Below are positions 1 through 64,000 of a stretch of 64,000 bases of DNA, piece after piece. Position 1 is the first letter of the stretch, and each line of letters begins with the position of its first letter. The position numbers and the translations under genes were made by a program. Source of the DNA: Candidatus Rokuibacteriota bacterium (GTDB lineage: Bacteria; Methylomirabilota; Methylomirabilia; Rokubacteriales; CSP1-6); NCBI GenBank assembly GCA_016188005.1, contig JACPIQ010000028.1, forward strand, positions 1-64,000, read 5' to 3'. The notes below the pieces were generated by a model. It saw nothing but the letters and a program-made list of their open reading frames with translations. It was not told the DNA's origin and did no database searches.

Positions 1-1819
1 CGCTTCCAGTAGTAGTCCGGGTCGAGCAACCAGTTCTCCGACTGGTAGGCCTTGGGATGGTGGCCTTTCAAAGGGACATCCATGATGTCCAGAACGCGAG
101 GATCGCTGCCATCCTCGTACTGGCGTTCGTGTTCGGAGACCGTCTCCGCGATCAGATCCAGCTTCTCGCGGATCTCTCCGTCAAGCGCCTCGGCTGGCAC
201 GAATCGCGCGAGCGCGTGATAGTCGGTCTTGCGCATGAGGTTGGGCAGGCCGAGCCTTTCGTAGAACCTCTTGAACAGCGGGTCGAGGAACTCATCGCTC
301 GCCTCGATGTCCGGGCCCCAGGGCGAGGGCCTGTCGAGCGCGGCCAGGGCGGATTCGATCTCGGCGATGCTTTCCTCCATCGCCGTCCGCCACGATGCGC
401 CGAAGAGATCTCCTTGCTCCTCACTCCCTTTCACCTCGGCGAAGGTGTGCAGGGTTTCGCGGGTGCAGAGGTAGTTCTCGAGCTCGCGCTTCTGCCACAT
501 GAGCTGCATGAGCTGCGGATCAGGAGGCGGTTCCTGCTCCAGCCGATCGTAGAGGGCGATGCCCGCGAGATCGGGCTTCGCCTCGCGCAGGCCGTAGAAG
601 TGCCTCTGCGCCTCCCGCGGCTGGTTGCCGACGTAATGCACGAACGGGCGCTCGAGGGCCGCCTTGGGAGGGTCGCCCATCCGAGCGGCGAACGCGCGCA
701 GGATCGCGAGATCCGTGGAGCCTTCCAGGTAGAGCACCCAGCCGACCTCCTCCGCCTGGTAATAGTGCTCGAAGCCGATCTCCTTGAGCGCTTTCAGCAC
801 CTGGCTGCCGCGGTCGTCGATGCGGTGCGGCTTGCCGACAAAGGCGATCACCACGTCGCGGTCCGCCGCCTCGTTGAGAATGACCTCGGAGTGGCTGGCG
901 GCGATGATCTGGCTGCCTGTCTCCGCGGCCGTCTCGGCGAGGACCTGGTAGATCTGCCGCTGGCGCAGGATCTCCAGATGCGCATCCGGCTCGTCGAGGA
1001 GCAGCACCGCGCCGGGGTTTACCGTCATGTGGGCGAGCAGCAACAACGTCTGCTGCTGGCCGCGGCCGCTGGAGGAGATGTCGAGCCGGACGCTGCCCCG
1101 CGCGTGGTAGGACATCACGATCTCGCCCCGCTCCCGGATGTATTCCGGCGGATCGAGCCGCGAGCCGAACAGGGCTTCCATCCGCTCCGTGATCCGCTGC
1201 CACCTGGCGTCCCCCTCCTCACTCTGCAGCACCTGGTAGCAGAGGTTGCGCATGACCTCGGCGGTGCGTCCCTCGCCGAGACGGACGTTGATCGCGCCCT
1301 CGTCGAGCCGGGTCTCATTCGCCGCGAGGCCGGACATGGGAGGCAGGTAGGCAATGCGGGTCCGAGCTGCTTCCGGCGGAACCTCCATCCGCCCGCCATC
1401 TGCCGAGGGCAGGGAGCGACAATAGAGTGACTCCTCGTTGGCGTAGTAGAACTCCAAACCGCATTTCCAGGGCTTGCCACCGGACACACCCTCGACGGTC
1501 ACGTTGATGTAGACCTTTTTCGTTCCAGCGCCGCGCGCGGTTTCCTGTGTGTGCAAATCGCGCCAGAGCAGGTTCGCCGCCGGCACCGGGACCGTGATGA
1601 GGTCCCGCCGGTTGATGGTTACCCCAGGGCGTTCCTTCGGTACGTTGCCGGCGCCTCGCTTTTCGACCCACCGCTTGACGCCGATGTCCAGAGGCCGAGC
1701 GCCTGCAAGGCCGATGTCTTGCCGGCGTTGTTGGGGCCAATGAGCACCACGCGGTCGCCGAGCTCCAGGTCGATTTCGTCGAACAGCTTGAAGTTCCTGA
1801 CCGACAACCTCGTGATCAC
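1..1819 (-). pseudogene. OLD-family AAA ATPase with TOPRIM domain, frameshifted, 3' end outside window
   Basis: Reads from a GTG at 1819 (GAGAGG-like RBS just upstream). The first ~44 codons give MITRLSVRNFKLFDEID and the Walker A GPNNAGKTSAL. Near 1690 the homologous frame moves by one base (as if a G were lost after LGLW). It then stays open to the window edge with an ABC-like signature region (SSSGRGQQQ), Walker B (VLLLDEPDAH), switch His (ASHSEVI) and a TOPRIM glutamate motif (YLEGSTDLAILRAF). ATPase plus TOPRIM is the architecture of OLD nucleases, many of which act in phage defence. Neighbours are two other truncated defence-type genes. It could be a real mutation, a sequencing or assembly slip, or a -1 frameshift; I favour decay. 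The C-terminus cannot be seen. Confidence 0.75.
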
Positions 1820-1832
1820 GGGTGGTGCCCTC

Positions 1833-1991
1833 TCACGCTGGCCTCCCCGCCCCGGCCGGCAGCCGCCGCGGAGGTTGGCCCTCACATAGCATGGTCGGCT
1901 GCCCATGCCGGACGGACTTCTCCCGCGCCGACGCCTCGTTGATCGCCTTCAGCGGCAGCGCCACCTCGATGAGCTTCTTACGGGTGGTCAT
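1833..1991 (-). pseudogene. N-terminal stub of DUF1156 DNA methylase
   Basis: A 52-codon frame starting with ATG at 1991. Its first ~30 residues ([14 protein letters not shown], then [16 protein letters not shown]) match the highly conserved start of DUF1156 adenine-specific methylases, which normally continue HPSTLHLWWARRPL and run to roughly 900-1000 residues. Here the match stops right after RHG and the frame ends after ~20 unrelated residues, 13 bp before the OLD-type ATPase start. I read this as the 5' end left by a deletion of nearly the whole gene. DUF1156 proteins belong to DUF499/DUF1156-type defence loci, fitting the neighbours. It cannot encode an active methylase. Confidence 0.7.
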
Positions 1992-2116
1992 TGCGTCGGA
2001 TCCTTTGGCGCCGCCCCGAGACGCACCATAGAAGTCGTGCTATTCCAGGGTGTTACGGCGATATGGCGCAATCTTATGGCGCAAAAGCGGATTTCCGGTG
2101 CGGTCCGCTGCACCAT

Positions 2117-2257
2117 TCATTCGCCTCCGTCCGCGAGCCAGCGTGCCCCGCGGCGCAGTCCGACGAGCCGCACGCGCCCTTCGCGGCGCAGCTCTGCGAG
2201 CAGACGCTTGAGCTGATCCCGCGACTGGGCCGGGAGGACCTGCTGCAACTCGGATAA
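2117..2257 (-). pseudogene. C-terminal winged-helix tail of a lost protein
   Basis: The last 46 codons of an otherwise missing gene. The frame reads LSELQQVLPAQSRDQLKRLL, then a helix-rich AELRREGRVRLVGLRRGARW ending at a TGA. This is the typical C-terminal winged-helix module (helix, recognition helix, wing with RGARW) of ATPase/AlbA_2 or restriction-associated proteins. It has no start codon of its own and begins two bases after the helicase stub at 2260, in a different frame. This marks a deletion junction that fused two unrelated genes. Confidence 0.5.
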
Positions 2258-2259
2258 GG

Positions 2260-2328
2260 GACGGTGACGAGGCAATCCGGCAGGATGCCACGCAGGGCCG
2301 CGTTCGGCGTGAGGTCTTCGAGTCTCAT
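2260..2328 (-). pseudogene. N-terminal stub of SNF2-type helicase
   Basis: Starts at ATG 2328. The 23 codons read MRLEDLTPNAALRGILPD followed by CLVTV. This resembles the conserved N-terminus of large SNF2-type helicases found with DUF1156/DISARM-like loci, where the usual text is close to LEDLTPGALVRGILPDxxVTVV. Homology stops abruptly after VTV, and the next bases belong to the winged-helix tail in another frame. If translated, the frame would run on to a TAA at 2074 (84 codons) as nonsense. Its ATG overlaps the TGA of a possible 27-codon upstream frame (VSRINVDEYTPLAENL...). Confidence 0.6.
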
Positions 2329-2914
2329 TTTGTCGGGAGGTCCTGAGCTGGACGCGTGCGGAGGTTCTCGGCAAGAGGGGTGTACTCGTCCACGTTTATT
2401 CTGCTCACGCCACCCATCCGCCCTGGGCCTCCTCCCCAATGGTTCGCCGTGTCTGCGACAGGATAGGACACAGGACAGGGTCTCGGCCATTGGTGTTTTC
2501 CCTTACCCCCACGCCCAGCACTTGCTCTTGAACTGGAACTCCCTACACCGCCACCCCCCGGCCCGGCCCCCCCCTACGCCCGCCGCGATCGGGTCGCCCG
2601 CCGCGCTGGCCGCGCCCTCGGACCCTCGCCGGTACTCCGCTTCAGCCCACGGCCGCTCCGTGTCTGCGCCGGAGGGGCTGGCCGTCCCGCAGGCGCCGGC
2701 TTGGCTCCGTCAGCAGATCCCAGTCGCGGGTGAAGAACACTCGCCTCCGCGCAGGGGAGAGAGAGCGGGCGGAAGTTCGATCCACGAGGGTCTGGGCGAG
2801 ACGGTGACCGAGCCGGTAGAGGACGGCATTCAGCGGCGCCTCGCCGCGCTGCAGATGCTCGACGCGCCCGTCTCCGGCTGACGCGGATCAGCGGGAGGGC
2901 CCGGAGGGCCCGGG
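2329..2914. other. 586-bp stretch without a confident gene
   Basis: On the minus strand, a short frame from a GTG near 2410 ends in a TGA overlapping the ATG of the helicase stub; it may be the tail of another lost defence gene. Around 2560-2880 both strands stay open, as expected at this GC content. One minus-strand frame (residues like VEHLQRGEAPLNAVLYRLGH) looks mildly protein-like but has no clear start or recognised family. A G/C palindrome (GGCCCGGAGGGCC) lies near 2898, just past the nadE stop, and may act as its terminator. I see nothing else. Confidence 0.4.
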
Positions 2915-4636
2915 CTACTCCTGGAACTTGTTGACGATGGGCAGGCGCCAGTCCTTGCCGAAGGCCCGCGGGGTGATCTTGATCCCGATGGGCCCCTGCC
3001 GGCGCTTGTACTCGTTGCGGTCCACCAGGCGGATGACGCGCCTCACCGTCGCCTCGTCGAAGCCCGCGGCCACGAGGTCGGCCAGCCCCTGATCGCTCTC
3101 CACGTAGCCCTCGAGGATGGCGTCGAGCTCCGGGTAGGGGGGCAGCGTGTCCTGGTCCTTCTGGTCGGGGCGCAGCTCGGCCGAGGGCGGGCGCTCGAAG
3201 ATCGAGCGCGGGATCAGCGCGCGCCCCGCCCGGGCGTTGGCGTGCGCCGCGAGCTGGTACACCACGGTCTTGGGCACGTCCTTGATCACGGCGAAGCCGC
3301 CGGCCATGTCGCCGTAGAGCGTCGTGTAGCCCACGCCGATCTCGCTCTTGTTCCCGGTGGTGAGCACGAGCCAGCCGAACTTGTTCGACAGCGCCATGAG
3401 GTAGTTGCCGCGAATCCGGGCCTGGACGTTTTCCTCGGTGAGGTCTTCCTTGAGCCCCTTGAAGGGCCGGGCGAGCGCGCGACGGTAGGCCCGGAACACG
3501 CCGGTGATCGGCAGCCGCAGGAAGTCGACGCCGAGATTCCTCGCCAGCCGCGCCGCGTCCCGCCGCGTGCCCGCGGAGGAGTACGGCGAGGGCATGGTCA
3601 CCCCCGTCACGTTCGCGGGGCCCAGGGCGTCCGCTGCGATGGCGGCCACCAGCGCCGAGTCGATGCCGCCGGAGAGCCCGATCACCACGTGGTTGAAGCC
3701 GTTCTTCCTCACGTAGTCCTGCGTCCCGACGACGAGCGCCCGGTAGATCTCCTCCAGCCGCTCCACGGGGGCCGCCTCCCGCGGCGACAGTGGGGGCCGC
3801 TCCCGCGCGGGGAGCGCCGGCAGCGAGATCCGCCGGGCCGCGTCCGGGCTCCGCAGCTTCTCCTTCCGCCGGCGTGAGTCGTGGAGCCGGGCGCGGAAGA
3901 CCTCGTCGAGGTCCAGATCCGCCACCACAAGCTCCTCCTCGAAGGCCGCGCCACGGGCCGCGGGCTCGCCCCGCTCGTTGAAGATGAAGGACTGGCCGTC
4001 GAAGACCAGCTCGTCCTGCCCGCCCACGGCATTGACGAAGGCGAGGCAGACGAGGTCGTCGGCGGCGCGCGTGGCGAGCATCTGCTCGCGGAAGCGGGCC
4101 TTGCCCGCGTGGTAGGGCGAGGCGTTGATCGTGACCACCAGCTCGGCGCCGGCCAGGGCCTGGGCCGTGGTGGGACCGGTCGGGTACCAGATGTCCTCGC
4201 AGATGTTGGCGGCGAGCACCGTGTCGCCCACGGCGAAGATCGGGCACTCGGTCCCGCACTGGAAGTAGCGGTTCTCGTCGAAGACACCGTAGTTGGGCAG
4301 GTACTGCTTGTGGTAGGTGCCGACATGCGCGCCGTCGTGGAGCACCGCCGCGGCGTTGAAGATGTCGTCGCGCTTGTCCACGAAGCCGAGCACGGCCGTG
4401 ATACCGCGACTGCGGGCGGCGACATCCGCCAGCGCCCGGAGGTTCCCCTCGATGAACGCGGGCTTGAAGAGCAGGTCCTCCGGCGGATAGCCGGTGAGGA
4501 CCAGCTCGGGGAAAGCCACCACGTCGCAGCCCAGCGCCCGCGCGCGCCCCATCCAGTCCACCACCAAGCGCGCGTTCGCCTCGAGGGCGCCGACGGTGGG
4601 GTTCACCTGGGCCAGCCCGATCCGGATCCGCCTCAC
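2915..4636 (-). CDS. nadE: Glutamine-dependent NAD+ synthetase
   Basis: Last step of NAD synthesis: amidation of nicotinic acid adenine dinucleotide using glutamine and ATP, in the cytoplasm. The 573-residue protein has the two usual parts. An N-terminal nitrilase-type glutaminase carries its Glu-Lys-Cys triad at about E44 (FPELVLTGYPP), K110 (YHKQYLPNYG) and C146 (NICEDIW). A C-terminal synthetase domain carries the ATP-binding SGGIDSA loop near residue 304. Length and the ending (GIKITPRAFGKDWRLPIVNKF) are normal. It starts with GTG at 4636, 14 bp after the transporter gene upstream, so the two are probably co-transcribed. Confidence 0.97.
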   Translation of the reverse strand: MRRIRIGLAQVNPTVGALEANARLVVDWMGRARALGCDVVAFPELVLTGYPPEDLLFKPAFIEGNLRALADVAARSRGITAVLGFVDKRDDIFNAAAVLHDGAHVGTYHKQYLPNYGVFDENRYFQCGTECPIFAVGDTVLAANICEDIWYPTGPTTAQALAGAELVVTINASPYHAGKARFREQMLATRAADDLVCLAFVNAVGGQDELVFDGQSFIFNERGEPAARGAAFEEELVVADLDLDEVFRARLHDSRRRKEKLRSPDAARRISLPALPARERPPLSPREAAPVERLEEIYRALVVGTQDYVRKNGFNHVVIGLSGGIDSALVAAIAADALGPANVTGVTMPSPYSSAGTRRDAARLARNLGVDFLRLPITGVFRAYRRALARPFKGLKEDLTEENVQARIRGNYLMALSNKFGWLVLTTGNKSEIGVGYTTLYGDMAGGFAVIKDVPKTVVYQLAAHANARAGRALIPRSIFERPPSAELRPDQKDQDTLPPYPELDAILEGYVESDQGLADLVAAGFDEATVRRVIRLVDRNEYKRRQGPIGIKITPRAFGKDWRLPIVNKFQE

Positions 4637-4650
4637 GGGGCTATTCTAGC

Positions 4651-5535
4651 TCATCGGCGCCGCCTGACCGTCAGAGTCAGGCCGGCCAGGATGAGCGTCC
4701 CGCCCACCACCGTGAAGACCGTCAGCGGCTCGCCCAGCCACGCGATCCCCAGGACGGCGCCGGCCAGCGGCTGCACGTTGAGAAAGATGGCCGCCCGGGG
4801 CGCCGGGACGCGCTCCAGCGCGTAGTTCCAGGCGAGATAGCCCAGGGCCGTGATCACCACCGCGAGGTAGAGGACCCCGGTGATGGCCTGGCCGGTCCAG
4901 ACGGGGCGGTGGCCGCCGTGCCACTCGAGCAACGCGAGCGGGACCATGGCCGCCGCGCCCCAGGCGATGGACCACGCCGTGACGGCCATGGCCGAGTGCC
5001 GGAGGAGGAGGCCCCGCCCGAGGAGCGAGTAGGAGGCGTAGGCGAGCCCGGAGCAGACCAGGAGCAGGTCGCCGCGCCAGTGGGGCGCCACCGTGCGGGT
5101 GAGGCCGGGGACGCCGTTGACGACGACCAGCGCGGCCCCGCTCAGCGTCATCGCCGCGGCCAGCGCCTCCCGGCGATGCAGGCGCTCGCCCAGCAGGAGC
5201 GGGGACAGCAGCATCAGCGAGATGGGCTCCACGGTGATCAGCAGCGCCGCGTTCGTCGCCGTGGAGCGCACCAGGCCCCAGTGGGCGAACGCGAAGGCGC
5301 CGGCGAAGCCCAGTAGGCCCATCCAGAAGAGGTTCCAGCGGTCGGTGGACACGAAGCGTCGGGGATCCCCCCGGCGAATCGCGAGCGCGACCGGGACCAG
5401 GATCGCCGAGCCGATGACGAGCCGGGCGAGCGCCAGCGTGGCGGGACCCACGTCGGCGAGCACGACGCGCGTGGCGGAGTACGAGGTGGCGTAGATCAGG
5501 TTCGCGAGGAGCAGGACGGTCTCGGCCATCAGCAC
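4651..5535 (-). CDS. EamA/DMT-superfamily transporter
   Basis: A 294-residue inner-membrane protein made of two EamA repeats, with about ten hydrophobic helices. Conserved family pieces include NLIYATSYSATRVVL in the first helix and NYALERVPAPRAAIFLNVQP in the second repeat. DMT proteins usually export metabolites or amino acids; the substrate cannot be told from sequence. The start is the ATG at 5535, or the second Met at 5529. It is divergent from the zinc-ribbon gene with only ~29 bp between starts, and it runs into nadE. Confidence 0.9.
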   Translation of the reverse strand: MLMAETVLLLANLIYATSYSATRVVLADVGPATLALARLVIGSAILVPVALAIRRGDPRRFVSTDRWNLFWMGLLGFAGAFAFAHWGLVRSTATNAALLITVEPISLMLLSPLLLGERLHRREALAAAMTLSGAALVVVNGVPGLTRTVAPHWRGDLLLVCSGLAYASYSLLGRGLLLRHSAMAVTAWSIAWGAAAMVPLALLEWHGGHRPVWTGQAITGVLYLAVVITALGYLAWNYALERVPAPRAAIFLNVQPLAGAVLGIAWLGEPLTVFTVVGGTLILAGLTLTVRRRR

Positions 5536-5564
5536 GGCGGCGATGATACGCTATACTTCGAGGC

Positions 5565-5753
5565 GTGAAGGCGAAGAACCCGTGGCTCCCCTCCGAGGTT
5601 CAGCCCGGCCAGAGCACCGCGCCCTGCCCGAGCTGCGGCGCACGCGCGTCGATCCCCTGGACGCTCAGGCGCGACCCCCAGCGCGTAATCCTTCTCCGCA
5701 CGTGGGTCTGCACCGCCTGCCAGAGCACCGAGGAGCGCCCCGAGCCCGAGTGA
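5565..5753 (+). CDS. Small zinc-ribbon protein
   Basis: A 62-residue frame from GTG 5565. Two Cys pairs, C21-P-S-C24 and C49-T-A-C52, are spaced as in a treble-clef or rubredoxin-like zinc ribbon. An arginine-rich strand (WTLRRDPQRVILLRTW) lies between them. No family is recognised and the function is unknown. A TATACT -10-like hexamer at 5552-5557 lies only seven bases before the start, so the mRNA could be nearly leaderless. The codon pattern and Cys spacing argue that it is real. Confidence 0.55.
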   Translation: MKAKNPWLPSEVQPGQSTAPCPSCGARASIPWTLRRDPQRVILLRTWVCTACQSTEERPEPE

Positions 5754-5770
5754 CGCGGGGGCGGGCGCGG

Positions 5771-6802
5771 TCAGGCCTGATTGACCTGGTCGATCAGCCG
5801 GCGCAGGCGGCCGAAGTTCGCTCGCGTGAAGGGCAGGACGAGCCGGGGGAGCTCGGGGAACTCGTCCCCTTCGGCCGGGAGCGGGCCCGGCGCCAGCGTG
5901 GCGGGTCCCGCGAGGATGTCGGCGAAGCGCGCGCTCAGATCCGCGACGGCGTCAGGCGCCAGGGGCCTGCGCAGGCGGACGACGAGCTGGTCCCCCACGT
6001 AGCGCTTGGAGTGGAGGACCCGGTAGAAGCCCTCGATCTCGGCGGCGGCCGCCTCCACGTCGTCGGTCATCCGGAAGATCGCCGTGTCGTCCGGCGAGAT
6101 CAGCCCCGCCGCCGCCATCTCGCGCTCCACCAGGTCCCTGACGCCCCGCCAGTACGTCCCCCCCGGCGCGTCGACGAGCACGATGGGCACCAGGGCCGCC
6201 TTGCCGGTCTGCACCAGCGTCAGCGTCTCGAAGGCCTCGTCGCAGGTGCCGAAGCCGCCCGGGAAGTAGGCCACGGCCTGCGCCTCCCGGACCAGAAAGA
6301 GCTTGCGGGTGAAGAAGTACTTGAACGTGATGAGCTTGGGATCGTCGGCGATCCAGGCGTTGGCTTCCTGCTCGAACGGCAGCCGGATGTTGAGGCCGAA
6401 TGAGCGCTCGCGCCCCGCCCCTTCCTGGGCGGCCCCCATGACGCCGCTCCCCGCTCCGGTGATCACCATCCAGCCCGCCTCGGTCATCCGCTTGCCGAAG
6501 TCGTAGGCCTGCCGGGACACGGGGTGTTCTGCGGGCATCCGCGCGGAGCCGAACACCGTGACCTTCGGCACGTGCCGGTAGGGCGCGAACACCTTGAAGC
6601 CGTACCGCAGCTCCTTCAGCGCGGAGTTCGTGATCTTGAGGTCCGCGACCTCCGCGCCGTCCTCGAACAGCTTGAGGACGCTCGTGAGCATCTCGGCGTA
6701 GAGGCGCCAGCTGGCCTCGGGGACGCGGAGCTGCTCCAGGAGGACGTCCAGCTGGCGGTTGGCTTCCTCGGACTGCAGGTGGTAGCGGCGCTCGGCGGTC
6801 AT
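5771..6802 (-). CDS. LOG-family protein (TIGR00730-like nucleotide phosphoribohydrolase)
   Basis: 343 residues from ATG 6802. It carries the LOG/lysine-decarboxylase-like Rossmann domain with the signature PGGFGTCDE (usual PGGxGTxxE) near residue 205. The glycine-rich VITGAGSGVMGAAQEGA segment lies upstream of it. Family members cleave nucleoside 5'-monophosphates (cytokinin riboside type) or bind nucleotides; the older lysine-decarboxylase label is wrong. An extra ~90-residue N-terminal helical region (SEEANRQLDVLLEQL) precedes the Rossmann core, as in longer bacterial homologues. It lies 53 bp from the ars operon and may be transcribed separately. Confidence 0.85.
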   Translation of the reverse strand: MTAERRYHLQSEEANRQLDVLLEQLRVPEASWRLYAEMLTSVLKLFEDGAEVADLKITNSALKELRYGFKVFAPYRHVPKVTVFGSARMPAEHPVSRQAYDFGKRMTEAGWMVITGAGSGVMGAAQEGAGRERSFGLNIRLPFEQEANAWIADDPKLITFKYFFTRKLFLVREAQAVAYFPGGFGTCDEAFETLTLVQTGKAALVPIVLVDAPGGTYWRGVRDLVEREMAAAGLISPDDTAIFRMTDDVEAAAAEIEGFYRVLHSKRYVGDQLVVRLRRPLAPDAVADLSARFADILAGPATLAPGPLPAEGDEFPELPRLVLPFTRANFGRLRRLIDQVNQA

Positions 6803-6855
6803 GGCCAGAGTATACACGGGGCGCGCACGCCGCCCGCGCGTTCGGCGCCCGAGCG

Positions 6856-7275
6856 TCAGACCTGCGCGGCGAGCCAGTCGCGGAGCCGCCCCGCGATCTC
6901 GTCCCTCACGCGCCGGAAGACGCCGAGGCGCTCCTCGTTCGTTCCCGGCGCGGCCGACGGGTCGTCGAGGCTCCAGTGGATCCTGGCCGCCGCCGCGGGG
7001 AATGCCGGGCAGCGCTCCCGGGCGCCGTCGCACACCGTGATCACGTGGTCCCACCGCTGGTCGAGAAAGCGCTCGAAGGTCTTCGAGGCGTGGTGGCCGA
7101 TGTCGATCCCCAGCTCGGCCATGGCGCGGACCGCGAGCGGATGCACCCGCGTCGCCTCGGTGCCGGCGCTGGCGGCCTCGAAGCGGTCACCGGCCAGGTG
7201 GCGGAGGAGCCCCTCCGCCATCTGGCTGCGGGCCGAGTTGTGGGTGCAGACGAACAGGACGCGCCGGGGCGTCAC
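6856..7275 (-). CDS. arsC: Arsenate reductase, thioredoxin-coupled type
   Basis: 139 residues with a low-molecular-weight phosphatase fold that reduce arsenate to arsenite. The P-loop C10-T-H-N-S-A-R16 and the redox pair C82 and C89 (VCDGARERC) occupy the same positions as in the Bacillus/Staphylococcus thioredoxin-linked ArsC. The fold's catalytic Asp is in LDDPSAAPGT. The GTG start at 7275 overlaps the acr3 stop by four bases (GTGA), so the two are translationally coupled. It is the last gene of arsR-arsM-acr3-arsC; the arsenite it makes would be exported by Acr3 or methylated by ArsM. Confidence 0.93.
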   Translation of the reverse strand: MTPRRVLFVCTHNSARSQMAEGLLRHLAGDRFEAASAGTEATRVHPLAVRAMAELGIDIGHHASKTFERFLDQRWDHVITVCDGARERCPAFPAAAARIHWSLDDPSAAPGTNEERLGVFRRVRDEIAGRLRDWLAAQV

Positions 7276-8357
7276 GCCGCGCCCGCCGAGCGGGGGGCCT
7301 GGACCGCCGGCGCGCTGAACCAATCCCGGGTCCGGTTGCAGAACGAACAGACCGACAGCATCACCGGGACCTCCACGAGCACCCCGACCACCGTCGCCAG
7401 GGTCGCGCCAGAAGTCAGGCCGAACAGCGAGACGGCCGTGGCCACGGCGAGCTCGAAGAAGTTGCTGGCGCCGATGAGCGCCCCGGGCGCCGCCACGGCA
7501 TGGCGGACCCGGAACCAGCGCGCCAGCCCGTAGGCCAGCCCCGAGTTGAAGTAGACCTGGATCAGCAGGGGGACGGCGATCAGCAGGATGTGCAGGAGCT
7601 TGCCCAGGATGACCTGCCCCTGGAACGCGAAGATGAGCACCAGGGTCGCGAGCAGCGCGGCGACGGACACGGGGCGCAGGCGCGCGAGGAACACCTCGTT
7701 GAACCAGACGGGGCCGCGCCGCCGGAGCACGAGCGCGCGGGAGGCGGCTCCCGCGGCGAGCGGGATGACGATGTAGAGCCCGACCGAGTACAGGAGCACG
7801 TCGTACGGCACCGTGATGCTGGACACCCCGAGCAGGAAGATGACGATCGGCGCGAAGGCGACCAGCATGATGAGGTCGTTCAGCGCGACCTGGACGAGCG
7901 TGTAGGCCGGATCGCCGTCGGTGAGGTAGCTCCAGACGAACACCATGGCCGTGCACGGCGCGGCGGCGAGGATGATGGTCCCGGCCAGGTACTGATCCGC
8001 CAGCTCCGGCCCGAGGATGCCGGCGAAGAGGCCCTTGAAGAAGAGCCAGCCGAGCGCCGCCATGCTGAAGGGCTTGACGAGCCAGTTCACGAACAGGACG
8101 ATGGCGAGCCCCCGCGGCTCGCGCCCCACCCCCCGGACGGCGGCAAGATCCACCCGGAGCATCATCGGGTAGATCATGAGCCAGATCAGCACCGCGATGG
8201 GGAGGTTGACGCGGCTCACCTCCCAGCGGCTCAAGAGCCCGACGAGGCCGGGGCTGGCGGTCCCGAGGGTCACGCCGGCCGCGATGCAGAGCGCGACCCA
8301 GAGCGAGAGGTATCCCTCGAACCAGCCGAGCCGCTTCGGCTCCCCTCCCCCGCTCAC
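7272..8357 (-). CDS. acr3: Arsenite efflux permease, ACR3 family
   Basis: A 361-residue inner-membrane transporter with about ten helices. Family marks include the conserved Cys in AAAPCTAMVFVWSYL and the SNFFELAVATAVSLFG segment. It exports arsenite using the membrane potential. The GTG start at 8357 overlaps the arsM stop (GTGA), and its own TGA overlaps the arsC start. The frame stays open upstream of 8357, but that part is out-of-frame arsM sequence. ACR3 rather than ArsB is indicated by length and by these motifs. Confidence 0.93.
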   Translation of the reverse strand: MSGGGEPKRLGWFEGYLSLWVALCIAAGVTLGTASPGLVGLLSRWEVSRVNLPIAVLIWLMIYPMMLRVDLAAVRGVGREPRGLAIVLFVNWLVKPFSMAALGWLFFKGLFAGILGPELADQYLAGTIILAAAPCTAMVFVWSYLTDGDPAYTLVQVALNDLIMLVAFAPIVIFLLGVSSITVPYDVLLYSVGLYIVIPLAAGAASRALVLRRRGPVWFNEVFLARLRPVSVAALLATLVLIFAFQGQVILGKLLHILLIAVPLLIQVYFNSGLAYGLARWFRVRHAVAAPGALIGASNFFELAVATAVSLFGLTSGATLATVVGVLVEVPVMLSVCSFCNRTRDWFSAPAVQAPRSAGAA

Positions 8358-9172
8358 GGCGCGGGCTTGCGGGCCCGCACGAAGGCGCTCATGAACTTGC
8401 CGTCCACCGCGGGGGCGATGGCGTCGGCGTCGATCCCCGAGCCCGCGAGGAGCTCCCGCGCATCCTCCACGCGGTACACGCGCGTGGGCTCCACCTCGAT
8501 GGCCTCGAAGCCCGCCTTGGCGAGCTTGGCGCGATACTCCTCCTCCTGGAGCGCACCCGCGACGCACCCCATCCAGAGCTCCACGCTCCGCCGGATCTCG
8601 GTCGGGACCTCGCCGCGCACGACGATGTCCGAGACCGCGAGGCGCCCGCCCGGCTTGAGCACCCGGAAGGCCTCGGCCAGGACTCGGTCCTTGTCGGCCG
8701 ACAGGTTGATGACGCAGTTGGAGATGATCACGTCCACCGTGTGGTCCGGCAGCGGGATCTGCTCGATCTCGCCCCTGAGGAACTCCACGTTCTCGACGCC
8801 GGCCTTCCGCTGGTTCTGCCGCGCCAGCGCCAGCATCTCGTCCGTCATGTCGAGCCCGTAGGCGCGGCCCGTGGGCCCCACGCGGCGGGCCGAGAGGAGC
8901 ACGTCGATGCCGCCGCCCGAGCCCAGGTCGAGGACCACCTCGCCGGGCTTGAGCTCGGCCAGCGCCGTGGGGTTCCCGCAGCCGAGCGAGGCGGCCACGG
9001 CCTCGGCCGGCAGGGCCGCGGTCTCGCCGGCCGCGTACAGGTTCGAGGTGATGGGATCACACTCCCCCCGCGACGAGGCCGACCCGCAACACGAGCTCCC
9101 GCTGGAGGCCACGCGCAGCGCGGCCTTGCCATACTTCTCCTTCACCAGCTCCTTGATCTCCCGCTCAGCCAT
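8354..9172 (-). CDS. arsM: Arsenite S-adenosylmethionine methyltransferase
   Basis: 272 residues. The SAM-binding motif I is [14 protein letters not shown] near residue 85. ArsM-type cysteines are present: the SSCC pair near residue 28, the Cys in [10 protein letters not shown], and the Cys in [10 protein letters not shown]. The enzyme methylates As(III) to volatile or less reactive forms. The ATG at 9172 has a strong AGGAGG site (revcomp of 9178-9185). It lies 58 bp after arsR and overlaps acr3. Confidence 0.93.
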
Positions 9173-9230
9173 CGGTTGTCCTCCTCTGTGTGGCCGGCCC
9201 GCAGGTGGCCGGCGGTGGGTCACCTTCCGG

Positions 9231-9539
9231 TCAGCAGCAGGCCGTGAGCAGTCGCACCAGCGCGGTGGCGGTGTCCCGCCTCACGGCGTAGTAGACGTAG
9301 CGCTCGTGCCGGCGGCTCTCCACGAGCCCCGCGCGCCGCAGCACGTCCAGATGGTGGGACAGCGTGGGGCCGGGCACCTCCACCGCCTCCTGGATCTCTC
9401 CCGCCGGCACCTCGCGCCCCGCGCGGACCAGGAAGAAGAAGACCTGCAGTCGCGTCAGGTGGGCCAGGGCCTTGAAGGCCTCCGCGTGCACGGGATGGGC
9501 CTCCAGCTTCGAGAGCGGCAGCGGGACCGCCGATTTCAT
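9231..9539 (-). CDS. arsR: ArsR-family metalloregulator
   Basis: 102 residues from ATG 9539. A TTG six codons further upstream is possible, but would place the start inside the promoter. It has a winged-helix domain with recognition helix [16 protein letters not shown] and wing [11 protein letters not shown]. It lacks the CxC pair of the classical E. coli-type ArsR; instead it ends in LLTACC, so the inducer site is probably at the C-terminal Cys pair. First gene of the ars operon and likely its autorepressor. Confidence 0.9.
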
Positions 9540-9575
9540 ATTTCGAAATCTATACAACTATCGAATCGATGTCAA
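9540..9575 (-). promoter_or_regulatory. ars promoter with flanking palindromic operators
   Basis: On the minus strand, TTGACA (9570-9575) and TAGATT (9547-9552) are 17 bp apart. Two palindromes bracket the -10: ATCGAATCGAT at 9560-9570 and the perfect ATTTCGAAAT at 9540-9549. The region is strikingly AT-rich for this genome. ArsR dimers bound here would block polymerase until arsenite is sensed. The site assignment is inference from symmetry and position. Confidence 0.6.
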
Positions 9576-9604
9576 GGGGCTTGCGCGGGGACCAGTTCAG
9601 CAGG

Positions 9605-10705
9605 CTACCAGCGGCGCGTCTCGCCCAGCTTGAAGACCCAGGCCCGCGCCGGGTCGATCCCGCGGCGGCGGGTCTCGGCGAGCATGCGGCCGGGCGGCTC
9701 GTCGAGCGGCTCCTCGGCGAGATCGAAGGTGCCCCAGTGGATGCCGAGGAGCGTGGTGGCGCGCAGGTCGAGGAAAGCTTGCACGGCCTCCTCGGGCGTC
9801 GTGTGCACCCGCTGCATGATCTCCGGGGGAAGGTAGGCGCCGATGGCCAGGGCCGCGAGGTCGAAGGGCCCGAGCCGCTCCCCCGCCTCCCTGAAGCCCT
9901 GGAAGTAGCCACTGTCGCCGCCGAAGTAAAGGCGCCGGTCGCGGCCGACGACGGCCCACGAGGCCCAGAGCCGGCTGTTGGCGTCCGCAAACGTCCGGCT
10001 GCCGAAGTGCTGCGCCGGGAGGCAGTGGAAGGTGACACCCCGATGGGTGAAGGACTGCCCCCAGTCCAGCTCCTCCACCCGCGCCACGCCCTGCTCGCCG
10101 AGCCACCGTTTGAGCCCCAGCGGGACCAGGAAGAGCGGGTCGTGGGCCGCCGCCAGCCGCTTCACGGTGTCCAGGTCCAGATGGTCGTAGTGATCGTGAG
10201 AGATGACGACGACGTGGATCCGCGGGAGATCCTCGAAGGCGAGCCCGGGCGGGTTCAGCCGCCGCGGTCCCCCCCAGGAGACGGGGCTGGCCCGCGGGCC
10301 CCAGTGAGGGTCGGTGAGCACGTTGAGGCCGTCCAGCTGGACCAGGAGCGTGGAGTGGCCGACCCAGGTCACGCTCGGGTTGAGGGCGCCCTCGCGCAGC
10401 GCGCGCCCGTCATTGGCGATGCGCGGCGCCTCGTAGCTGCGCGGCGCCACGGTGCTGGCCCAGAGGCGGCGCGCGAAGAAGCTCCAGCGGGTCCACGCAT
10501 CGGGCCGCCTGAAGGTGGGATCGGGGTTCCGGAACCCGCCCTCGACGTGGTGAGAGGGGCGGCCAGGGAGGGGCTCCCGGCCCACCCCGGCGCATGCCGG
10601 GACCAGCCCGAGAACACCCAGAGCCAGGAAGGCGATCGTGGAGCGCCCCACGAGGTCCGAGTCTACCCCGCGCGTCTCGTCCCGCCTAGTCCGGCCGGCG
10701 CTCAT
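9605..10705 (-). CDS. Metallo-beta-lactamase-fold lipoprotein hydrolase (RomA/NAPE-PLD-like)
   Basis: 366 residues. A hydrophobic N-terminus ends in a lipobox-like LVPACAG, suggesting an exported lipoprotein. The MBL zinc motif is SHDHYDHLD near residue 170, followed by FGGDSGY and IHWGTFDL with further zinc ligands. It resembles the outer-membrane RomA / N-acyl-phosphatidylethanolamine phospholipase D group; the true substrate is unknown. The ATG at 10705 overlaps the stop of the Fis-like gene (ATGA), placing it at the tail of the urease transcript. Confidence 0.85.
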
Positions 10706-11007
10706 TCGCGCGCCGGGCCCTGCCGTGGCGCCGGGGCCCGCGGGGCCGCGCCGTGGGGCTCTGGCAAGAGCCCGAGGAGGCGCAGTCGCTTGCGCAGCGT
10801 GTTGCGGTTGATGCCGAGGAGGCGGGCGGCCTTGAGCTGGTTGCCGCCGGACAGCGCCAGCGCGTGGCGCAGGAGCGGAAGCTCCGCGCGCGACATCACG
10901 GCACGGTAGAGCCGTCCCCGCCCCTCGACGCCCTGCTCCTCGACGAGCGCGCGGAGGACGCTCGCGACGAGGCGATCGAACTCATCTGCGAGACGGGGTT
11001 CGCCCAT
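10702..11007 (-). CDS. Fis-type helix-turn-helix protein
   Basis: 101 residues from ATG 11007. The C-terminal half is a clear Fis/NtrC-tail HTH (LPLLRHALALSGGNQLKAAR, then LLGINRNTLRKRL). There is no receiver or AAA+ domain, so it is a free-standing Fis-like DNA-binding protein. It ends in an Ala/Pro/Arg-rich tail. It begins 13 bp after ureD and its stop overlaps the MBL gene. It could be a nucleoid-type or local regulator; the target is unknown. Confidence 0.85.
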   Translation of the reverse strand: MGEPRLADEFDRLVASVLRALVEEQGVEGRGRLYRAVMSRAELPLLRHALALSGGNQLKAARLLGINRNTLRKRLRLLGLLPEPHGAAPRAPAPRQGPARE

Positions 11008-11020
11008 GCGGGGAAGCGTC

Positions 11021-11857
11021 CTACAGCTTGCGGAGATCCAGGGGAGGGAGCCCGAGCAGCCGCTGACGGCAGAGCGCCCAGAGTCGCTCGACACAGCCCT
11101 GGAGCGCCGGCGCCGTCGGCGCCAGCAGCCTCGCCAGCACACCGCCGCGCGCCAGCGGCGTCACGCCGTGGCGGAACTCTCCCCCGGGCGCGGCCAGCGC
11201 GGCGCGCAGGTCGTTCACGAGGGCTCCCCAGTCCCGAGCCGAGCGGGACAGCGCCGCCAGCGTCGCCACGTAGGCCATGCCCTCGGCGCCGCCGAGCCCC
11301 CCGGGCCAGCCGCGCCGGGCGTCCCCGGCATCGAGGCGGACCCGCTCGACAAGGAGCGGCCCGCACGGATCGCTCACCACCGTGGCGATGTCCAGCGCGC
11401 CGAAGCCCCACGCCTCCCCGCGAGAGACGCGCCCCACGGCCCAGGCGTCCAGCAGGATGGCCGTCGCCTCGTCGGCCAGGACGATCTCGGTGCTCTGCTC
11501 GAGGCGCGCCCCGGGGGACGGGATCAGGTGGCCCGGCAGGTACTCGAGCGCGGCGCCGGCCCCGACCGTGGCCCTGAGGCGCTGCATCGCCGGCGCGCCC
11601 GCCGTCCGGTACACGCGCGTCGCGGCCGGCGTCGTGAGGCAGACATGGGCGCCCGGCCCGACGGAGACCACCGTGTCGAGCCGGTCGCCGCCCAGGAGCC
11701 CGCCCGTGGGGTTGAGCAGCATCAGCGTGGCGACTCCGGTGCCGTCGAGGTCCATCGGCTCCAGCGCCTGGAGCGGCAGCGTGAATCTGCGCTCCGTCAG
11801 CACCGTCCCGGGGCCGCGCCGCTCGAAGCCCAGATGGAGGCTGCCATCACGACCCAC
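11021..11857 (-). CDS. ureD: Urease accessory protein UreD (UreH)
   Basis: About 278 residues from a GTG at 11857; a longer N-terminus is possible but would overlap ureG in nonsense. UreD-type text includes GRDGSLHLGFERRGPGTVL, NPTGGLLGGDRL and TPAATRVYRT. It forms the scaffold and nickel channel of the UreD-F-G maturation complex. It is placed after ureG, at the distal end of the ure genes, instead of before ureA as in many bacteria. The start choice is the least certain point. Confidence 0.88.
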   Translation of the reverse strand: MGRDGSLHLGFERRGPGTVLTERRFTLPLQALEPMDLDGTGVATLMLLNPTGGLLGGDRLDTVVSVGPGAHVCLTTPAATRVYRTAGAPAMQRLRATVGAGAALEYLPGHLIPSPGARLEQSTEIVLADEATAILLDAWAVGRVSRGEAWGFGALDIATVVSDPCGPLLVERVRLDAGDARRGWPGGLGGAEGMAYVATLAALSRSARDWGALVNDLRAALAAPGGEFRHGVTPLARGGVLARLLAPTAPALQGCVERLWALCRQRLLGLPPLDLRKL

Positions 11858-11891
11858 GCGCCGCGGGAGGCGTGGACCCGCGGCCGCGCGC

Positions 11892-12518
11892 TCAGGGCTC
11901 GAAGAGCAGGTCGCGGCGAATCCAGTCCACCACGCTGTCGGCGCCGGCGCCGTCACGGAGATTGGTGAAGACAAACGGGCGGTCTCCTCTCATGCGCCGG
12001 GCGTCGCGCTCCATCACGGCGAGGTCGGCCCCCACGTACGGGGCGAGGTCGATCTTGTTGATGACGAGCATGTCCGAGCGGGTGATGCCCGGCCCCCCCT
12101 TGCGGGGGATCTTGTCTCCCTCGGCCACGTCGATGACGTAGATCGTGGCGTCCACCAGCTCCGGGCTGAACGTGGCCGCGAGATTGTCGCCGCCGCTCTC
12201 CACGAAGAGCAGCTCGAGGTCCGGGAAGCGCGTCAGGAGCCGGTGCACCGCCTCCAGGTTCACCGAGGCGTCCTCGCGGATCGCCGTGTGGGGGCAGCCG
12301 CCCGTCTCCACCCCCACCACCCGCTCCGCCGGCAGCGCGCCGCGGCGGATGAGGAACTGCGCATCCTCCTGGGTGTAGATGTCGTTGGTGATGACGGCCA
12401 GGTCATAGCGGCGCTGGAGTCGGCGCGCCAGCGTCTCCACCAGCGCCGTCTTCCCCGACCCCACGGGGCCGCCCACGCCGATCTTGAGCGGGCGCGGGAT
12501 GGCGGGCGCGCCGCTCAT
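11892..12518 (-). CDS. ureG: Urease accessory GTPase UreG
   Basis: 208 residues. The P-loop is [13 protein letters not shown] near residue 15. The nickel CPH motif is in [15 protein letters not shown], followed by [17 protein letters not shown] and the NKIDLAP guanine-specificity motif. It drives GTP-dependent nickel delivery into apo-urease. The ATG at 12518 overlaps the ureF stop (ATGA). Confidence 0.97.
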
Positions 12519-13204
12519 GACCGGAACAGCCGCATCTCGAGCCCCTCGTGGCGGATGCCCGCCAGCTCGATCCCGGGGGCGAAGCTCCACATCCCGGACG
12601 GATCGCGCGCCGCGGCCTCGCGCGCCAGCCTCTCGATCACGGGATGGAGCCGCCAGAGCAGGCGCTGCCCTTCCAGCTGCCCCATCGGCAGGAGCCGGAG
12701 GGCGGCGCCGACCAGCAGCGCCGTCGCCGAGTAGAGGAAGGCGGCGGTCGTCTCCTCCGGCTCCCAGCCCAGCGCGCCGGCAGCCATGCCGAAGGCGACG
12801 GCGTGATGGCCCGGGGCGCGCCCCGCGCCCACGGCCGCGAGATACTCCTGGAGCCGGGGCGCCCCGGTGAGCACGGCGGCCACGCGCAGCGTCTGGCGAC
12901 CCATCTGGCGGCTCCCCTCGCGGAACTCTCGCACGCTCTTCATGGCCTCGAGGGTATCGTCGAGGCTGCAGCAGGCGGCCAGGTCGCCGCGGGCGAAGGC
13001 GCGCCGCGCGGCAGCGGCGGCCGTCGCATCGCACGGCCCGGCCGATCCCTCGAGCTGGCTTGCCAGGAACTGCTCCACGCCGGCTGCGTCGGCGACGGCG
13101 CCGGCCTGGCAGAGGGCCTCGAGCCCGAAGGAGTGGGCGTACCCCCCGGTGGGGAGCGCGCTGTCGGCGAAGTGGAGCAGCGAGATGAGGCGGGTGTTAC
13201 TCAT
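12515..13204 (-). CDS. ureF: Urease accessory protein UreF
   Basis: 229 residues, all-helical. Family opening [21 protein letters not shown] and later helices are typical. It bridges UreD and UreG during nickel insertion. The start is taken at ATG 13204 ([10 protein letters not shown]); nine further codons upstream are open but overlap ureE. Its 5' end overlaps the ureE stop by eight bases. Confidence 0.95.
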
Positions 13205-13700
13205 GGGTGTGCGCGATGCGCTCGCGGGCATGGCGATCCGGCAGCCTCTCGCCGGCCTCGTGGCGGTGGGAGCCGCGCCCGACGGGATCGAAGACCGCCT
13301 GGGACCGCTCCCACGCCACGCCGAGCCTCGTCAGGAGCTGCTCCATGGCGGCGTCGTCGGGAACCAGGAGCGCATCGCCCTGGAGCGCCAGCGGGAAGTG
13401 ACGGTTCCCCACGTCGAAGGCGATGCGGATGGCCTCGTCGCGCCCGCGCGGCAGGACCGCCAGCACGGGCTCGGGCCGGCCCTCCACCGCGAGGTACCAG
13501 TCCGCCTCCACGGCCAGGACATCTCCCGGGCGGAGCACGCTGCCGGTGGGCAGCGCCAGGGCCACCGCGCGGCCCCGCGTCGTGCGCGCGCGCTTGCGGG
13601 TCCAGCGCCGCTCCTCCCACGAGAGCTGGAGCGTGTCGCGCTCCTTCCCCGTGAGCGTCCCGGAGGCGACGTGCAGGTGGGGCTCGGTGATGACGATCAT
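13197..13700 (-). CDS. ureE: Urease accessory nickel chaperone UreE
   Basis: 167 residues. The conserved dimer/metal segment GNRHFPLALQGDALLVPDD is present, and the C-terminus has scattered His (GRGSHRHEAGERLP, ending AHTHE) as a modest nickel-binding tail. It supplies Ni2+ to UreG. It lies seven bases after ureC and overlaps ureF. Confidence 0.93.
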   Translation of the reverse strand: MIVITEPHLHVASGTLTGKERDTLQLSWEERRWTRKRARTTRGRAVALALPTGSVLRPGDVLAVEADWYLAVEGRPEPVLAVLPRGRDEAIRIAFDVGNRHFPLALQGDALLVPDDAAMEQLLTRLGVAWERSQAVFDPVGRGSHRHEAGERLPDRHARERIAHTHE

Positions 13701-13707
13701 CGCGGGA

Positions 13708-15410
<1,703 letters not shown>

Positions 15411-15423
<13 letters not shown>

Positions 15424-15800
15424 GGCTGCGGCCCCCCCGCGCCGGCAAATCCCTCGCGGGCCGCGCGCGCGACAGCGGCGGCGCGGGCCTCCGGGCCCAC
15501 CGGCCCCTCGGTCAGCGCGTTGAGCCCGCGCACCTCGCGCGCGCCGGCGAGCTCCACCAGGCTCACCTGCTTCTCGTCTCCGGGCTCGAAGCGCACCGCC
15601 GTGCCCGCCGGGATGTTGAGCCGCATGCCGAAGGCCAGCGCCCGGTCGAAGCGGAGGGCGCGGTTGGCCTCGAAGAAGTGGAAGTGCGAGCCCACCTGGA
15701 TGGGCCGGTCCCCGGTATTGGCCACCGTGACCCGGACCACTGAGCGGCCCGCATTGGCCACGATCTCCCCCTCCCCCAGCACGTACTCACCGGGAATCAT
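15411..15800 (-). CDS. ureB: Urease beta subunit
   Basis: 129 residues. Typical text includes [31 protein letters not shown] and [17 protein letters not shown]. The C-terminal ~25 residues (Ala-rich) exceed the shortest homologues, within the family range. It is a structural subunit of the urease trimer. It overlaps both ureA (by four bases) and ureC. Confidence 0.97.
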
Positions 15801-16099
15801 CGAATGGGCCGATGGATCGTCACGAGCTTGGTGCCGTCGGGGAATGTCCCCTCGACCTGCACCTCGTCCAGCATCTCGGGGACGCCCTCCATGACGTCGT
15901 CGCGCGACAGGATCGACATCCCCTGGGCCATGAGGTCCGACACCGAGCGTCCGTCGCGGATCCCCTCGAGGACCTCGGCGGTGATGAGCGCCAGCGCCTC
16001 CGGGTGGTTCAGGCGCACCCCGCGCTGCCGGCGGCGGCGGGCCACCTCGGCGGCGACGAAGACGAGGAGCTTGTCCTGCTCGCGTGGCGTCAGGTGCAT
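15797..16099 (-). CDS. ureA: Urease gamma subunit
   Basis: 100 residues: [41 protein letters not shown], and an ending in TIHRPIR, all diagnostic. It is separate from UreB, the usual bacterial arrangement. It starts at ATG 16099, seven bases after urtE, joining urease to its transporter in one operon. Confidence 0.98.
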
Positions 16100-16106
16100 G
16101 GTCCCC

Positions 16107-16829
16107 TCAGACGGTGAGATGCTCTCTGACGGCCTCGTGCCGGAGGTCGGCCGTCGCACCCCGCGACACGATGGTCCCCTTGCGCATGATGGCGTAGGAG
16201 TCGGCCAGGCGCCAGGCGAACTCCAGATACTGCTCCACCAGGAGCACGCCGATTCCGCGCGCCTTGATCCGCTGGATGGCATCCTCGATCTGGAGGATCA
16301 CCGAGGGCTGTATCCCCTCCGTGGGCTCGTCCAGGAGGAGGAGCCGGGGCGAGGCCAGGAGCGCGCGCGCGATGGCGAGCTGCTGCTGCTCCCCACCCGA
16401 CAGCACGCCACCCTTCCGTCCCAGCAGCGACTCGAGCTTGGGGAAGAGCTCGAACACCTGCTCCAGGTCATGCGCCATCCCGTCGGGCGCCGGGGCGGGC
16501 CGGCCCCGCTTCCCCATGAGCCCCATGCGCAGGTTCTCCGCCACCGTCAGGCCCGGAAAGATCTCCCGTCCCTGGGGCACGTAGCCGATCCCGCGGGCGA
16601 CCCGCTCCTCGGGGCGCCGCCCGGTCAGCTCCTCGCCCGCGCAGAGGATCCGCCCTGACCGTGCGGGAAGGAGCCCCATCACGGCCTTGAGTAGCGTGGT
16701 CTTGCCGACGCCGTTACGCCCCATGAGGCAGACGACTCCGCCCTCGGGCACCGCCAGCGAGACGTCCCACAGCACCTGGCTCTCGCCGTACGCCGCGCAC
16801 AGCCCCCGGACCTCAAGCGCCGGCGGCAC
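16107..16829 (-). CDS. urtE: Urea ABC transporter ATPase UrtE
   Basis: 240 residues of the LivF type. Walker A is GRNGVGKTT, the Q-loop segment [13 protein letters not shown], signature [15 protein letters not shown] and Walker [17 protein letters not shown] start at 16829, overlapping the end of urtD. Together with UrtD it powers urea import through UrtBC. Confidence 0.96.
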
Positions 16830-17718
16830 GGCTTCGCCCCAGATAGACCTCCATCACGCGTGCGTCCTGCTGGACCTGCTCCACGGGGCCCTCGCAGAGC
16901 AGCGAGCCCTCGTGCAGCACCGTCACGGTGCGGGCGATGCTGCGCACGAACTCCATGTCGTGCTCGATCACGAGCACCGCGCGCTCGCCGGCGATGGCCT
17001 GCAGCAGCCGGCCGGTCCGCTCCGTCTCCTCGTCGGTCATACCCGCCACGGGCTCGTCCACCAGCAACAGCGCGGCGTCCTGCACCATCACCATCCCGAT
17101 CTCCAGCCACTGCTTCTCGCCGTGGGAGAGCCCCCCGGCGCGGTCGCCGGCCTTCCCGGCGAGCCCGATGCTGTCAAGCGTCCGGCCGATCCGCTCCGCC
17201 TGCCCCGCCTCCAGCCGGGCGCGGAGCGTGGCGAGCACCCCCTTGCTCTTCCGGGCCAGCGACAGCTCCAGGTTCTCCCGCACCGTGAGAGTGGCGAAGA
17301 CCGACGGCGTCTGGAACTTCCGCCCGACCCCCAGCGTCGCGATCTCGTTCTCCCGCCGGCCCACGAGGTCCGTGTGCCGGCCGAAGATGACCCGGCCGGC
17401 CGAGGGGGTCACCTTGCCCGAGATGACGTCGAGGAGGGTCGTCTTGCCCGCTCCGTTCGGGCCGATGACCACGCGCAGCTCGCCGTAGTCCATGTAGAAG
17501 GTCAGCTCGCGGAGCGCCTTGAAGCCGTCGTAGTCCACCGTGACGTTCTCGAGGTAGATGATCGAGCCGCGGGGGGAGGCGCTCTCTCCCTCACGCCTGA
17601 ACGTGAAGGAGTCCGCGTCGCGGTTGGGCCTCTTCGCGCCTTCGGCGCTCTCTCCCTCACGCCTGAACGTGGAGGAACCCGCGTCGCGGTTGGGCCTCTT
17701 CGCGCCTTCGGCGCTCAT
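16813..17718 (-). CDS. urtD: Urea ABC transporter ATPase UrtD with repeat-built N-terminus
   Basis: 301 residues of the LivG type: Walker A GPNGAGKTT, signature LSHGEKQWLEIGM, Walker B LLLVDEPVAGMT. The UrtD core begins near residue 53 (IIYLENVTVDYDGFKAL). Before it lie two nearly identical 22-residue units (SAEGAKRPNRDA... then STFRREGE / SFTFRREGE) encoded by a 66-bp tandem duplication. The only start codon is the ATG at 17718, which overlaps the urtC stop, so the repeats are probably translated. They match no part of the ABC fold. Confidence 0.95.
   Translation of the reverse strand: MSAEGAKRPNRDAGSSTFRREGESAEGAKRPNRDADSFTFRREGESASPRGSIIYLENVTVDYDGFKALRELTFYMDYGELRVVIGPNGAGKTTLLDVISGKVTPSAGRVIFGRHTDLVGRRENEIATLGVGRKFQTPSVFATLTVRENLELSLARKSKGVLATLRARLEAGQAERIGRTLDSIGLAGKAGDRAGGLSHGEKQWLEIGMVMVQDAALLLVDEPVAGMTDEETERTGRLLQAIAGERAVLVIEHDMEFVRSIARTVTVLHEGSLLCEGPVEQVQQDARVMEVYLGRSRAAGA
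17581..17712 (-). repeat. 66-bp tandem duplication inside the 5' end of urtD
   Basis: Two abutting copies (17581-17646 and 17647-17712) differ at only a few positions and stay in frame. The unit contains GGGCCTCTTCGCGCCTTCGG on the plus strand. It looks like a mobile or slippage-spread intergenic repeat that has been read into the protein. No further copies were noticed in this window. Confidence 0.85.
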
Positions 17719-18845
17719 CGGGGTGCCCGTTCTGCGGTGGCGCGGGTCAGGGCGGTGTCGTCGGAGCGTCTGTGCAGCAGCGGCGCGAGGTGTCCCGCGA
17801 GGCGGTGGAGGGCGCCGGCGAGACCGTCAGGGAAGAAGAGGACCACGCCGACGAACAGCCCGCCGAGCACGAAGAGCCAGAGATCCGGGTACGACGTGGT
17901 GAGCACGCTCTGGAGCCAGCTCACCCCGAAGGCGCCCAGCACCGCCCCGCCAAGGGTCCCGCGCCCCCCGACGGCGACCCAGATGATCATCTCGATGGAC
18001 GGCAGCACGCCGATCTTCGCCGGCGTGATGATGCCCACCTGAGGCACGTACAGCGCCCCCGCCACCCCGGCCAGGGCCGCCGAGACGACGAAGACGAAGA
18101 GCTTGAAGGCCGCCGGCGAGTATCCCGAGAAGAGGACCCGGGCCTCGCTGTCGCGGATGGCCACGAGGACCTTCCCGGCCGGCGAGCGCGTGATCCAGCG
18201 GCAGAGGAGGTAGGCGCTGCCGAGGCACGCCGCGGTGGCCAGGTACAGGGCGCGCTGGATCCCGGGGTCCTCGAGGGGGAAGCCGAAGATGGTCTTGAAG
18301 CCGCTGAGGCCGTTGGTGCCGCCCAAGTTCAGTGAGTTCCTGTTGAACACGAGCCAGGCCGACAGCGCCAGCGCCTGGGTGATGATCGAGAAGTAGACTC
18401 CGCGGATCCGGCTGCGGAAGGTGAGGTATCCGAACACGTAGGCCACGACGGCGGGGACCGTGACGACCGCCAGCAGGGTGAAGACGCCGCTGTGGAAGGG
18501 GCGCCAGAACAGCGGCAGCTCGGTCACGCGGTTCCACACCATGAAGTCAGGCAGCGCGTTCCGGTACACGCCCTGCGTCCCGATCTCCAGCATCAGGTGC
18601 ATGCCCATGGCATAGGCGCCGAGACCGAAGAAGACGCCGTGGCCCAGCGACAGGACGCCGGCGTAGCCCCAGATGAGGTCGATGCCGAGGGCGAGGATCG
18701 CGTAGGCCAGGAACTTCCCGAACAGGTTCAGCGTGAAGTCGGCGACGTGGAACGGCGACTCCGCCGGCAGCAGGTTCAACGCCGGGAGCGCTGCGAGGAG
18801 GAGCAGGCCGATGGCCAGGAGCCCCCAGCGCTCACGCGTCGGCAT
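17715..18845 (-). CDS. urtC: Urea ABC transporter permease UrtC
   Basis: 376 residues, LivM-like, with about ten helices. Family text includes GIDLIWGYAGVLSLGHGVFFGLGAYAMG and WVAVGGRGTLGGAVLGA. A soluble loop (GTQGVYRNALPDFMVWN) is characteristic of UrtC. The start is at ATG 18845, within the last codons of urtB. The upstream open frame is not coding. Confidence 0.95.
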   Translation of the reverse strand: MPTRERWGLLAIGLLLLAALPALNLLPAESPFHVADFTLNLFGKFLAYAILALGIDLIWGYAGVLSLGHGVFFGLGAYAMGMHLMLEIGTQGVYRNALPDFMVWNRVTELPLFWRPFHSGVFTLLAVVTVPAVVAYVFGYLTFRSRIRGVYFSIITQALALSAWLVFNRNSLNLGGTNGLSGFKTIFGFPLEDPGIQRALYLATAACLGSAYLLCRWITRSPAGKVLVAIRDSEARVLFSGYSPAAFKLFVFVVSAALAGVAGALYVPQVGIITPAKIGVLPSIEMIIWVAVGGRGTLGGAVLGAFGVSWLQSVLTTSYPDLWLFVLGGLFVGVVLFFPDGLAGALHRLAGHLAPLLHRRSDDTALTRATAERAPR

Positions 18846-20532
18846 GGCGCCCCCTGACCGCGAAGAGCCCCGAGGGCCGGCGCTGGATGAAGAGGATGAC
18901 CGCGACCAGGATGAGCACCTTGCCGTACACCGCGCCCAGCGAGGGCTCGATGACCTTGTTGAGCCCCCCGATCCCGACCGCAGCGAGAATGCTGCCGAGG
19001 AGCTTGCCCACCCCGCCCGTGACCACCACCATGAACGAGTCCACGATGTAGTTCTGACCGAGCTCGGGCCCCACGTTGCCGATCTGCGTGAGCGCGCAGC
19101 CGGCAAGCCCGGCGAGCCCGGCCCCCAGCGCGAAGGTGCCGGCGTCCACCCACCGGGCGCGCACGCCCAGGCAGGCCGCCATGGCGCGGTTCTGCGTCAC
19201 CGCGCGGATCCGCAGGCCAGCCGCGGTCTTGAAGAGGAGCAGGTACATGCCGCCGACACAGAGCGCCGCGAGGGCGATGATGAAGAGGCGGTTGTAGGGG
19301 AGCTGGAGGCCCACCGCCACGGGGATGCCTCCCGACAGCCAGCGTGGAGAGGTCACATCCACGTTGGCGGCGCCGAACCAGAGCCTGAGCCCCTGCTGGA
19401 TGATGAGACTCAGTCCCCAGGTGAGGAGGAGCGTCTCCAGCGGCCGCCCGTAGAGGTGGCGGATCACGCCGCGCTCCAGCACCAGCCCGGCGGCGCCGGC
19501 CACCAGGAACGAGAACGGCAGCGCGGCGAGGAAGTAGTAGTCGAAGGATCCCGGCAGATGCGCCCGGAACCAGCCCTGCGTCACGAAGGTGGCATAGGCT
19601 CCCAGCGCCATCAGCTCGCCGTGGGCCATGTTGATCACGCCCATGAGGCCGAAGACTATGGCGAGCCCGAGCGCCATGAGCAGGAGGATGGAGGAGAGCG
19701 AGAGCCCCTGGAAGCCGAGCTCGATTGCCGTGGTCACCAGACTCCAGCGCTCGATGCCCTTGACGGCGTCGGCGGCTGCCTGCCGCACCGCCGCAGACCC
19801 GCCGTCGGCCGCGACGTCTCGGAGGCGCTCCAGCGCGCCGACGCTGCGGAGCGTGCCGAGCCGCGCGGCGGCCATGGCCCGGGCCGCATCGTCGCCCCGG
19901 GCCAGCCCGATGAGCGCCAGGGCCTCCTCCATGGCGTGGCGCGCCCAGCGATCGCTCTCCCGTCCCAGCGCCTCGGTGAGCACGGGGAGCGCCGCGGCGT
20001 CGGCCGCATTCCCCATCTTGGTCGCGGCCGCGCGCCTGACGCGAGGGTCGGGGTCGGCCAGCTGGCTCTGACCGGAGAAGGCGTCGATGAGCGGCCGCAG
20101 CGCGAGCCTGAGGCGCCGGCCGGCCGCAACCTCCTCGAGCGTGGCGAGCTCCACCAGGAGCGGCTTGCCGGCGGGCCCGGTGATGGGCTCGCGTCCGTAG
20201 GCCGCGAACAGCGGTACCAGAGTCCGATCGCCCTCGGACACCTTGTCGCCGGCGATCACGGTCTCGCGCTGGCCCTGGCGCGCCCAGACATACACGCTGC
20301 CCTCCCTGAGCGCCTCGAGGAGCGGCAGGATCTTCCGGTCCCCCGTCTTCCCGAGGGCCACCGCCGCCGCCTCCTGCAGCTCCGGATCCTTGCTGGCGAC
20401 ATCGCTCAGCTGCTTCGCCAGCTCTGGAGCCGGCGCGGCCGCCGCAGGGGCCGCCCAGGCTGCTGCCGGGGCCACGCAGGACCCCGGCAGCAGCGCGAGC
20501 GCGACGAGCAGCGAGCGAAGACCCGGGAGCAT
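18832..20532 (-). CDS. urtB: Urea ABC transporter permease UrtB
   Basis: 566 residues. A signal peptide (residues 1-28) and an ~250-residue periplasmic HEAT-like region (repeats such as DPRVRRAAATKMG and AAVRQAAADAVKG) precede the LivH-like permease part (ILLLMALGLAIVFGLMGVINMAHGE). This long N-terminal extension is the hallmark of UrtB versus LivH. It forms the channel with UrtC. It starts ten bases after urtA. Confidence 0.96.
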   Translation of the reverse strand: MLPGLRSLLVALALLPGSCVAPAAAWAAPAAAAPAPELAKQLSDVASKDPELQEAAAVALGKTGDRKILPLLEALREGSVYVWARQGQRETVIAGDKVSEGDRTLVPLFAAYGREPITGPAGKPLLVELATLEEVAAGRRLRLALRPLIDAFSGQSQLADPDPRVRRAAATKMGNAADAAALPVLTEALGRESDRWARHAMEEALALIGLARGDDAARAMAAARLGTLRSVGALERLRDVAADGGSAAVRQAAADAVKGIERWSLVTTAIELGFQGLSLSSILLLMALGLAIVFGLMGVINMAHGELMALGAYATFVTQGWFRAHLPGSFDYYFLAALPFSFLVAGAAGLVLERGVIRHLYGRPLETLLLTWGLSLIIQQGLRLWFGAANVDVTSPRWLSGGIPVAVGLQLPYNRLFIIALAALCVGGMYLLLFKTAAGLRIRAVTQNRAMAACLGVRARWVDAGTFALGAGLAGLAGCALTQIGNVGPELGQNYIVDSFMVVVTGGVGKLLGSILAAVGIGGLNKVIEPSLGAVYGKVLILVAVILFIQRRPSGLFAVRGRHADA

Positions 20533-20542
20533 GAGCTCCGTC

Positions 20543-21841
20543 TCACGCCCTCTTCTGGTACGTCCCCTTCTGCTTCACCCAGTCGCAGCCCTTGTCCGGA
20601 CTCGTGTACTGGCTCCAGGGCTCGGCCTTGACCAGCCCCTTCGACCGCGACACCACCTTGAACTGGCCGTCCTTGAGGATCTCGCCGATCAGTACCGGCT
20701 TGTAGGTGTGGTGGTTGGCCTCGTCCATCTTGATCTTCCCGCCGGGGGCCAGGAACTCCTGGCCGTACACCGCCTTGCGCACGGCGTCCACCTCGAAGCT
20801 CTTCGCCTTCTCCGCGGCCTGCTTCCAGATGTAGACGCCGAAGTACGCCGCCTCCATCGGATCGTCGGTCACTCGCCTGTCGCCGCCGGGCAGGTTGTGC
20901 CTCTTCGCATAGGCCTTGAAGGCCTGGACGAACTTCCTGTTCTGCGGCGTGTCCACGGACTGGTAGTAGTTCCACGCTGCGAGGTGACCCACCAGCGCCG
21001 AGGTATCCATGCCGCGCAGCTCGTCCTCGGCCACGCTGAAGGCCATGATCGGCGCGTTCTCGCTCCGGAGCCCCTGGTTGGCGAACTCCTTGTAGAAGGG
21101 CACGTTGGAGTCGCCGTTGATCGTCGAGAGCACGGCGGCGTTGCCGCCGGAGGCGAAGCGCTTGATCTTGCCGACGATGGTCTGGTAGTCCTGATGGTTG
21201 AAGGGCGTGTACTCCTCGGCGATGGAGTCGGCGGGGACGCCCTTGGCCAGGAGGAACGCCCGGAGGATCTTGTTGGCCGTGCGTGGAAAGACATAGTCGG
21301 TGCCCAGCAGATAGAACTTCTTGTATCCGCCCCCCTCGCGCGACATCAGGTACTCGGCCGCCGGGATCAGCTGCTGGTTGGGCGTCGCGCCGGTGTAGAA
21401 GACGTTCCGCGAGCACTCCTCGCCCTCGTACTGGACGGGGTAGAAGAGCAGTCCGTTGTTGTTCTCGAAGACCGGCAGCACCGACTTCCGGCTCACGGAG
21501 GTCCAGCAGCCGAAGGTCACGGCCACCCTGTCCTGCAGGAGCAGCTGCTTCGCCTTCTCGGCGAAGAGGTCCCAGTTGGAGGCGGGGTCCACGACCACGG
21601 GCTCGACCTTCCGCCCCAGCACGCCGCCCCTCGCGTTGATCTCCTCGATGGCCATGAGGACCACGTCGCGGAGCGACACCTCGCTGATGGCCATGGTGCC
21701 GGAGAGCGAGTGGAGCACCCCGACCTTGATGGAACCGCCCCCCTGCGCCCTGAGGATGGCGGGGAAGCCGAGCCCCACCGCCGCCGAGACGCCAGCGACG
21801 GCCGCGGTCTTGAGGAAGTCCCTGCGTGAATGACCTTTCAT
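20543..21841 (-). CDS. urtA: Urea ABC transporter substrate-binding protein UrtA
   Basis: 432 residues from ATG 21841, preceded by an AAAGGAGC ribosome site. A Tat-type signal (GHSRRDFLKTAAVAG) precedes the mature protein. The amide/urea-binding Peripla_BP_6 fold shows IKVGVLHSLSGTMAISE, FYPVQYEGEECSRNVFYTG and ELRGMDTSALVGHLAAWNYY, specific to UrtA. Placed first of urtABCDE-ureABCEFGD. Confidence 0.97.
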   Translation of the reverse strand: MKGHSRRDFLKTAAVAGVSAAVGLGFPAILRAQGGGSIKVGVLHSLSGTMAISEVSLRDVVLMAIEEINARGGVLGRKVEPVVVDPASNWDLFAEKAKQLLLQDRVAVTFGCWTSVSRKSVLPVFENNNGLLFYPVQYEGEECSRNVFYTGATPNQQLIPAAEYLMSREGGGYKKFYLLGTDYVFPRTANKILRAFLLAKGVPADSIAEEYTPFNHQDYQTIVGKIKRFASGGNAAVLSTINGDSNVPFYKEFANQGLRSENAPIMAFSVAEDELRGMDTSALVGHLAAWNYYQSVDTPQNRKFVQAFKAYAKRHNLPGGDRRVTDDPMEAAYFGVYIWKQAAEKAKSFEVDAVRKAVYGQEFLAPGGKIKMDEANHHTYKPVLIGEILKDGQFKVVSRSKGLVKAEPWSQYTSPDKGCDWVKQKGTYQKRA

Positions 21842-22126
21842 GTCCTGCTCCTTTCCCGTGACAGGTTCGTGTGGTCTCACGGCATCAGTGCCTGTGGTCC
21901 CGGACGACGCTGTCCGTGGAACTCGACCGGCACCAGAGCAAGGGCTGTGCCGCGCGTACGCGATCCGTCTTCTCGCGGGATTACGTGGATATCGCCGGGT
22001 CGGGGGCCGGCGGGCGCTGCCCGAAACGTGGGCAACCGACGGAGGGTGCCGAACAATGCGGCAGCAGCGCCCGCCCACGGCGGCGTGGAGCGGTACCTCC
22101 TGTGGGGGCACCGCCTCGGCGGGGCG
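21842..22126 (-). promoter_or_regulatory. urtA leader region with hairpins, one ANTAR-type-looking
   Basis: The 285-bp untranslated stretch lies between the ANTAR regulator and urtA. A hairpin at 21901-21916 (minus-strand stem CGGAC/GTCCG) has the six-base loop AGCGTC, fitting the A-x-x-G-x-x loop that ANTAR proteins bind. A second stem-loop (TGCCG/CGGCA with a seven-base loop) and a CGGGC/GCCCG hairpin lie further upstream. The usual partner hexaloop was not found, so the antitermination role is a guess. Confidence 0.3.
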
Positions 22127-22735
22127 CTACTTCGGCGCGGGAGACTGCGTCACATTCTCGGCGAGGAGCAGGGCCCGGGCGATGTCAGCCATGGGCTTGC
22201 GCGAGTCCATGGCGGTCTTCCGGATGCGGCGGAAGGCCTCGGGTTCGCTGAGCCCGAGCCGCGCCATGAGGAGGCCCTTGGCGCGCTCCACCAGCTTGCG
22301 CGACTCGAGCCTGGCCCTGAGCGTTTCGTTCTCCCGCCGCACCGCGTCCATCTCCCGGAAGCGAGACACGGCCACGTCCAGCGCGGGCGGCAACTCCGCG
22401 GTGCGGAGGGGCTTGGTCAGGAAGCCCAGCACTCCGGCCTCGACGGCCCGGCTCCACACGAGCGGCCCGGTACGACTCGTGAGGAGCACCACCGCGCATG
22501 GGGCCTCGGCCGCGATGCGGCGGGCGGCCTCGGTCCCATCGCCGTCGGAGAGCCCCACGGCGAGCACCGCCACGTCGGGACGGTGGCGCGTCACGAGGGC
22601 AACGGCCTCCCCGGCCCGCTCGCAATCCCCGACCACAGCCCCGCCGGCGGCCTCGATCGCCTCGGCCAGCGTCTTCCGCGACGGCGCGTGATCGTCCACG
22701 ATGACAACTCTCCAGCGGGGATTCACGGCGGCCAT
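22127..22735 (-). CDS. ANTAR-domain response regulator
   Basis: 202 residues from ATG 22735. It has an N-terminal receiver-like domain (VVIVDDHAPSRKTL); the usual phospho-acceptor region reads DVAVLAVGLSDGDG, where the Asp is replaced, so phosphorylation is doubtful. A coiled-coil linker (RFREMDAVRRENETLRARLE) and a C-terminal ANTAR domain (LVERAKGLLMARLGLSEPEAFRRIRK) follow. ANTAR proteins bind paired RNA hairpins and prevent termination, often in nitrogen operons (NasR, AmiR). It sits between glnA and urtA on the same strand. Confidence 0.88.
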   Translation of the reverse strand: MAAVNPRWRVVIVDDHAPSRKTLAEAIEAAGGAVVGDCERAGEAVALVTRHRPDVAVLAVGLSDGDGTEAARRIAAEAPCAVVLLTSRTGPLVWSRAVEAGVLGFLTKPLRTAELPPALDVAVSRFREMDAVRRENETLRARLESRKLVERAKGLLMARLGLSEPEAFRRIRKTAMDSRKPMADIARALLLAENVTQSPAPK

Positions 22736-22827
22736 GAACAGCAAGCGGGGTGCCAGGAGCCGTGCTGGCGCCCGCTCCCGGCGCCTCACCGCCGCCGGGA
22801 GCAGGGCTCAGCGTCGACTGCGAACGC

Positions 22828-24252
22828 TCAGACGTCGTAGTAGAGAGCGAACTCGTGCGGATGCGGGCGCAGCCGGACCGGGTCCACCTCGTTCTTGCGC
22901 TTGTACTCGACCCACGTCTCGATGAGATCCGGGGTGAACACGTCGCCCTTCAGCAGGAAGTCGTGGTCCTTCTCGAGCAGGTCGAGCACGACGTCGAGCG
23001 AGCCCGGGAGCTGCTTGATCTTCTTCTGCTCGGCCGGCGGCAGCTCGTAGAGGTCCTTGTCCACCGGCTTGCCGGGGTCGATCTTGTTGGCGATGCCGTC
23101 GAGGCCGGCCATCACGCATGCCGCGAAGGAGAGATACGGGTTGCAGGTCGGGTCCGGCGTCCGGAACTCGATGCGCTTCGCCCCCTCCGACTTGCTGTAC
23201 ATCGGAATCCGGATGGCCGCCGATCGGTTCCGCTGGCTGTAGACGAGATTGATGGGCGCCTCGTAGCCGGGCACCAGCCGCTTGTAGCTGTTGGTGCTGG
23301 GCGCGATGAAGGCGAGCAGCGCCGGAGCGTGCTTGAGGATACCGCCGATGTAGTAGAGGCAGGTCTTGGAGATGTCGGCGTAGCCTCCGCGCTCGTAGAA
23401 GAGGTTCTTGCCGTTCTTCCAGAGCGACTGGTGAGTGTGCATCCCGGAGCCGTTGTCCTGGAAGAGGGGCTTCGGCATGAAGGTGGCCGTCTTGCCCCAC
23501 TTCTTCGCGGTGTTCTTGGCGCAGTACTTGTACCAGCACACGCGGTCGGCCATCTTGGTCAGGGTGTCGAAGCGCATGTCGATCTCGGTTTGCCCGCCGG
23601 TGGCCACCTCGTGGTGGTGCACCTCCACCCGGATGCCCACGGACTCCAGCGCGAGCACCATGTCCGAGCGAATGTCCTGGAAGTGGTCCATGGGCGGCAC
23701 CGGGAAGTAGCCCTGCTTGTAGCGTGGCTTGTAGCCGAGGTTGGGCCGCTCCGGCGTCCCCTCCTTGCCGCTGTTCCAGGCGGCCGCGTCGGAGTCGATG
23801 TGGTAGAAGCCGAAGTTGGCGCCCTGGTCGAAGCGAATCGAGTCGAAGAAGAAGAACTCGAGCTCGGGACCGATGTAGACCGTGTCGGCGACCCCGCCGC
23901 GCTTGACGTAGGCTTCCGCCTTCTGGGCCACGTAGCGCGGGTCCCGGCTGTACGGCTTGCCCGTGACCGGGTCCTTGATGTTGCAGATGAGCACCAGCGT
24001 CGGCACCGCCGTGAAGGGGTCCATCTGGGCTGACGAGGGATCGGGCATGATCAGCATGTCCGACTCGTCGATGGTCTGGAAGCCCCGGATCGAGGAACCG
24101 TCGAAGCCGAGTCCGTCCTCGAAGATCCCCTCGCTCAGCTCCGAGACGGGGATGGAGAAGTGCTGCCACAGACCGGGGAGATCGATGAAGCGGAGGTCAA
24201 CGATCCGGGCCCCCTTCTCCTTGGCCATCTTCAACACGTCCTTCGGGGTCAT
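22828..24252 (-). CDS. glnA: Glutamine synthetase type I
   Basis: 474 residues. It shows the GS-beta opening and [14 protein letters not shown], the metal/ATP text [10 protein letters not shown] and NRSAAIRIP, and the adenylylation site at Y402 (DKDLYELPP), so activity is probably tuned by GlnE-type adenylylation. It condenses glutamate and ammonia. It begins at ATG 24252 with an AAGGAGAGAG site. ANTAR regulator and urt genes follow on the same strand; amtB and glnK precede it beyond a repeat tract. Confidence 0.98.
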
Positions 24253-24326
24253 GCCTCTCTCCTTATGGGGGTTGCGTGGGAACAGGAACTCGGGGACCCG
24301 CGGCCACGCCGCGTCGCCGGGCCCCT

Positions 24327-24355
24327 ACAATAGAAACTCCGCCTCGTGCCGTCAA
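24327..24355 (-). promoter_or_regulatory. Sigma-70-type promoter for glnA
   Basis: On the minus strand, TTGACG (24350-24355) and TATTGT (24327-24332) are separated by 17 bp, about 75 bp before the glnA ATG. This would let glnA be transcribed independently of glnK-amtB. It is a sequence match only. Confidence 0.5.
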
Positions 24356-24364
24356 CCCGGCCCA

Positions 24365-24637
24365 TCTGCCATTGCGGGGGCGCAGAAGTGGCCCCCGCCA
24401 TGCCTACACCGCGCGCGAGCCTCCGGGCCCGACTCTCTCCGTTGCGGGGCCCAGAAATGGCCCCCGCCATGCCCTGCCTGGCGCGCGCCCGACGGGCCCG
24501 ACTCTCTACCATTGCGGGGGCCCAGAAATGGCCCCCGCACTCCCCCACCGGCGGACAACCCTGCAGAGATGGCCCCCGCACTCCCCCGACGACGGACCAC
24601 CCTGTGGACATGGCCCCGCACTCCCCCCGGCGGCGGG
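24365..24637. repeat. G/C hairpin repeat tract between amtB and glnA
   Basis: Five copies of a GGCCCCCGC-type core. The first three (around 24374-24398, 24444-24467, 24514-24538) recur every 70 bp, and each is an inverted repeat; the third is TGCGGGGGCC / GGCCCCCGCA with a seven-base loop. The last two (from about 24571 and 24611) recur every ~41 bp and carry only one arm followed by GCACTCCCC. The stretch lies past the amtB stop, so it may serve as a strong multiple terminator or mRNA-end protector. Confidence 0.85.
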
Positions 24638-24642
24638 TAGCC

Positions 24643-26641
<1,999 letters not shown>

Positions 26642-27037
26642 TCAGTCGAGCCAGTCCGGCCCGCCCTCGGGCCGACTGGGGGCCTGCCAGCGGGTACCGA
26701 GCGCGTCCCTGATGGCTCCCCGGACATAGCGCAGGTCGGCGCTCTTCTGCGCCAGCCTGATGCCGGGGAAGAGTGACCGGGCGTCTTCCGGGAGCATCCC
26801 GGAGCAAACCACCACCGGCGTCCTGACGGCCCGGCGGTCCAGCGCCCTCAGGAAGTCGTGCCCGTCCATGCGGGGGAGCTTCAGGTCGAGCAGGATGATG
26901 TCGGGTCGCACTCGATCGAGCATGGCGAGGGCCTGCAGGCCGTCCGGCGCCTCGTAGACCTCGAACTGCCCTCCGAGCTCCATGCGGTAGAGCGCGCGCC
27001 AGGCGGGATCGTCTTCGACAATGAGCATGGTCGTCAT
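26642..27037 (-). CDS. Single-domain response regulator
   Basis: 131 residues from ATG 27037 (or Met at 27028). Receiver fold with acidic pair MLIVEDDPAW, phospho-acceptor Asp in IILLDLKLPRMDG, Thr/Ser region VVVCSGMLPEDAR and Lys in LAQKSADL. There is no output domain. It lies between glnK and the NtrC-like gene, both on this strand, so it may be a phosphorelay partner; no histidine kinase is in the window. Confidence 0.85.
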   Translation of the reverse strand: MTTMLIVEDDPAWRALYRMELGGQFEVYEAPDGLQALAMLDRVRPDIILLDLKLPRMDGHDFLRALDRRAVRTPVVVCSGMLPEDARSLFPGIRLAQKSADLRYVRGAIRDALGTRWQAPSRPEGGPDWLD

Positions 27038-27226
27038 CGACACCACCCCCCCCACACCACCGGGGTTGCAAAGGGGATGCCGGGACTGCGGCCCAGCGCT
27101 GGCGGCCACTTGTGGATCGGGCGCAGGAGGTACGGCGTCGTGGCGCTGACGGGTGCGGCTGACACGTGCTCCAGGGAGGACGGGGGCGCGCCTGGATGGA
27201 AAGCCCGAGAGGGTGGCCGGGGCCGG

Positions 27227-28585
<1,359 letters not shown>

Positions 28586-28942
28586 GCCGCCCTCATCTCC
28601 TCCTCACCCTAGCACAGCCGAGAGCCGCGCCACCAGATCGCGGCCTCCGTCCCGCGGGCGCCGGCAGGGCGCGCCCCGCGAGGGGCGAGGCCCTTGACAG
28701 CCATGGATGCCACGCGCAATATGGCCTCGTGCACCTCGGCCTCGCGCTCTCCGGACGCGGCCTCCTCGCCACACCCGACGCGCTCCTCGAGCTCGCCGCG
28801 GCCGTGGAACTCTCTCTCGCCGCCTCACTCTCCGTTGGCCTCGGGCCGGCGTCTCAGGCTCTCCGCCGGGGTCTCGCGGGGCCTGCGCCCTGTGCCGGGA
28901 AGGGCCGCCCGACGGTCCTCCGCACCCCGCGGTAGGCGCTGC
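28586..28942. other. 357-bp intergenic region between divergent units
   Basis: This separates the NtrC-like gene (minus) from the F420 genes (plus). Both strands remain largely open because of GC content, but no frame shows a recognised family or a good ribosome site. A perfect TTGACA lies at 28694-28699 with a weak CAATAT about 17 bp on; it could start the F420 operon. Otherwise I see nothing in it. Confidence 0.35.
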
Positions 28943-29377
28943 ATGCCCGCGCTGCCGCAGGACGTCGCCGGCTTCATTGCGTCGGGCCGCGTGGGGCATC
29001 TGGGCACCGCCGACGCCTCGGGCCAGCCCCTCGTCGTCCCGTTCTGCTACGCCTTCGACGGCTCCGCCCTCTTCTCCGCCGTGGACGCCAAGCCCAAGCG
29101 AGTCGCCCCGGAAGGACTCAAGCGCGTGCGCAACATCAGGGAGAACCCGAAGGTGTGCGTCGTCATCGACGAGTGGGACGAGGACTGGAGCCGGCTCCGC
29201 CACGTGATCATCCGGGGCGAGGCCGAGGTCCTGACCTCGGGTGCCGACTACCGGCGCGGCGTCGAGCTGCTCCTGGCCAAGTACCCCCAGTACCGCCGCA
29301 TGCGGCTCGACCCCGGGGGCGGCGTGATGATCAAGGTGACGCCGGGCCGCGTGACGCAGTGGAGCCTCACCGGATGA
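28943..29377 (+). CDS. PPOX-class F420-dependent enzyme (TIGR03668-like)
   Basis: 144 residues from ATG 28943. A split-barrel flavin/F420-binding fold: ASGRVGHLGTADASGQPLVVPFCYAFDG, the RVRNIRENPKVCVVIDEW strand, and a C-terminal IKVTPGRVTQWSL. Relatives in Mycobacterium use F420 to reduce small molecules. Its stop overlaps the cofG ATG (ATGA), so it is part of the F420 biosynthesis operon and a likely user of the cofactor. Confidence 0.85.
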   Translation: MPALPQDVAGFIASGRVGHLGTADASGQPLVVPFCYAFDGSALFSAVDAKPKRVAPEGLKRVRNIRENPKVCVVIDEWDEDWSRLRHVIIRGEAEVLTSGADYRRGVELLLAKYPQYRRMRLDPGGGVMIKVTPGRVTQWSLTG

Positions 29378-30561
29378 CCCCCGTGGACCGCGCGCTCGAC
29401 CGCGTCCGCGAGGGTCGCGCCCCCGACGCGCCGGAGGCCACGCTGTTGCTCGGCCTGGACGACGCCCGCCTGCCGCATCTCCTGGCGGCCGCGGCGGCCG
29501 CCCGCGATCGGGGCCATGGCCGGCGGGTGACATTCTCGGCCAAGGTGTTCGTTCCTCTGACCACGCTCTGCCGCGACTACTGCGGCTACTGCGCGTTCAG
29601 GAAGGACCCGGGCGAGCCGGGCGCTCACACCATGACGCCCGAGGCGGTGCTCGCGCTCGTCCAGGCCGGGGAGCGGCTCGGCGCCAAGGAGGCGCTCTTC
29701 TCGCTCGGCGACAAACCCGAGGCGATCTTCCCCGAGCACCGCGCCGTCCTCCGGCGCCTGGGTCACCGGACGACCCTGTCCTACCTGCGCGCGGTGAGCC
29801 AGCTCGTGCTCGCCGAGTCTTCGCTCCTGCCCCACGCCAACCCCGGCGTCATGTCGGAGCGGGACCTGAGCGCGCTGCGCGAGGTCAGCGTCAGCATGGG
29901 CATCATGCTCGAGACGACCTCCGAGCGGCTCCTGGGCCCGGGCCTCGCCCACGATCGCGCGCCTGACAAGGTGCCGGCCCGGCGCCTCAGGACCATCGCG
30001 CTGGCGGGGAAGCTCGGGATCCCCTTCACCACCGGCCTGCTCATCGGCATCGGCGAGACGCACGCCGAGCGGGTGGACACCCTCCTGGCCATTCGCGACC
30101 TGCACGAGCGCCACGGCCACATCCAGGAGGTGATCGTCCAGAACTTCCGCGCCAAGCCGAGCATCCCCATGCGCGCCTGGGCGGACCCCGCGCTGCCCGA
30201 TCTCCTGCGCACCGTGGCGGTGGCGCGGCTCGTGCTGGGACCGGAGATGAACATCCAGGCGCCGCCCAACCTCATGGCCGACGGATACGGCCGTTTGCCC
30301 GAGGCCGGACTCAACGACTGGGGCGGCATCTCGCCGCTCACCCCCGATCACATCAACCCCGAGAAGCCGTGGCCGCTGATCCGCGAGCTCGCGCGCGTCA
30401 CCGAGGCCGCGGGCCACGAGCTGCGCGAGCGGCTCGCGATCTATCCCGAGTACGTGAGGCGGCCCGAGTTCATGGATGCGGCCCTGAGGCCAGCGGTGGC
30501 CCGGCTCGCCGGCCCCGACGGCCTCGTCAGGCCGGAGCTCGAACTGTGGAGAACGTGGTGA
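29374..30561 (+). CDS. cofG: 7,8-didemethyl-8-hydroxy-5-deazariboflavin synthase subunit CofG
   Basis: 395 residues, radical-SAM. The cluster motif C66-RDY-C70-GY-C73 is intact, with FSLGDKPE and PNLMADGYGRL/NDWGGISPLTPD typical of CofG. With CofH it builds the deazaflavin ring F0 from tyrosine and the riboflavin precursor. Actinobacteria fuse the two as FbiC; here they are separate neighbours. The start overlaps the PPOX gene stop. Confidence 0.96.
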   Translation: MTPVDRALDRVREGRAPDAPEATLLLGLDDARLPHLLAAAAAARDRGHGRRVTFSAKVFVPLTTLCRDYCGYCAFRKDPGEPGAHTMTPEAVLALVQAGERLGAKEALFSLGDKPEAIFPEHRAVLRRLGHRTTLSYLRAVSQLVLAESSLLPHANPGVMSERDLSALREVSVSMGIMLETTSERLLGPGLAHDRAPDKVPARRLRTIALAGKLGIPFTTGLLIGIGETHAERVDTLLAIRDLHERHGHIQEVIVQNFRAKPSIPMRAWADPALPDLLRTVAVARLVLGPEMNIQAPPNLMADGYGRLPEAGLNDWGGISPLTPDHINPEKPWPLIRELARVTEAAGHELRERLAIYPEYVRRPEFMDAALRPAVARLAGPDGLVRPELELWRTW

Positions 30562-30577
30562 TCCCGGAGGGCATGAC

Positions 30578-31849
30578 ATGCACTCGCTGAGTCTCGACTG
30601 GGTGGAGCGGGGGGTCCGGCGCATCCTGGACCGGGCGCTGGACGGCACCGAGCTGTCGGTGGAAGAGGGGATCCGGCTCACGGAGGTCACCGGCCGCGAG
30701 CTGCACGCGCTCTGCCTGGTGGCCGACGAGATGCGCCATCGCCAGGTGGGCGATGTCGTGACCTATGTCGTCAACCGGAACGTCAACTTCACCAACGTGT
30801 GCATCAAGCACTGTACGTTCTGTGCCTTCAGCCGCGACCACCGCGAGGAGGAGGGCTACTTCCTGCCCGTGGACGAGGTCGTCCGGCGTGCCGTCGAGGC
30901 GTGGGAGCTCGGTGCCACGGAGGTCTGCATCCAGGCCGGGCTGCCGCCGAAGATCGACGGCGGCTACTACGTGGATCTCTGCCGGGCCATCAAGGCCGCC
31001 GTTCCCGAGGTGCACCTGCACGCCTTCTCGCCGGAGGAGGTGCTGTACGGCGCCACGCGCTCGGGACTGACGATCCCCGACTTCCTCCGGGCGCTCAGGG
31101 CGGCGGGGCTGGGGAGCCTGCCGGGTACCTCCGCCGAGATCCTGGACCAGCCGATCCGCGACGTCATCGCTCGCGGCCGCATCACCGTCCGCCAGTGGAT
31201 CGAGGTGATCACCGCCGCCCATGCCCAGGGGATCCGCACCACCTCCACCATCATGTACGGGCACATCGAGCGCCCCGAGCACTGGGTCCGCCACATGGAT
31301 CTGCTGCGCAGCATCCAGAAGGACACGGGCGGCTTCACCGAGTTCGTGCCGCTGTCCCTCATCCACTACGAGGCGCCCATGTACCAGCGCGGGCTCGTGC
31401 CCGGCGTGCGGCCGGGGGCCACGGGCCTCGAGGTGGTGCGCATGCACGCCCTGGCCCGGCTCCTGCTGGGCCCCACGATCCGCAACATCCAGTGCTCCTG
31501 GGTGAAGGAGGGGCCGAAGCTGGCGCAGCTGCTCCTCGGCTGCGGCGCCAATGACCTCGGCGGCACGCTCATCAACGAGTCCATCTCGACCTCGGCAGGC
31601 GCCGGCCACGGCCAGCTCGTCGCGCCGGCGGAGCTGCGGCGCATGGCCCGCGAGGCCGGCCGGGTGCCCGCGCGCCGCTCCACGCTCTACGACCTGGTCA
31701 AGGTGTATCAGCGGGAGGAAGAGGACGAGGACTCGCCCCTCGACCACGTGGACGACGCCGAGGCGCGCTTCGGCTCCTACCGCCGGCTGACGGCATCGAG
31801 CGAGTTCCGGTTCGCCCATCCCGCGCGCACGCCGAGCCCGGCCTCGTAG
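30578..31849 (+). CDS. cofH: 5-amino-6-(D-ribitylamino)uracil-tyrosine 4-hydroxyphenyl transferase CofH
   Basis: 423 residues, radical-SAM. Motif C75-IKH-C79-TF-C82, then CIQAGLPPKIDGGYYVDL, LPGTSAEILD and CGANDLGGTLINESISTSAG, all CofH-like. It joins tyrosine to the ribitylaminouracil in F0 synthesis. The C-terminal ~30 residues after YQREEEDE are longer than in some homologues. It lies 16 bp after cofG. Confidence 0.95.
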   Translation: MHSLSLDWVERGVRRILDRALDGTELSVEEGIRLTEVTGRELHALCLVADEMRHRQVGDVVTYVVNRNVNFTNVCIKHCTFCAFSRDHREEEGYFLPVDEVVRRAVEAWELGATEVCIQAGLPPKIDGGYYVDLCRAIKAAVPEVHLHAFSPEEVLYGATRSGLTIPDFLRALRAAGLGSLPGTSAEILDQPIRDVIARGRITVRQWIEVITAAHAQGIRTTSTIMYGHIERPEHWVRHMDLLRSIQKDTGGFTEFVPLSLIHYEAPMYQRGLVPGVRPGATGLEVVRMHALARLLLGPTIRNIQCSWVKEGPKLAQLLLGCGANDLGGTLINESISTSAGAGHGQLVAPAELRRMAREAGRVPARRSTLYDLVKVYQREEEDEDSPLDHVDDAEARFGSYRRLTASSEFRFAHPARTPSPAS

Positions 31850-31891
31850 CGCGCGCCGGGCGCGACGCGCGAGCCGGGGTGAATTGGCTCG

Positions 31892-31920
31892 TTGTGGACG
31901 TCAGGACGCTTGAGTACAAT
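31892..31920 (+). promoter_or_regulatory. Promoter for the HU gene
   Basis: TTGTGG (31892-31897) and TACAAT (31915-31920) are 17 bp apart, followed by an ~80-bp leader and a GGAGG site before the HU ATG. This would give HU and the downstream cofDCE genes their own transcript. Sequence match only. Confidence 0.5.
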
Positions 31921-32000
31921 ACGGCCCTGGTTTTCGAGGCCCGTGGCCCTCTCCACCTGATGTCGTCCTTCACCTCGAACCTGAAGACGGAGGCGCCCAG

Positions 32001-32288
32001 ATGGCTAAGTCCATGACCAAGTCCGCGATCATCGCTCACCTCGCGCAGAAGACCACTCTCTCCAGGAAGCAGGTCGTCGACGTGATGGACCAGCTCGCCA
32101 CGCTGGCAACCAAGGAGGCGAAGAACGTCTTCATCCTTCCCGGCTTCGGCCGTCTGGTGCTGGCCAACCGCAAGGCGCGCATGGGCCGCAACCCACAGAC
32201 CGGCGAGCCCATCAAGATCCCCGCGAAGCGCGTCGTGAAGTTCCGTCTCGCCAAGAGCCTGAAGGACGCCGTGCTTGGCAAGAAGTAG
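32001..32288 (+). CDS. HU/IHF-family DNA-binding protein
   Basis: 95 residues: KSAIIAHLAQKTTLSRKQVVD opening, FILPGFGRLVLANRKARMGRNPQTGE arm with the proline-bearing NPQTGE tip, and a Lys-rich C-terminus (DAVLGKK). It bends and packs DNA. It sits unexpectedly between cofH and cofD. Its 3' end overlaps the next gene by 14 bases, which suggests co-translation. Confidence 0.93.
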   Translation: MAKSMTKSAIIAHLAQKTTLSRKQVVDVMDQLATLATKEAKNVFILPGFGRLVLANRKARMGRNPQTGEPIKIPAKRVVKFRLAKSLKDAVLGKK

Positions 32289-32772
32289 GCCGTGGGAGGG
32301 GCTCGCGTACCGCACGCTCCCCGGCACGGACACGCAGGCCCGGGAGCTGTTCGGGTTCGTCGGCGCGTGGGCCCCGCCGCGGACGGCCGTGGAAACGGGC
32401 TGGGCGGCCTGGGACGGGTCGACGATGGTGGCGGCCGTCCTGCTGGAGCGGGCCGGGAGCTCGGCGATTCTCCACGGCCCGGTGGTCGTGGCCCCCGCCG
32501 CCTTCGAGCCCGACGACGCCCTCGAGACCGCCGTGCGCCTCGTGGCCAGCGCGCTGGAGCATGCCCAGGGCCACGGGATCGAGACCGTCTTCGCCCGCCC
32601 GCAGGGGCTCGATCGGGTCTGGGTGCGTGCGGGCTTCATCCCCGTCCCCGAGGTTTCGCTCCCCGAGGGACTCCGGGGAAGGCCGGGACTGGGCCTCTTC
32701 GCCTGGCGGGGCGGGAGCGCCCTCTGGAGCGCCGCCGGCCGAGGCGCCGCGCGGGAGTCCCGCTCCGGCTGA
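32275..32772 (+). CDS. Unknown protein in the F420 cluster, possibly GNAT-like
   Basis: 165 residues if it starts at TTG 32275; no ATG or GTG is suitably placed. The text (WAAWDGSTMVAAVLLERAGS, ETAVRLVASALEHAQGHGIE, RVWVRAGFIPVPEVSLP) has the strand-helix feel of an acetyltransferase fold, but no acetyl-CoA loop is evident. It ends one base before cofD, so it is probably co-expressed with it. I do not recognise the family. Confidence 0.6.
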   Translation: MARSRPWEGLAYRTLPGTDTQARELFGFVGAWAPPRTAVETGWAAWDGSTMVAAVLLERAGSSAILHGPVVVAPAAFEPDDALETAVRLVASALEHAQGHGIETVFARPQGLDRVWVRAGFIPVPEVSLPEGLRGRPGLGLFAWRGGSALWSAAGRGAARESRSG

Positions 32773-32773
32773 C

Positions 32774-33700
32774 ATGAAGACCGCCGTGCTGGCCGGCGGG
32801 ACGGGCGCCGCCAAGCTCCTGCGGGGACTGGCGCGGCTCGTGGACCCCGCGGATTTGACCATCATCGGCAACACCGGGGACGACCTGCGTCTCTGGGGCC
32901 TGCACATCTCGCCCGACCTCGACACGGTCTGCTACACCTTGGCCGGCGTGGTGGATCCCGCCCGGGGCTGGGGACGCCGCGGGGAGACCTTCCACGCCCT
33001 CGAGGCGATGGGGCGATTCGGCGAGCCGACATGGTTCAGCCTCGGGGACCGCGATCTGGCGACGCATCTCCACCGGACGCGCCTCCTGGCGGAGGGCCGG
33101 ACGCTCACCGAGGCCACGGCCGCCGTCGCGGCGATGCTCGGGGTCGCCCAGCGCGTGCTCCCCATGTCCGACCAGCCTGTCCGCACGCGGCTGCTCGGTC
33201 CCGAGGGCTGGCTCGACTTCCAGGAGTACTTCGTGCGGGACAAGGCGCAGGTCGCCGTCAGCGCCGTCCGTTACGAGGGAGCCGCGTCCGCTGTGCCGGC
33301 GCCCGGCGTGGTGGACGCGATCCTCGAGGCCCGGGCCGTCATCGTGTGCCCCTCGAACCCCATCACCTCGGTCGGGCCGATCCTGGCGGTGCCGGGACTG
33401 GCGCGCGCGCTGGGAGAGAGTCGGGCCACGGTGCTGGCCGTGAGCCCCCTCGTCGGAGGGGAGGCGGTGTCCGGACCGGCCGCGCGCCTCATGGCGGCGT
33501 GCGGGCTGCCGGTCTCCGCCGTCGGCCTCGCCGGGGCGTACGCCCCGTGGCTCGACACGCTGATCGTCGATGACCGGGACGCCGCGCTGGCCGCGGACCT
33601 CGAGGCCGGCGGCGTGGGCGTGGTCGTCACCGACACGCTGATGACGAGCCCTGAGAAGGAGACGGCGCTGGCCCGCCGTCTCCTGGAGGCCGTGCCGTGA
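32774..33700 (+). CDS. cofD: 2-phospho-L-lactate (or PEP) transferase CofD
   Basis: 308 residues from ATG 32774. Opening AVLAGGTGAAKLLRGLARL, then TIIGNTGDDLRLWGLHISPDLDTV and CPSNPITSVGPILAVPG, diagnostic for CofD/FbiA. It transfers the phospho-lactyl/enolpyruvyl group from the GDP-activated donor onto F0. It overlaps cofC by four bases. Confidence 0.96.
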   Translation: MKTAVLAGGTGAAKLLRGLARLVDPADLTIIGNTGDDLRLWGLHISPDLDTVCYTLAGVVDPARGWGRRGETFHALEAMGRFGEPTWFSLGDRDLATHLHRTRLLAEGRTLTEATAAVAAMLGVAQRVLPMSDQPVRTRLLGPEGWLDFQEYFVRDKAQVAVSAVRYEGAASAVPAPGVVDAILEARAVIVCPSNPITSVGPILAVPGLARALGESRATVLAVSPLVGGEAVSGPAARLMAACGLPVSAVGLAGAYAPWLDTLIVDDRDAALAADLEAGGVGVVVTDTLMTSPEKETALARRLLEAVP

Positions 33701-34374
33701 GTGGTCGGGCTCCGGCGCCGACGCTGGTCGCCGTGCCGGTGAAAGACCTGGACAACGCCAAGCAGCGGCTGATCCCCCTGCTCGAGCCCGCCGAGCGGCG
33801 AGCGCTGGCGGCCGCCATGCTCGAGGACGTCCTGGCCGCCCTCGTCGCGGCCGGGCTCGGGCCTGTCTGCGTCGTCACCAAGGACGAGGCGGTGATGGCC
33901 CTGGCCGACCGGCAGGGGATCAGGTGCCTCGTGGAGAGCGCCAACCGCGGACACACCGAGGCCGTGGGGCTGGCTCAGCGGGAAGCGGTCTGGCGGGGGG
34001 TGGCGCGGTTTCTGACTATTCCGGGAGACGTGCCCTGCGTGACGCGCGCAGAGCTCGAGCGGCTCTGCGCCACCCTCGGCGCCGGGCCCGGGGTCGCCTT
34101 CGTCCCCTCGCTGTCGGGCTTCGGCACCAACGCCGCGTTGCTCTCTCCCCCGGCCGCCATGCCTCTCAAGTTCGGCGAACCCTCCTTCGAGAATCACCTG
34201 GAAACGGCACGGGCGCGCGGGCTCTCGCCCGTCGTGCTGCCACTGCCCGGGATCGGGCTCGACATCGACGCCCCCGAGGACCTGGGGCTCCTGCTGGAGC
34301 GCGGCTCCGCGACGCGCAGCGGAAGACTGGTGCGCGCGTGGGACATCCCGCGCCGCCTCGCGAGCCTCGGCTAG
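33697..34374 (+). CDS. cofC: Phospholactate/PEP guanylyltransferase CofC
   Basis: 225 residues from GTG 33697. It has the nucleotidyltransferase fold: VAVPVKDLDNAKQRL, LTIPGDVPCVTRAEL, SLSGFGTNAALLSPP and GLDIDAPEDL. It activates the three-carbon acid with GTP for CofD. Which acid it uses (phospholactate, PEP or 3-phosphoglycerate) cannot be told by eye. It overlaps both neighbours. Confidence 0.93.
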   Translation: MSGRAPAPTLVAVPVKDLDNAKQRLIPLLEPAERRALAAAMLEDVLAALVAAGLGPVCVVTKDEAVMALADRQGIRCLVESANRGHTEAVGLAQREAVWRGVARFLTIPGDVPCVTRAELERLCATLGAGPGVAFVPSLSGFGTNAALLSPPAAMPLKFGEPSFENHLETARARGLSPVVLPLPGIGLDIDAPEDLGLLLERGSATRSGRLVRAWDIPRRLASLG

Positions 34375-35126
34375 TGCCGCCCCGCTACGAGGTGATCGGC
34401 GTCGAGGGCTTGCCGGAGATCGCCGCAGGCCACGATCTCGGCCGGCTCATCGCCGAGGCCGCCGCGCGCCAGGGCACGCCGCTCGAGGCGGCCGACCTCC
34501 TGGTGGTGAGCCAGAAGATCGTGTCGAAGGCCGAGGGGCGCCTCGTGCGGCTCGCCGAGGTGACGCCGTCACCGCAGGCCCTGGCCATGGCGCGCGAGCT
34601 GGGGAGAGACCCCCGCCTGATCGAGGTGATCCTCGGCGAGAGCCGGCGCGTGGTGCGCCACGACAAGGGCGTCCTCATCGTGGAGACCCATCACGGATGG
34701 GTGTGCGCGAACGCCGGGGTGGACCAGTCCAACGTCGACGCCGACACGGCCTGCCTGCTCCCGGTGGACGCCGACGCCTCGGCGCGGGGGCTGCAGGAGC
34801 GGCTCGCGGCGCTGACGGGCCACGCGCTGGCCATCATCATCGCCGACACCTTCGGCCGGCCCTGGCGCGAGGGCCTCACCAACGTGGCCGTCGGCGTCGC
34901 CGGCTTCGACCCGCTCGTGAGCTATCTGGGCGAGCGGGATCCGGCGGGACACGTGCTGCAGGCCACGGTCCTCGCCCTCGCCGACGAGCTGGCGGGAGCC
35001 GCCGAGCCGGTGATGGGCAAGCTGGCGCGCATCCCGGTGGCGATCGTCCGGGGCCTGGTCTGGGAGCCCGCCGCCGGCTCGAGCCGGGCGCTCCTCCGCG
35101 ACCCGGACCGAGACCTCTTCCGCTAG
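34374..35126 (+). CDS. cofE: F420-0:gamma-glutamyl ligase CofE
   Basis: 250 residues from GTG 34374; its first base is the last base of the cofC stop (TAGTG). Typical text: LLVVSQKIVSKAEGR, ETHHGWVCANAGVDQSNVD and IIIADTFGRPWREG. It adds the poly-glutamate tail. It lacks the C-terminal nitroreductase half of actinobacterial FbiB, so it cannot itself reduce dehydro-F420. Confidence 0.95.
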   Translation: MPPRYEVIGVEGLPEIAAGHDLGRLIAEAAARQGTPLEAADLLVVSQKIVSKAEGRLVRLAEVTPSPQALAMARELGRDPRLIEVILGESRRVVRHDKGVLIVETHHGWVCANAGVDQSNVDADTACLLPVDADASARGLQERLAALTGHALAIIIADTFGRPWREGLTNVAVGVAGFDPLVSYLGERDPAGHVLQATVLALADELAGAAEPVMGKLARIPVAIVRGLVWEPAAGSSRALLRDPDRDLFR

Positions 35127-35216
35127 TGTCCTGGTTGAGAGCTCGAGAGACCAAGCGCCGGCCGGGACAGGGCCCCACCCGGCGCTGCTCGTCGACGAAC
35201 TTCCGAGACAGGACAC
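35126..35216. repeat. 91-bp nested inverted-repeat element between cofE and npdG
   Basis: The outer arms GTGTCCTG (35126-35133) and CAGGACAC (35209-35216) are perfect 8-bp inverted repeats. Inside them GCGCCGG (35155-35161) and CCGGCGC (35179-35185) form a second stem. The left outer arm starts within the cofE stop. It may be a miniature insertion or a hairpin that separates expression of cofE and npdG. Confidence 0.5.
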
Positions 35217-35235
35217 ACCAGGGAGAGCCAGACCC

Positions 35236-35901
35236 GTGAGACTCGCGATCCTCGGAGGCACAGGCAAGGAAGGGGCGGGGCTCGGGCTCCGCTGGGCGCA
35301 GGCAGGTCACGAGATCATCATCGGCTCGCGCGACGCGCGCCGGGCGGCGGACAAGGCCGGCGAGCTCGCAGCGCAGGCGCCGGCGGCGCGCGTCCAGGGG
35401 CTGTCCAACCGCGACGCCGCGACGGCAGCCGAGGTCATCGTGCTCGCGCTGCCGGCGGCGGGGCTCCAGCAGACGCTGCCCGAGGTCAGGGACGGGTGCC
35501 GCGGCAAGGTGGTCGTCAGCGCGGTCGTGCCGCTCACCTTCGGTGGAGGACGGCTCTTCACGCCGCCGCCGCAGGGCTCCGCCGCCGAGGAAGCGCAGGA
35601 GATCCTGGGCGCCGAGGCCCGGGTCGTGGCGGCGTTCCACCACATCGCGGCCCACGAGCTGTCGGCGGCCGGTCACGCCATCGACTGCGATCTCCTCCTC
35701 TGCGGCGGGGACACCGCGGCGCGGACGACCGTCGCGGGGCTCGGCGCCGACCTGGGCCTGCGCGCCGTCGACGTGGGCGCGCTGACCAACGCCGGGCCGC
35801 TCGAGGGAATCACGGCGGTGCTCGCCACGATCAACCGCCGCTACAAGCTCAAGGGATCGGGCATCAAGATCACTGGGCTCGGAGAGGCCCATGGCCGATA
35901 G
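35236..35901 (+). CDS. npdG: NADPH-dependent F420 reductase
   Basis: 221 residues from GTG 35236 (GGGAGAG site upstream). The Rossmann NADP motif is AILGGTGKEGAGLGLRWAQAG with IIIGSR after it; F420/active-site text follows in VVSAVVPLTFGGGRLF and VAAFHHIAAHEL. It passes hydride between NADPH and F420. It follows the biosynthesis genes and overlaps the dehydrogenase gene by 11 bases. Confidence 0.93.
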   Translation: MRLAILGGTGKEGAGLGLRWAQAGHEIIIGSRDARRAADKAGELAAQAPAARVQGLSNRDAATAAEVIVLALPAAGLQQTLPEVRDGCRGKVVVSAVVPLTFGGGRLFTPPPQGSAAEEAQEILGAEARVVAAFHHIAAHELSAAGHAIDCDLLLCGGDTAARTTVAGLGADLGLRAVDVGALTNAGPLEGITAVLATINRRYKLKGSGIKITGLGEAHGR

Positions 35902-36970
35902 CCCCGTCGTCGTCAGGCCCGAGGCGCTGCAAGGCTTCATCGTCGCCGTCCTCGAGGCGCTGCGGATGCCGCGGAGGAACGCGGAGCTCACGGCGGCGCT
36001 GATGGTGAAGACCGATCTGCGCGGCGTGGACTCCCACGGGATCGGCATGCTCCCGCGGTACGTGGAGTGGACTCGGGCGGGATACATCCATCCCTGGGCC
36101 GAGCCCATCGTCGTGCGCGACGATCTGGCCACGGCCCTCCTGGACGGACAGAAGGGACTCGGCCATCCCGTGTCGGTCATGGGTATGGAGCTGGCCCTCG
36201 CCAAGGCCGGCACCTACGGCCTGGGCATCGTCGCCGTCAGGAACTCGAACCACTTCGGCGCCTGCGCCAATTACTCGATGATGGCGCTCGAGCGTGGAAT
36301 GATCGGGCTCGCCTTCACCAACTCCCCCTTCGTCGCCATGGTGCCCACCTTCGCGCGCCAGCCGATGATGGGCACCAACCCCATCAGCCTCGCTGCGCCG
36401 GCCGCCACGCACACGCCCTTCGTCCTCGACATGGCGACGACGACCGTGGCCGTGGGGAAGCTCACCATCGCCGCGCGCTGGAATCACCCGATTCCGGAAG
36501 GGTGGGCGCTCGCCGAGGGCGGCCGACCCACCACCGATGCGCGGGCCGCCCTGGCCGCGCGGCTCCTGTCGCCGCTCGGCGGGCGTCGCGAGCTGGGCAG
36601 CCACAAGGGCTACGGGCTCGGCGTGATGGTAGACATCCTCTCCGGTGTCCTGTCCGGAGGCGTCTACGGCGACCTGCTCGACCGCAAGGGGCTGCGCACG
36701 CAGAGGCTCACCAACACGGGGCACTGCTTCGCGGCCATCGACATCGCCCGCTTCCGCCCCGTGGAGGAGTTCGAGGCTGCCATGGACGACATGCTGCAGG
36801 CGCTCAACGACACGCCGCGAGCCGAGGGCCAGGAGCGCGTCTACACCGCCGGGGAGCCGGAGGCCGAGGCGGAGCGCCACCGGCGCGCCCACGGCATCCC
36901 CGTGGCTCCGGCCCTGGTCGCGCAGGTCGGCGAGATCGCGGCGAGCCTCGGGGTGCTCCCGCTCGCCTGA
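35891..36970 (+). CDS. Ldh2-family (malate/L-lactate/L-sulfolactate) dehydrogenase
   Basis: 359 residues of the LDH2/MDH2 oxidoreductase fold: RGVDSHGIGMLPRYVEW, VRNSNHFGACANYSMMAL, GTNPISLAAPA and GSHKGYGLGVMVDILSGVLSG. Family members oxidise 2-hydroxyacids (malate, lactate, sulfolactate, ureidoglycolate) with NAD(P). Placement at the end of the F420 operon, overlapping npdG, is suggestive of a link to lactate/phospholactate supply or an F420-linked redox step; that is only inference. Confidence 0.85.
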   Translation: MADSPVVVRPEALQGFIVAVLEALRMPRRNAELTAALMVKTDLRGVDSHGIGMLPRYVEWTRAGYIHPWAEPIVVRDDLATALLDGQKGLGHPVSVMGMELALAKAGTYGLGIVAVRNSNHFGACANYSMMALERGMIGLAFTNSPFVAMVPTFARQPMMGTNPISLAAPAATHTPFVLDMATTTVAVGKLTIAARWNHPIPEGWALAEGGRPTTDARAALAARLLSPLGGRRELGSHKGYGLGVMVDILSGVLSGGVYGDLLDRKGLRTQRLTNTGHCFAAIDIARFRPVEEFEAAMDDMLQALNDTPRAEGQERVYTAGEPEAEAERHRRAHGIPVAPALVAQVGEIAASLGVLPLA

Positions 36971-36985
36971 GAGCCCCGGTCGCGC

Positions 36986-37891
36986 TCACCCGCGGCCGGC
37001 CTGATCGTGCCCCGCGGCGCGCTTGAGCGCGTACAGTGCGCGGTCGGCCTCGGCCATCAGCTCGTCGACGCTGGACGCGCGCCGGAGATCCAGCACGGCA
37101 ACCCCCGCGGTGACGGAGACCTCGTAGGCCAGCTGCGCCCGCTCGCTGTGCGCGCGGACCCGCTCCGCGAGCCGGGCGCGGAGCAGCTCCGCGCTGGCGT
37201 CCGGCGCCTCGACGGCGAGCACCGCGAACTCGTCGCCGCCCACGCGAGCCACGATGTCGGTCTCCCGGAACGTGGAGCGCAGGACCTGAGCCACCGCCAC
37301 CAGCGCGCGATCGCCCTCGGCATGACCGAAGCGGTCGTTGACGCGCTTGAAGCCGTCCACGTCCGCGAACACGAGGAGGGCACCCCGCCCGTTGCGCCGG
37401 GCCAGCTTCAGGTGCTGCTCGGCGAGGGTCACGAAGCCGCGCCGATTGTACAGCCCCGTGAGCTCGTCCCGCAGCGCGAGGCTTCTGAGGATCTCCTGCA
37501 GGTGTTGCCGCGCGATGGCGTGCCGGATGGCGCGCGCCAGCACCCGGCCGTCGGCCTCTCCCTTGACGAGGTAGTCCTGCGCACCGGCGCGCACCGCATC
37601 CTCCCCCAGGGCCTCGCTGTCCGAGGCCGTGATCACGATGACGGGCACCTCGGGAGCGCAGGCACGCAGCGGGGGGATCCCGGCGAGCCCCGCGCTGTCG
37701 GGCAGGGAGAGATCGAGGAGCACGATGTCGAAGCGCTGCGCGCCAAGACGCTCGAGCCCCTCCTGGAGCCGTTCCACGTGGACCACCGCGTAGCGTCCGC
37801 GATCCCGCTGCTCGAGGGTGCGGGTCACGATCAGGGCGTGGTCGGGGTTGTCCTCGATCAGCAGGATCCGCGTGCGGGACTCCGCGTTCAC
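36986..37891 (-). CDS. Receiver-GGDEF diguanylate cyclase
   Basis: 301 residues from GTG 37891. The receiver has LLIEDNPDH, Asp in IVLLDLSLPDSAG and Lys in YLVKGEADG. The GGDEF domain carries an intact GGDEF and the RETD inhibition site exactly five residues earlier, so it should make c-di-GMP under product feedback. The frame remains open upstream but only this part is coding. It is convergent with the Ldh2 gene. Confidence 0.93.
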   Translation of the reverse strand: MNAESRTRILLIEDNPDHALIVTRTLEQRDRGRYAVVHVERLQEGLERLGAQRFDIVLLDLSLPDSAGLAGIPPLRACAPEVPVIVITASDSEALGEDAVRAGAQDYLVKGEADGRVLARAIRHAIARQHLQEILRSLALRDELTGLYNRRGFVTLAEQHLKLARRNGRGALLVFADVDGFKRVNDRFGHAEGDRALVAVAQVLRSTFRETDIVARVGGDEFAVLAVEAPDASAELLRARLAERVRAHSERAQLAYEVSVTAGVAVLDLRRASSVDELMAEADRALYALKRAAGHDQAGRG

Positions 37892-37977
37892 GCCCCCTCC
37901 CCTGTCAAGCCTGCGGCCGCTGCGCCACCACGCCGGCGGCATCGGGGAGGCTGTCGAAGAGCACGGGGCGCATGCGG

Positions 37978-39162
37978 TCAGCGGGGGGCCGGCGCGGCGA
38001 GAGCGCGGAGCCGGGCGACGATGGGAGGGAGGCGGTCGAGCACGGCATCGACGTCGGCCGCCGTGCTCCAGCGACCCAGGGTGAAGCAGAGCGAGCCCTC
38101 CGCCTCCTCGGGCGTGCAGCCGATGGCGCGAAGCACGTGGGAGGGGTTGCCCGTGAGCGACGCGCAGGCCGAGCCCGACGAGGCGGCAACGCCCGAGAGA
38201 TCGAGGTCCAGCAGCACGCCGTCGGCCTTGACCCCGCGCAGCGCCAGGCTCAGGTGATGCGGCAGGCGCGTCTCCCTCGCGCCCGTCACGCGGCAGTCGG
38301 GCACCGCGGCCAGCACCCCCTCCAGCAGCCGGTCGCGCAGCGCGCCCAGCCGCGCCGCGTCCCCGTGGTTTCCGTCGGTCCGGATGAGCTCGGCCGCAAC
38401 CCCGAGCCCCACGAGGGCCGGCAGGTTCTCCGTGCCGGAGCGGTAGCCGCCTTCCTGCCCCCCCCCGAGGATCTGGGGTGCGAGCTTGACGCCCGGCCTG
38501 ACCCACAGGGCGCCCGTCCCCGGCGGGCCGTAGATGTCGTTGCCGCCGAGCGTGAGGAGGTCGATCCCCATGGCCTCCGCCGCCAGCGCGACACGCCCCG
38601 CGGCCCCCACGGCATCCACGTGGAGCGGGACGGCGGCCGCCCGCGTGACCCGGGCCAGCTCCCCCACGGGCTGGACGGTGCCAATCTCCTCGTTGGCGGC
38701 GCCGATGGAGACCAGCACAGTGTCCGGCCGGAGCGCGCGCCGGAGCTCGGCCGGGTCCACCAGCCCCTCCCGATCCACCGGGAGCAGGGTCACCGCCACG
38801 CCGTGCTTTTCCAGCGCGCGGCAGGCATTGAGCACGGACACGTGCTCGACGGCGGTTGTGACGACGTGCCGGCCTCGGGCGCCCGCACGGAGCGCAACGC
38901 CCAGGATGGCGAGGTTGTTCGCCTCGGTGGCGCCGGAGCTGAAGATCACCCCGCTCGCCGTCCCACCGATGAGCCGGCCGACCTTGGCGCGGGCGGCTTC
39001 CAGAGACTCGCGCGCCTCCGCGCCCAGGGAATGCCGGGCTGAGGGATTCCCGATGCCGGCCTCGAGGAAAGGGCGCATCACGGCGAGTACGCGCGGATCG
39101 ACAGGCGCGAAGCCCCCGTAGTCCAGGTACACCCGGTCGGGGGGGGCGCCGCCGCGGGCCAT
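37978..39162 (-). CDS. IscS/NifS-like protein lacking the PLP lysine
   Basis: 394 residues of the cysteine desulfurase fold. Kept are the ring-stacking His (TAVEHVSVL, H107), RSGTEN, and the catalytic-loop Cys (SSGSACASL, C333). The Schiff-base Lys site, usually SxHKxYGPKG, reads GGNDIYGPPG, with Asp at 209. The PLP-contacting Gln of HVDAVQ is Gly (G186), and DYNATTP is DYGGFAP. A. fulgidus IscS is known to carry Asp at this Lys position. It probably cannot act as a normal desulfurase; a sulfur- or cluster-scaffold role is possible. It is four bases after tusA. Confidence 0.88.
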   Translation of the reverse strand: MARGGAPPDRVYLDYGGFAPVDPRVLAVMRPFLEAGIGNPSARHSLGAEARESLEAARAKVGRLIGGTASGVIFSSGATEANNLAILGVALRAGARGRHVVTTAVEHVSVLNACRALEKHGVAVTLLPVDREGLVDPAELRRALRPDTVLVSIGAANEEIGTVQPVGELARVTRAAAVPLHVDAVGAAGRVALAAEAMGIDLLTLGGNDIYGPPGTGALWVRPGVKLAPQILGGGQEGGYRSGTENLPALVGLGVAAELIRTDGNHGDAARLGALRDRLLEGVLAAVPDCRVTGARETRLPHHLSLALRGVKADGVLLDLDLSGVAASSGSACASLTGNPSHVLRAIGCTPEEAEGSLCFTLGRWSTAADVDAVLDRLPPIVARLRALAAPAPR

Positions 39163-39166
39163 GGCG

Positions 39167-39418
39167 CTACCGGGTCTTCCGGACGAGGAAACGGTAGATC
39201 GCCCCCTCCCGCGAGACCTCGAGCAACTCGTGCCCCGAGCGCTGGGCCCAGGTCTTCATGTCCGGATCGGAGCCGGGGTCGTCGGAGAGCATCTCGAGCA
39301 CTTCCCCCACCGCCAGCTCGCGGAGCGCCTCCCGGGTCTTGACGATTGGCATGGGGCAGAAGAGGCCGATGCAGTCGATGTGCTTGACAGGATTGACGGC
39401 TTTGGAGCTCTGCGTCAT
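39167..39418 (-). CDS. tusA: TusA/SirA-family sulfur carrier
   Basis: 83 residues from ATG 39418. The motif IDCIGLFCPMPIVKTRE holds the sulfur-carrying Cys of CPxP (C21) and an extra Cys at 16. The C-terminal strand IYRFLVRKTR is normal. TusA proteins accept persulfide from cysteine desulfurases for tRNA thiolation, cofactors or sulfur oxidation. Its partner gene immediately downstream is the lysine-less IscS-like protein. Confidence 0.92.
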   Translation of the reverse strand: MTQSSKAVNPVKHIDCIGLFCPMPIVKTREALRELAVGEVLEMLSDDPGSDPDMKTWAQRSGHELLEVSREGAIYRFLVRKTR

Positions 39419-39426
39419 GTCGTCCC

Positions 39427-39456
39427 ACCCTACCGCAGCCCTCGCAGCGTCGTCAA
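39427..39456 (-). promoter_or_regulatory. Candidate promoter for tusA
   Basis: Minus-strand TTGACG (39451-39456) and TAGGGT (39427-39432) are 18 bp apart, just before the tusA ATG at 39418. The -10 is weak and the leader very short. Confidence 0.3.
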
Positions 39457-39471
39457 GGAAGGCCTCGGTGC

Positions 39472-39501
39472 TTGACAGGCGCCGAGGCGGCCCCGAATAA
39501 T
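39472..39501 (+). promoter_or_regulatory. Strong sigma-70-type promoter for the membrane diguanylate cyclase
   Basis: Consensus TTGACA (39472-39477) and AATAAT (39496-39501, five of six matches) are 18 bp apart. This is among the best -35/-10 pairs in the window. The leader to the ATG at 39561 would be about 50 bp. It is divergent from the tusA promoter. Confidence 0.6.
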
Positions 39502-39560
39502 GGCCCCGACGCACACAATATTCCTCCGCGCGGGGTGAGAGGTCGGTACCCTGGAGATCC

Positions 39561-40583
39561 ATGCGCGACGCTGGCCTGGCCCACGGAAAGCGAATGATGG
39601 CCACTGAGCAAGGTAGCCCCCCGCGCCAGCGCCGGGTCAAGGCCTGGGGTGCGGCGGTGCCGGCCGGGGCCGCGATCGTGCTTCTCGTTGCGCTGACCTA
39701 CGCCCTCGAAGCCTTCGTGCGCCCCACGCTCGGCGCCGGCGACCCGGGCGTCATGCTGCTGTGGATCCAGTCGGCGCTGATCGCGGCGGCGCTGCTGACC
39801 GCCGTCTCCTGGGTGGTGGCGGCCGGAGTCGGCCGGGCTGCCGCGCGGCGCCCGGCGGAGAGCCCGGCCGCCGCGCTCCCGCCCGCGCCGCCCGGGGGCG
39901 AGCGGCGGGACGACATCGGGTCGCTGATGGGCGCCTTCTCCCGGATGCTCACCACCGTCGAGGAGCAGGCCAACGAGATCCACCACTTCGCGGAGCGGCT
40001 CGACCGCGCGTACAAGGAAGTGGAGTCCACCAACGCCCGGCTCAAAGAGTTCTCCTTCAAGGACGAGGTGACGGGGCTCTACAACCGGCGCTTCTTCGCG
40101 ATCCGCATCGAGGAGGAGGTGTCCCGCTACCGGCGCTTCAACCACCCGGCCTCCGTGGTCCTGCTGGATCTCGACGACTTCAAGGCGGTGAACGACGAGC
40201 TGGGGCACGCCGCGGGCGACCAGACGCTCCGGGAGATGGCCGATATCCTCATGAAGTACTCGCGCGGGATCAACGTGATCTGCCGCTACGGAGGGGACGA
40301 GTTCGCTGTGCTCCTGGTGGAGACCTCCAAGGCCGGCGCCCTCCTGTACGCCGACCGGATCCGCCAGGTGCTCGGCACCTACGCCTTCGCCCACGGCCGG
40401 CGGCTCACGGCGAGCTTCGGCATCGCCTCGTTGCCGGAAGACGTGACGCCCACGGGAGACGACCTGATCCGCGCCGCCGACGAGGCCCTCTACGCCGCCA
40501 AGCGGGCGGGCAAGAACCGGGTCTCCCTCTACGAGGACCTGGCGCCGGATGCGCGGCCCGCCTCCGAGGCGCGCGTGCCATGA
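39561..40583 (+). CDS. Membrane-anchored diguanylate cyclase
   Basis: 340 residues from ATG 39561 (Met at 39597 also possible). Two helices span about residues 30-50 and 64-90. A HAMP-like/coiled-coil stretch follows (MGAFSRMLTTVEEQANEIHH), then a GGDEF domain with RYGGDEFAVLL. The inhibition site is absent: the RxxD position reads RGIN, so feedback control is unlikely. Its stop overlaps the start of the HD-GYP regulator (ATGA), pairing c-di-GMP synthesis with breakdown. Confidence 0.92.
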   Translation: MRDAGLAHGKRMMATEQGSPPRQRRVKAWGAAVPAGAAIVLLVALTYALEAFVRPTLGAGDPGVMLLWIQSALIAAALLTAVSWVVAAGVGRAAARRPAESPAAALPPAPPGGERRDDIGSLMGAFSRMLTTVEEQANEIHHFAERLDRAYKEVESTNARLKEFSFKDEVTGLYNRRFFAIRIEEEVSRYRRFNHPASVVLLDLDDFKAVNDELGHAAGDQTLREMADILMKYSRGINVICRYGGDEFAVLLVETSKAGALLYADRIRQVLGTYAFAHGRRLTASFGIASLPEDVTPTGDDLIRAADEALYAAKRAGKNRVSLYEDLAPDARPASEARVP

Positions 40584-41571
40584 TCCAGAACCTCGCCGAC
40601 CGGCGGGTCCTCATCGTTGACGACGACCGGCAGGTGCGACGGGTCCTGAGCGAGTTCTTCGCCGTCAACGGGTACAAGTGCCACACCGCGGGCAACGGCC
40701 AGGAGGGCCTGGCCGCCTTTGAAGCCGAGCGGCCGCCGCTCACCGTGACCGATGTGAACATGCCCGTGATGGGGGGGCTCGAGCTCCTCAAGCAGGCCCG
40801 GGCCCTGGACCCGGACGCGGCCATCCTCATGCTCACCGGCGTGGCCGACGTGGAGACCGCCGTCGAGAGCCTCAAGCACGGCGCCTACGACTTCATCCTC
40901 AAGCCGGTGAACATGGACGAGATCCTGATCGCCGCCGAGCGCGCCCTCGAGCACCGCCAGCTCCTCCTCGAGCGCCGCGACTACCAGGCGCTCCTGGAGC
41001 GGCGCGTGGGCGAGGCCACGCGGGACCTGGCCGCCACGCTCCGGGAGCTGGAGAACACCTACCGGAGCACGCTCGAGGCGCTGGGCTCCGCCATCGACAC
41101 CCGGGATCTGGGCACCCAGGCCCACTCCTGGAGCACGGCGTGCTGCTGCACGACATCGGCAAGATCGGCATCCCCGACGCCATCCTGCTCAAGCGGGGGC
41201 CCCTCACCCCGGCCGAGTGGCAGATCATGCGGACGCACCCCGCCGTGGGCCGGAACCTGGTCAGCAAGATCCCCTTCCTGCGCGGGGCGGTGCCGGTGGT
41301 CTACCACCACCACGAGCACTGGGACGGCTCGGGCTACCCGCTCGGACTCAAGGGGGACGCCATCCCCGTCGGGGCCCGCATCTTCGCCGTGGCCGACGCC
41401 TTCGACGCCATGACCTTCGACCGGCCCTACTCCCGCGCCATCCCCCTGGAGGCCGCCCGGGCCGAGATCCAGCGCTCCGCCGGCACCCACTTCGACCCGG
41501 GCGTGATCGAGAGCTTCCTGCGGGTGCCGCTCGAGATACTGGAGGAGATCCGCCGCCGCTCCACTGACTAG
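40580..41571 (+). pseudogene. Receiver-HD-GYP phosphodiesterase with internal deletion and frameshift
   Basis: Starts at ATG 40580. The receiver domain (VLIVDDDRQVRRVLSEFF, Asp in LTVTDVNMP) and the linker are intact, and the HD-GYP domain begins (STLEALGSAIDTRDLGTQAHS). At about 41131 the sequence jumps in another frame to LEHGVLLHDIGKIGIPD and continues to HHEHWDGSGYP and the TAG at 41571. The ~25-35 residue helical stretch normally between AHS and LLHDIGK is missing. Both halves are well conserved, so the break is recent or an assembly error. Confidence 0.85.
41554..41571. repeat. Left copy of 18-bp direct repeat bounding the broken-gene patch
   Basis: CGCCGCTCCACTGACTAG forms the last codons and stop of the HD-GYP gene. 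It recurs with one mismatch at 43653-43670, where the bases before it (GGGAGATCG) also resemble those here (GGAGATCC). The 2.1 kb between the copies contains only broken genes. Confidence 0.55.
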
Positions 41572-41626
41572 TGCCGATCCAACTTGACTGGGCGAATTGC
41601 GAGTCTCTCCCGGTCCGTATTCTGAT

Positions 41627-42361
41627 CGTCGTGGAACCGTAGTCAGCTCCGGCCACGATGCCCGCCAGCGCATTGGCGCAGGCAAGGCCAAAGTCATTGT
41701 GCGTGTGGATCTCGAGCGGCAACGCCGACGCGGCCTCCCGGATCTGCCGGATGAGGTAGGTGATCGCCTCCGGCAGGGCGCATCCCGTCGTGTCCACGAC
41801 TCGCAGCCTGTCCACGGTCCCCGCCCGCTCCAGCTCCGCTACGAGCCGGCGCAGAAACGGCAGCTCGGCGCGCGTGGTGTCATAGGGGCTGAAGATGACG
41901 TGGACACCCTTGCGCCGGGCGTAGGCAGTGATGTCCAGCGCCCGCGCCAGATACTCGTCGTCGCTGATTCCCTTCAGCTTGTGCTTGCGCTCGAGGGGGC
42001 TGATCGGAAAGCTGAGCCGCACTCCCCAGACGCCCAAGGCCACGGCCTCATCGATGTCGCCCGTCACCGCACGGCACAGGACGCTGATCTTCGCCCGCAG
42101 GCCGAGCCGGCACATTTCGGCGACTGCGTCTCGGTCTTCGTCGCTGCTGGCCGGAGTGCCCGCCTCGATCTCGTAGATGCCAAGGTCGTCCAGGGCCCGC
42201 GCGATCCGGACCTTGGCGGGCCGGTCCAGGACCACGCCCGCCTGCTGTTCTCCATCCCTGAGCGTGCAGTCGGATAGGAGAATCTGCCGCCCCGGAGCGA
42301 TCCTTGGGGTCGCCTGGTTGAACGGGCTGGGCCACATTCCTCTCCGCGGACCGTCGGGCAT
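41627..42361 (-). pseudogene. HMGL-like (homocitrate/isopropylmalate synthase-type) lyase, 3' part lost
   Basis: The N-terminal two thirds of an HMG-CoA-lyase-like TIM barrel: LLSDCTLRDGEQQAGVVLDR, KISVLCRAVTGDIDEAVALG, VIFSPYDTTRAELPFL and the metal site IHTHNDFGLACANALAG. Homology ends at GADYGSTT (41627), where such enzymes normally continue for another ~130 residues. The frame runs on as nonsense, antisense to the HD-GYP gene, to 41348. The catalytic first half is intact but the product would be inactive. The family includes homocitrate, isopropylmalate and citramalate synthases. Confidence 0.75.
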
Positions 42362-42660
42362 CGCGTTTCTCGATTCTCGCGTGCGTATTGGCTTGTCCGA
42401 AAATGCTCATGCGCCACTACGCGGAACCCATGCGCCACGTGACGATGCAGAACGAAACGACCCAGCATGCTGTCAAGGGCAAAGTTGCGGAGATGCCGAC
42501 CATCGGCGGCGGCAAGCCCCGGCCCGGCGAGGCTGCCCCTGCCCCTCGCTGCTGGCTCGCCAGGCCCGCGATCCCTCGGCGCCGGAGGCTGATCGCCGGA
42601 CCACGCGTGGACCGTTTCTGCTTGGCACGTGCCCCCCGGCCGGCCTAGCATAGCGGGGCG
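42362..42660. other. 299-bp gap between divergent gene remnants
   Basis: It holds a minus-strand TTGACA (42473-42478) without a good -10, and short open frames with no recognised content. No repeat or RNA gene was noticed. Confidence 0.3.
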
Positions 42661-43364
42661 ATGACGAGGATGACCGGTGGGGAAGCGCTGGTGAAGTCGC
42701 TGCGCCGCGAAGGTGTGGAGGTCGTCTTCGGCCTGCCCGGCGCGCAGCTCTACGGCGCGCTGGCGGCGCTCCGCGACGAGAGCGGGATCCGGCTCATCAC
42801 GACGCGCCACGAGCAGGCGACGACCTACATGGCAGACGGCTACGCCAGGGCCGGTGGCTCATTCGGCACGGCCACTACGCGCGCCCCTTCCTACCCGTGT
42901 ATCAGCCACGGAGCTTCCTCACGTCGTCCTACGCCGGGACTCTGGGCTACGCGTTCCCCACCGCGCTCGGCGCGAAGGTCGCCTGTCCCGGCCGCCCCGT
43001 CGTCGCGCTCTCGGGGGACGGCGGGTTCCTCTACAACGCGCAGGAGTTCGCGACGGCGGCCCAGTTCGGCATCAACGTCGTGGCGGTGGTCTTCAACGAC
43101 AATGCCTTCGGCAACGTCTCGCGCGATCTCGACGAGGCGTGGGGCGGCAGTTACGGGGCTCAGCTTCAGAACCCGGACTTCATGAAGCTGGCCGAGGCCT
43201 TCGGCGTGGTCGGGCTCCGGACGAAGGACCCGCTCGAGGCCGGAGATCTCCTCCGCGCAGCCCTGGAGATGGATCGGCCGGTGCTGCTCGAGGTGCCGGT
43301 GGAGCGGATGTCCCGGGCGCGGTACTTCTCGCCGCTCACGCGGCTGCCGAAGTACCAGCGCTGA
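42661..43364 (+). pseudogene. ThDP-dependent enzyme (acetolactate synthase-like) with large internal deletion
   Basis: The first ~68 codons match the PYR-domain start of acetolactate-synthase-like enzymes (GGEALVKSLRREGVEVVFGL, the Glu-bearing TTRHEQATTYMADGYARAGG). At about 42858 the frame changes and the text resumes in the C-terminal domain (IRHGHYARPFLPVYQPRSFL, then SSYAGTLGYAFPTALGAK). The ThDP/Mg motif GDGGFLYNAQEF...NDNAFG and a normal end at 43364 follow. Roughly 300 residues are missing compared with the ~550-residue family. It cannot be functional as read. Confidence 0.82.
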
Positions 43365-43433
43365 GCTGCAGGCCTCCGGCGCGGGCGTCACGCTCCGAGG
43401 ACTGGCTCCGCCGGGCCGGCCTCCGGGCCGGGA

Positions 43434-43577
43434 TCAGGGGCGCTGAGACAGAGAGGCCTGCCAGAAGGCGGCACGCCTCCCGGCCCACCCGATCACCGTA
43501 TGACCCAGCACGCCGACCAGCGCGAGGAACGTTCCCCTCCGTGTCCTGACATCGAAGCCTTCACGGCGGGAAGGCAT
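43434..43577 (-). CDS. Possible small single-span membrane protein
   Basis: A 47-codon frame from ATG 43577: a basic start (MPSRREGFDVRTRRG), one hydrophobic helix (TFLALVGVLGHTVIGWAG) and a short C-terminus. The positive-inside charge pattern is protein-like, but no ribosome site or family is evident. It could be a remnant. Confidence 0.3.
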   Translation of the reverse strand: MPSRREGFDVRTRRGTFLALVGVLGHTVIGWAGRRAAFWQASLSQRP

Positions 43578-43652
43578 GTCCCGGGGCTTCGATCGTCTCG
43601 ATGAGTACCTGCGAACGATGGCGTGAGGCTTGCCCGAGGGAGATCGCGGGGT

Positions 43653-43670
43653 CGCCGCTCCACCGACTAG
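43653..43670. repeat. Right copy of 18-bp direct repeat
   Basis: CGCCGCTCCACCGACTAG, one mismatch from 41554-41571. It lies just outside the broken-gene patch and before the CoA-ligase gene. Confidence 0.55.
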
Positions 43671-43714
43671 CCCGCGCTACTCGCGAGCGGAATCCGGGAG
43701 CCCGCGGGTGGCGG

Positions 43715-45367
43715 CTACGCTGGCCCCTTCAGCTTGTACTTCTCCACGGCGTACGCCTTCTGCTTGAACTTCTGCACCTTGCCCGAGCCCGTGAGCGGGA
43801 ACTGCTCCACGACCTCCACGTAGCGCGGCAGCTTGTAGTTGGCGATCCTCCCCCGCCCGAACTCCACGATCTCCTCCGGGGTGAGGGCCTCACCGGGCTT
43901 CGGGATGACGAAGGCCATGACCACCTCGCCCATCACGGGATCCGGGACGCCGACCACGGAGATGTCCAGGAGCTTCGGATGGCGCAGGTAGAAGTTCTCG
44001 ATCTCCGCCGGATAGGTGTTGAAGCCGCCGACGATGATCATGTCGGTGAGGCGCCCCGTGATCCGCAGGTACCCGTCCGCATCCTTCACGCCCATGTCGC
44101 CCGTGCGGAGCCAGGCGTCGCGGATCTTCTCCGCCGTCGCCTCGGGCTTCTTGTAGTAGCCGAGCATGAGGGTCGGTCCCTTGATGCAGACCTCCCCCTC
44201 CTCGCCCGCGAGCAGCTCGCGCCCCGTCACCGGGTCCGCCACGCGGTCTTCGATCTCGGGGGTGTGCATGCCGACGGTGGCGACGCGCTTCTCGATGGGG
44301 TCGCCGGAGTGGGTCCAGTGCGTCCCCCCGGTCGCCTCCGTGAGCCCGTAGACCACCAGCGCGTCCATGCCGAGGCCGCGTTCCCGGTCCAGGATCCGCC
44401 GCATGATCTCCACGGGCACGGGGGAGGCGCCGATGGACCCGGTGCGGAGCGAGCGCAGGTCGAAGCGCCCGAAGGACGGGTGCCCCAGGAGCGTGATGAA
44501 CATCGTCGGCACGCCGGAGAAGATCGTGACGCGCTCGGCCTCGATGAGACGCAGCGCCTCGCCGGCGTCGAAGGTCTCCATCACCACCTGCGTGGAGCCC
44601 ACGAGGCAGTTGGCGGCGACGGCACCCATGGAGCCGAAGATGTGGAAGTAGGGCACAGCCACGAGGTAGCGGTCCTCGCAGGTCCAGCGGTGGAGATCCG
44701 TGTACACCCGGCACTTGTAGTACATGTTCCCGTGGGAGAGCAGACAGCCCTTGGGATCGCCGGTCGTGCCCGACGTGTAGAGCATCTCCGCGGGGTCGTC
44801 GGGCCGCACGGCGATGCGGGACAGGTCTGCCGCCTCGGCCCGCCCGGCGCGCTCTACCCGGGCGAAGGGCGCGCAGCCGGCGGGGGGGTCGCCGCCCAGC
44901 ACGATCACCTGGCGCAGCTCCGGGAAGCGGGCGCTGGCCAGCCCCGACCGCCCCGGCGCCGGCTGCTCGCACTCCGGAACCAGCTCGCGCAGGATCTCGA
45001 GGTAGTCGATCCGCGCGGCGGCGAAGCGGTCCACCATGACCAGCGCCCTCGCATCCGACTGGCGCAGCAGGTACTCGACCTCGAGGGCCTTGTAGCGGCT
45101 GTTGCAGGTGACGGTGACGGCGCCGAGCTTGGCGATGCCGAGGTTGGCGATGTTCCACTCGACGCAGTTCGGCATCCAGAGGACGACGTGGTCACCGGGG
45201 GCCAGGCCAAGGGCGAGGAGCCCCCGGGCGAAGTCATCGGCGCGGTGCTGGAGCTCGCGGTAGGTCACCCGCTCGGCCTTGAAGACGATGGCCTCGCGCT
45301 CGGGATAGCGGGCCGCCGCCCGGTCGAGCATCTGTCCCAGGGTGAGCGCGGGCCCGAGGTCCGTCAC
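43715..45367 (-). CDS. Acyl-CoA synthetase / AMP-dependent ligase
   Basis: 550 residues from GTG 45367. ANL-family motifs: the P-loop MLYTSGTTGDPKG, aromatic/Gly motif VYGLTEATGG, LRTGDMGVKDADGYLRITGR, GGFNTYPAEIE, and the catalytic Lys in LTGSGKVQK. It activates a carboxylic acid to its CoA thioester via an adenylate; substrate unknown. It follows the TPR-like gene with a four-base overlap (GTGA). A huge open frame continues upstream but is antisense to the thiolase gene. Confidence 0.93.
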   Translation of the reverse strand: MTDLGPALTLGQMLDRAAARYPEREAIVFKAERVTYRELQHRADDFARGLLALGLAPGDHVVLWMPNCVEWNIANLGIAKLGAVTVTCNSRYKALEVEYLLRQSDARALVMVDRFAAARIDYLEILRELVPECEQPAPGRSGLASARFPELRQVIVLGGDPPAGCAPFARVERAGRAEAADLSRIAVRPDDPAEMLYTSGTTGDPKGCLLSHGNMYYKCRVYTDLHRWTCEDRYLVAVPYFHIFGSMGAVAANCLVGSTQVVMETFDAGEALRLIEAERVTIFSGVPTMFITLLGHPSFGRFDLRSLRTGSIGASPVPVEIMRRILDRERGLGMDALVVYGLTEATGGTHWTHSGDPIEKRVATVGMHTPEIEDRVADPVTGRELLAGEEGEVCIKGPTLMLGYYKKPEATAEKIRDAWLRTGDMGVKDADGYLRITGRLTDMIIVGGFNTYPAEIENFYLRHPKLLDISVVGVPDPVMGEVVMAFVIPKPGEALTPEEIVEFGRGRIANYKLPRYVEVVEQFPLTGSGKVQKFKQKAYAVEKYKLKGPA

Positions 45368-46857
45368 GCCTCCTCCGCGCCGGCGATGAGGGCCATGACG
45401 TGCTGGCGCTTGGCGATCGCCGTCACGAGCTCGTCCTGGCTCAGCCCCTGCTCGAAGGCCTCGTCGATGGCGCGGCACAGGGCCTGCCCTCTCGCCTCGG
45501 CGCCGGAGCGGTCCCCGCCGGCGAGAAGCCCCTCCACCTCCCCCTGGGCCCGTTGCGCGACGGCTTCCAGCGCTCGCGCCAGCGCGCGCCGCGTCTGGGT
45601 CTGGCGCTCGGCGTCCATCTCGCGGAGCGCGAGGGCGCGGTAGAGCGGGGGCAGAGCGCCCGCGGCGTCCCCCGCCTCCACGCGCTCCACGCCGAGCTTG
45701 GTGTGCCCCCACCAGAGCCGCCGCCTGAGGTCCTCGGCCTGCTCGGGGGTGACCACGTCCTGGGGGACGCGGCGCACCGCCTCCCCGGCGCGGTCCAGCA
45801 GCAGGAGCGCCTCGCCCACCTCCCCCGTGCTCTGGAGGGCCTGGCCGGTGAGGCGGCCGACCTCTCCGGTGACGGCCGTCCAGAGGAGATCGCAGAGCGC
45901 CCGGCGCCGCGCTGGCGGCAGGTCGGGGGACTGGAGCGCCTCCTGGATCACACGGGAAGCCTCGGCGAGCTCCCGCCGCTCCAGAAGGGCGGCGGCGCTG
46001 CGCTCGACGAGCGCCCCGGCGGCGTCCCGCGCCCGCGTCCGGAGCTCGCCGAGCCCCTCGTCGCCGGGTTCGGCGACGGCAGCGGTCTCCACGAGGGCGC
46101 ATGCCAGCGAGAGTCCGGCGGTCATGTCCGGCGAGGCGCCGCCGGCCCCTTCGGCGCCCGTCACGATGTGGCGCGCGATGGGGACAGTCAGAGCCGTCAC
46201 CCGCGGCGAAGGCACCAAGCCCTCCGGCCCGGGCAGGCAGGCGAGACCAGCTTCGAAGGCCTGCCGCGCCCCGTCGCGATCTCCCAGGGCCTGGCCCGCC
46301 AGACCGGCGAGGCCCCAGAGGGCAGCCCTCTCGCAGGGGGTGGCCGGCGGAGCGGACTCCGCCGACTCCGACCGGAGCGCGGACCCGGCGGCCTCCAGCA
46401 GTTGCGCGTGCTCGCCCGCCTGGTACAGGCGCATGCAGGCCTCGGTCAACTCCGGCTCGCGCGGCGCGGTGGCCGCCGCCGCTGGCGCCGCTGGCGCCGC
46501 CGCCTCGCCTGCCGCAAGCTCCGGCGCTGAAGCCTGCTCCGCTGGAGCCTCGTCCACCACGGCGTGCGGGACGGCGGGTTGCTCCGGCGACTGGGGCAGG
46601 ACCATCTGGACCGGATCCGGCGCCGGCGCAGGGGCCGGCTCCGCCTCCGGGCGTCGTGGCAGCGGCACGCGAGGCCCTCGGGCCTGGCGCGCGAGCGCCG
46701 GCTCCGGCGCGCACCGGGGCGCCGGCGCGGCGCGGCCCCGCGCGCCTCGACGGGCTCGCGCCGGACGCGGGCTGTCGAGCGCCTGGGCGAGCCCTACGAA
46801 GAGGAGGACGGCCGCCACGACGGCGAGCAGGGCGACGAGCGCCTCCTCGACCGTCAA
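45364..46857 (-). CDS. Membrane-anchored TPR-like protein of unknown function
   Basis: 497 residues from TTG 46857. One N-terminal membrane helix (LVALLAVVAAVLLFVGLAQAL) is followed by a ~110-residue Ala/Pro/Arg-rich linker. Then helical repeats of TPR character follow (ACMRLYQAGEHAQLLEAAGS, LAGLAGQALGDRDGARQAFEAGL, WWGHTKLGVERVEAGDAAGAL). There is no catalytic motif. It may be a scaffold at the membrane. It overlaps the CoA ligase gene and is divergent from the thiolase gene. Confidence 0.65.
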   Translation of the reverse strand: MTVEEALVALLAVVAAVLLFVGLAQALDSPRPARARRGARGRAAPAPRCAPEPALARQARGPRVPLPRRPEAEPAPAPAPDPVQMVLPQSPEQPAVPHAVVDEAPAEQASAPELAAGEAAAPAAPAAAATAPREPELTEACMRLYQAGEHAQLLEAAGSALRSESAESAPPATPCERAALWGLAGLAGQALGDRDGARQAFEAGLACLPGPEGLVPSPRVTALTVPIARHIVTGAEGAGGASPDMTAGLSLACALVETAAVAEPGDEGLGELRTRARDAAGALVERSAAALLERRELAEASRVIQEALQSPDLPPARRRALCDLLWTAVTGEVGRLTGQALQSTGEVGEALLLLDRAGEAVRRVPQDVVTPEQAEDLRRRLWWGHTKLGVERVEAGDAAGALPPLYRALALREMDAERQTQTRRALARALEAVAQRAQGEVEGLLAGGDRSGAEARGQALCRAIDEAFEQGLSQDELVTAIAKRQHVMALIAGAEEA

Positions 46858-46976
46858 GCGGCGGCCCTCGGCATCGGTGGCGGCGTGAGGAGACGCAGCA
46901 CGGGCTCACGCTACCATGCCGGACGGGACCCCGCCAACGGGGTACGGGTGCTTTGAGTTGACGGGGCGACCCAGGG

Positions 46977-46982
46977 TATGAT
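46977..46982 (+). promoter_or_regulatory. -10 element for the thiolase gene
   Basis: TATGAT (five of six to consensus) lies ~40 bp before the ATG at 47024. A TTGACG lies only 13 bp upstream of it, too close for a standard -35. The promoter may need an activator. Confidence 0.3.
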
Positions 46983-47023
46983 GCGGGAGGTGTCGTAGCG
47001 CCATCAACCCCGGGGGGAGCCGC

Positions 47024-48178
47024 ATGCGCCGAGTCGCCGTGATCGGGGTGGGACTGACCAGGTTCGGGAAGCACGACCGCACCAGCGCGGAGCTGTTCGC
47101 CGAGGCGGCCGGCGAGGCCATCGTGGATGCCGAGATCGCCCCCTCCCGCATCCAGGCCCTCTACTACGGCAACGTCACCGGCGGCGAGGGGGAGCACCAG
47201 CTGCACTCGAGTCCCCTGGCCGCCACCCTGCTGGGCCTCACCGACATTCCCACCACGCGCTTCGAGACCGCCTGCGCGACGAGTCACGCCGCCTTCCGCC
47301 ACGCGCTGATGGAAGTCTCGGCCGGCATCGCGGACGTGGTCCTGGTAGGCGGGGCCGAGCGGGTGCTCAACGTCCCCACGGACCACGCCACGGAGTACTT
47401 CACCTACTGCTCCGACGCCACGTGGGAGCAGCCCGTGGGGCTCACCTTCCCCGGCGTCTTTGCCCTCATCGCGCGCGCCCACATGGAGAAGCACGGGACC
47501 ACCGAGGAGCAGATGGCGCACGTGGCCGTCAAGAACCACCGGCACGGGGTCCACAACCCCAAAGCGCAGTTCCGGAAGGAGATCACCCTCGAGACCGTCC
47601 TCAGGAGTGCTTACGTCGCCGACCCCCTCAAGCTCTTCGACTGCTGTCCCTTCACGGACGGCGCCGCCGCCGTGGTCCTCGTCTCGGAAGAGGTGGCGCG
47701 CAAGCACCGGCGCCCGGTCTGGGTGCTCGGCTCGGCGGCGGCCTCGGACACGATGTTCATGCACGAGAAGCGCGATCTCGCCCGGGTCACGGCCACCGAG
47801 CGCGCGGCCCGGGATGCCTACCGCCAGGCCGGCAAGGGCCCCGAGGACGTCCACGTGGTCGAGCTGCACGACTGCTTCACCATCGCCGAGATCGTGGCCA
47901 CGGAGGGGCTCGGCTTCTTCGAGCCCGGCACGGGCGGCATCGCGGCCGAGAAGGGGTGGACGAGCCTCGGCGGCAAGATCCCGGTCAACCCGTCCGGCGG
48001 GCTCAAGTCCAAGGGGCATCCCATCGGCGCGACGGGCGCCGCGCAGATCTGCGAGATCGTCACCCAGCTCCGCGGCGAGGCGGGTCCCCGCCAGGTGGAC
48101 GGGGCCCGCATCGGACTCACCCACACCCTGGGCGGCAACACCGCCACGGTCCTCGTCAGCCTGTTCGGCCGTGACTGA
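47024..48178 (+). CDS. Thiolase-like (SCP2-type) acyltransferase
   Basis: 384 residues. The nucleophile Cys is at C84 (FETACATSHAAF); HDCFTIAE replaces the usual C-terminal catalytic-Cys segment, and GGLKSKGHPIGATGAAQ gives the His site. This pattern marks the SCP2/archaeal-type thiolases that pair with DUF35 proteins. It cleaves or forms beta-ketoacyl-CoA. The DUF35 partner overlaps its 3' end by eight bases. Confidence 0.93.
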   Translation: MRRVAVIGVGLTRFGKHDRTSAELFAEAAGEAIVDAEIAPSRIQALYYGNVTGGEGEHQLHSSPLAATLLGLTDIPTTRFETACATSHAAFRHALMEVSAGIADVVLVGGAERVLNVPTDHATEYFTYCSDATWEQPVGLTFPGVFALIARAHMEKHGTTEEQMAHVAVKNHRHGVHNPKAQFRKEITLETVLRSAYVADPLKLFDCCPFTDGAAAVVLVSEEVARKHRRPVWVLGSAAASDTMFMHEKRDLARVTATERAARDAYRQAGKGPEDVHVVELHDCFTIAEIVATEGLGFFEPGTGGIAAEKGWTSLGGKIPVNPSGGLKSKGHPIGATGAAQICEIVTQLRGEAGPRQVDGARIGLTHTLGGNTATVLVSLFGRD

Positions 48179-48551
48179 GCGCGTGATCACGCTGAAGAGT
48201 TTCTTCGAGGAGGTCCGCGCCGGACGCCTCACCGCCATCCGCTGCGGCCAGTGCGGCGAGCTCGCCATGCCGCCGAAGGAGTTCTGCCCCGCCTGCCAAG
48301 AGCGGAAGTGGGTCTCAGTGCCGCTCACGGGCGAAGGCGCTATCTCTTCCTTCACCGTCATCCGCGTCGCGCCCCGCGGGCATGCCGGCGAGACGCCCTA
48401 CGCCGTGGCCGTGGTGAAGCTCACCGAGGGGGTCTCTCTCCTCGGCCGCGTGGTGGATCTCCCGCTCGAGTCGCTCCGCGTGGGTCTGCCCGTCCGGTTC
48501 CGGCCCCTGGTCAAGAACGAGCAGACCGTCGTCGGTTTCGGCCCGGCCTGA
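48171..48551 (+). CDS. DUF35 zinc-ribbon/OB-fold acyl-CoA-binding protein
   Basis: 126 residues from GTG 48171. Zinc ribbon C25-GQ-C28 and C39-PA-C42, then an OB fold (GAISSFTVIRVAPRGHAGETPYAVAVVKL). DUF35 proteins bind CoA and bridge thiolase with its partner enzyme so intermediates are channelled. Overlap with the thiolase gene supports a complex. Confidence 0.93.
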   Translation: MTERVITLKSFFEEVRAGRLTAIRCGQCGELAMPPKEFCPACQERKWVSVPLTGEGAISSFTVIRVAPRGHAGETPYAVAVVKLTEGVSLLGRVVDLPLESLRVGLPVRFRPLVKNEQTVVGFGPA

Positions 48552-48731
48552 CCCCGCTCCCGCGCGCCTCCTCCCTATCCTCGGCTGGCCGGCAGCAGCG
48601 ATGCCGGCAGCACACCCCCGGCCTTCGCCGCAAGCTGGCTCTTGACTTGCGGCCCCCTCGCGGCCACAGTGTCGCCAGGTTCGCCCGGTCGCACCCGCAT
48701 CGCGCATCCAGGCAGACGAGGGAGGACGCCC

Positions 48732-50387
48732 ATGACCCCCACGACCCCAGGCCTCATGGACCTCACCCGACGTGACCTCCTCAGGCTCGGCGGCGCCGCC
48801 CTGGCGGGCGCAGCCCTGGCCACCGGGCCCCGCCCGGTCGCGGCCCAGACCCCCAAGCGTGGCGGCACCATCACGCTCAGGATGTGGGACCCGCCCCACT
48901 TCGACCACATGCTGACCATCTCCTACAAGACCCATGGCGTGCTGGGCTTCACCCACAGCCGGCTCCTCAAGCACAAGGCCGGTCCCGGCGTCGTGCCCGG
49001 GACCTTCCCGATCGAGGGCGACCTGGCCGAGTCCTGGAGCCAGCCCAACGACACCACCTACGTCTTCAAGCTCCGCCGCGGCGTCAGGTTCCACCCCAAG
49101 CCCCCCGTCAACGGCCGCGAGCTCACCGCCGAGGATGTCCGCTACACCATCGAGCGTTTCCTGACGGTGAAGGGAAACGCCAACGCCTACATGCTCAAGG
49201 ACCTGGACAAGGTCGAGGTCCTCGACACGCACACGATCAAGTTCACCCTCAAGCAGCCCTTCGCCTGGTTCCTCGACATGCTGGCCAACCCCATCGCCAC
49301 CGGGATCATCGCCAAGGAGGTCGTGGACAAGTACGGCGACCTCAAGAAGCACGAGTCGGTGATCGGCACCGGCCCCTGGATGCTCGACAGCTACCGGCCC
49401 AACGTGGGGCTGACGCTCGTGCGGAATCCCCACTACTTCGTGCCGGGGCTGCCGTACATCGACCGCGTCGAGATCATCGTGGACGAGGACAACGCCTCCC
49501 GCATGGCCGCCTTCCTGGCCGGCAAGTACGACGTGGGCTGGGAGTTCCCGGGCGTGATCAACCGGACCGACTGGGTGCAGATCAAGGACACGCTCAAGCA
49601 GAAGCGGCCCACTCTCAAGCTGCAGGAGTTCCCGGCCAACGTCATGGGCCACATCTCCATGCGCGCCGACCAGAAGCCCTTCAGCGACGTCCGCGTCCGC
49701 CGGGCGATGTCGCTGGCCATCGACCGTCAGGGCATCCTCGATGCGGTCGCCGAGGGCGTCGGCGTCATGAACCCGCCCGTCCCTGCCGCCCTCAAGGACT
49801 GGGCGCTCCCCGTGAGCCAGCTCGGCGAGGGGGCCAAGTACTACAAGTACGACCCGAAGGAGGCGAAGCGGCTCCTGGCGGAGGCCGGCTACCCCAGCGG
49901 CTTCCCCGGCACCATCTGCTTCGCGACCTACGGGTCGACGGTGGTGGTGGACTCGGCGCAGCTCGTGATCAAGTACTTCAAGGACGTGGGCATCGACGCC
50001 AAGCTCGAGCAGAAAGAGTACGGCGCCTACGTCTCCACCTGCTTCTACGGCAACTTCCCCTCGATGGCGTTTGGCCCCCAGACGCCCTTCCTCGAGCCCG
50101 ACAACTTCCTGTTCGGCCAGTACTACCCTGGCGAGCGGAAGAACCAGAGCCACAGCAACGACCCCGTCGTCGCCGACATGCTGGTCCGCCAGCGGCGCAC
50201 CATGGACCCGGCCAAGCGCCGCGAGATCATCCACGAGATCCAGCGCTACCTGGCCACCCAGCAGTACTACGTCCAGCTCGCGTCGGGCGTCTACATCGGC
50301 GTCTGGGACGGCGCGCTCAAGAACTACGGGTCGAACCTCGGCTATGACTACGGCGGGCGGCTCATGGCGGCGTGGCTCGACCGTTAG
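48732..50387 (+). CDS. Peptide/nickel-type ABC substrate-binding protein
   Basis: 551 residues from ATG 48732 with a GGGAGG site upstream. Tat-like signal (LTRRDLLRLGGAALAGAALA) then the SBP family 5 fold: KRGGTITLRMWDPPHFDHM, DTTYVFKLRRGVRFHPKPP and FSDVRVRRAMSLAIDRQ. Ligand could be a peptide, opine or other oligomer. First of an SBP-permease-permease set; no ATPase gene follows. Confidence 0.93.
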   Translation: MTPTTPGLMDLTRRDLLRLGGAALAGAALATGPRPVAAQTPKRGGTITLRMWDPPHFDHMLTISYKTHGVLGFTHSRLLKHKAGPGVVPGTFPIEGDLAESWSQPNDTTYVFKLRRGVRFHPKPPVNGRELTAEDVRYTIERFLTVKGNANAYMLKDLDKVEVLDTHTIKFTLKQPFAWFLDMLANPIATGIIAKEVVDKYGDLKKHESVIGTGPWMLDSYRPNVGLTLVRNPHYFVPGLPYIDRVEIIVDEDNASRMAAFLAGKYDVGWEFPGVINRTDWVQIKDTLKQKRPTLKLQEFPANVMGHISMRADQKPFSDVRVRRAMSLAIDRQGILDAVAEGVGVMNPPVPAALKDWALPVSQLGEGAKYYKYDPKEAKRLLAEAGYPSGFPGTICFATYGSTVVVDSAQLVIKYFKDVGIDAKLEQKEYGAYVSTCFYGNFPSMAFGPQTPFLEPDNFLFGQYYPGERKNQSHSNDPVVADMLVRQRRTMDPAKRREIIHEIQRYLATQQYYVQLASGVYIGVWDGALKNYGSNLGYDYGGRLMAAWLDR

Positions 50388-50438
50388 CGTGAGTCGGGGC
50401 CCCGGGCGGGCGCCGCGGGCGCCCGCCCCGACCGTCTG

Positions 50439-51380
50439 ATGCGGCAGTACGTCCTGCGGCGCCTGCTCGTGGCGATCCCATCGCTCCTGATCGCCTCGGT
50501 GATCGTCTTCTCGCTTCCGCGCCTCATCCCGGGCGACGTGGTGCAACTCATGCTCGAGGAGAAGGCCTACGCCAAGGATCTCGACTCCCTCCGCGCCAAG
50601 CTCGGCCTCGACCGGCCCCTGCACGTGCAGTACTTCGAGTGGCTCGGTCGCGTGGCCCGCGGGGACCTCGGGGAATCGCTCTGGACGAGGCGCCCGGTCA
50701 TCGCGGAGCTCTGGAGCCGCCTGCCGGTGAGCCTCGAGCTCGGGCTCCTGGCCCTCGGCTTCGCCCTCGTGATGGCGGTTCCCGTCGGCATCGTCTCCGC
50801 CACCCGCCAAGACACCCTCGCCGACTATGCCGCGCGGAGCATGGCGATCCTGGGCCTGTCGGTGCCCGGCTTCTGGATCGCCACGCTCGTGGTGCTCCTG
50901 CCGGCGATCTGGTGGGGCTGGAGCCCGCCCATCCACTTCACGGAGTTCTCGAAGGACCCGTGGGCGCATGTGAGCCAGTTCCTTCTCCCGGCCTTCATCC
51001 TCGCGCTGGCCTCGGCCGCGGCCGTCATGCGTCTCACCCGGGCCATGCTGCTCGAGGTGCTCCGCCAGGACTACGTGCGCACGGCCTGGGCCAAGGGGCT
51101 CCGCGAGCGCATCGTGGTATTCAAGCACAGCTTGAAGAACGCGCTGATCCCGGTGATCACCGTGCTCGGCATCCAGGTGGCGCAGATCCTGGGCGGGACA
51201 GTGATCTTCGAGTCCATCTTCGGGCTGCCCGGGATGGGCCGCTTCCTCTTCGACGCCATCAACCAGCGCGACTACCCGGTGATCCAGGGGGTGAACCTGC
51301 TCATCGTCTCCGTCGTCGTCCTGATCAACCTCGTCGTCGACGCGGCCTACGCCTGGCTGGACCCCCGGATCCGCTACTAG
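50439..51380 (+). CDS. ABC transporter permease, DppB type
   Basis: 313 residues with six helices. N-terminal YVLRRLLVAIPSLLIASVIVF, typical GESLWTRRPVIAEL, and the EAA coupling loop (RTAWAKGLRERIVVFKHSLK). It pairs with the DppC-type permease after the palindrome at 51381-51442. Start ATG 50439. Confidence 0.93.
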   Translation: MRQYVLRRLLVAIPSLLIASVIVFSLPRLIPGDVVQLMLEEKAYAKDLDSLRAKLGLDRPLHVQYFEWLGRVARGDLGESLWTRRPVIAELWSRLPVSLELGLLALGFALVMAVPVGIVSATRQDTLADYAARSMAILGLSVPGFWIATLVVLLPAIWWGWSPPIHFTEFSKDPWAHVSQFLLPAFILALASAAAVMRLTRAMLLEVLRQDYVRTAWAKGLRERIVVFKHSLKNALIPVITVLGIQVAQILGGTVIFESIFGLPGMGRFLFDAINQRDYPVIQGVNLLIVSVVVLINLVVDAAYAWLDPRIRY

Positions 51381-51442
51381 GGGGTCAGGTCTTGCATTAC
51401 GACATCGGAGGGGCCACGTGTTGGATTGCAAGACCTGACCCC
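51381..51442. repeat. 62-bp palindromic element exactly between two permease genes
   Basis: The arms GGGGTCAGGTCTTGCA (51381-51396) and TGCAAGACCTGACCCC (51427-51442) are perfect 16-bp inverted repeats around a 30-bp centre. The element fills the whole space between the TAG of the first permease and the ATG of the second. It leaves no normal ribosome site. It looks like a REP/RAYT-type or miniature mobile palindrome. Confidence 0.9.
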
Positions 51443-52297
51443 ATGCGAAGCCTCTGGCTCTTCTGCCGCCGGAAGCCGCTCGGGGCCCTTGGCGCGGTCG
51501 TGGTGCTCGGCATGATCGCCATGGCGCTCTTCGCCCACTGGATCGCGCCGTACGCCTACGACGAGACCATCCGCGGGGCCCGCATGAAGCCTCCCGGCAC
51601 CGCGTTCTGGATGGGCACCGACAACCTGAGCCGGGACATCTGGAGCCGCGTGGTGTACGGGGCGCGCGTGTCCGTCACGGTGGGCTTCGGAGCCGTGCTG
51701 CTCGGCAACGCTCTCGCCACGGTCATCGGCATCACCAGCGGCTACTTCGGGGGCAAGTACGACATCGCCGTGCAGCGAGTCGTGGACGCCTGGCAGTCCT
51801 TCCCGTTCCTGGTGGTGATCCTGTCGCTCATGGCGGTGCTCGGGCCGGGCCTCCTGAACGTGATCCTGGCGCTCGGCGTCCTCGGCGCCGCCGCGGCCTC
51901 GCGCGTGATCCGTGGGGCCACCATCTCGGTCCTCCAGAATGCCTACATCGAGGCGGCCCGCGCGATGGGCGCGGGGCACCTCCGGCTCATGCTCCGCCAC
52001 GTCCTCCCCAACGTCGCGGCGACCATCATCATCCTCGCCACCATCGGCCTCGGCGGCGCCATCCTGGCCGAGTCGGCCCTGTCCTTCCTGGGCTTCGGCG
52101 TGCCGCCCCCCTACCCATCCTGGGGCGCCATGCTCTCCGGCTCCGGTCGCTCGTACATGTACCGGGCGCCGTGGATGGCCATCTGGCCCGGCGCCGCCAT
52201 CTCGCTGGCGGTGTTCGGCTTCAACATGCTGGGCGATGCCCTGCGGGACGTCCTCGACCCGCGCCTCCGCGGCGCCGGCGGCGGGCGCATCCGCTAG
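51443..52297 (+). CDS. ABC transporter permease, DppC type
   Basis: 284 residues from ATG 51443. Family text: FWMGTDNLSRDIWSRVVYGARVS, the EAA loop (IEAARAMGAGHLRLMLRHVL) and LAESALSFLGFGVPPPYPSWG. Forms the channel with the DppB-type permease. Translation may depend on read-through or restructuring of the palindrome before it. Confidence 0.93.
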   Translation: MRSLWLFCRRKPLGALGAVVVLGMIAMALFAHWIAPYAYDETIRGARMKPPGTAFWMGTDNLSRDIWSRVVYGARVSVTVGFGAVLLGNALATVIGITSGYFGGKYDIAVQRVVDAWQSFPFLVVILSLMAVLGPGLLNVILALGVLGAAAASRVIRGATISVLQNAYIEAARAMGAGHLRLMLRHVLPNVAATIIILATIGLGGAILAESALSFLGFGVPPPYPSWGAMLSGSGRSYMYRAPWMAIWPGAAISLAVFGFNMLGDALRDVLDPRLRGAGGGRIR

Positions 52298-52322
52298 CTA
52301 GGCGCGCGCGGACGGAGCGCCC

Positions 52323-53849
52323 ATGGACTTCATCGCCCTCCACGCCGCGAGCAAGCCCCAGGCCGTCTGCCTCACCGAGGGCGAGCGCGCGTGGACCTGG
52401 GCGGAGTTCCTGGAGCGGCGCAATCGCCTGGCCCATTCGCTCGCGGGGCTGGGATTGTCGGCGGGCGAGAAGATGATCGTCTACGCCCACAACTCCCTCG
52501 AGGCCCTCCTCGCCCCGGCGGGGGCCCGGGCGCTGGGGGCCATTCCCGTCCCCATGAACCACCGGCTGGTGGCCGAGGAGGTCGCCTATATCCTCGACCA
52601 CTCCGACGGCGTGATCGTCGCCGCCGACGACTCGTTCATCCCCGTGGTCGAGCAGGTGCGCCCGGGCGCCGGGAAGGTGCGGCACTGGATCCTCATGGGC
52701 GGGGCGCGGCGGCCCTGGGCGCTTCACCTCGACGACCTGATCCAGCGCGGCGGCCCGCACACGCCGCCGGCGGCGGGCGCGGCGGTCGGCGGCTCGATGA
52801 TCTACACGGGCGGCACCACGGGGAAGCCCAAGGGCGCGCTGCGGGGGGCGGTGAATCCCGCCATCGTGCTCGGGTTCATGCAGGCGCTCGATCTCACCGA
52901 CCCGAGCCACGTCCACCTCGTCGCGGGCCCCATGTACCACTCGGCGCCGGGCGGCTTCGCGCTCTTCACCCACATGCTGGGCGGCAGCGTCGTCGTCATG
53001 CCGAGCTTCGACCCCGAGGCGGCGCTCCGGACCATCGAGCGCCACCGCTGCACCAGCACCTTCATGGCGCCGACCCTGGTGAAGCGCATCGTCGACCTGC
53101 CCGAGCCCGTGCGCCGCCGCTACGACGTCTCGTCCCTGCGGGTGCTCGTGGTGGCGGCGGCCCCCTGCCCGATGCGCGTGAAGGAAGAGGCGATGCGCTA
53201 CTTCGGCCCGGTGCTCTACGAGTTCTATGGCTCCACCGAGCTCAGCATCAACACGATCCTCCGTCCCGAGGACGTCCTGCGGAAGCCCGGGTCCTGCGGC
53301 CGGGCCGCGCCCGGCATCGAGGTCGCCATTCTCGACGACGAGGGACGCTCGCTCCCGGCGGGGCAGCCCGGCGAGCTGCACGTCCGTCGCTATGCCGGCA
53401 TGTTCGACGGCTACTACAAGGACGCGGAGGCGACGCGGGAAACGGAGCGCGGTGACTGGGTCTCGGTGGGCGACGTCGCCTCCATGGACGCGGAAGGCTT
53501 CGTCTACATCTGCGACCGTAGGCGCGACATGATCATCTCGGGCGGCGTGAACATCTACCCGGCGGAGATCGAGGACGTGCTCCACCGGCATCCGGCGGTC
53601 CAGGATGTCGCTGTCTTCGGCGTGCCGGACGATGAGTGGGGCGAGCGCGTCCACGCCGCCGTCCAGCCGCGTCCCGGCGCGGCGCTGGGGGCCGGCGAGG
53701 TCATCGCCTTCGCGCGCCAGCACATGGCCGACTACAAGGTCCCCCGCGAGGTGTCCCTGCACCGGGACTTCCCCCGCGACCCCGCGGGCAAGCTCATCAA
53801 GCGCGAGCTGCGCGACCCCTACTGGGCCGGACGCGCCGCTCGCATCTGA
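52323..53849 (+). CDS. Acyl-CoA synthetase / AMP-dependent ligase
   Basis: 508 residues. Motifs: MIYTGGTTGKPKG, EFYGSTE, GDWVSVGDVASMDAEGFVYI, DRRRDMIISGGVNIYPAEIE and the Lys of PAGKLIKREL. It activates an acid to a CoA thioester. It lies 25 bp after the peptide-type permease, so the imported compound might be its substrate. It differs clearly from the ligase at 43715. Confidence 0.93.
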   Translation: MDFIALHAASKPQAVCLTEGERAWTWAEFLERRNRLAHSLAGLGLSAGEKMIVYAHNSLEALLAPAGARALGAIPVPMNHRLVAEEVAYILDHSDGVIVAADDSFIPVVEQVRPGAGKVRHWILMGGARRPWALHLDDLIQRGGPHTPPAAGAAVGGSMIYTGGTTGKPKGALRGAVNPAIVLGFMQALDLTDPSHVHLVAGPMYHSAPGGFALFTHMLGGSVVVMPSFDPEAALRTIERHRCTSTFMAPTLVKRIVDLPEPVRRRYDVSSLRVLVVAAAPCPMRVKEEAMRYFGPVLYEFYGSTELSINTILRPEDVLRKPGSCGRAAPGIEVAILDDEGRSLPAGQPGELHVRRYAGMFDGYYKDAEATRETERGDWVSVGDVASMDAEGFVYICDRRRDMIISGGVNIYPAEIEDVLHRHPAVQDVAVFGVPDDEWGERVHAAVQPRPGAALGAGEVIAFARQHMADYKVPREVSLHRDFPRDPAGKLIKRELRDPYWAGRAARI

Positions 53850-53873
53850 GCGCGGGGGCCCGGCCCTGACGCC

Positions 53874-55016
53874 TCAGTCCTCCAGGTAGATTCCGTTGTG
53901 GCCCACGGAGTGGGCGGCCTTCGACGTCGGGAAGTAGGTGAGCCCGTGGGGGCCGGGATCGGTACGGATCGAGCGGATCACCTCGCCGGTCGTCGTGTCG
54001 ATGACGGCCACCTCGCCGTGGTACCGGCCGGTGATCCAGAACTGCTTGCCGTCGGGCGAGAGCTGCCCCATGTCCGGGCTGCCGCCGATCTTCCACTCCC
54101 TGACCACCGTCCTCGACCCGACGTCGATGATGGAAATGGATCCACCCAGACGGTTGCTCACGTAGAGCGACTTCCGATCGTGGCTCATGAGGATGCCGTG
54201 CGTGCCCTTCCCCGTGGGGATGAAGGAGACCTGCTTCCACAGCTCCGGATCGATCACGTGGACGCCGTGCTTCTTCTGATTCGCGACGTACAGGAGATGG
54301 CTCCCGGGCACCCGCACGACGTCGATCGGCAACCCGCCCACCTTCATCGTGGCCACCACTTCGAGCCTGATGATGTCGACCTTCACGAGCCAGCCCGAAT
54401 ACTCCGTGCTGGCCACGAGGTAGCTGCCGTCCCGCGAGAAGGCCAGATGATCCACGCCCGGCTGCGGAATCGGCACGCTCTTCACGAGCGTCCACGTCCG
54501 CGGATCGCGGAAGTCGAGCCGCCGGTAGCGCTCCGCTACCACGACCGCGTACTTGCCATCCGGCGTGAAGTAGAGGTTGTAGGGATCGGGTACCGGGACC
54601 TCGCCCACGACCTTCCCGGTCGACGGATCGATGACCGTCAGGGAATTGCCCTTCGTGTTGTTGACGTAGAGCCGGGCGAGATCCCACGACGGGGTGACGT
54701 GATGGGGCTCCTTGCCGGTCGGATAGGTTCCGATGATCTGAAAGGTCTTCGGATCGATCACGTGCACGGTGTTCGCGATCGTGTTCGGCACATACACGCG
54801 CTCCGGATAGTGCCCCAGCGGGCTCTTGCCGGTCTCGTGCGGGTTCGCCACGGCCGGCAGGGTCACCGGCCCCCTCTCCGTCACGACCGCCGAGGGGGCG
54901 TCCCGATCGCGCCCATGGCCGTGGGAGTCCGTCTCGGCTCCCTGAGCCCCCCAGCTCAGGCTGAGGAACGAGACAGCCAGGACTCCCCAGCGCGCCACCC
55001 GACGTGCACGTCTCAT
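53874..55016 (-). CDS. Secreted YVTN/YncE-type beta-propeller protein
   Basis: 380 residues. Signal peptide (residues 1-26, cleaving near WGAQGAE), a His/Asp-rich stretch (TDSHGHGRDRD), then about seven propeller blades: VYVPNTIANTVHVIDPKTFQIIG, LYVNNTKGNSLTVIDPSTGKVVG, LYVSNRLGGSISIIDVGSRTVV. These proteins are periplasmic binding or scaffold modules, without a known reaction. It is convergent with the CoA-ligase gene and divergent from the next transporter. Confidence 0.88.
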   Translation of the reverse strand: MRRARRVARWGVLAVSFLSLSWGAQGAETDSHGHGRDRDAPSAVVTERGPVTLPAVANPHETGKSPLGHYPERVYVPNTIANTVHVIDPKTFQIIGTYPTGKEPHHVTPSWDLARLYVNNTKGNSLTVIDPSTGKVVGEVPVPDPYNLYFTPDGKYAVVVAERYRRLDFRDPRTWTLVKSVPIPQPGVDHLAFSRDGSYLVASTEYSGWLVKVDIIRLEVVATMKVGGLPIDVVRVPGSHLLYVANQKKHGVHVIDPELWKQVSFIPTGKGTHGILMSHDRKSLYVSNRLGGSISIIDVGSRTVVREWKIGGSPDMGQLSPDGKQFWITGRYHGEVAVIDTTTGEVIRSIRTDPGPHGLTYFPTSKAAHSVGHNGIYLED

Positions 55017-55026
55017 GGCGGCAATA

Positions 55027-55056
55027 ATTCAACAGGCCGATGCCCCGACTTGTCAA
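55027..55056 (-). promoter_or_regulatory. Promoter for the beta-propeller gene
   Basis: Minus-strand TTGACA (55051-55056) and TTGAAT (55027-55032) are 18 bp apart. The -10 is only ten bases before the ATG at 55016, so the mRNA could be leaderless. The element lies in the divergent space shared with the next transporter. Confidence 0.4.
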
Positions 55057-55135
55057 GTGGCTTGGCCTGCCCTACAGTTGGCGAACCCAGGCCCTGACCG
55101 CCCCCTTGCCGGGGCAGATGCGGAGGCGTGACGCC

Positions 55136-56683
55136 ATGACCACCAAGGCCCTGACCGTGCTCGCGCTCCTTGCCTCGCTCGTTTCCGCGCCGGCGACCAC
55201 GGCCCAGGAGACCCCCCGGGCCGGCGGCGTGATCAAGGCCGCCATGATCGGCGAGCCGCCGTCGCTGGACCTGCACTGGACGACAGCCGTGATCGTGCAG
55301 CAGATCACCTGGCACATCTACGAGACGCTCTACACCTACGACAAGTCCTTCAGCCCCATCCCCATGCTGGCCGAGGGTCACTCGGTCGCCGACGGCGGTC
55401 GGCGCTACACGATCACGCTCCGCAAGGGGGTCAAGTTCCACAACGGCAAGGAGATGACGTCGGCGGATGTGGTCCCCTCCCTCCAGCGCTGGGGGAAGAT
55501 GGGCACCTCCGGCAAGCTCCTCTGGAAGAGGGTGGAGGTGGTGGAGGCCCGGGACCCCTACACCGTCGTCATCCACCTCAAGGAGCCGTCGGGCTCGCTC
55601 CTCTACGGCCTGGCCGAGCCCAACAACGCGGCGGCCATCTACCCCAGGGAGGTGATGGCGGCGGCCGGCGACGGGCAGATCAAGGAGTTCATCGGCACCG
55701 GCCCTTATCGCTTCGTGGAGCACAAGGCCGACCGGCACATCAAGCTGGCGCGCTTCAAGGACTACGCGGCCCGGCCGGAGCCGGCCCACGGCTGGGGCGG
55801 GAAGCGCATCGCCCACGCCGACGAGATCCTCTTCATCCCCGTCCCCGACGTCGCGGTGCGGCTGGCCGGCGTGGAGACCGGCGAGTACCACTTCGGGCAG
55901 AACATCAAGCAGGACCAGCACGAGCGGCTCAAGCGGAACCCCGCGCTCGAGGCGGGGGTCGTGAAGCCTTACGGCTGGATCACGGCGGTGCCGAACCACA
56001 AGCAGGGCATCATGACGAACAAGAAGGTCCGCCAGGCCTTCCTGGCCGCGCTGGACATGGATCCGATCATGGCCGCCGGCGTGGGCAACAAGGCCTTCTA
56101 CCGGCTGGACGGGGCCCTCTTCTATCCCGAGCAGGGGCTCGCGCACTCCCAGTCGGGGGTCACGGGCTATAACCAGAAGAGCCGGGAGCGGGCACGGGCG
56201 CTCCTCAAGGAGGCGGGCTACAAGGGCGAGCCCGTCCGCTGGATCACGACCAAGGAGTACGACTGGATGTACAACACGGCCCTGGTCGCCAGGCAGCAGA
56301 TGGAAGAGGCGGGCTTCAAGGTGGATCTGCAGGTCCTCGACTGGGCGACCCTCGTCCAGCGCCGGAACAAGCCCGAGCTCTTCGACATCTTCTCCACCGG
56401 CTTCACGCTGCGGGCGGACCCGGCGCTGGCGACGGCGATCCAGTGCAACTGGCCGGGCTGGTGGTGCCTCGAGGAGAAGGAGCGCCTGCTCGGCGAGATG
56501 CTCCGGGAGGGCGACCCCAGGAAGCGCCGCGCGATGATCGAGCGGCTCCAGGGCATCTTCTACGATGACGTGGGGCGCGTCAAGCTCGGCGACTACTTCC
56601 TCATGGACGTGACGCGCAAGGAGCTCCGCGGCTTCCGCGCGAGTCCCTTCCTGACCTTCTGGAACGTCTGGCTCGCGCGGTAG
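55136..56683 (+). CDS. Peptide-type ABC substrate-binding protein (second system)
   Basis: 515 residues from ATG 55136, preceded by CGGAGGCG. Sec signal (ALTVLALLASLVSAPATTAQ) and SBP family 5 fold: GGVIKAAMIGEPPSLDLHW, YTITLRKGVKFHNGKEMTSADV, VRQAFLAALDMDPIMAAG. The open frame upstream of 55136 lacks a signal and is not used. Heads an SBP-permease-permease set again without ATPases. Confidence 0.93.
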   Translation: MTTKALTVLALLASLVSAPATTAQETPRAGGVIKAAMIGEPPSLDLHWTTAVIVQQITWHIYETLYTYDKSFSPIPMLAEGHSVADGGRRYTITLRKGVKFHNGKEMTSADVVPSLQRWGKMGTSGKLLWKRVEVVEARDPYTVVIHLKEPSGSLLYGLAEPNNAAAIYPREVMAAAGDGQIKEFIGTGPYRFVEHKADRHIKLARFKDYAARPEPAHGWGGKRIAHADEILFIPVPDVAVRLAGVETGEYHFGQNIKQDQHERLKRNPALEAGVVKPYGWITAVPNHKQGIMTNKKVRQAFLAALDMDPIMAAGVGNKAFYRLDGALFYPEQGLAHSQSGVTGYNQKSRERARALLKEAGYKGEPVRWITTKEYDWMYNTALVARQQMEEAGFKVDLQVLDWATLVQRRNKPELFDIFSTGFTLRADPALATAIQCNWPGWWCLEEKERLLGEMLREGDPRKRRAMIERLQGIFYDDVGRVKLGDYFLMDVTRKELRGFRASPFLTFWNVWLAR

Positions 56684-56708
56684 GCCGGGGCGCCGCGGGG
56701 CCGGCCGC

Positions 56709-57653
56709 ATGAAGGTCTATCTCCTCCGGCGTCTCCTCGCGGTGGTTCCGGTCATGCTCGTGGTCGCCACGGTGGCCTTCGTTCTCATCCACCTGGCCCC
56801 GGGGGACCCGGCCAGCGTCATCGCGGGCCCCTACGCGACGCAGGACGACATCACCCGGCTCCACCACCAGCTCGGGCTCGACCAGCCGCTGCCGCTGCAG
56901 CTCGTCAAGTGGTACGGGCGCCTGCTCGCCGGCGACCTGGGGGATTCCATCTTCCTGCGCCGGCCCGTCAGCGAGGCCATCGTCGAGCGGCTCGAGCCCA
57001 CGCTGCTGCTCACCGGCTGGGCGACGCTCATCGCCGTGCTCATCGGGATCCCCGCGGGCGTCCTCTCGGCGCGCTACCACAACTCGGCCCTGGACCAGTC
57101 CTTCATGGCGCTGGCGCTGGTCGGGCTCTCGGTGCCGAGCTTCCTCCTGGGGCTCCTCATGATCCTGGTCTTCGGCGTCTGGTTGGGCTGGCTCCCCGTG
57201 GCGGGCTACGCGCCGCTCGAGTCGGGGGTGTGGCCCAACCTGCGCTCGCTCCTGATGCCCGCCGTGTCCCTGGGCCTCGTCCAGTCGGCGCTCATCGCCC
57301 GCATCACGCGCTCGAGCATGCTGGATGTCCTGCGGGAGCAGTACATCCTGGCCAGCCGCTCCAAGGGGCTCGGAGAGCGCGCCGTCGTCTACAAGCACGC
57401 GCTCAAGAACGCCATCATCCCGACCCTCACGGTGATCGGCATCACGCTGGCGATCCTGATCGGCGGCGCCGTCGTCATCGAGACCGTCTTCAACATCCCG
57501 GGGCTCGGGCGGCTCATCATCTCCGCTGTGCTCCGCCGGGACTACCCGGTGATCCAGGGCGTGGTGCTGCTGATCGCCGTCGCCTACACCCTGGTCAACC
57601 TCCTCGTGGACCTGGCCTACCTGACCCTCGACCCGAGGATCCGGTATCGGTGA
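56709..57653 (+). CDS. ABC transporter permease, DppB type (second system)
   Basis: 314 residues: YLLRRLLAVVPVMLVVATVAF, HLAPGDPASVIAGP, the EAA loop (LASRSKGLGERAVVYKHALK) and FNIPGLGRLIISAVLRRDYP. Six helices. Its stop overlaps the GTG of the next permease (GTGA). Confidence 0.94.
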   Translation: MKVYLLRRLLAVVPVMLVVATVAFVLIHLAPGDPASVIAGPYATQDDITRLHHQLGLDQPLPLQLVKWYGRLLAGDLGDSIFLRRPVSEAIVERLEPTLLLTGWATLIAVLIGIPAGVLSARYHNSALDQSFMALALVGLSVPSFLLGLLMILVFGVWLGWLPVAGYAPLESGVWPNLRSLLMPAVSLGLVQSALIARITRSSMLDVLREQYILASRSKGLGERAVVYKHALKNAIIPTLTVIGITLAILIGGAVVIETVFNIPGLGRLIISAVLRRDYPVIQGVVLLIAVAYTLVNLLVDLAYLTLDPRIRYR

Positions 57654-58564
57654 CACGTGAGGCTTCCGCCCCTGCCGCGCCCCCTGGGGTCCTCGCTGTC
57701 GTCGCGCCCCCCCGCTGGCTCGGGCTCCGCGCCTTCCTCAGGCGCAGGACCGCCGTCCTGGGCGCGCTGCTGGTCGCGCTGAACCTGCTGGTCGCGCTGT
57801 CGGCTCCGGCTGTGGCGCGCCTGGACCCGCAGTTGCTGGACGTCCGGGCCCGGCTCTCGGCCCCCACGGCCGCACACTGGTTCGGCACCGACCACGTGGG
57901 CCGTGACGTGTGGAGCCGCGTCGTGCACGGCGCGCGCCTCTCGATGCTGGTGGGGGGCTCGGTGGTGCTGCTGGCCTGCGCGGGCGGCCTCGTCTTCGGG
58001 CTGCTGGGAGGCTTCTACCGCGCCCTCGATAACCCGCTCATGCGTGTCATGGACGGGCTCATGGCCTTCCCGGGGATCATCCTCGCCATCGCCCTCATGG
58101 CCTCCCTGGGCCCGAGCGTGCTCAACGTCATCACGGCGCTGGGCGTGGTCTACGTCCCGCGCGTGGCACGGATCGTCCGCGGCTCGGTGCTCGTGGTCCG
58201 CGAGACCGCCTACGTGGAGGCCGCCCGCGCCCTCGGCATCCCCGACACGCGGATCCTGCTGCGTCACATCCTCCCCAACTGCCTCTCGCCGGTGATCGTG
58301 CAGGGAACCTTCATCTTCGCGGCCGCCGTCCTCGGCGAGGCCGCCCTGTCCTTCCTCGGCGTGGGGGTCCCGCCCCAGATCCCGTCGTGGGGCAACGTGC
58401 TGGCGGAGGGGCGACTGTACCTGCAGCAGGCGCCGTGGCTGATCGTGTTCCCGGGCGCGGCCATCATGGCGGGCATCCTGGGGCTCAACCTCTTCGGGGA
58501 CGGGCTCCGCGACCTCCTGGATCCGCGGCTGCGGGGGGTGCAGGGGGCTTCGCGCGAGGGCTGA
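57650..58564 (+). CDS. ABC transporter permease, DppC type (second system)
   Basis: 304 residues from GTG 57650. An Ala/Pro-rich cytoplasmic start precedes HWFGTDHVGRDVWSRVVHGARLS, the EAA loop (VEAARALGIPDTRILLRHIL) and LGEAALSFLGVGVPPQIPSWG. The next gene on this side is LysR in the opposite direction, so no DppD/DppF ATPases follow. Confidence 0.94.
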   Translation: MTREASAPAAPPGVLAVVAPPRWLGLRAFLRRRTAVLGALLVALNLLVALSAPAVARLDPQLLDVRARLSAPTAAHWFGTDHVGRDVWSRVVHGARLSMLVGGSVVLLACAGGLVFGLLGGFYRALDNPLMRVMDGLMAFPGIILAIALMASLGPSVLNVITALGVVYVPRVARIVRGSVLVVRETAYVEAARALGIPDTRILLRHILPNCLSPVIVQGTFIFAAAVLGEAALSFLGVGVPPQIPSWGNVLAEGRLYLQQAPWLIVFPGAAIMAGILGLNLFGDGLRDLLDPRLRGVQGASREG

Positions 58565-58573
58565 GCCCGCGCC

Positions 58574-59512
58574 CTACCGCGGCCGCACCCGGGCGGGCGT
58601 CTGGGGCCGCGCGGCGGGCTTCGTCAAGTCGGTGACGGCCTCGCGCAGCGTGGTGAGCAGCGCCAGCGCCTCCGGGCCCAGCGGCCGCTGGCGGGGGTGG
58701 ATCACATCCAGGCTCCGGGCGATGGGCTCTGCGTCCGAGATCTCGATGGACACCAGGCGCCGCTGACGGATCTCCTGCGCCACCGCCAGGAGCGGGAGGA
58801 AGGCGAGCCCCATCCCCCGGTCCACCATCCGCTTTGCCGTCTCGATGGTCTCCACCTCGAGCACCACGTTGGGGACGAGGCCCGCACGGCGGAAGAGCCC
58901 GTGGCTCAGCGTCCAGTCGCTGGAGCCGCGGTCGAAGAAGATGAGCGGACGGTCAGCGATCTCCTCGAGCGCGGCCCGCCGTGACCGCGGCGGCCAGGAG
59001 GCGGCGCGCCCCACCAGGGTGAGCGGATCCTCCCGGAGGCTCACGGTCTCCACCCCCGGATGATGGAGGGAGCGGGCGACGCCCAGCTCCGCCTCTCCCC
59101 GGAGCACCATCTCCAGCACCTCCTTCGAGTGCCCGGAGCGCACGGTGATCATCACGGCGGGATGCCCGGCCTGGAAGCGGTGGAGGACGTCGGGGAGGAG
59201 GTAGGTGCAGATGGAGAGCGCAGCGGCGATCTGGAGCGTGCCGGCGCTGCCCTGGCGGAGGTCGTGGACGGCCTGGCGCGCCAGCGCGGCCGCGCGCAGG
59301 AGCTGCTCTGCGTGGGGCTTGAAGGCACGGCCCGCGGCGGACAGGGCCAGCCCGCCGCGGCCGCGCTCGAAGAGTGCCACGCGCAGGGAGTCCTCGAGGG
59401 CCTTGATGCGCGCGCTCACGGCAGGCTGGCTGATGTTGAGCGCCTCGGCCGCCCGGCGGAAGCCGCCGTAGGTCCCCACCGCCAGGAACGCCTCGATCTG
59501 CCCGATCTCCAC
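58574..59512 (-). CDS. LysR-type transcriptional regulator
   Basis: 312 residues if started at GTG 59512 (AAGGAAGT site upstream); a GTG at 59554 would add 14 residues. The N-terminal HTH is FLAVGTYGGFRRAAEALNIS-QPAVSARIKALE, followed by the LysR effector domain (LQIAAALSICTYLLPDVL, LGVARSLHHPGVETVSL). Divergent from the lyase gene and probably its regulator, with the effector being a related acid. Confidence 0.92.
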   Translation of the reverse strand: MEIGQIEAFLAVGTYGGFRRAAEALNISQPAVSARIKALEDSLRVALFERGRGGLALSAAGRAFKPHAEQLLRAAALARQAVHDLRQGSAGTLQIAAALSICTYLLPDVLHRFQAGHPAVMITVRSGHSKEVLEMVLRGEAELGVARSLHHPGVETVSLREDPLTLVGRAASWPPRSRRAALEEIADRPLIFFDRGSSDWTLSHGLFRRAGLVPNVVLEVETIETAKRMVDRGMGLAFLPLLAVAQEIRQRRLVSIEISDAEPIARSLDVIHPRQRPLGPEALALLTTLREAVTDLTKPAARPQTPARVRPR

Positions 59513-59597
59513 GTCCGATTCACTTCCTTGATGCGGATATTTACGTCGATACACGAGAATTATAGCATCAGCCAGGCATACGACTTGGCCACTGACT

Positions 59598-59612
59598 ATA
59601 AACTTACTTTAT
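59598..59612. promoter_or_regulatory. LysR-type operator candidate
   Basis: ATAAACTTACTTTAT is a perfect inverted repeat (five-base arms, five-base centre) of the T-N11-A kind. It lies in the AT-rich divergent space between the LysR gene and the lyase gene. No footprint can be inferred beyond this. Confidence 0.45.
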
Positions 59613-59761
59613 CAGGGCGATAGAAATGTTGCGTTTGGCCTACCTCGCATGAGTCGGCAGACTCATCCCACGGGAACCCGATCCACACCACCACCACCCA
59701 CCGTCGCCGGGCGGACCACACGGATCGCGCCGGCGGCGACAGCCCGAGCGAGGGGAAAGAC

Positions 59762-60730
59762 ATGGAGAGCAAGGGGAAGGTCTTCCGGGAGCTGCTGCAG
59801 GACGAGCCGTATCTGTTCACGGGCGGCATCTACTCACCGCTGGACGCCCAGATCGCCGAGCGCGCGGGGATGAAGTCCATCTATCTCAGCGGCTACTCGG
59901 TGGCCATGATGAACGGCTGGCCCGACATGGGCCTGCTCACCATGACCGAGGTGGCCAAGACCGCCTCCATGGTGGCCTCGGCCGTGGAGGTGCCCATCAT
60001 CGCCGACGCCGATGACGGCTACGGCAACGCGCTCAGCACCATGCGCACCGTCGCCGAGTTCGTCAAGACCGGCGTCGCCGGCATCCACCTCGAGGACCAG
60101 CGCTTCCCCAAGCGCTGCGGTCACATCGCCGGCAAGACCATCCTCGGCCGCGAGGAGGCCCTCGGCAAGTACAGGGCCGCCCTCGACGAGCGCAACCGGC
60201 TGGACCGCGACTTCGTCATCATCGCCCGCACCGACGCCTTCGGCGCCGTCGGCGGCAGCATGGAGGAGGCCATCTGGCGCGGCCGGGCCTACGCCGATGC
60301 CGGCGTGGACTCGGTGTGGTGCGAGCTGTCCAGCTCCGACCGGGGCCCTGCCATCGAGTTCGCCCGCGCGATGCGGAAGACCCACCCACAGCTCCCGCTG
60401 TCCTTCAACTACTCCTCTTCCTTCCGCTGGCACCGGGACCCCGACCCGCTGACCTTCCGGGAGCTGGGGGAGCTCGGCTACAAGTTCATCTTCATCACGC
60501 TCTACGGCGCTCACGCCGCCATGTACTCGGTGTGGAACCACATGCACGAGCTGGTCAAGAACGAGGAGCAGGCCCAGTGGACGCTGGAGCGCCTCAAGGC
60601 CGGCCATCCCACGGAGAGCCACCACGTCATGTCCCGCGTCGCGCTCTTCCAGGAGTACGAGCACAAGTACATCCCCGGCACCGAGGAGCGCCTCAAGGCC
60701 TCCGACGGCTTCGCCGAAGGGCACCGCTAG
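59762..60730 (+). CDS. Isocitrate lyase / PEP mutase family enzyme
   Basis: 322 residues of the ICL/PEPM barrel: IYLSGYSVAMMNGWPDMG, IIADADDGYGNALSTMRTV metal-site text, IHLEDQRFPKRCGH with the lyase Cys (C119), and ARTDAFGAVGG. The KRCGH loop points to a C-C lyase (2-methylisocitrate, dimethylmalate or similar) and not to PEP mutase. The true substrate is unknown. Followed by a strong hairpin terminator. Confidence 0.9.
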   Translation: MESKGKVFRELLQDEPYLFTGGIYSPLDAQIAERAGMKSIYLSGYSVAMMNGWPDMGLLTMTEVAKTASMVASAVEVPIIADADDGYGNALSTMRTVAEFVKTGVAGIHLEDQRFPKRCGHIAGKTILGREEALGKYRAALDERNRLDRDFVIIARTDAFGAVGGSMEEAIWRGRAYADAGVDSVWCELSSSDRGPAIEFARAMRKTHPQLPLSFNYSSSFRWHRDPDPLTFRELGELGYKFIFITLYGAHAAMYSVWNHMHELVKNEEQAQWTLERLKAGHPTESHHVMSRVALFQEYEHKYIPGTEERLKASDGFAEGHR

Positions 60731-60745
60731 ACGCTCAGCCCGGCC

Positions 60746-60782
60746 CCGCCCGCTCCCCGGCTCCCCGGAGGGGAGCGGGCGG
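60746..60782 (+). terminator. Hairpin terminator after the lyase gene
   Basis: CCGCCCGCTCCCC (60746-60758) and GGGGAGCGGGCGG (60770-60782) form a perfect 13-bp stem with an 11-base loop, 15 bp after the stop. There is no T run, so it may be a strong but U-poor terminator. Confidence 0.65.
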
Positions 60783-60789
60783 TCTACCC

Positions 60790-60819
60790 TTGACTCGCCG
60801 GCGGGCCTGCCTCTAGGAT
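60790..60819 (+). promoter_or_regulatory. Promoter for the branched-chain-type transporter operon
   Basis: TTGACT (60790-60795) and TAGGAT (60814-60819) are 18 bp apart, right after the terminator and ~50 bp before the ATG at 60867. An AGGAGG site lies close to the ATG. Confidence 0.5.
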
Positions 60820-60866
60820 AGCGACGCCCTTCACCCACACCGTCGCCACTCGAGGAGGCACGCCCC

Positions 60867-62126
60867 ATGAGCAAGAAGGCCGAGAGCCAGCCCTCTCCCG
60901 TCACCCGCCGCGCCTTCCTCAAGACCGCCTCCGGTGCCACCGCGGCCGCTGCCCTGGCCGGGCCCTTCCCCGCGTCCGTCAACGTGGCCCGCGCCCAGAG
61001 CCGCCCGATCAAGGTCGGCATCGTGTCGGCCTATTCCGGCGTGTTCTCCGTGGTGGGCAAGCGCAGCGAGCTGGCCATTCGCCTTGCCTTCGAGAAGTCG
61101 AAGTACCGCGACCGCGTGAAGTTCTTCATCGAGGACAGCCAGGTCAAGCCGGACGTGGCCGTCCAGAAGGCCCAGCGGCTGGTGGAACGGGAGGGCGTGG
61201 ACGTCCTGGTGGGCCCGGTGGCGGGGCACGAGGGGCTCGCCGTCTCGGAGTACTGCAAGACCAAGAAGAAGCTCATGCTCCTCGTCTACGGCGGCAACGT
61301 GAAGATCGCCGGCGAGAACTGCAGCCGTTACACGTTCATGGTGGGCCACACGATCTGGAGCGTGAGCGCGCCGGTGGTGCCGTGGGTCCTCGAGACGCTC
61401 GGGAAGGACGTCTTCCTGATCGGCTCGGACTACATCACCGGCCGGGACATCGTCCGCTGGATGGACGAGGGCATCAAGAAGGGCGGCGGGCGCATCGTCG
61501 GCACGACCTTCCCCCCGCTGGGCAACAGCGAGTTCGCCCCGTACATCGCCCAGATCAAGAACGCCAGCCCCCGGCCCAAGGTCGTCACCGGCTTCGTCGG
61601 CGGCAGCGACCTCGTGGCGCTCGCCAAGCAGTTCGACGAGTTCGGCCTCAAGCGCGACGGGATCGTCATGGTGCAGACCATCGGCGGCTTCTCCGACGTC
61701 CAGGCCCGGGCGATGGGCGAGGCGGGAGTCGGGCACTACGACATCATCCACTACTCGCACTGGCTGACCCACAAGGAGAACCAGGACTTCGTCGCCGACT
61801 TCAAGAAGTTCGCCCCGGAGGAGCTGGTGGATGACGCCCACGCCATCGGCCACGACGTGGGTACCTGCATCGTGCACGGGCTGGATGCGGCCGGCGGGGT
61901 CCCCGACAACGACAACGAGAAGATGATCGACGCCATCGGCAAGCGCCGGTGGGTGGGACCGCGGGGCGAGTGCTCCTTCGGCCCCAACCACGTGATCAAG
62001 CACCCGCTGAACATCCGCCAGATCCAGAAGGTCGGCAACGAGTACCGGTCCATCCCGATCAAGAACCTCGGCGCCATGGGGACCCCATGGGACGCCTCGG
62101 GGCCCGGAGGCGCCTGCAAGCTGTAG
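60867..62126 (+). CDS. Branched-chain amino-acid-type ABC substrate-binding protein
   Basis: 419 residues. Tat-type signal (VTRRAFLKTASGATAAAALAG), then the Peripla_BP_6 fold: IKVGIVSAYSGVFSVVGKRSE, LVGPVAGHEGLAVSEYCKTK, FLIGSDYITGRDIVRWMDEG, and a C-terminal CSFGPNHVIKHPLNIRQIQK. The ligand could be an amino acid, amide or aromatic acid. First gene of a LivKHMG-type operon. Confidence 0.94.
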   Translation: MSKKAESQPSPVTRRAFLKTASGATAAAALAGPFPASVNVARAQSRPIKVGIVSAYSGVFSVVGKRSELAIRLAFEKSKYRDRVKFFIEDSQVKPDVAVQKAQRLVEREGVDVLVGPVAGHEGLAVSEYCKTKKKLMLLVYGGNVKIAGENCSRYTFMVGHTIWSVSAPVVPWVLETLGKDVFLIGSDYITGRDIVRWMDEGIKKGGGRIVGTTFPPLGNSEFAPYIAQIKNASPRPKVVTGFVGGSDLVALAKQFDEFGLKRDGIVMVQTIGGFSDVQARAMGEAGVGHYDIIHYSHWLTHKENQDFVADFKKFAPEELVDDAHAIGHDVGTCIVHGLDAAGGVPDNDNEKMIDAIGKRRWVGPRGECSFGPNHVIKHPLNIRQIQKVGNEYRSIPIKNLGAMGTPWDASGPGGACKL

Positions 62127-62142
62127 GGCCGGGCGGGCCTGC

Positions 62143-63009
62143 GTGGCCTCCCCCGAGGTCCTCCTCACCAACTTCCTCTACGGCCTCACGATCGCCTCGG
62201 CGCTGATCCTCATCTCGTCGGGGCTGTCGCTCATCTTCGGGGTCGTCGGCGTCGTCAACTTCTCCCACGGCTCCTTCTGCATGCTGGGGGCCTACGTCGG
62301 CTACTCGCTGGTGATGGTCACCGGCTCCTTCTGGGCCGCCCTCGCGGTGGCGCCGCTCGTGGTGACGGCCGGCGCGATGCTGATGGAGCGCTTCACGCTG
62401 CGCCCCCTCTACGGGCTCAATCCCCTCTACCAGCTCTTCCTCACCTTCGCGCTGAGCCTCGTCTTCTCCAACCTCGTGCTCATGCTCTGGGGCGGGGACA
62501 CGGTGTCCATCTCGACGCCCCCCTACCTGCGTGGGTTCGTCTCGATCCTCGGCATCGCCTACCCGACCTTCCGCCTCTTCGTGCTCGTCTTCAGCGTCTG
62601 TCTGGCCGCGGCGCTCTGGCTCTTCATCGAGCGCTCCGTCTGGGGGGCCGTGCTCCGGGCGGGGCTGCACAACATGGAGATGGTCGAGGCCTTCGGCATC
62701 AACACGCGCGCGCTGGTCAGCGGCGTCTTCGCCGTGGGCGCGGGGCTCGCCGCCGTAGCGGGCGTCGTCATGGGCGCCATGCGCAACGTGAACCCCGAGA
62801 TGGATCTCGATCTCATCACGAGCGCCCTCATCGTCGTGGTCATCGGCGGGCTCGGCAGCTTCCGCGGCGCCGTCATCGGCTCGCTGATCCTCGGCACGGC
62901 GGAGTCCTTCGGCGCCCAGCTCCTGCCGGGTCTCGCCAAGTTCATCGTCTGGATCGTCATGGCCGCGATCCTTCTCTGGCGCCCGGAGGGGCTCGTGAGG
63001 GACGCGTGA
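62143..63009 (+). CDS. livH: Branched-chain-type ABC permease LivH
   Basis: 288 residues from GTG 62143. LivH text: GLTIASALILISSGLSLIFG, VNFSHGSFCMLGAYVGY, GLHNMEMVEAFGINTRALV and VIGGLGSFRGAVIGSLILG. About eight helices. Its stop overlaps the next gene (GTGA). Confidence 0.94.
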   Translation: MASPEVLLTNFLYGLTIASALILISSGLSLIFGVVGVVNFSHGSFCMLGAYVGYSLVMVTGSFWAALAVAPLVVTAGAMLMERFTLRPLYGLNPLYQLFLTFALSLVFSNLVLMLWGGDTVSISTPPYLRGFVSILGIAYPTFRLFVLVFSVCLAAALWLFIERSVWGAVLRAGLHNMEMVEAFGINTRALVSGVFAVGAGLAAVAGVVMGAMRNVNPEMDLDLITSALIVVVIGGLGSFRGAVIGSLILGTAESFGAQLLPGLAKFIVWIVMAAILLWRPEGLVRDA

Positions 63010-63983
63010 CCGCCCGGCTCGCCGCGGCCGGCGTGCTGCTGGCCCTCCTGGCACTCCCGCTCGGGGCGGGCACGCTCTACTCGGACTTCTACCTCTCGCT
63101 GGCGATCCGCGTCCTGGCCTTCGTGATCCTCCTGCTCGGCTTCGATCTCCTGGCGGGCTACGGCGGTTTGATCTCCTTCGGCCACGCGATGTTCTTCGGC
63201 TCAGGCGCCTACGCCGCCGCGCTCACGCTCAAGCATGTCACGACCTCCGTGTGGGTGGCGCTGGCCGTGGCCATCGCGGTGAGCGCCCTCCTCGCCCTCA
63301 TCGTGGGCTTCCTCTCCATCCGGGCGCGGGAGATCTACTTCGTCTTCCTCACATTCGCCTTCGCCCAGTTCGCCTACCACGCGGTGAACTCCTGGGAGTG
63401 GGCGGGGGCGGCCAACGGCCTGCCCGGCATCCCGCCCCCGTCCCTCTGGCTGACGGGCCGGCTGCCATTGGACCTCGACCGCCGCAGCGTCTTCTACTAC
63501 TTCGCGCTCGCCATGGCCGCGGCGGCGTTCCTCGTGGCACGCCGGATCGCGGCCTCCGCCTTCGGGCGCGTGCTGGTCGGCATCCGCGAGAACGAGGAGC
63601 GCGCCCGCTTCCTCGGCTACGACGTCACCCGCTGCCTCCGCCGCGCCTTCCTGATCTCCGGCGTCTTCGCCGGGGTGGGCGGGGCCCTGCTGGCTTCCTT
63701 CCAGAGCTTCGTCGCCCCAACGCTCTACCACTGGAGCGTGTCGGGCGAGGTGCTGCTCATGGCGCTGCTCGGCGGCATGGGCACGCTGGTAGGGCCCATG
63801 GCGGGCGCCGCCTTCGTCATCGTGCTGGGGGACTTCCTCTCCTCCTGGCTCGCGGAGCGCTGGCTCCTCGTCATGGGGCTGATCTACGCGGCCTGCGTGC
63901 TCTTCTCGCCGACCGGCTTCGCCGGCATCGCGCGGCGCCTGGGGGCCCTCCGTGGCTCTGCTGAGACTCAGCGGGCTCCGTAA
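63006..63983 (+). CDS. livM: Branched-chain-type ABC permease LivM
   Basis: 325 residues from GTG 63006. LivM text: GFDLLAGYGGLISFGHAMFFGSGAY, VGFLSIRAREIYFVFLTFAFAQ, GIRENEERARFLGYDV and ALLGGMGTLVGPMAGAAFV. About nine or ten helices. Overlaps the ATPase gene by 32 bases. Confidence 0.94.
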   Translation: MTARLAAAGVLLALLALPLGAGTLYSDFYLSLAIRVLAFVILLLGFDLLAGYGGLISFGHAMFFGSGAYAAALTLKHVTTSVWVALAVAIAVSALLALIVGFLSIRAREIYFVFLTFAFAQFAYHAVNSWEWAGAANGLPGIPPPSLWLTGRLPLDLDRRSVFYYFALAMAAAAFLVARRIAASAFGRVLVGIRENEERARFLGYDVTRCLRRAFLISGVFAGVGGALLASFQSFVAPTLYHWSVSGEVLLMALLGGMGTLVGPMAGAAFVIVLGDFLSSWLAERWLLVMGLIYAACVLFSPTGFAGIARRLGALRGSAETQRAP

Positions 63984-64000
63984 GGCCTTCGGGAGCCTCC
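63952..64000 (+). CDS. livG: Branched-chain-type ABC ATPase LivG, start only
   Basis: From GTG 63952 the frame reads VALLRLSGLRKAFGSL, the standard first strand of a LivG-type ATPase, and runs off the window before Walker A. Overlap with livM supports the start. Confidence 0.7.
   Translation, partial: MALLRLSGLRKAFGSL

Follow-up and report, generated by a model that had tools for sequence, protein, structure and literature searches.

An IscS-like protein without the PLP lysine or the substrate arginine is paired with TusA in Rokubacteria and belongs to a clade linked to sulfur-carrier genes

What might an IscS-like protein do when the residues that make a persulfide are gone, but the cysteine that carries one is kept? 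This question is raised by two adjacent genes, tusA and iscS*, in the window, by which we mean the whole 64,000-nucleotide stretch analyzed here (Candidatus Rokuibacteriota bacterium, GenBank assembly GCA_016188005.1, contig JACPIQ010000028.1, positions 1 to 64,000). Both genes are on the minus strand, as are all of the codons whose window positions are given below.

The window encodes an IscS-like protein directly downstream of TusA

The first gene of the pair, tusA (positions 39167 to 39418), encodes an 83-amino acid sulfur carrier that matches PF01206 (E = 1.5e-24; 86.1 bits versus a cut-off of 28.6) and contains the CPxP cysteine, Cys21 (positions 39356 to 39358; Cys19 in E. coli), although its score against the NCBIfam TusA equivalog model is below the cut-off (56.4 versus 78). 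A gap of 4 nt separates the tusA stop codon from the ATG of iscS* (positions 37978 to 39162), so the placement of a TusA gene immediately upstream by an earlier sequence-only reading is correct. The iscS* gene is a 394-amino acid IscS/NifS-like ORF without a PLP lysine or a substrate arginine; its product matches PF00266 (Pfam Aminotran_5, E = 2.3e-64) and has an AlphaFold model with a pLDDT of 88.4. This protein scores below the NCBIfam equivalog cut-offs for NifS (408.6 versus 530.75) and IscS (335.7 versus 643.2), and it also failed that for DndA. A terminator scan of the tusA-iscS* locus gave no match, and the sole promoter-like site found in a promoter scan of the locus was on the opposite strand.

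Residues for persulfide formation are replaced in iscS*, and the loop cysteine is kept

When iscS* was aligned to E. coli IscS as the reference, five active-site residues were found to be replaced. The His-Lys site at which PLP forms a Schiff base (the phosphate-binding H205 and K206) is occupied by Asn208-Asp209 (positions 38536 to 38541), the substrate/PLP glutamine Q183 by Gly186 (38605 to 38607), the substrate-carboxylate asparagine N155 by Glu158 (38689 to 38691), and the substrate-carboxylate arginine R354 (R379 in SufS) by Cys359 (38086 to 38088). Kept are H104, D180, T76, and T243 (His107, Asp183, Thr79, and Thr244, respectively) and the persulfide loop cysteine C328, which is Cys333 in the SGSAC motif (38164 to 38166) and is present in every IscS-like sequence scored. 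The translation bears out the three PLP-side changes that had been read from the sequence alone, namely Lys to Asp209 (N208-D209-IYGP), Gln to Gly186 (VDAVG186), and NATT to GGFA (LDYGGFAP, residues 13–20), together with the retained SGSAC333 and RSGTEN (residues 241–246) motifs. The replacements by Cys359, Glu158, and Asn208 go beyond what had been noticed at that time.

We take E. coli R354 to be the substrate-Arg position from our own alignment and general knowledge of the SufS C-terminal motif. All three of the group I cysteine desulfurase (IscS/NifS) residues that hold the substrate carboxylate are absent from iscS*, as is the PLP lysine, with no Lys at this position in any of 35 orthologs; the SGSAC loop cysteine of this group is present. 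The authors of the DndA structure describe the Asn, Gln, and Arg in question as stringently conserved in cysteine desulfurases and treat DndA Arg353 and CsdB Arg379 as equivalent (PMC3343029). A substitute lysine near the PLP site was also considered and rejected, as the lysines conserved in Rokubacteria are only at residues 60, 119, 226, and 312, none of which aligns with a known PLP-binding position.

As judged from the alignment, these losses remove the Schiff base, part of the phosphate binding, and the substrate clamp, and the sulfur-carrying residue stays. The loss appears selective because the proteins that have lost the PLP and substrate residues still conserve the loop Cys. It is very unlikely that iscS* is a cysteine desulfurase. 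With His107, Asp183, and Thr79 still present in the PLP pocket, PLP or another ligand may yet bind, and one could speculate that Cys359, which in Rokubacteria lies where the substrate would have bound, is a second sulfur-holding thiol.

The pair is fixed in Rokubacteria

A protein search covered 60 relatives and the window's own genome, 39 of these genomes belonging to the window's order (Rokubacteria). Within the order, 35 orthologs with about 60–100% identity were found (genomes G003, G025, G031, and G036 are without one, and the copy in G010 is split across two frames). All 35 have Asn-Asp at the His-Lys site and tusA immediately upstream, the TusA cysteine is invariant (35/35), and 33 of the 34 scorable sequences have Cys at the substrate-Arg position. 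Values of dN/dS were 0.14–0.24 for iscS* and 0.18–0.42 for tusA, showing that both genes are under purifying selection. Close homologs with Lys, which the earlier reading would have taken as the sign of a sequence error, were not seen, and the 35 concordant orthologs and the dN/dS of iscS* effectively rule out an error or a decaying pseudogene. In other orders of the same class, all matches were only 44–49% identical, and the five that were read bear Lys. GTDB records named as Candidatus Rokubacteria also carry the locus. In Rokubacterial loci, no dsrE or iscU was seen next to the tusA-iscS* pair.

Other IscS-type genes in the same genome and order

The earlier reading had proposed a check for a canonical IscS elsewhere in the genome, and a canonical, Lys-bearing IscS/NifS is indeed encoded there (C86:78279-79430). 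The genome also contains a probable SufS-type paralog (C68:7442-8551) adjoining a NifU_N gene, and three NifU_N genes lie away from the pair.

An isc operon is present as well, in which an IscS gene (C86:84504-85664) is followed by iscU, iscA, hscB, and hscA. In all 19 sequences from the window's family, this isc-operon IscS carries Leu or Met in place of the PLP Lys and Gln in place of the stacking His, with the Arg and loop Cys retained; the Lys is present in two genomes of other families of the order. By sequence comparison, this is a second, independent loss of Lys in Rokubacteria. Because Asn-Asp is constant in Rokubacterial iscS*, whereas Leu or Met is at the Lys site of the isc-operon IscS in these genomes, the alignment suggests that the ND site was reshaped for a use rather than merely lost. 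At C75:74000-92500 in the window's genome, several DsrE/TusA genes adjoin two dsrA/B-like genes; this region probably serves dissimilatory sulfur metabolism and is distinct from the tusA-iscS* pair.

Acidic-site proteins are encoded with tusA, dsrE, and iscU in archaea and other bacteria

A search of GTDB genomes with the degenerate pattern NDxYGPxGxGA identified at least 119 loci. The matches listed include archaea (Bathyarchaeota, Methanobacteriota in NCBI's sense, Promethearchaeota, Thermoplasmatota, and Hadarchaeota) and bacteria (Actinomycetota, Thermodesulfobacteriota, Nitrospinota, Cloacimonadota, and others). Among the non-Rokubacterial ND loci in these listed matches, tusA is upstream in 71 of the 82 with enough flank (within 1.3 kb, same strand), dsrE is upstream in 48 of the 82 with enough flank, and iscU is just downstream in 72 of 89. 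The middle gene of this cassette, of ∼120 amino acids, encodes DsrE (PF02635, 5.6e-20 and 2e-11). Three cysteines in IscU, one in DsrE (52/52), and the TusA Cys are conserved among the matches listed, and the substrate Arg is absent from all scorable acidic-site proteins.

Judged by sequence and gene order, the tusA-iscS* pair represents, in Rokubacteria, a more widespread tusA-(dsrE)-iscS*-iscU cassette of archaea and other bacteria, which makes Fe-S assembly on IscU a likely ancestral destination. The sequence-only reading had proposed a possibly undescribed TusA-IscS module and a test of whether ND homologs are linked to tusA; this link holds in Rokubacteria and elsewhere, and the proposed module was too narrow.

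Since the search pattern itself fixes ND, pattern-free searches were also run as a control of the ND-tusA link. A search of 26 of the same genomes with a NifS model found tusA upstream of 11/11 ND genes versus 0/16 HK genes (Fisher 8e-8, kinship ignored), and a protein search around one Bathyarchaeal genome found it in 6/7 ND versus 3/15 HK cases. The link is therefore not something that the pattern itself produced. No tusA or dsrE was found upstream of the HK, HL, or HM IscS genes examined in Rokubacteria and class relatives. Across all of the loci collected here that have at least 700 bases upstream, tusA adjoins none of the 72 Arg-bearing versus 116 of the 135 Arg-less IscS-like loci (kinship ignored).

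An exclusive ND-tusA rule is broken by three Lys-bearing Bathyarchaeal IscS proteins (L278, L280, and L281) that are encoded in a dsrE-tusA-iscS-iscU cassette and have Leu at the Arg site and Asp at the Gln site. From their sequences, these Lys-kept, Arg-lost proteins are apparently an independent case. The YK-type proteins (L279, L282, L283, and L284) also lack the Arg, and no tusA is upstream of them. In a tree that included archaeal Lys-bearing sequences, all ND, NE, and QD proteins were on one side of a branch with an SH-aLRT of 99, and the Rokubacterial branch was long, with a support of 100; in an earlier, smaller tree, the HK and HL proteins were together on one side (support 98). As judged from the tree, the tusA counts appear to take in two or more separate cases.

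Comparison with known systems

The solved structure nearest to iscS* is Archaeoglobus fulgidus IscS (PDB 4eb5, 4eb7, and 4hvk; D199K mutant 4r5f), by sequence (374.9 bits) and by fold (top matches 4r5f, 4hvk, and 4eb5), with 46% identity in the fold alignment. The likeness to this protein that was noted in the earlier reading extends beyond the Asp at the Lys site, as A. fulgidus IscS has Asn-Asp at the His-Lys site, keeps the loop Cys, and has lost the substrate Arg (Leu there). With its Asn-Asp, iscS* falls in the ND/NE/QD clade of the tree; A. fulgidus IscS is placed in this clade by alignment and fold, not by the tree. The Rokubacterial protein differs in its fixed Cys at the substrate-Arg position and its changed substrate Asn, and its gene has no adjacent iscU, whereas A. 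fulgidus IscS was solved in complex with IscU.

Already known (PMC7585200) are the Asp of A. fulgidus IscS, its reported lack of desulfurase activity, and the role of its loop Cys as an Fe-S cluster ligand, not a sulfur donor; the Asp and the cluster-holding Cys had been noted in the earlier reading. The same paper describes Methanosarcina acetivorans IscS1 (MA0808) as a protein without the catalytic Lys, encoded in a cluster with iscU1 and four further genes whose functions are unknown; its likeness to iscS* in having no catalytic Lys is by this description, not by sequence, and tusA and dsrE are unnamed among its neighbors in that description. In the open-licence literature, we found no report that ties the acidic-site clade to tusA and dsrE or that notes the loss of the Arg. 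What appears new from the sequences analyzed here is that the substrate Arg is missing from acidic-site proteins and that tusA tracks its loss.

The E. coli IscS-TusA complex (PDB 3lvj) has the same fold and the same two partners as iscS* and TusA. Rokubacterial TusA conserves Cys19, Asp45, Asp51, and mostly Arg27 of E. coli TusA; Arg55 of E. coli IscS is conserved in iscS*, and the Asp52 position is acidic in almost all Rokubacteria. Other E. coli TusA-contact residues are partly lost, with Trp45 absent and Glu49 variable. In E. coli, IscS generates the persulfide from cysteine and TusA receives it (PMC2854127), whereas in iscS* the persulfide-making residues are gone. The MIS minimal system (MisS-MisU), described with a cysteine desulfurase (PMC12192291), resembles the wider cassette as an IscS-like and IscU-like pair of archaea and bacteria. 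The iscS* loci differ from it in the missing catalytic residues and the presence of tusA or dsrE; in place of a desulfurase and scaffold, the Rokubacterial locus has neither a catalytic Lys nor an iscU.

A proposed sulfur relay and its alternatives

We propose, with a probability of roughly 0.55, that iscS* is a pseudo-desulfurase to which TusA (or DsrE) delivers sulfur and which hands it over in turn, to IscU if one is present. Such a protein would have the IscS fold, with the cysteine-splitting chemistry lost and the mobile loop cysteine serving as a persulfide way-station. TusA would bring in the sulfur as a persulfide (a task for TusA and/or DsrE in other lineages), and the sulfur would move to Cys333 and then go to a recipient, which would be the adjacent IscU in most archaeal and bacterial versions and, in Rokubacteria, an IscU encoded elsewhere or another acceptor. 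The flow of sulfur between IscS and TusA would be reversed relative to E. coli. An Fe-S ligand role as in A. fulgidus would be compatible with this relay and may coexist with it.

We infer that the persulfide is accepted, not made, because the maker residues are lost, the carrier Cys is kept, and the neighboring genes encode sulfur carriers and a scaffold. This relay is supported by the replacement of five E. coli IscS residues (Lys206, His205, Gln183, Asn155, and Arg354), by the grouping of acidic-site proteins in one clade (SH-aLRT 99), by the link of tusA to ND (11/11 versus 0/16 HK) and to Arg-less loci, the three Lys-bearing Bathyarchaeal ones included, by the tusA, dsrE, and iscU genes that adjoin non-Rokubacterial ND loci with their cysteines conserved, and by the reported inactivity of A. 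fulgidus IscS, which is of the same type (PMC7585200). Counted against it are the role of the A. fulgidus loop Cys as an Fe-S ligand rather than a sulfur donor, a Rokubacterial operon without iscU and dsrE, the retained PLP-pocket residues His107, Asp183, and Thr79, the E. coli TusA-contact residues that are not kept, and the phylogenetic non-independence of the gene-adjacency counts. The sequence-only reading, that the pair may carry or receive sulfur without being a desulfurase, is supported as to the second part, given the residues lost; the carriage of sulfur and its direction we put forward conditionally.

A broader version, which we hold tentatively and at somewhat less than even odds, is that a widespread PLP-free TusA-(DsrE)-pseudoIscS-IscU relay feeds Fe-S assembly from inorganic or carrier-bound sulfur, not cysteine, with the fold disarmed at least twice and perhaps another acceptor in Rokubacteria. 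A. fulgidus IscS, until now an odd case whose reported inactivity was without a physiological frame, becomes a member of a clade that spans archaea and several bacterial phyla and is jointly marked by sulfur-carrier genes and by the absence of both the catalytic Lys and the substrate Arg. This clade offers a testable candidate for a route by which anaerobes might load sulfur onto IscU with no cysteine desulfurase involved, and many genes annotated as "cysteine desulfurase" probably do not encode such enzymes.

The A. fulgidus data also bear on the leading alternative, an unlikely one in our estimate, in which iscS* is a cluster-assembly platform whose loop Cys holds a nascent Fe-S cluster on IscU, with sulfur passing from TusA to IscU directly or sulfide being used. 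The solved structures nearest to iscS* are complexes of A. fulgidus IscS with IscU, the Cys there is reported to ligate the cluster and supply no sulfur (PMC7585200), and iscU is downstream in 72 of the 89 non-Rokubacterial loci among the matches listed, all in keeping with a platform; the Rokubacterial gene, with no iscU beside it and tusA always there, instead points to TusA as the obligatory partner. It is improbable that iscS* has remained a PLP enzyme that binds PLP non-covalently and acts on another substrate or by another reaction: the stacking His, the pyridine-nitrogen Asp, and a phosphate Thr are invariant, and Asn-Asp is fixed with no drift, suggesting that the site has a use, but the Lys, the phosphate-binding His, and all three substrate-carboxylate residues are lost. 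Slightly less probable again is a regulatory role as a decoy, in which iscS* would tie up TusA (or IscU) and so restrict the sulfur coming from real desulfurases. This would fit the catalytic loss with fold and partner linkage conserved and the lysine-bearing paralog in the window's genome, but would not need an invariant loop Cys and sits poorly with the 5 of 26 (incomplete) genomes in which no strong IscS/NifS-type match other than the ND protein was found.

Additional observations

Outside Rokubacteria, a Cloacimonadota genome (G078, locus L247) encodes an IscS in which Leu replaces the PLP Lys, with iscU adjacent to its gene. Downstream of one ND IscS gene (L110:4497-5906), a single open frame covers an IscU domain and a thioredoxin-reductase-like FAD domain, a possible fusion as judged from the sequence. 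Apparent fusions of TusA to long N-terminal domains in some relatives were rejected as an open-frame artifact of high-GC DNA, opposite a divergent GGDEF gene. This GGDEF gene, divergent from tusA, is kept in most Rokubacterial relatives; in the window, GGDEF- and HD-GYP-like signaling genes, identified by eye, flank the pair (36986–37900 and 39561–41571). Also by eye, a gene run at window positions 32561–35901 resembles F420 synthesis (cofD, cofC, and cofE) together with an F420-dependent NADP reductase.
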